Assembly (NCBI GenBank): GCA_025201845.1
Contig: MU604167.1
Location: forward strand, 1 to 14,283
Origin: Martensiomyces pterosporus
Lineage: Eukaryota; Kickxellomycota; Kickxellomycetes; Kickxellales; Kickxellaceae
DNA length: 14,283 nucleotides
Direction: 5' to 3'
The position numbers were made by a program, and so were the translations under genes. Shown here one piece after another: positions 1 to 14,283 of the stretch (positions are counted from its first letter, which is position 1; each line of letters begins with the position of its first letter). The notes below the pieces were generated by a model. The model made no database searches, was not told where the DNA came from, and saw only the letters and a list, made by a program, of their open reading frames with translations.

Positions 1-29
1 GGGGGGGCTGGCGAGAGCGGAGGGGGAGC

Positions 30-34
30 AAAAA
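30..34 (-). terminator. RNA polymerase III terminator of the tRNA
   Basis: Five consecutive T on the minus strand (AAAAA on plus), 17 nt downstream of the tRNA 3' end, form the usual Pol III oligo-T stop. Confidence 0.75.
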
Positions 35-50
35 GGAAAGCCACATCGAA

Positions 51-124
51 TGATTTCTGCCAGGTTCGAACTGGCGACCGTCTGCGTGTTAGGCAGACGT
101 GATAACCAACTACACCAAGAAATC
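51..124 (-). tRNA. tRNA-Val(AAC): tRNA-Val with AAC anticodon
   Basis: On the minus strand this folds as a complete 74-nt tRNA. The 7-bp acceptor stem pairs positions 118-124 (5' side) with 52-58 (3' side), with discriminator A at 51. The D-arm carries the TGGTGTAGTTGG-type A box, the T-arm carries GTTCGAACC (B box), and the anticodon stem TCTGC/GCAGA closes a loop CTAACAC whose central triplet AAC reads valine GUU codons (and, if A34 becomes inosine, other GUN codons). There is no intron. CCA is not encoded, as expected for a nuclear eukaryotic tRNA. It lies about 315 bp outside the left arm of the long inverted repeat. Confidence 0.97.
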
Positions 125-438
125 ACACCAAACAGGCTCTTCTGATTCCGATTCTGATTCAAAATTACCAACTCTGAAATCGAGAAATGATGACTCTGGG
201 CAGCACTAACCAATGCTTAACAAAAGTGCTGTCATGTCTCCACCGAAGCCTTGAGACGCAGTTGCTCGAAATATCACTGTGTGTGTGGGAACAGATGGTC
301 AGAATCTGCAATGTCGGCACCCAATGCCGCTATTTCTTTATCTAACGACCTCCCGCTGGTAGTCTCTTTACATAGCCGGCCGTTGGTGTTTCCGGAGTGC
401 AGCGGTATCGCCAATGATAAGAGCACTACGATAAGGCA
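125..438. other. Intergenic, no gene recognised
   Basis: This is the 314-bp stretch between the tRNA and the visible start of the inverted repeat. It contains only short open frames with no recognisable domain. Because the right repeat arm is cut by the window end, it is unknown whether this stretch also belongs to the repeat. Confidence 0.6.
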
Positions 439-1011
439 GCTGAACCGGTATAAAAGCGACAAAAAAGCCAGGCGTCGAAGGATACACCACCAAATCAAAA
501 CAAACATATCGGATGCTGAGGTCCCCTCCACTCTTACCGTCTTGCTGAATACCGCAATCTATTGCTCCCTTTCTCCCACTTGAGCCATTCTCAGTTCCGA
601 TATCGTCCATGCTGCCCAAAAAAAAAAGCCATCATCCCCCTCCAAGCAGTCGGACCTCTAACAAAGAAAGACAATATCTGCACCCCCTGCAAATAGTGCC
701 GTTCCGAAGAGTGCGTCTGAAGCAGCCCCCGAGAGGGAGCACCACCAGACCTAGTCCCTCGATGGCCAAGATCATGTAGCAGACATGAAACATAATTCGC
801 CCTAAATGCGCACCGCATCGTGGCGGCACTTGGCACAGGCGGTTCCGTCTCATCGAGATCTTAATGCATGGCAACAGCCATATGGCGATGCGAAGGAGGC
901 GCGTCTTTGAACCCCACCCCTCGTTCAATAGCTGAATCCCACAATTATAACTGCTCATGCCAACTGACCCCACCAAGGGGGCAAATAAATCAGTCCTCAC
1001 ACCCTGTCTCA
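439..1011 (+). repeat. Left arm of a long inverted repeat
   Basis: Bases 439-994 are the exact reverse complement of 14283-13728: 556 bp with no mismatch or gap seen when compared block by block. After a (TC)n length difference, homology resumes for 996-1011 against 13712-13697 (15 of 16 matching). The outer limit is not visible because the other arm ends at the window edge. The arm contains a canonical TATAAAAG at 449-456, an A10 run at 619-628, a TTATAA at 945-950, and only short frames (for example a 56-aa basic ORF at 609-779) without a known domain. No terminal TG...CA, target-site duplication or transposase was recognised, so the element class is unknown. The arm lies directly upstream of the PPWD1 gene. 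Confidence 0.95.
945..950 (+). promoter_or_regulatory. Candidate TATA-like element shared by PPWD1 and MED27
   Basis: TTATAA lies inside the inverted repeat 152 bp upstream of the PPWD1 ATG. The mirror copy (13772-13777) lies 143 bp upstream of the MED27 ATG in the same orientation relative to the gene. Use as a promoter is inferred from position only. Confidence 0.3.
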
Positions 1012-1101
1012 GCCTCTCTCTCACTCTTGCCAGTTTTCGACCTCTATGCAACTTTTAACATACATATGCTGAGTAGCTTAGTGACAAGGCGAGAAACAGC
1101 A

Positions 1102-2934
1102 ATGCAGGACGTACCAGCGAAGCGCTCAAATGATGGCGCTGCAGACTCATCCGTGTCTGTAACCAAAAAGCGCGCAGTGTCACAGCTTCAGGAAGCCAAA
1201 GCGCTCGAGCACCTACCGTGTGCCAAAATGTACGAGCGGTCTTATATGCACCGCGATATAGTGGACCGCGTATGCGTGACGCAGACGAACTTTGTCATTA
1301 CGACGTCAGTAGATGGGCACGTAAAGTTCTGGAAAAAGCGCGATAAGGGGATCGAATTCGTAAAACACTTCCGAGCGCACTTACAGGCGATCATAGCACA
1401 AGCTCAATCAATTGACGGACAAATGTTTGCCACTGCCTCAACGGACAAGCTAATCAAGGTGTTTGACGTGGTAAACTTTGACATGTTTGGCATCATTTCT
1501 GCGCAGTGCGTCCCGTCGGCCTTGTGCTGGATTAAGGACCCGTTGGACCAGTCCATGTGCATTGCGGTGGCTGACTCGGAAAGCCCAGCAATTTATATAT
1601 TTGATCCGTACGGGAGCCCAGAGCCCAAACGGACCATCAGGGGTATTCATCGCCAGCCAGTCAGGTTAATGGCGTATAACCCGGTGGTTGAATGCATTGT
1701 GTCGGTAGATAGGGGCGGGATGGTTGAGTACTGGACAATCGAGGAGCCACACGGTCTTCCATCGCTGGTGGATTTCCAGTTGAAGTCGCAGACGGATTTA
1801 TACGAGTTCAAAAAGAACAAGTGCGTGCCAAACAGCCTCGTATTCTCGGCCGATTTTGAGCTGTTTGCATGCACGAGCACCGACGACTCGATCGTTCGAG
1901 TTTTTAAGTTCTCCACAGGGAAGCTGTATCGCAAGTACGATGAGTCAGTCGCTGCGACTAGCGCAATTCAAAGCATTGGCGAAAACGGAGCGTTTAAACT
2001 GGATGACATGGAATTTGGGCGTCGAATGGCGGTGGAGAACGAGGCAATCAAGTCGCCTGCTGGTGCAGGCACCAACGCTGTATTTGACAATGGCGGCAGG
2101 TTCCTGATCTTCTCTTCGTTGCTCGGAATCAAAATAGTCAACCTAGCAACTAACAAGGTCGTCCGCGTGCTGGGAAAGCCAGAGCCACATCGGTTCATAA
2201 ACATCGCTCTATTCCAGGGCTCGTTGGAGCAGACAACTTCTAGAATTGATCTTGCTGCTTCGCTGAACCCGGGCGCACAAAGGAATATCGAGGATCCGAC
2301 GCTCTTTTGTACCGCATTCAAAAAGAACCGCTTCTACATGTTTACTCGCGACGAGCCGGACCACAGCTCGCAAGATAATACCCGCGATGTTTTCAACGAA
2401 AAGCCAACGCGCGAGGAAGCGTCGCTAGCAGTTGAGCCTGCAAAGAAACAAGTGGCCAAGTCGGCGGTTATTCGAACAACATTGGGCGACATCCGTGTAA
2501 AGCTGTTCCCCGAGTGTGCGCCAAAGGCCGTCACTAACTTTGCCGGTCACTCGAAAAATGGCTATTACAACAGCGTCATATTCCACCGTGTCATCAAGCG
2601 GTTTATGATCCAGACTGGTGACCCGCTGGGCGATGGAACTGGCGGAGAGTCGATTTGGGGAAAATCGTTTGAAGACGAGTTCACGCCAAAGCTGCGCCAT
2701 GATCAGCCTTATACTGTCAGCATGGCCAATGCGGGTCCAGGAACCAACGGGTCGCAGTTCTTTATTACCACCGTAGAATCCGCGCCATGGCTCGACGATA
2801 AGCACACTGTTTTCGGCCGTGTTACGGCTGGAATGGATGTCGTTCATCTGATCGAGTCTGCAAAAACCGACAAGCAAGACAAGCCTTTCGATGACATTAG
2901 CATCCTAAACATCCAGATCCAGTACGATGAGTGA
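1102..2934 (+). CDS. PPWD1: PPWD1-type WD40-repeat cyclophilin (peptidyl-prolyl isomerase)
   Basis: This single-exon gene encodes 610 aa, close to the animal PPWD1 (about 650 aa). Residues 1-40 are a basic/acidic leader. Residues about 40-420 are WD40 repeats (for example [10 protein letters not shown] near residue 66). Residues about 454-610 are a complete cyclophilin domain. The catalytic signature is present: FHRVI with the key Arg, [24 protein letters not shown], and [10 protein letters not shown] with the Trp and His of the cyclosporin-binding pocket. It is therefore likely an active isomerase. In other species PPWD1 is a nuclear protein of late (C-type) spliceosomes, and that role is inferred here. 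The start at 1102 was chosen because it opens the conserved protein. An in-frame ATG at 1066 adds 12 residues, and the frame stays open back to 868 inside the inverted repeat. The 3' end converges with the NNF1-like gene, with 234 bp between stops. Confidence 0.94.
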
Positions 2935-3168
2935 ATTTGCAAGTAGCGCCTTTTTTATTTTTGAACCGCCCTTGGACTGACTTTATGTTGCAGTTTATTT
3001 TACAGGTTGCAGGCTAGAGCATAGGTGCCGTTGATTGAGTGGAAGAAACAGAGACACACATTCTTCATCCAGCGATCTACAAAAAGATGAAAGAAAGGTA
3101 AAGGCTGGTGTAGTTAGGTAATAGCACCGCTACTCACAAGTAATCAAAGTGGTATGGATATGCAGCCC

Positions 3169-3717
3169 TCAGGCCTTTGTAGTTTTTACCTTGTTGATTA
3201 ACGCCATAGCTTCTTCTAGCTGTTTCTGTTCTGTGGTCAGTGACGCACGTTCCTTGTTCAGCTGGGCGATGGATTGCGCGTTCTCCTCCTTCAATAGTGC
3301 CAGGTTTGCCTTCAGACGTTCCAACTCAGCCCTCTTAATAGCCACCGAGCGATTGCGATTGGCAGCCTCCGGAGAGTATTCAGGAATAGGCTGTGCGTCT
3401 GGTGCCACTTTGCGTTCAGTCGCATCACTAACAAGCCTATCGAGCCCTGCGAGCTTGTTAGCCATATCGTACTGCATAAGAATGGCCTGAAAATCGGCGT
3501 TGGCAGAGTTTCTCAGGTAGGAGCTTATTTGATCATGACTATCGGCCAGCTTTCCCGGGATCTCTTGCGCGAGGTCGGGAAATATCTCCTTCAGGTCATC
3601 TAGCTTGAACGTGTCAACGACTGATGAGAGCGAGCGGTCGAGAACCGACAGCAGTTTGTGGTAGCGCACCCCATCTGAGGCATGCTTGTCGGTCATTTCT
3701 GCGTCGTTGCTTGCCAT
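3169..3717 (-). CDS. NNF1: NNF1/PMF1-like kinetochore (MIND/Mis12 complex) subunit
   Basis: This is a 182-aa single-exon protein. The first ~110 residues follow the Nnf1/PMF1 pattern: RYHKLLSVLDRSL near residue 18, a FPDL turn near 46, and the hallmark helix in which FQAILMQYDMANKLAGLDRL is followed by an acidic/Arg end (about residues 76-102). Residues about 120-178 are a charged heptad-rich coiled coil (ELERLKANLALLKEEN). In the family, this subunit forms a heterotetramer with Mis12, Dsn1 and Nsl1 that links centromeric chromatin to Ndc80, and it acts at kinetochores. The length fits fungal members (about 180-210 aa). It is divergent from the defensin-like gene (470 bp between the starts) and convergent with PPWD1. 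The assignment rests on the pattern of one domain, so another small coiled-coil protein cannot be fully excluded. Confidence 0.8.
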   Translation of the reverse strand: MASNDAEMTDKHASDGVRYHKLLSVLDRSLSSVVDTFKLDDLKEIFPDLAQEIPGKLADSHDQISSYLRNSANADFQAILMQYDMANKLAGLDRLVSDATERKVAPDAQPIPEYSPEAANRNRSVAIKRAELERLKANLALLKEENAQSIAQLNKERASLTTEQKQLEEAMALINKVKTTKA

Positions 3718-3868
3718 TTTTGTCTGCCCAAATTAGATTTGCACAAAATGAAGACAATAAGGGTAGTGCTAAAATCCGTGCTCAAGGACTGCCATACAAA
3801 GCAAAGAAGAAAGCAGCAGCAACGCCGAGTAGTTTGTTTACTATAACCGTGCTGCGACCACTGCACCT

Positions 3869-3890
3869 CACGTGAATCAATCTATTGATT
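3869..3890. promoter_or_regulatory. E-box CACGTG next to a short palindrome
   Basis: CACGTG at 3869-3874 is the bHLH/Cbf1-type site. It is followed immediately by AATCAAT-CT-ATTGATT (3875-3890), with 7-bp inverted arms. It sits about 150 bp upstream of the NNF1-like start. In yeasts Cbf1 sites serve both centromeres and promoters; any role here is inference. Confidence 0.35.
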
Positions 3891-4044
3891 AAATCCTGGC
3901 CAGCCCAGGCGCAACAGCACCATCATTGTTTGGGGAGGGCTGAATCGCGACTCACTACTATAATAGGGGCTTCCATACAACAATGCAAAGCTAAGAAAGA
4001 GGACGTACATGTTGCTGAGTTGGGCTAGATCGGGCGTGCTGGAG

Positions 4045-4059
4045 TGCTGGTATCCAGCA
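4045..4059. promoter_or_regulatory. Perfect inverted repeat upstream of a TATA box
   Basis: TGCTGG-TAT-CCAGCA has 6-bp arms around a 3-bp spacer and ends 16 bp upstream of the TATA box of the defensin-like gene. The position and symmetry suit a dimeric regulator site. No specific factor is recognised. Confidence 0.35.
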
Positions 4060-4075
4060 TAGCCTTGCGCACGGG

Positions 4076-4083
4076 TATATAAG
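4076..4083 (+). promoter_or_regulatory. TATA box for the defensin-like gene
   Basis: TATATAAG lies 104 bp before the ATG at 4188. Initiation about 30 bp downstream would give a leader of roughly 70-80 nt. It is the strongest TATA box in the intergenic region and points at the small ORF, not at the Tat-SF1 gene 650 bp away. Confidence 0.65.
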
Positions 4084-4187
4084 GACTGCCGCCTCCATCC
4101 TGCAGTTGGCCTGCAGCAGCATCAGCAGTCTTTCCACCTAGCTTGTCAGCTCAAAAATCTTAACGCCTATTTTTGTTTGCTACCGTC

Positions 4188-4328
4188 ATGCCGCTTCACC
4201 TCGTCTACCTTGCCGCTTTCATCCAGAGTTGCCTGGCAGTCTCTTGCCTATTTGGGGATCTTGGTTGCAAGATCTCCTGTGGGAGTTCGATGGGTATCTG
4301 CAGAGACGCTATTTGCCACTGCGGCTGA
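4188..4328 (+). CDS. Small secreted six-cysteine defensin-like peptide
   Basis: This is a 46-codon ORF. Residues 1-19 look like a signal peptide: a short start MPLH, the hydrophobic core LVYLAAFIQSCLAV, and an A-V-S cleavage site before Cys20. The predicted mature peptide is only 27 residues (20-46) with six cysteines at 20, 27, 31, 38, 43 and 45, that is C-x6-C-x3-C-x6-C-x4-C-x-C. This contains the CxxxC and CxC pairs that define CS-alpha-beta defensins and a GxC-x4-C gamma-core (G36-I-C38...C43), and it ends in Gly. The short first loop resembles ancient-invertebrate-type defensins. The third-to-fourth cysteine spacing (6) is shorter than usual, so the fold is not certain. A purine at -3, a TATA box 104 bp upstream and an independent intergenic position support a real gene. 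By family analogy it would be an extracellular antimicrobial or signalling peptide; that is inference. Chance occurrence in a 46-codon ORF cannot be excluded from sequence alone. Confidence 0.65.
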   Translation: MPLHLVYLAAFIQSCLAVSCLFGDLGCKISCGSSMGICRDAICHCG

Positions 4329-4734
4329 GTCTGGACATTTTTCGGCTAATCGATCTGGCAAAACTACAGCGGGATAGACGGTTGCTCTGATGGGCGCCCC
4401 TCTTCACTGCTTATGCTCTGTGTCTGCAACGCTCATCTGATCTTTGAACTTTTGAGATATGCACCAGCTAGTTTTTTTCTTTGTATCTTGCGAATGAACC
4501 AGAATGTAGCCAATTCAAATAAGCCTTTTAGCTTGGAGGACTGCTGAAGAATGACACCAGGCATCACAAAATGTGTGGCACGCGCCCAAAATATGGTACA
4601 CTCTATTTAGGGGAAATTAAGGCAACGTCACCACCAGCAGAATAATAGGAAAATCCACTCAGCCGCTATCCCGCTTTTCAGTTGCCTTGTACCGGTACTA
4701 TTCATTCAGATTACGTTTAAAAAGCTGTAGAAAT
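4329..4734. other. Intergenic: 3' region of the small gene and Tat-SF1 promoter
   Basis: These 406 bp have no supported gene. A T8 run lies near 4471-4478, and A/T-rich stretches near 4520 could serve 3' end formation of the small gene. The region before 4735 has no clear TATA box. Confidence 0.5.
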
Positions 4735-7059
4735 ATGTCGCAAACGGACGAGGTCGCTGCTACGCTCACGTTTCCAAAGCCAAGCGAGTTCGATGCGGAC
4801 AAGCGCGTGCAGCTGATCGAAGAAACTGGCCATTACATTTTCACTGATCCCAATGACGGCATGGAATACGAGTATGACGAGAACAAAGGGGCGTGGTTTC
4901 CAATGTGGAACGAGGCGCTTATCGAGCAGCAGCAATCAGCGTACGGTGACGGCGATGAGGAACAAGCTGAAGACGCTGCAGCGTCCACTGGAGCAAAGCG
5001 AAAGCCGAAAGACACCGTGCATCAGGGCCACCCAAAACGAGAAAATACAAGCGTGTATATTTCTGGGCTGCCGCTAGACACTACCGAGGAGGAAGTTGCA
5101 GAGTACTTTTCTCAGTGCGGAGCGATAATGCCTGATATATCGACAAGTAAGTGAAAATAGCACACAGGTGCAATATTGCGCTGTGTATTCGTTTCTGAGA
5201 GGGACGTTGACAGACGACAACAGAACCCCGGATGCGGTTACGTAACCTGCGCTGCAAGCATCGAATGACGGCTGCTTATATATACCCCTCTATGCACACC
5301 CATCCTGTGTAGATAAGCCACGTGTAAGGTTGTACCGCGATAACAGTGGGAGGCCCAAGGGGGATGGGCTTGTTACTTACTTTAAGGCGCCGTCGGTGCA
5401 GCTAGCACTTGACATTTTAGACGACTCGCAATTTAGGACGACGGAGCCTACACGCATCAGCGTTCAAAAGGTACATGGGCACCATTTGTATGTCTGCCAT
5501 GATGATGCACATATTTTTGTCAATTCTGCAGACAGCGCGATTCACTAAAGGCTTCCTGTCTGGCTTGCATTCTAGGCGGTGTTTGAAGAAAAGGATAAAC
5601 GGGGGAGTGACAAGGCGGAGACATCCAAGCGATCTCGCGTCGACCCAAAGCTTATCCAAAGGCGGCTGAACCAACTGGAAAAGTAAGCTTTTCTGCACTG
5701 AGCAAAACGTACAAGCGCTGGATCCGCTTGCACATCCTTGCAGCACAAGTGTGCATCATAGCTGCTGGTGTCGCTCCAGCAACTTTTGCGACACATCTAA
5801 TCTCCACATGCATTCACCGCTGTTCTATATATATATGCGTTTTGTAGGCAGCTCGATTGGTTCGAGGGAGGCGGCGAGATTGCAGAGCGGTACAAGCGAA
5901 CGGTGATTCTCAAGCACATGTTTACTCTGCAAGAGCTCGAGGTGAGTGGTGCGCAAACACACCCCCAGTGGACTGCAGCACACGGTCGAATGTGCACCTG
6001 AATGTGTGCTTTACTGATACAAAGCATACGCAACAGGCGTCTTTTTTCGCCTTATTTGTACTGCTCTCGGGTATAGGAGGATGTCACGCTGCTGCTCGAC
6101 TTGACAGAGGATGTGCGTGAGGAGTGTGAGAAGCTTGGGGCAGTCTCAAGTGTAAAGATATATGATGTACGTGGTGTCTAAATGCGTGGGGTATCTCTGC
6201 TTATGCCGCTTATGTGCATTGGGGAGGTAAGGTGGGTGCGCTGACAAGCATATGTGACCATTGTTGCTATTTTGTATGTAGATGTCAGAGGAAGGCGTGA
6301 TTTCGGTAAAGTTCAAGGACGAGCTGGCAGCGAGGGCATGCGTCAAGGTAAGACTAGCATTTTCCTCTTTTGCCTTAGTTCTTGGGCATACTCCGCGAGA
6401 CTTTGGCGCCCTAACATGACGGACAAAAATGGAACCAGGGGAGGGGCGGATCAGATATTGGTAAACGCCATTGCTCACGGATTTAGGTGGGCTTGTATGC
6501 TTCATGGTGTACAAGCAGCAGCAGCCTTGTTGCTACTGCCCAGTGCCAGCATCCAAGGCTGGAGTAGCGGTTTCAATCCCTCCCCACTCTCGCAACCGCC
6601 GAGCATTGCTGCTCAGTAGCGATATTAATTTCCTCCCCTCCCCCAAAAGGTGGATATGAGATGCGGTGGATAAAGCAAATGGCCCATTGTGCGAAAACCC
6701 AATTGGGAGCTACTATTTTTACCATGGCCTTGTTTTTTACTGGCGGCATACAGAACATGAACCCGGGCTACAACCCAGCATAATATCTTTATTAAGCAGT
6801 AAACAAAGGAATTGCTTGGCGTGGCACTTCTGCTTACTGTGCGTTGTAGGCAATGAACGGGCGATTCTTTGCAGGACAGCAGATTGAAGCATCAATCTAT
6901 GACGGACACACGCGGTACAAGTCATCGGCAAAGAATGCATCTGTAGCGGCAGCAAGCGGCAGCGGCGAGCAAGGCACTGCCGGTAACGAACAGAACGATG
7001 ATGACGAGGAGGCAAAGCGGATGGAGAAATACTCTGAGTGGCTGGATTCAGGGAACTAA
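4735..7059 (+). CDS. CUS2: Tat-SF1/Cus2-like U2 snRNP splicing factor, seven exons
   Basis: The exons, deduced from splice signals and reading frame, are 4735-5146, 5313-5470, 5576-5682, 5848-5941, 6077-6166, 6282-6347 and 6850-7059. Donors are GTAAGT, GTACAT, GTAAGC, GTGAGT, GTACGT and GTAAGA; all six acceptors are TAG. The product is 378 aa. The N-terminus has the family's aromatic segment (GHYIFTDPNDGMEYEYD...AWFPMW, residues about 32-61). RRM1 spans about 105-190 (VYISGL and KGDGLVTY). Residues 243-335 form a second RRM of U2AF-homology (UHM) type: FMTLQ-like entry after RTVILKHMF, an acidic helix, and the R-x-F motif at 314-316. In the family the UHM binds SF3b1 and the protein helps U2 snRNP adopt its active form in the nucleus. 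The tail is shorter than human Tat-SF1 (755 aa) and longer than yeast Cus2 (285). Retention of intron 1 would stop translation almost at once. An upstream in-frame ATG at 4687 is less likely as the start. Confidence 0.92.
6348..6849 (+). other. Unusually long last intron of the Tat-SF1 gene
   Basis: This intron is 502 bp against 105-166 bp for the other five. It begins GTAAGA and ends GTTGTAG. Translating across the join gives the uninterrupted RRM (ACVK then AMNGRFF), so no further exon is needed. I saw no convincing snoRNA box pair, tRNA or coding segment inside it. Confidence 0.8.
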
Positions 7060-7608
7060 CAGCGCATAGCATCGTGCCACCATAAAAACACATGTGTTTG
7101 GCACAGGGGAATGGTAGACATCTGAGCAGGGGTGCATTCTCAGCTGTAGTCACCTGCTGTTTATCTTTCTTTGGGCCTCGCCAATAAACACCCATGCAAG
7201 AGGAGGTAGAGCAAATGCGTAGAGGCACAGATGAAGCAGATTGTGTGGACAAAGCGTGGCCGGCATCAACGCGCTTAAATTGAAAATTAGGAAACGCTGC
7301 ATAAATGGGGGTGGAGTGGAACTGAAGGAATAAATTAACGCAGAGAGCAAAAAGGCATAGAATACTGCGGAGGTGGTGGATAAGTGTCGGGTGTCGCGAC
7401 TGATTCACTCAGAGCCTTCATTGCTGGACGTGTTTGGGTGTTGAAGTAAGAGGCGTGTATAAATGGTGCGTGGGGCACTCACATGGTATTGGAGATAGCC
7501 CCGAGTAATATATCACCTCAGCGTATGCAGGATTTTTTCAATTTATGCTTGGTTTCTGTACCCAACAAAGACATGTGTTTGCGTCTGTGTGGGGTGCTGA
7601 TTTGTGGA

Positions 7609-7630
7609 CGGCGGCGGCGGCGGCGGCGGC
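7609..7630. repeat. (CGG)7 microsatellite
   Basis: Seven uninterrupted CGG units plus one C lie in the gene-poor region. In one frame they would encode polyarginine, but no gene is supported there. Confidence 0.9.
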
Positions 7631-8068
7631 TGCTGCAAGATCTTAAAACGGACACCACTCCATTTCGCCTACTCAGTGAAAGCATGCTCTTGTTTCGTGG
7701 GATGCACACATACACACATAATATGGCATAGACACCAAAAAGGCTAGATTCGGCTGTTCCATACTCAGAAATTAAGACATGCACAAGGTGGAGGGCAGTG
7801 GCTCTGTGGCACAAAAAAAGGCGTGCAGTATAAAAAGGCAGCAGCGCGAGGCGATTGAAATGAGGGAGACTGGTGAGAAGCAGACTGCAATCGTCACTTT
7901 CTCTGTTGCACTATTTCAACAAACCCATCTTCCAAAAGGCCAGAAAGAAAAACATTTGGCTTTTGAATAACAGCCAGACCGCACACATTGCCTACTCTTG
8001 TCTTCGCCTTGCTTCTTCTTTCTCCTTTTGCCTCCGAGCCTTCGCATCAAATCGCCTACAGGCTACAA

Positions 8069-8084
8069 ACGCACGCACGCACGC
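8069..8084. repeat. (ACGC)4 microsatellite
   Basis: Four tandem ACGC units lie upstream of the kinase leader. Confidence 0.85.
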
Positions 8085-8413
8085 GATAGCCCTGTGATTC
8101 GGGGTTATTCTGGAGTTTTTATTTCCCCTTTCGGCGGACTATCTTTTCTCTGATAATATTTCTTAATATCGACTTTCTTCTCACCATACTGCCCTTGTCG
8201 CCTTTCTCTGCTCACACGCGCTGCTCGTTCATTCATTTATTCACTGCGTCTCGCCCCTCCCCTCCCCCTCGCAGTCTTTTCAAGACAGCCACAAGCGGCT
8301 GAAGCCTCCCTTGGTCTCCTCACCTTATTTCCTTCGCTGCTTCTTTATTCCTCCATCAGCGCCGGACCCAGCGTACACCTCGCATAACAGCAGCAGCTTA
8401 CTTGGTGACAAAG

Positions 8414-11400
8414 ATGACTACAGCCGCCGTCAGACCAAACACAGGCGTAAGTACACAGCAGTGCTGCCTTTTTGCGCACTGGCTCCTTAAGAAACTCAAG
8501 CTCCTGGGGCCCGAGGGCTTTTCCTGTCTTGAAGACACGGTTGCTTCCTTGTTCCTGGGTTCGCTTACACGCGTAGCTCATGGGCTACCGCGCGGAAGGA
8601 GCCGGCGATTGTACAAAGCTTGCACCAGTTTCTTCTTTTCCCAATGCTTGTTTTGGAAAGCTGCAGAGCATGGAGTGGTGAACCGCTCTCAAATAGCCAG
8701 GCAAAAAGTCTACATACTATGCTATTCTTAACCCCTTCCTTCCACATTCAGAAACATATCAAAAATAGGGGCTGCCATCCAGCCAACCACTGCTCCTTAT
8801 TCAACAAGCACAACAACGACAACAACAGCAACAGCAGCCCTTTCTCTCCTTTCTTTTTTGCTCCTCCCAGCACATTTAATTTTCGTTCTATTATTGTCTT
8901 GTGTATGTACTGATCCTCTCCATTCGTGACATTCGCGCCGCACTATTGTGAGGAAAACGCCCAGCGCTTGGCTTTCGCGCCTTTCGTGCTCTTTTGCTGT
9001 TCAAATTATGCGATAGCTGCTTTCATTTGGCACCCCCCTTTATGCAGAACTGTGCTGTGCTTTGCGTTTTTGCCTCTCTCCAGGCCCTGAGAGGACCGTG
9101 CCCCTTACATTTTCCTTATCCACTACTCAGTGACTCCGCGAAGCTCTCAAAGGCTGAGGTGGTTTTTAGTTACCCCACAAACACAGACACTGCACACACC
9201 ACGCACCCCACACATGTCTTTACTTAGCCTCGCCCCATCCTCTCCCCACACCACATCACACTTCACCCCTCTCTGGTGCTCTCACTCTTAATTGCCCATT
9301 CACACGCTCTCTGGCAAACCTCGTATGCGATTCCTCCGCTAATACCAACCTTTCGACCTGCTACATATTGATTTATTCTGCATTCTCGCTTCCATATTTA
9401 CATGTTTACCTTTCTTGAGTTAATAGTATCATCATCGCACAGAGCCCCCAGAGATTGTCGCTGCGAATCACATGCAAAGGCGTCGCTCGCTAGCCCCCAC
9501 GCAACTCGCACATATTCCAGACCACACTTCTTCCAACGCTGCAGATCCGCATCAACTGGCTCGCTCGGCCAGTTCTGGCAATAGACGTGTATCCTCCTAT
9601 TCCAGCAAACCATCAGCTCAAAGACACCAGCAGCAGCAGCAACAGCAGCAGCAGCGAAACAATACACGAGCCAGCACTCCTCCTGCACCACAACAACAAC
9701 CAACAGCAACAGCTGCAGCTGCAGCCAACAATAACAGCAATATGTCGGCACAGCAGCAACCGCGTCCAGGGGGCCACCACAACTCTGTCTCGCGTCGTGA
9801 TATCGGCAGCCGTCACCCAGGCTCGCGCGAACGCAGAGAGCAGCGCATTGGCGACTTTATCATAAAGCAAACACTGGGTAAGGGTACTTTTAGCAAGGTT
9901 TGCATGGCTGAGCACCGCAACACAAAGCAAAAGTTCGCCTTAAAGTTTATCAAGCCCAAATCCCCACAGGGTGGCAGCACCGATAAGCACAACATCCGCG
10001 TCGAGCGCGAGATCAAGCTGCTCTCCTTGCTCTACCACCCAAACATCGTTCGCCTATATGATGTTGTGCAAACACCAAAGTTCACCATGATTGTAATGGA
10101 GCACAACAGCGGTGGCGAGCTGCTTCAGTATATTCGTAAGCGCGGACGGCTGCACGAGAACGACGCACGAGGCTTCTTCCGCCAGATTGTCAGCGCCATG
10201 GACTACACGCACAGAAATTGCATCATCCACCGCGACCTGAAGCTGGAGAACGTCATGCTTGACAACGAGAACCGGATACGCATCATCGACTATGGCTTTG
10301 CAAACACCTTTGAGTGGGACAAACAGCTCGACACGTTCTGCGGTTCGCCATTTTATGCTGCACCCGAGATGGTCAACGGCATCAAATACACTGGCCCAGA
10401 AGTTGACATTTGGAGCATGGGCGTCATTCTGTTCTTTATGCTCTGCGGTCGCACGCCATTTGAGGGCGAGAACCTCAAGGAAATCTACGACAAGATTTCG
10501 CGTGGAAAGTTCAGCATGCCTCCGTTCCTCAGCAAAGAAGCACAAAGCCTTTTGCAGATGATGCTTACGGTCAATCCCAAACAACGCATTTCCATGAAAG
10601 GAATCGTCGACCACACATGGACAAACAAGGACTGCGATCACCCAGTCGACAACCACTTGCCCTCAAGACCCTCGGTTGTTTTGCAGCCCAACGAATACGC
10701 GCTTCAGAAGATGCGCATCTACAAGTACGAGATTCCTGATGTCATCAACGCCCTGGCGCATGCCGATTCAGCACTGACCCCGATGGTGTGCATTTACCAC
10801 CTTGTCGAAGAGTCGCGTCGCCGCAAGGCTACTAGAAATGCTCGCAGGAGCCATGCAAATCAGCTGGGTAGCAGCGTCAACGGCAATGGTTCGACTACCG
10901 ATGTCAGTTCTGCGAACGGCACTTCGCTTGCACCTGTCGCTACCTCTGGCGGTGGTAGTAATGCACCGGCAGTTGTCACTAACGGCGCCAATATCGATAA
11001 CTTGCGGCAGGCCCCTCGCTCGCGCCACAGCTATGCCCCAGGCTATGTTGGCAGCGACAGCCACAGTCCCACCTCGAAAACCGCACATGCGCACGGCAAC
11101 ACTGAAGCTCTACAGCAGGCTCAGATGGGCAGTGGTGCACCGCATGCTCACGCCAACGCCCAACTGCAGATACCGCAGACCCACTACTTGGCAGGAAAGG
11201 AATCGGAAATCGCAGCTGCTCTCGAGTCGCCCTCATTCGGTGCTAGTCAATATGAGCCGCCTAGACTGCGTAAAGGCAGCACTGCCAGCGGCCAGCTCTC
11301 TGTCGATAGCTCAATCAACCTCGAAGCATCCTCGCCGTTCCTTAGAGACGACGATAAGCGGTCGAGCCGCTCGTCGCGGTTCTTTGCACGTGTACGCAAG

Positions 11401-12465
11401 TCGATGCCGTTCTTGAAGACAAGGCGGTCGCAGGTGCTGGACGACATCCCGCCTATGGAGCAATCACAGGTGGCTGAGGGCAATAGGAACCGCGTCAGCT
11501 TCTTCCAGGCTCCATTCCGCCGCTTTAGCGCTGTGCCTTCGGCTGTGTCGCTGAACAACCCGTCGAACCGTCGAGTTCCCAGCTACTATCCTCCCTCTCA
11601 GCCCCCACCACCGCCAATCAACCAGCAACCCTCGCATCAGCCCCAGCAGCATAATGCCAATGCCAGCCGTCCGGCGACTGCACACGCTGTACTGCGGCCC
11701 ACGTCGTCATCAGACCAGCAGCAACACAGCAATGGCAATGGACAGCGGAGACATACAGATTTCGGACTGGCAAAGCAACAGCAACAGACCCCACGGCTAA
11801 TGACGGCCGATGGCGTGAGCCACAACAGAAAATCGGAACCTCTTCAAGAGGCGCCACTGGGCGTCAATGGCAACACCAATCTCAATGGCAATGGCGGTAA
11901 CCTCGGCAATAACAGGCGGTCCCAGCGCCCTCTGTCTGTCATCTCTAACCGGCAGTTAACGCCTCTGCGCCTGCACCCGACACACAGCTTCCAGAGCTCG
12001 CACAACTCGACACCATTCACTCAGCAAAATGCAGGCGCGCAGCTACCACCTGCACTCACTTCTCGTGCCTCTACGCCTGCCGGTGCTGGCTCTGGAAATT
12101 CACCAGGCAACAAGTCCAGCGGTGGCATACGTGGCATTTTCAACCTGCGCTGCACGATGCTCGGGCCGCTGGAAGAGATCCACTACAAGATCCAGCATGC
12201 AATGAAGAGCAGGCTGGTGACATACAGCCAAAAATCCAACTTTTGGTACGAGTGCTGGTACGACCCAAACAACTCGTCAGGAGGAATATCGAATGCTGAT
12301 AAGGAAAAGTGCATGCAGTTCGATGTTCAAATCGAGGTCGTCCAGGGACAGCTCCACACGATCAGGTTTAAGCGCGTCCATGGAAATTGGTGGGCTTATA
12401 AGAAACTGACTGTGACAATCGTAGATGAATTGCAGAGCAACCAGCAGCCCATGTCCCCATCCTGA
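8414..12465 (+). CDS. KIN1: KIN1/PAR-1/MARK-family serine/threonine kinase
   Basis: The second exon encodes the body of the protein. The proposed structure is 8414-8446 (MTTAAVRPNTG, ATG in a good context AAAG-ATG) joined to 9427-12465, giving 1023 aa. The donor is GTAAGT, and the TAG acceptor at 9424-9426 keeps frame and matches the TAG acceptors of the neighbouring gene. Acceptors ending at 9444 or 9453 also keep frame, and a start at 9472 (997 aa) is the fallback. In the 1023-aa numbering the N-terminus is Q/N/S-rich with polyQ. The kinase domain is about 155-409: LGKGTFSKV loop, FALKF Lys184, HRDLKLEN at 279, DYG in place of DFG at 299-301, activation-loop T in DTFCGSPFYAAPE, and YTGPEVDIWSMG. 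A long disordered Q/N/S/P-rich linker follows, and a KA1 membrane-binding domain ends the protein (about 912-1016). In the family these kinases act at the cell cortex in polarity and exocytosis. Confidence 0.88.
8447..9426 (+). other. Predicted 980-bp first intron of the kinase gene
   Basis: The GTAAGT donor follows an 11-codon exon in phase 0. TAG at 9424-9426 is the in-frame stop that would otherwise close the kinase frame upstream, and it is also a usable acceptor. The content is pyrimidine-rich on the plus strand, with no gene recognised inside. Confidence 0.55.
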
Positions 12466-12684
12466 ACTCTTGTTATGTTTTTTTTTTACAACTCGACTAC
12501 TTTCTATTTATTTGTTCTTGTTTTCTCTTTTGCCTACTGTCCATTGCACCCACACACGCATTCCTCCCACACACTTCCACGCTCACATGCTCAGCCTTCA
12601 CTGCTCCTAATACATTTGTCAGATTATCACTCATGAAACAGGGCATAGTTAAAAAGAGGACAGCAACGCTACAAGCGACAGCGG
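12466..12684. other. Shared 3' region of two convergent genes
   Basis: There are 219 bp between the kinase stop and the MED27 stop. A T10 run (12478-12487) and TATTTATTTG follow the kinase gene. No gene is seen. Confidence 0.6.
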
Positions 12685-13629
12685 TTAGGCCAGCTCGAGG
12701 CATCCGTAGTGGAACGCCCTGCTCGGCTCATTTGGTTTCATATCAATGCCTCTCCACAGCGGTGGCAAGTACTGTGAGGTACGTGGGTCCATCTGCAGAT
12801 GTCTATTACAGACACTACAGGTAGCTGAGAACAAGTTGTCGAAGAGACTGAACCACTGCACGAGTTTCGACAGTCGATGCTCAACGGAAAACCCAGCAAT
12901 AGAGAACCAGATAATGTTGGTATCATATGCGATACGATTAAACACGTGGAACCTTGAGAAGGGGCCTGCCTCATCCGTGGAGAAGATATGAATCGCATTG
13001 ACTTCGTACTCCTTCGTCGCCCCCGCCATCTGCTTCAAGCTGATGGACATCTGAATAATCGTCGGGATACGCACAACGAGGAGGAAGGTCCGACTGGACA
13101 CTGCGTATTTCCCAATAAACAATTGCGGGTACTTAGCCTTAAGCTCCGCCATTTGCGCCTCCAGTGCCTCCTCCGACAGGCCTTCGCCAAACTCGCCAAT
13201 CTGCAGACGCATGGCTGATGTATCCAGCTCCCTGATTGAGCTATCAACCACCTCGCTGGTTTCTCTCACACTGCCCCTCTCAGTCATCAACCTCACATAA
13301 GGCGAATACTCGTCCAAAAGTTCCTGGACTTTGGGCGAAATGAGCTTCTGTCGCGGCTTTTTTTCCAGCCTAACTAGGGCCCTTTGCAGTTTGGAAATTG
13401 TATCAACCATCCCACGCATCGTCTCCAAGGTGTACGAGATATCGGTGTGTGCAGCTTCGGTCACAGACTTGTCCTTGCGGATGGTGCTGACGCCCGCGAG
13501 GTCCCCAAATGCCTTGTAGATGGAGGAGTGGGTGTCGTGTGCTTTTTCCACTAACTTGTCGATACTCGCCATTACTTCATATGCCTCAGCGAGCACCTGC
13601 TCACAGCCTTTCGTCGATTCTGTTGCCAT
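12685..13629 (-). CDS. MED27: Mediator complex subunit 27
   Basis: This is a single-exon protein of 314 aa, near the animal MED27 (about 311 aa). The N-terminal half is helical and coiled-coil-like (residues about 10-180). The C-terminus carries the family's zinc-binding motif: C271-x2-C274, then LPPLWRG, then AFHYGC with H307 and C310. This CxxC...PPxWR...FHxxC arrangement is characteristic of MED27. In the family it is a tail/upper-tail module subunit that connects activators to RNA polymerase II in the nucleus. The start at 13629 was chosen because upstream residues are low-complexity (TC-microsatellite derived) and then run into the inverted repeat. The frame nevertheless stays open to an ATG at 13854 in the repeat. 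It is convergent with the kinase gene. Confidence 0.92.
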   Translation of the reverse strand: MATESTKGCEQVLAEAYEVMASIDKLVEKAHDTHSSIYKAFGDLAGVSTIRKDKSVTEAAHTDISYTLETMRGMVDTISKLQRALVRLEKKPRQKLISPKVQELLDEYSPYVRLMTERGSVRETSEVVDSSIRELDTSAMRLQIGEFGEGLSEEALEAQMAELKAKYPQLFIGKYAVSSRTFLLVVRIPTIIQMSISLKQMAGATKEYEVNAIHIFSTDEAGPFSRFHVFNRIAYDTNIIWFSIAGFSVEHRLSKLVQWFSLFDNLFSATCSVCNRHLQMDPRTSQYLPPLWRGIDMKPNEPSRAFHYGCLELA

Positions 13630-13696
13630 GCTATGTCCCAATTGATATTGTGAAGGCTCAAGGGTATGTGGAATGATCGTAGAATGCGCGTGCGTG

Positions 13697-14283
13697 TGAG
13701 ACAGTGTGTGAGAGAGAGAGAGAGAGAACTGATTTATTTGCCCCCTTGGTGGGGTCAGTTGGCATGAGCAGTTATAATTGTGGGATTCAGCTATTGAACG
13801 AGGGGTGGGGTTCAAAGACGCGCCTCCTTCGCATCGCCATATGGCTGTTGCCATGCATTAAGATCTCGATGAGACGGAACCGCCTGTGCCAAGTGCCGCC
13901 ACGATGCGGTGCGCATTTAGGGCGAATTATGTTTCATGTCTGCTACATGATCTTGGCCATCGAGGGACTAGGTCTGGTGGTGCTCCCTCTCGGGGGCTGC
14001 TTCAGACGCACTCTTCGGAACGGCACTATTTGCAGGGGGTGCAGATATTGTCTTTCTTTGTTAGAGGTCCGACTGCTTGGAGGGGGATGATGGCTTTTTT
14101 TTTTGGGCAGCATGGACGATATCGGAACTGAGAATGGCTCAAGTGGGAGAAAGGGAGCAATAGATTGCGGTATTCAGCAAGACGGTAAGAGTGGAGGGGA
14201 CCTCAGCATCCGATATGTTTGTTTTGATTTGGTGGTGTATCCTTCGACGCCTGGCTTTTTTGTCGCTTTTATACCGGTTCAGC
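13697..14283 (-). repeat. Right arm of the long inverted repeat (cut by window end)
   Basis: Bases 13728-14283 match 439-994 in reverse complement without a difference. A (GA)9 tract at 13710-13727 then makes this arm about 14 bp longer, and 13697-13712 matches 996-1011 at 15 of 16 positions. The arm ends about 70 bp upstream of the MED27 ATG and continues beyond the window for an unknown distance. It carries the mirror copies of the TATA-like elements (14266-14273 and 13772-13777). No transposase, integrase or known element was recognised. Confidence 0.95.
13710..13727. repeat. (GA)9 microsatellite at the inner edge of the repeat arm
   Basis: Nine GA units lie between the identical core and the degenerate end of the right arm. 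The left arm has almost none of this tract, so it is the main visible difference between the two copies. Confidence 0.9.

Follow-up and report, generated by a model that had tools for sequence, protein, structure and literature searches.

The window analyzed here is the whole of contig MU604167.1 (14,283 bases), one of the 216 contigs in the 17.4-Mb assembly of the soil fungus Martensiomyces pterosporus (Kickxellales, Kickxellomycotina). It carries a WD40-cyclophilin gene (1102-2934, + strand), an NNF1 gene (3169-3717, - strand; Pfam Nnf1, E = 1.4e-14), the first exon of an RRM gene (4735-5154, + strand; RRM_1, E = 5.2e-5), a KA1 kinase gene (9472-12465, + strand) and a Med27-like gene on the - strand (scanned as 12685-13626, with a likely first ATG at 13629). 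For the name CUS2, which the initial annotation gave to the RRM gene, the match covers the RRM domain. NNF1 has a role at the kinetochore. The NNF1 protein matches M. pterosporus GQ54DRAFT_300436 (99% identity over 97%), which bears out the earlier assignment of this DNA to a fungal genome. The other 29 matches have 56-72% identity, some of them partial, and 28 come from Coemansia (26), Kickxella (1) and Linderina (1). The 179-residue NNF1 database model ends in ...INKIAG and the open frame in ...INKVKTTKA (3169-3200), a difference suggesting that the gene has a final intron or that the model end is incorrect. Some 0.7 kb upstream of the kinase ORF, an extended pyrimidine-rich leader contains an ATG-initiated ORF of 105 residues (8414-8731), which could represent an upstream ORF or else a first exon.

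A 572-base inverted repeat with 99% identity between its copies is located near one end of the contig (439-1010) and at the other end (13712-14283). Genome-wide, 19 matches to the repeat, both contig copies among them, make up a dispersed family. With GCTGAACCGGTATAAAAG at its start and an AATAAA near its far end, the repeat might be an element that supplies promoter and polyadenylation signal itself, such as a solo LTR. In the WD40-cyclophilin gene the long ORF extends back into the repeat (868-1101), and the first 42 residues of this ORF are also those of an ORF on the other strand (12685-13854; shared segment in 13630-13854), so gene models built from these ATGs would share an element-derived amino terminus. 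The real starts are probably 1102 for the WD40-cyclophilin gene and 13629 for the Med27-like gene. ARAGORN places a tRNA-Val (AAC) at 50-125 on the - strand, which was left unconfirmed by Rfam, where nothing in the window reached the gathering threshold.

The NNF1 and RRM genes are both housekeeping genes, and the 1,017 bases between them (3718-4734) contain the ORF that is the subject of this analysis. The ORF (4188-4328, + strand) is intronless as read and consists of 46 codons plus a TGA stop. Its translation, MPLHLVYLAAFIQSCLAVSCLFGDLGCKISCGSSMGICRDAICHCG, agrees with the one on which the initial annotation based its proposal of a defensin-like secreted peptide. Six cysteines (C20, C27, C31, C38, C43 and C45) fall in the presumed mature part with the claimed C-x6-C-x3-C-x6-C-x4-C-x-C spacing, and the GxC-x4-C element reported with it is present as G36-I37-C38-x4-C43. 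An additional cysteine, C15, is within the presumed signal peptide.

The upstream region has the promoter features that had been noted for it. A TATA box, TATATAAGG, occupies 4076-4084 on the + strand and ends 104 bases before the ATG, and the base at position -3 is a purine (G). Transcripts are expected to start some 20-30 bases past a TATA box. An in-frame stop is located at 4161 and there is no ATG in 4100-4187, so a transcript begun at that distance would have 4188 as its first ATG. Across 200 kb of this genome, a TATAWAR motif 50-140 bases upstream was seen for 13 of 707 short ORFs (35-90 codons) and for 1 of 48 long ones (300 or more codons). Codon bias was unusable as a measure of coding potential here because the genes neighboring the ORF fail it, and a scan for bacterial-type promoters and terminators, which is not relevant to this genome, gave matches at chance level.

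The amino terminus of the translation looks like a candidate secretory signal. A hydrophobic 8-residue segment has a mean Kyte-Doolittle value of 2.7 and lacks Asp, Glu, Lys and Arg, and the (-3,-1) rule allows cleavage after Ala17 or Ser19, with Ala17 accepted in the strict scan described below; both the segment and the sites were scored by home-made rules. Residues 3-21 are helical in the model of the precursor. The secretory-looking start described in the initial annotation is supported. The presumed signal peptide covers residues 1-19 (4188-4244), or alternatively residues 1-17 (ending at 4238). Cleavage after Ala17 would leave 29 residues and cleavage after Ser19 would leave 27, so that the six-cysteine mature peptide would lie within 4239-4325. 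No propeptide is apparent. The net charge of the peptide (K+R-D-E) is zero. The calculated average masses of the 27- and 29-residue products are 2,750.3 and 2,936.5 Da in reduced form, and 2,744.3 and 2,930.5 Da once six hydrogens are subtracted. The residue before the third cysteine is Ser30, and Val-Ser precede the first cysteine.

The cysteine framework of the cis-defensin superfamily, CX(2,18)CX(3)CX(2,12)CX(4,17)CXC as given in PMC11561630, matches the ORF. AlphaFold2 modeling of residues 17-46 from the single sequence gave a mean pLDDT of 78.2 for the best of five models (range 70.1-78.2). The precursor model predicts a helix at residues 24-31 (4257-4280) that carries the C-x3-C pair (C27, C31); in the mature model the helix spans residues 24-30 with C31 just after it. 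Both models predict a β-hairpin whose first strand is formed by residues 36-39 (4293-4304) and includes the GxC (C38), and whose second strand is formed by residues 42-45 (4311-4322) and includes the C-x-C (C43, C45). The second and third cysteines are therefore placed on or next to the predicted helix and the fifth and sixth on the last hairpin strand. The predicted model resembles solved chains of CS-αβ members; the closest structural neighbors are mostly potassium-channel peptides, and plectasin variants were also matched. The framework, the predicted helix-hairpin arrangement and these structural matches support both the CS-αβ architecture proposed earlier and the conclusion that the peptide belongs with the cis-defensin framework and is predicted to fold likewise.

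The peptide had been placed among the shortest of this fold. Scorpion peptides of 28-29 residues exist, so a product of 27-29 residues would not be the shortest. It is small beside the fungal peptides of 33-60 residues in Tables 1 and 2 of PMC4165938 and beside the structural matches, whose chains have 30-41 residues in a comparison tool with a lower limit of 30 residues, and against these two sets the placement is supported.

Searches for relatives gave no confirmed match other than the locus itself. In a set of 5.8 billion proteins, no entry of about 25-80 or 63-200 residues shares three 5-residue words with the translation; a search of this kind is weak for divergent short peptides, so "orphan" here means only that no close relative is annotated. 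This set does contain the contig's NNF1 protein, and the description of the ORF as unannotated is supported. A hmmscan of the precursor against Pfam matched 0 families, and PDB sequence searches gave no match. Within the genome itself, queries with the precursor, the mature peptide and the DNA recovered only the locus, which is single-copy by these searches. At E ≤ 10, the Defensin_2 (PF01097), Gamma-thionin (PF00304) and Toxin_2 (PF00451) models did not match 4188-4328. They gave sub-threshold matches elsewhere in the genome, as they did in 3, 4 and 5 of 14 control genomes; eight of the own-genome matches were examined as possible paralogues, and in no case does the match fall in a six-cysteine ORF that bears a signal. 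Pattern matches in a viral-contig collection (15 stretches) and in a prokaryote collection that represents 84,980 species by a single genome each (159 stretches), a search that detects close relatives only, were all left unconfirmed (0/15 and 0/159 confirmed), and a phage collection gave no match to the ORF.

These negative searches count in favor of a rival reading, in which the ORF is a chance intergenic frame that happens to combine the cysteines in this order with a hydrophobic start and a TATA box. The frequency of such accidents was estimated with a strict six-frame scan. It selected ORFs of 30-130 residues that match the cis-defensin regular expression of PMC11561630 and have a hydrophobic amino terminus with a permitted cleavage site, and it limited the mature part to 60 residues with exactly six cysteines. 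The window contains one match, ORF 4188-4328, and none was found in 200,000 bases sampled from the genome as twenty 10-kb stretches, of which 30,847 bases are N. In 3 Gb of order-4 Markov sequence there were 17 matches, which corresponds to 0.00008 per window and 0.098 per genome. A GxC occurs in 2 of these 17 simulated ORFs (0.012 per genome), and none has a TATA box 50-140 bases upstream. Earlier loop ranges gave 5 matches in 160 Mb of simulated sequence; in 1.6 Gb there were 22, 6 of them with a GxC and 0 with a TATA box. A laxer rule that requires the regular expression in the secreted part, with any number of cysteines and no limit on mature length, gave 226 matches in 2 Gb, or about 2 per genome, so a chance match somewhere in the genome is possible on the pattern alone. 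The first-stage reading selects striking cases, and because the features were noticed before testing the chance figures flatter the case somewhat; together they still favor a real gene. The single-sequence models agree on the correct topology in a compact fold, which may likewise argue against an accidental frame, a reading that we regard as unlikely, though it retains appreciable weight. Another reading makes the ORF an upstream ORF that acts in cis within an extended 5' leader of the RRM gene. It is on the strand of that gene and ends 406 bases before its start. A cis-acting leader has no need of a secretory start or a six-cysteine fold, and an RRM mRNA initiated from the TATA box would hold eight more ATGs (4329-4734), which is unusual for an mRNA leader. 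This arrangement is very improbable.

The reading we prefer is that 4188-4328 is a real gene for a secreted CS-αβ peptide, and we give the gene, its secretion and the fold jointly a probability of about 0.6. The gene would be intronless and single-copy, with its own TATA promoter, and would encode a cis-defensin-like peptide. The signal peptide would route the precursor into the secretory pathway, where signal peptidase would cut after Ala17 or Ser19, and a cut at either position means that a propeptide step is not needed. The 27-29 residue product is predicted to have a helix packed on a β-hairpin, held by putative C20-C38, C27-C43 and C31-C45 disulfides (1-4, 2-5 and 3-6), a pairing suggested by the framework.

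An extracellular factor for competition with other soil microbes, or for modulation of growth, is the use that we consider most likely for such a peptide, and this proposal is tentative. PMC10478498 names M. pterosporus as one of the prominent producers of lindolins, which act against oomycetes, and records lindolins in soil for at least two of the three Kickxellales species tested; this production makes chemical competition plausible for the group. The zero net charge means that a competition factor would work by binding a specific target and not by electrostatic disruption of membranes. The antimicrobial activity raised as a possibility in the initial annotation is weakened as a reading by the neutral charge and by the missing plectasin lipid II histidine. 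A secreted CS-αβ peptide could instead serve in regulation of the fungus's own growth, in signaling or as an ion-channel ligand against grazers, and such non-antimicrobial roles, which overlap the preferred reading and differ from it in role only, are plausible although rather less likely. The neutral charge is consistent with them, as are the mostly potassium-channel structural neighbors and the account in PMC5234102 that most Zymoseptoria fungal defensin-like peptides (fDLPs) might have lost antimicrobial activity and that some classical-type fDLPs regulate fungal growth. A common fold shows no function, and the KCXN motif discussed in PMC5116183 is absent, which argues against a channel ligand of the pore-blocking type. 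It is also conceivable, and in our judgment improbable, that the peptide is an orphan, near-minimal CS-αβ fold, single-copy, neutral and propeptide-free, that arose de novo from NNF1-RRM intergenic DNA in the Martensiomyces lineage by convergence and not by descent from a defensin.

If expressed, the peptide would be the first CS-αβ defensin-like peptide that our searches found for Kickxellomycotina. In the titles and abstract beginnings of 5.39 million open-licence papers, queries for Kickxell*, Coemansia or Zoopagomycota with defensin returned no defensin from Kickxellomycotina, and no peptide from this group is among the matches listed for "fungal defensin" or "defensin-like". Expression would extend the known fungal range of the fold to a lineage with little-explored chemistry, and the class would gain a very small scaffold.

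The short scorpion α-KTx peptides (BeKm-1, kaliotoxin, tamapin and scyllatoxin) resemble the peptide in fold only: they come from an unrelated organism, and the locus has no match to Pfam Toxin_2. PMC5116183 ties the KCXN motif to channel activity or toxicity when the n-loop is short; the peptide has GICRD in place of this motif, so pore block of the KCXN type is unlikely. The class I bacterial cis-defensins of PMC11561630 have a short n-loop and an amino-terminal tail of 1-4 residues. Their regular expression fits the peptide, which has a six-residue n-loop and a tail of 0-2 residues; unlike them, the gene is eukaryotic, and the prokaryote collection, as searched for close relatives, yielded none. 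Among the fungal peptides, His-18 of plectasin is the residue that we take to precede the third cysteine. The plectasin contacts with lipid II listed in PMC8877149 are the amino terminus, Phe-2, Gly-3, Cys-4, His-18 and Cys-37. The peptide has Ser30 at the position before the third cysteine and Val-Ser before the first, and with serine instead of histidine there the plectasin contacts would not be used in full. Antimicrobial peptides are mostly cationic according to the same source, and the neutral charge of the peptide is shared with some fDLPs; the tables of PMC4165938 include negatively charged members such as Abisin1 (-3.8). The taxa in Tables 1 and 2 of that paper are Ascomycota, Basidiomycota, Mucorales, Mortierella and Rhizophagus, with none from Kickxellomycotina. 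The peptide differs from the tabulated fDLPs in its shorter length and in the lack of a sequence match in our searches. PMC4165938 and PMC5234102 describe some fDLP families without a propeptide and some genes without introns, and the peptide shares with the fDLPs, including plectasin, micasin, eurocin and fDEF1-8, the six-cysteine C...CX3C...C...CX1C arrangement, a presumed signal peptide and a predicted helix plus hairpin.
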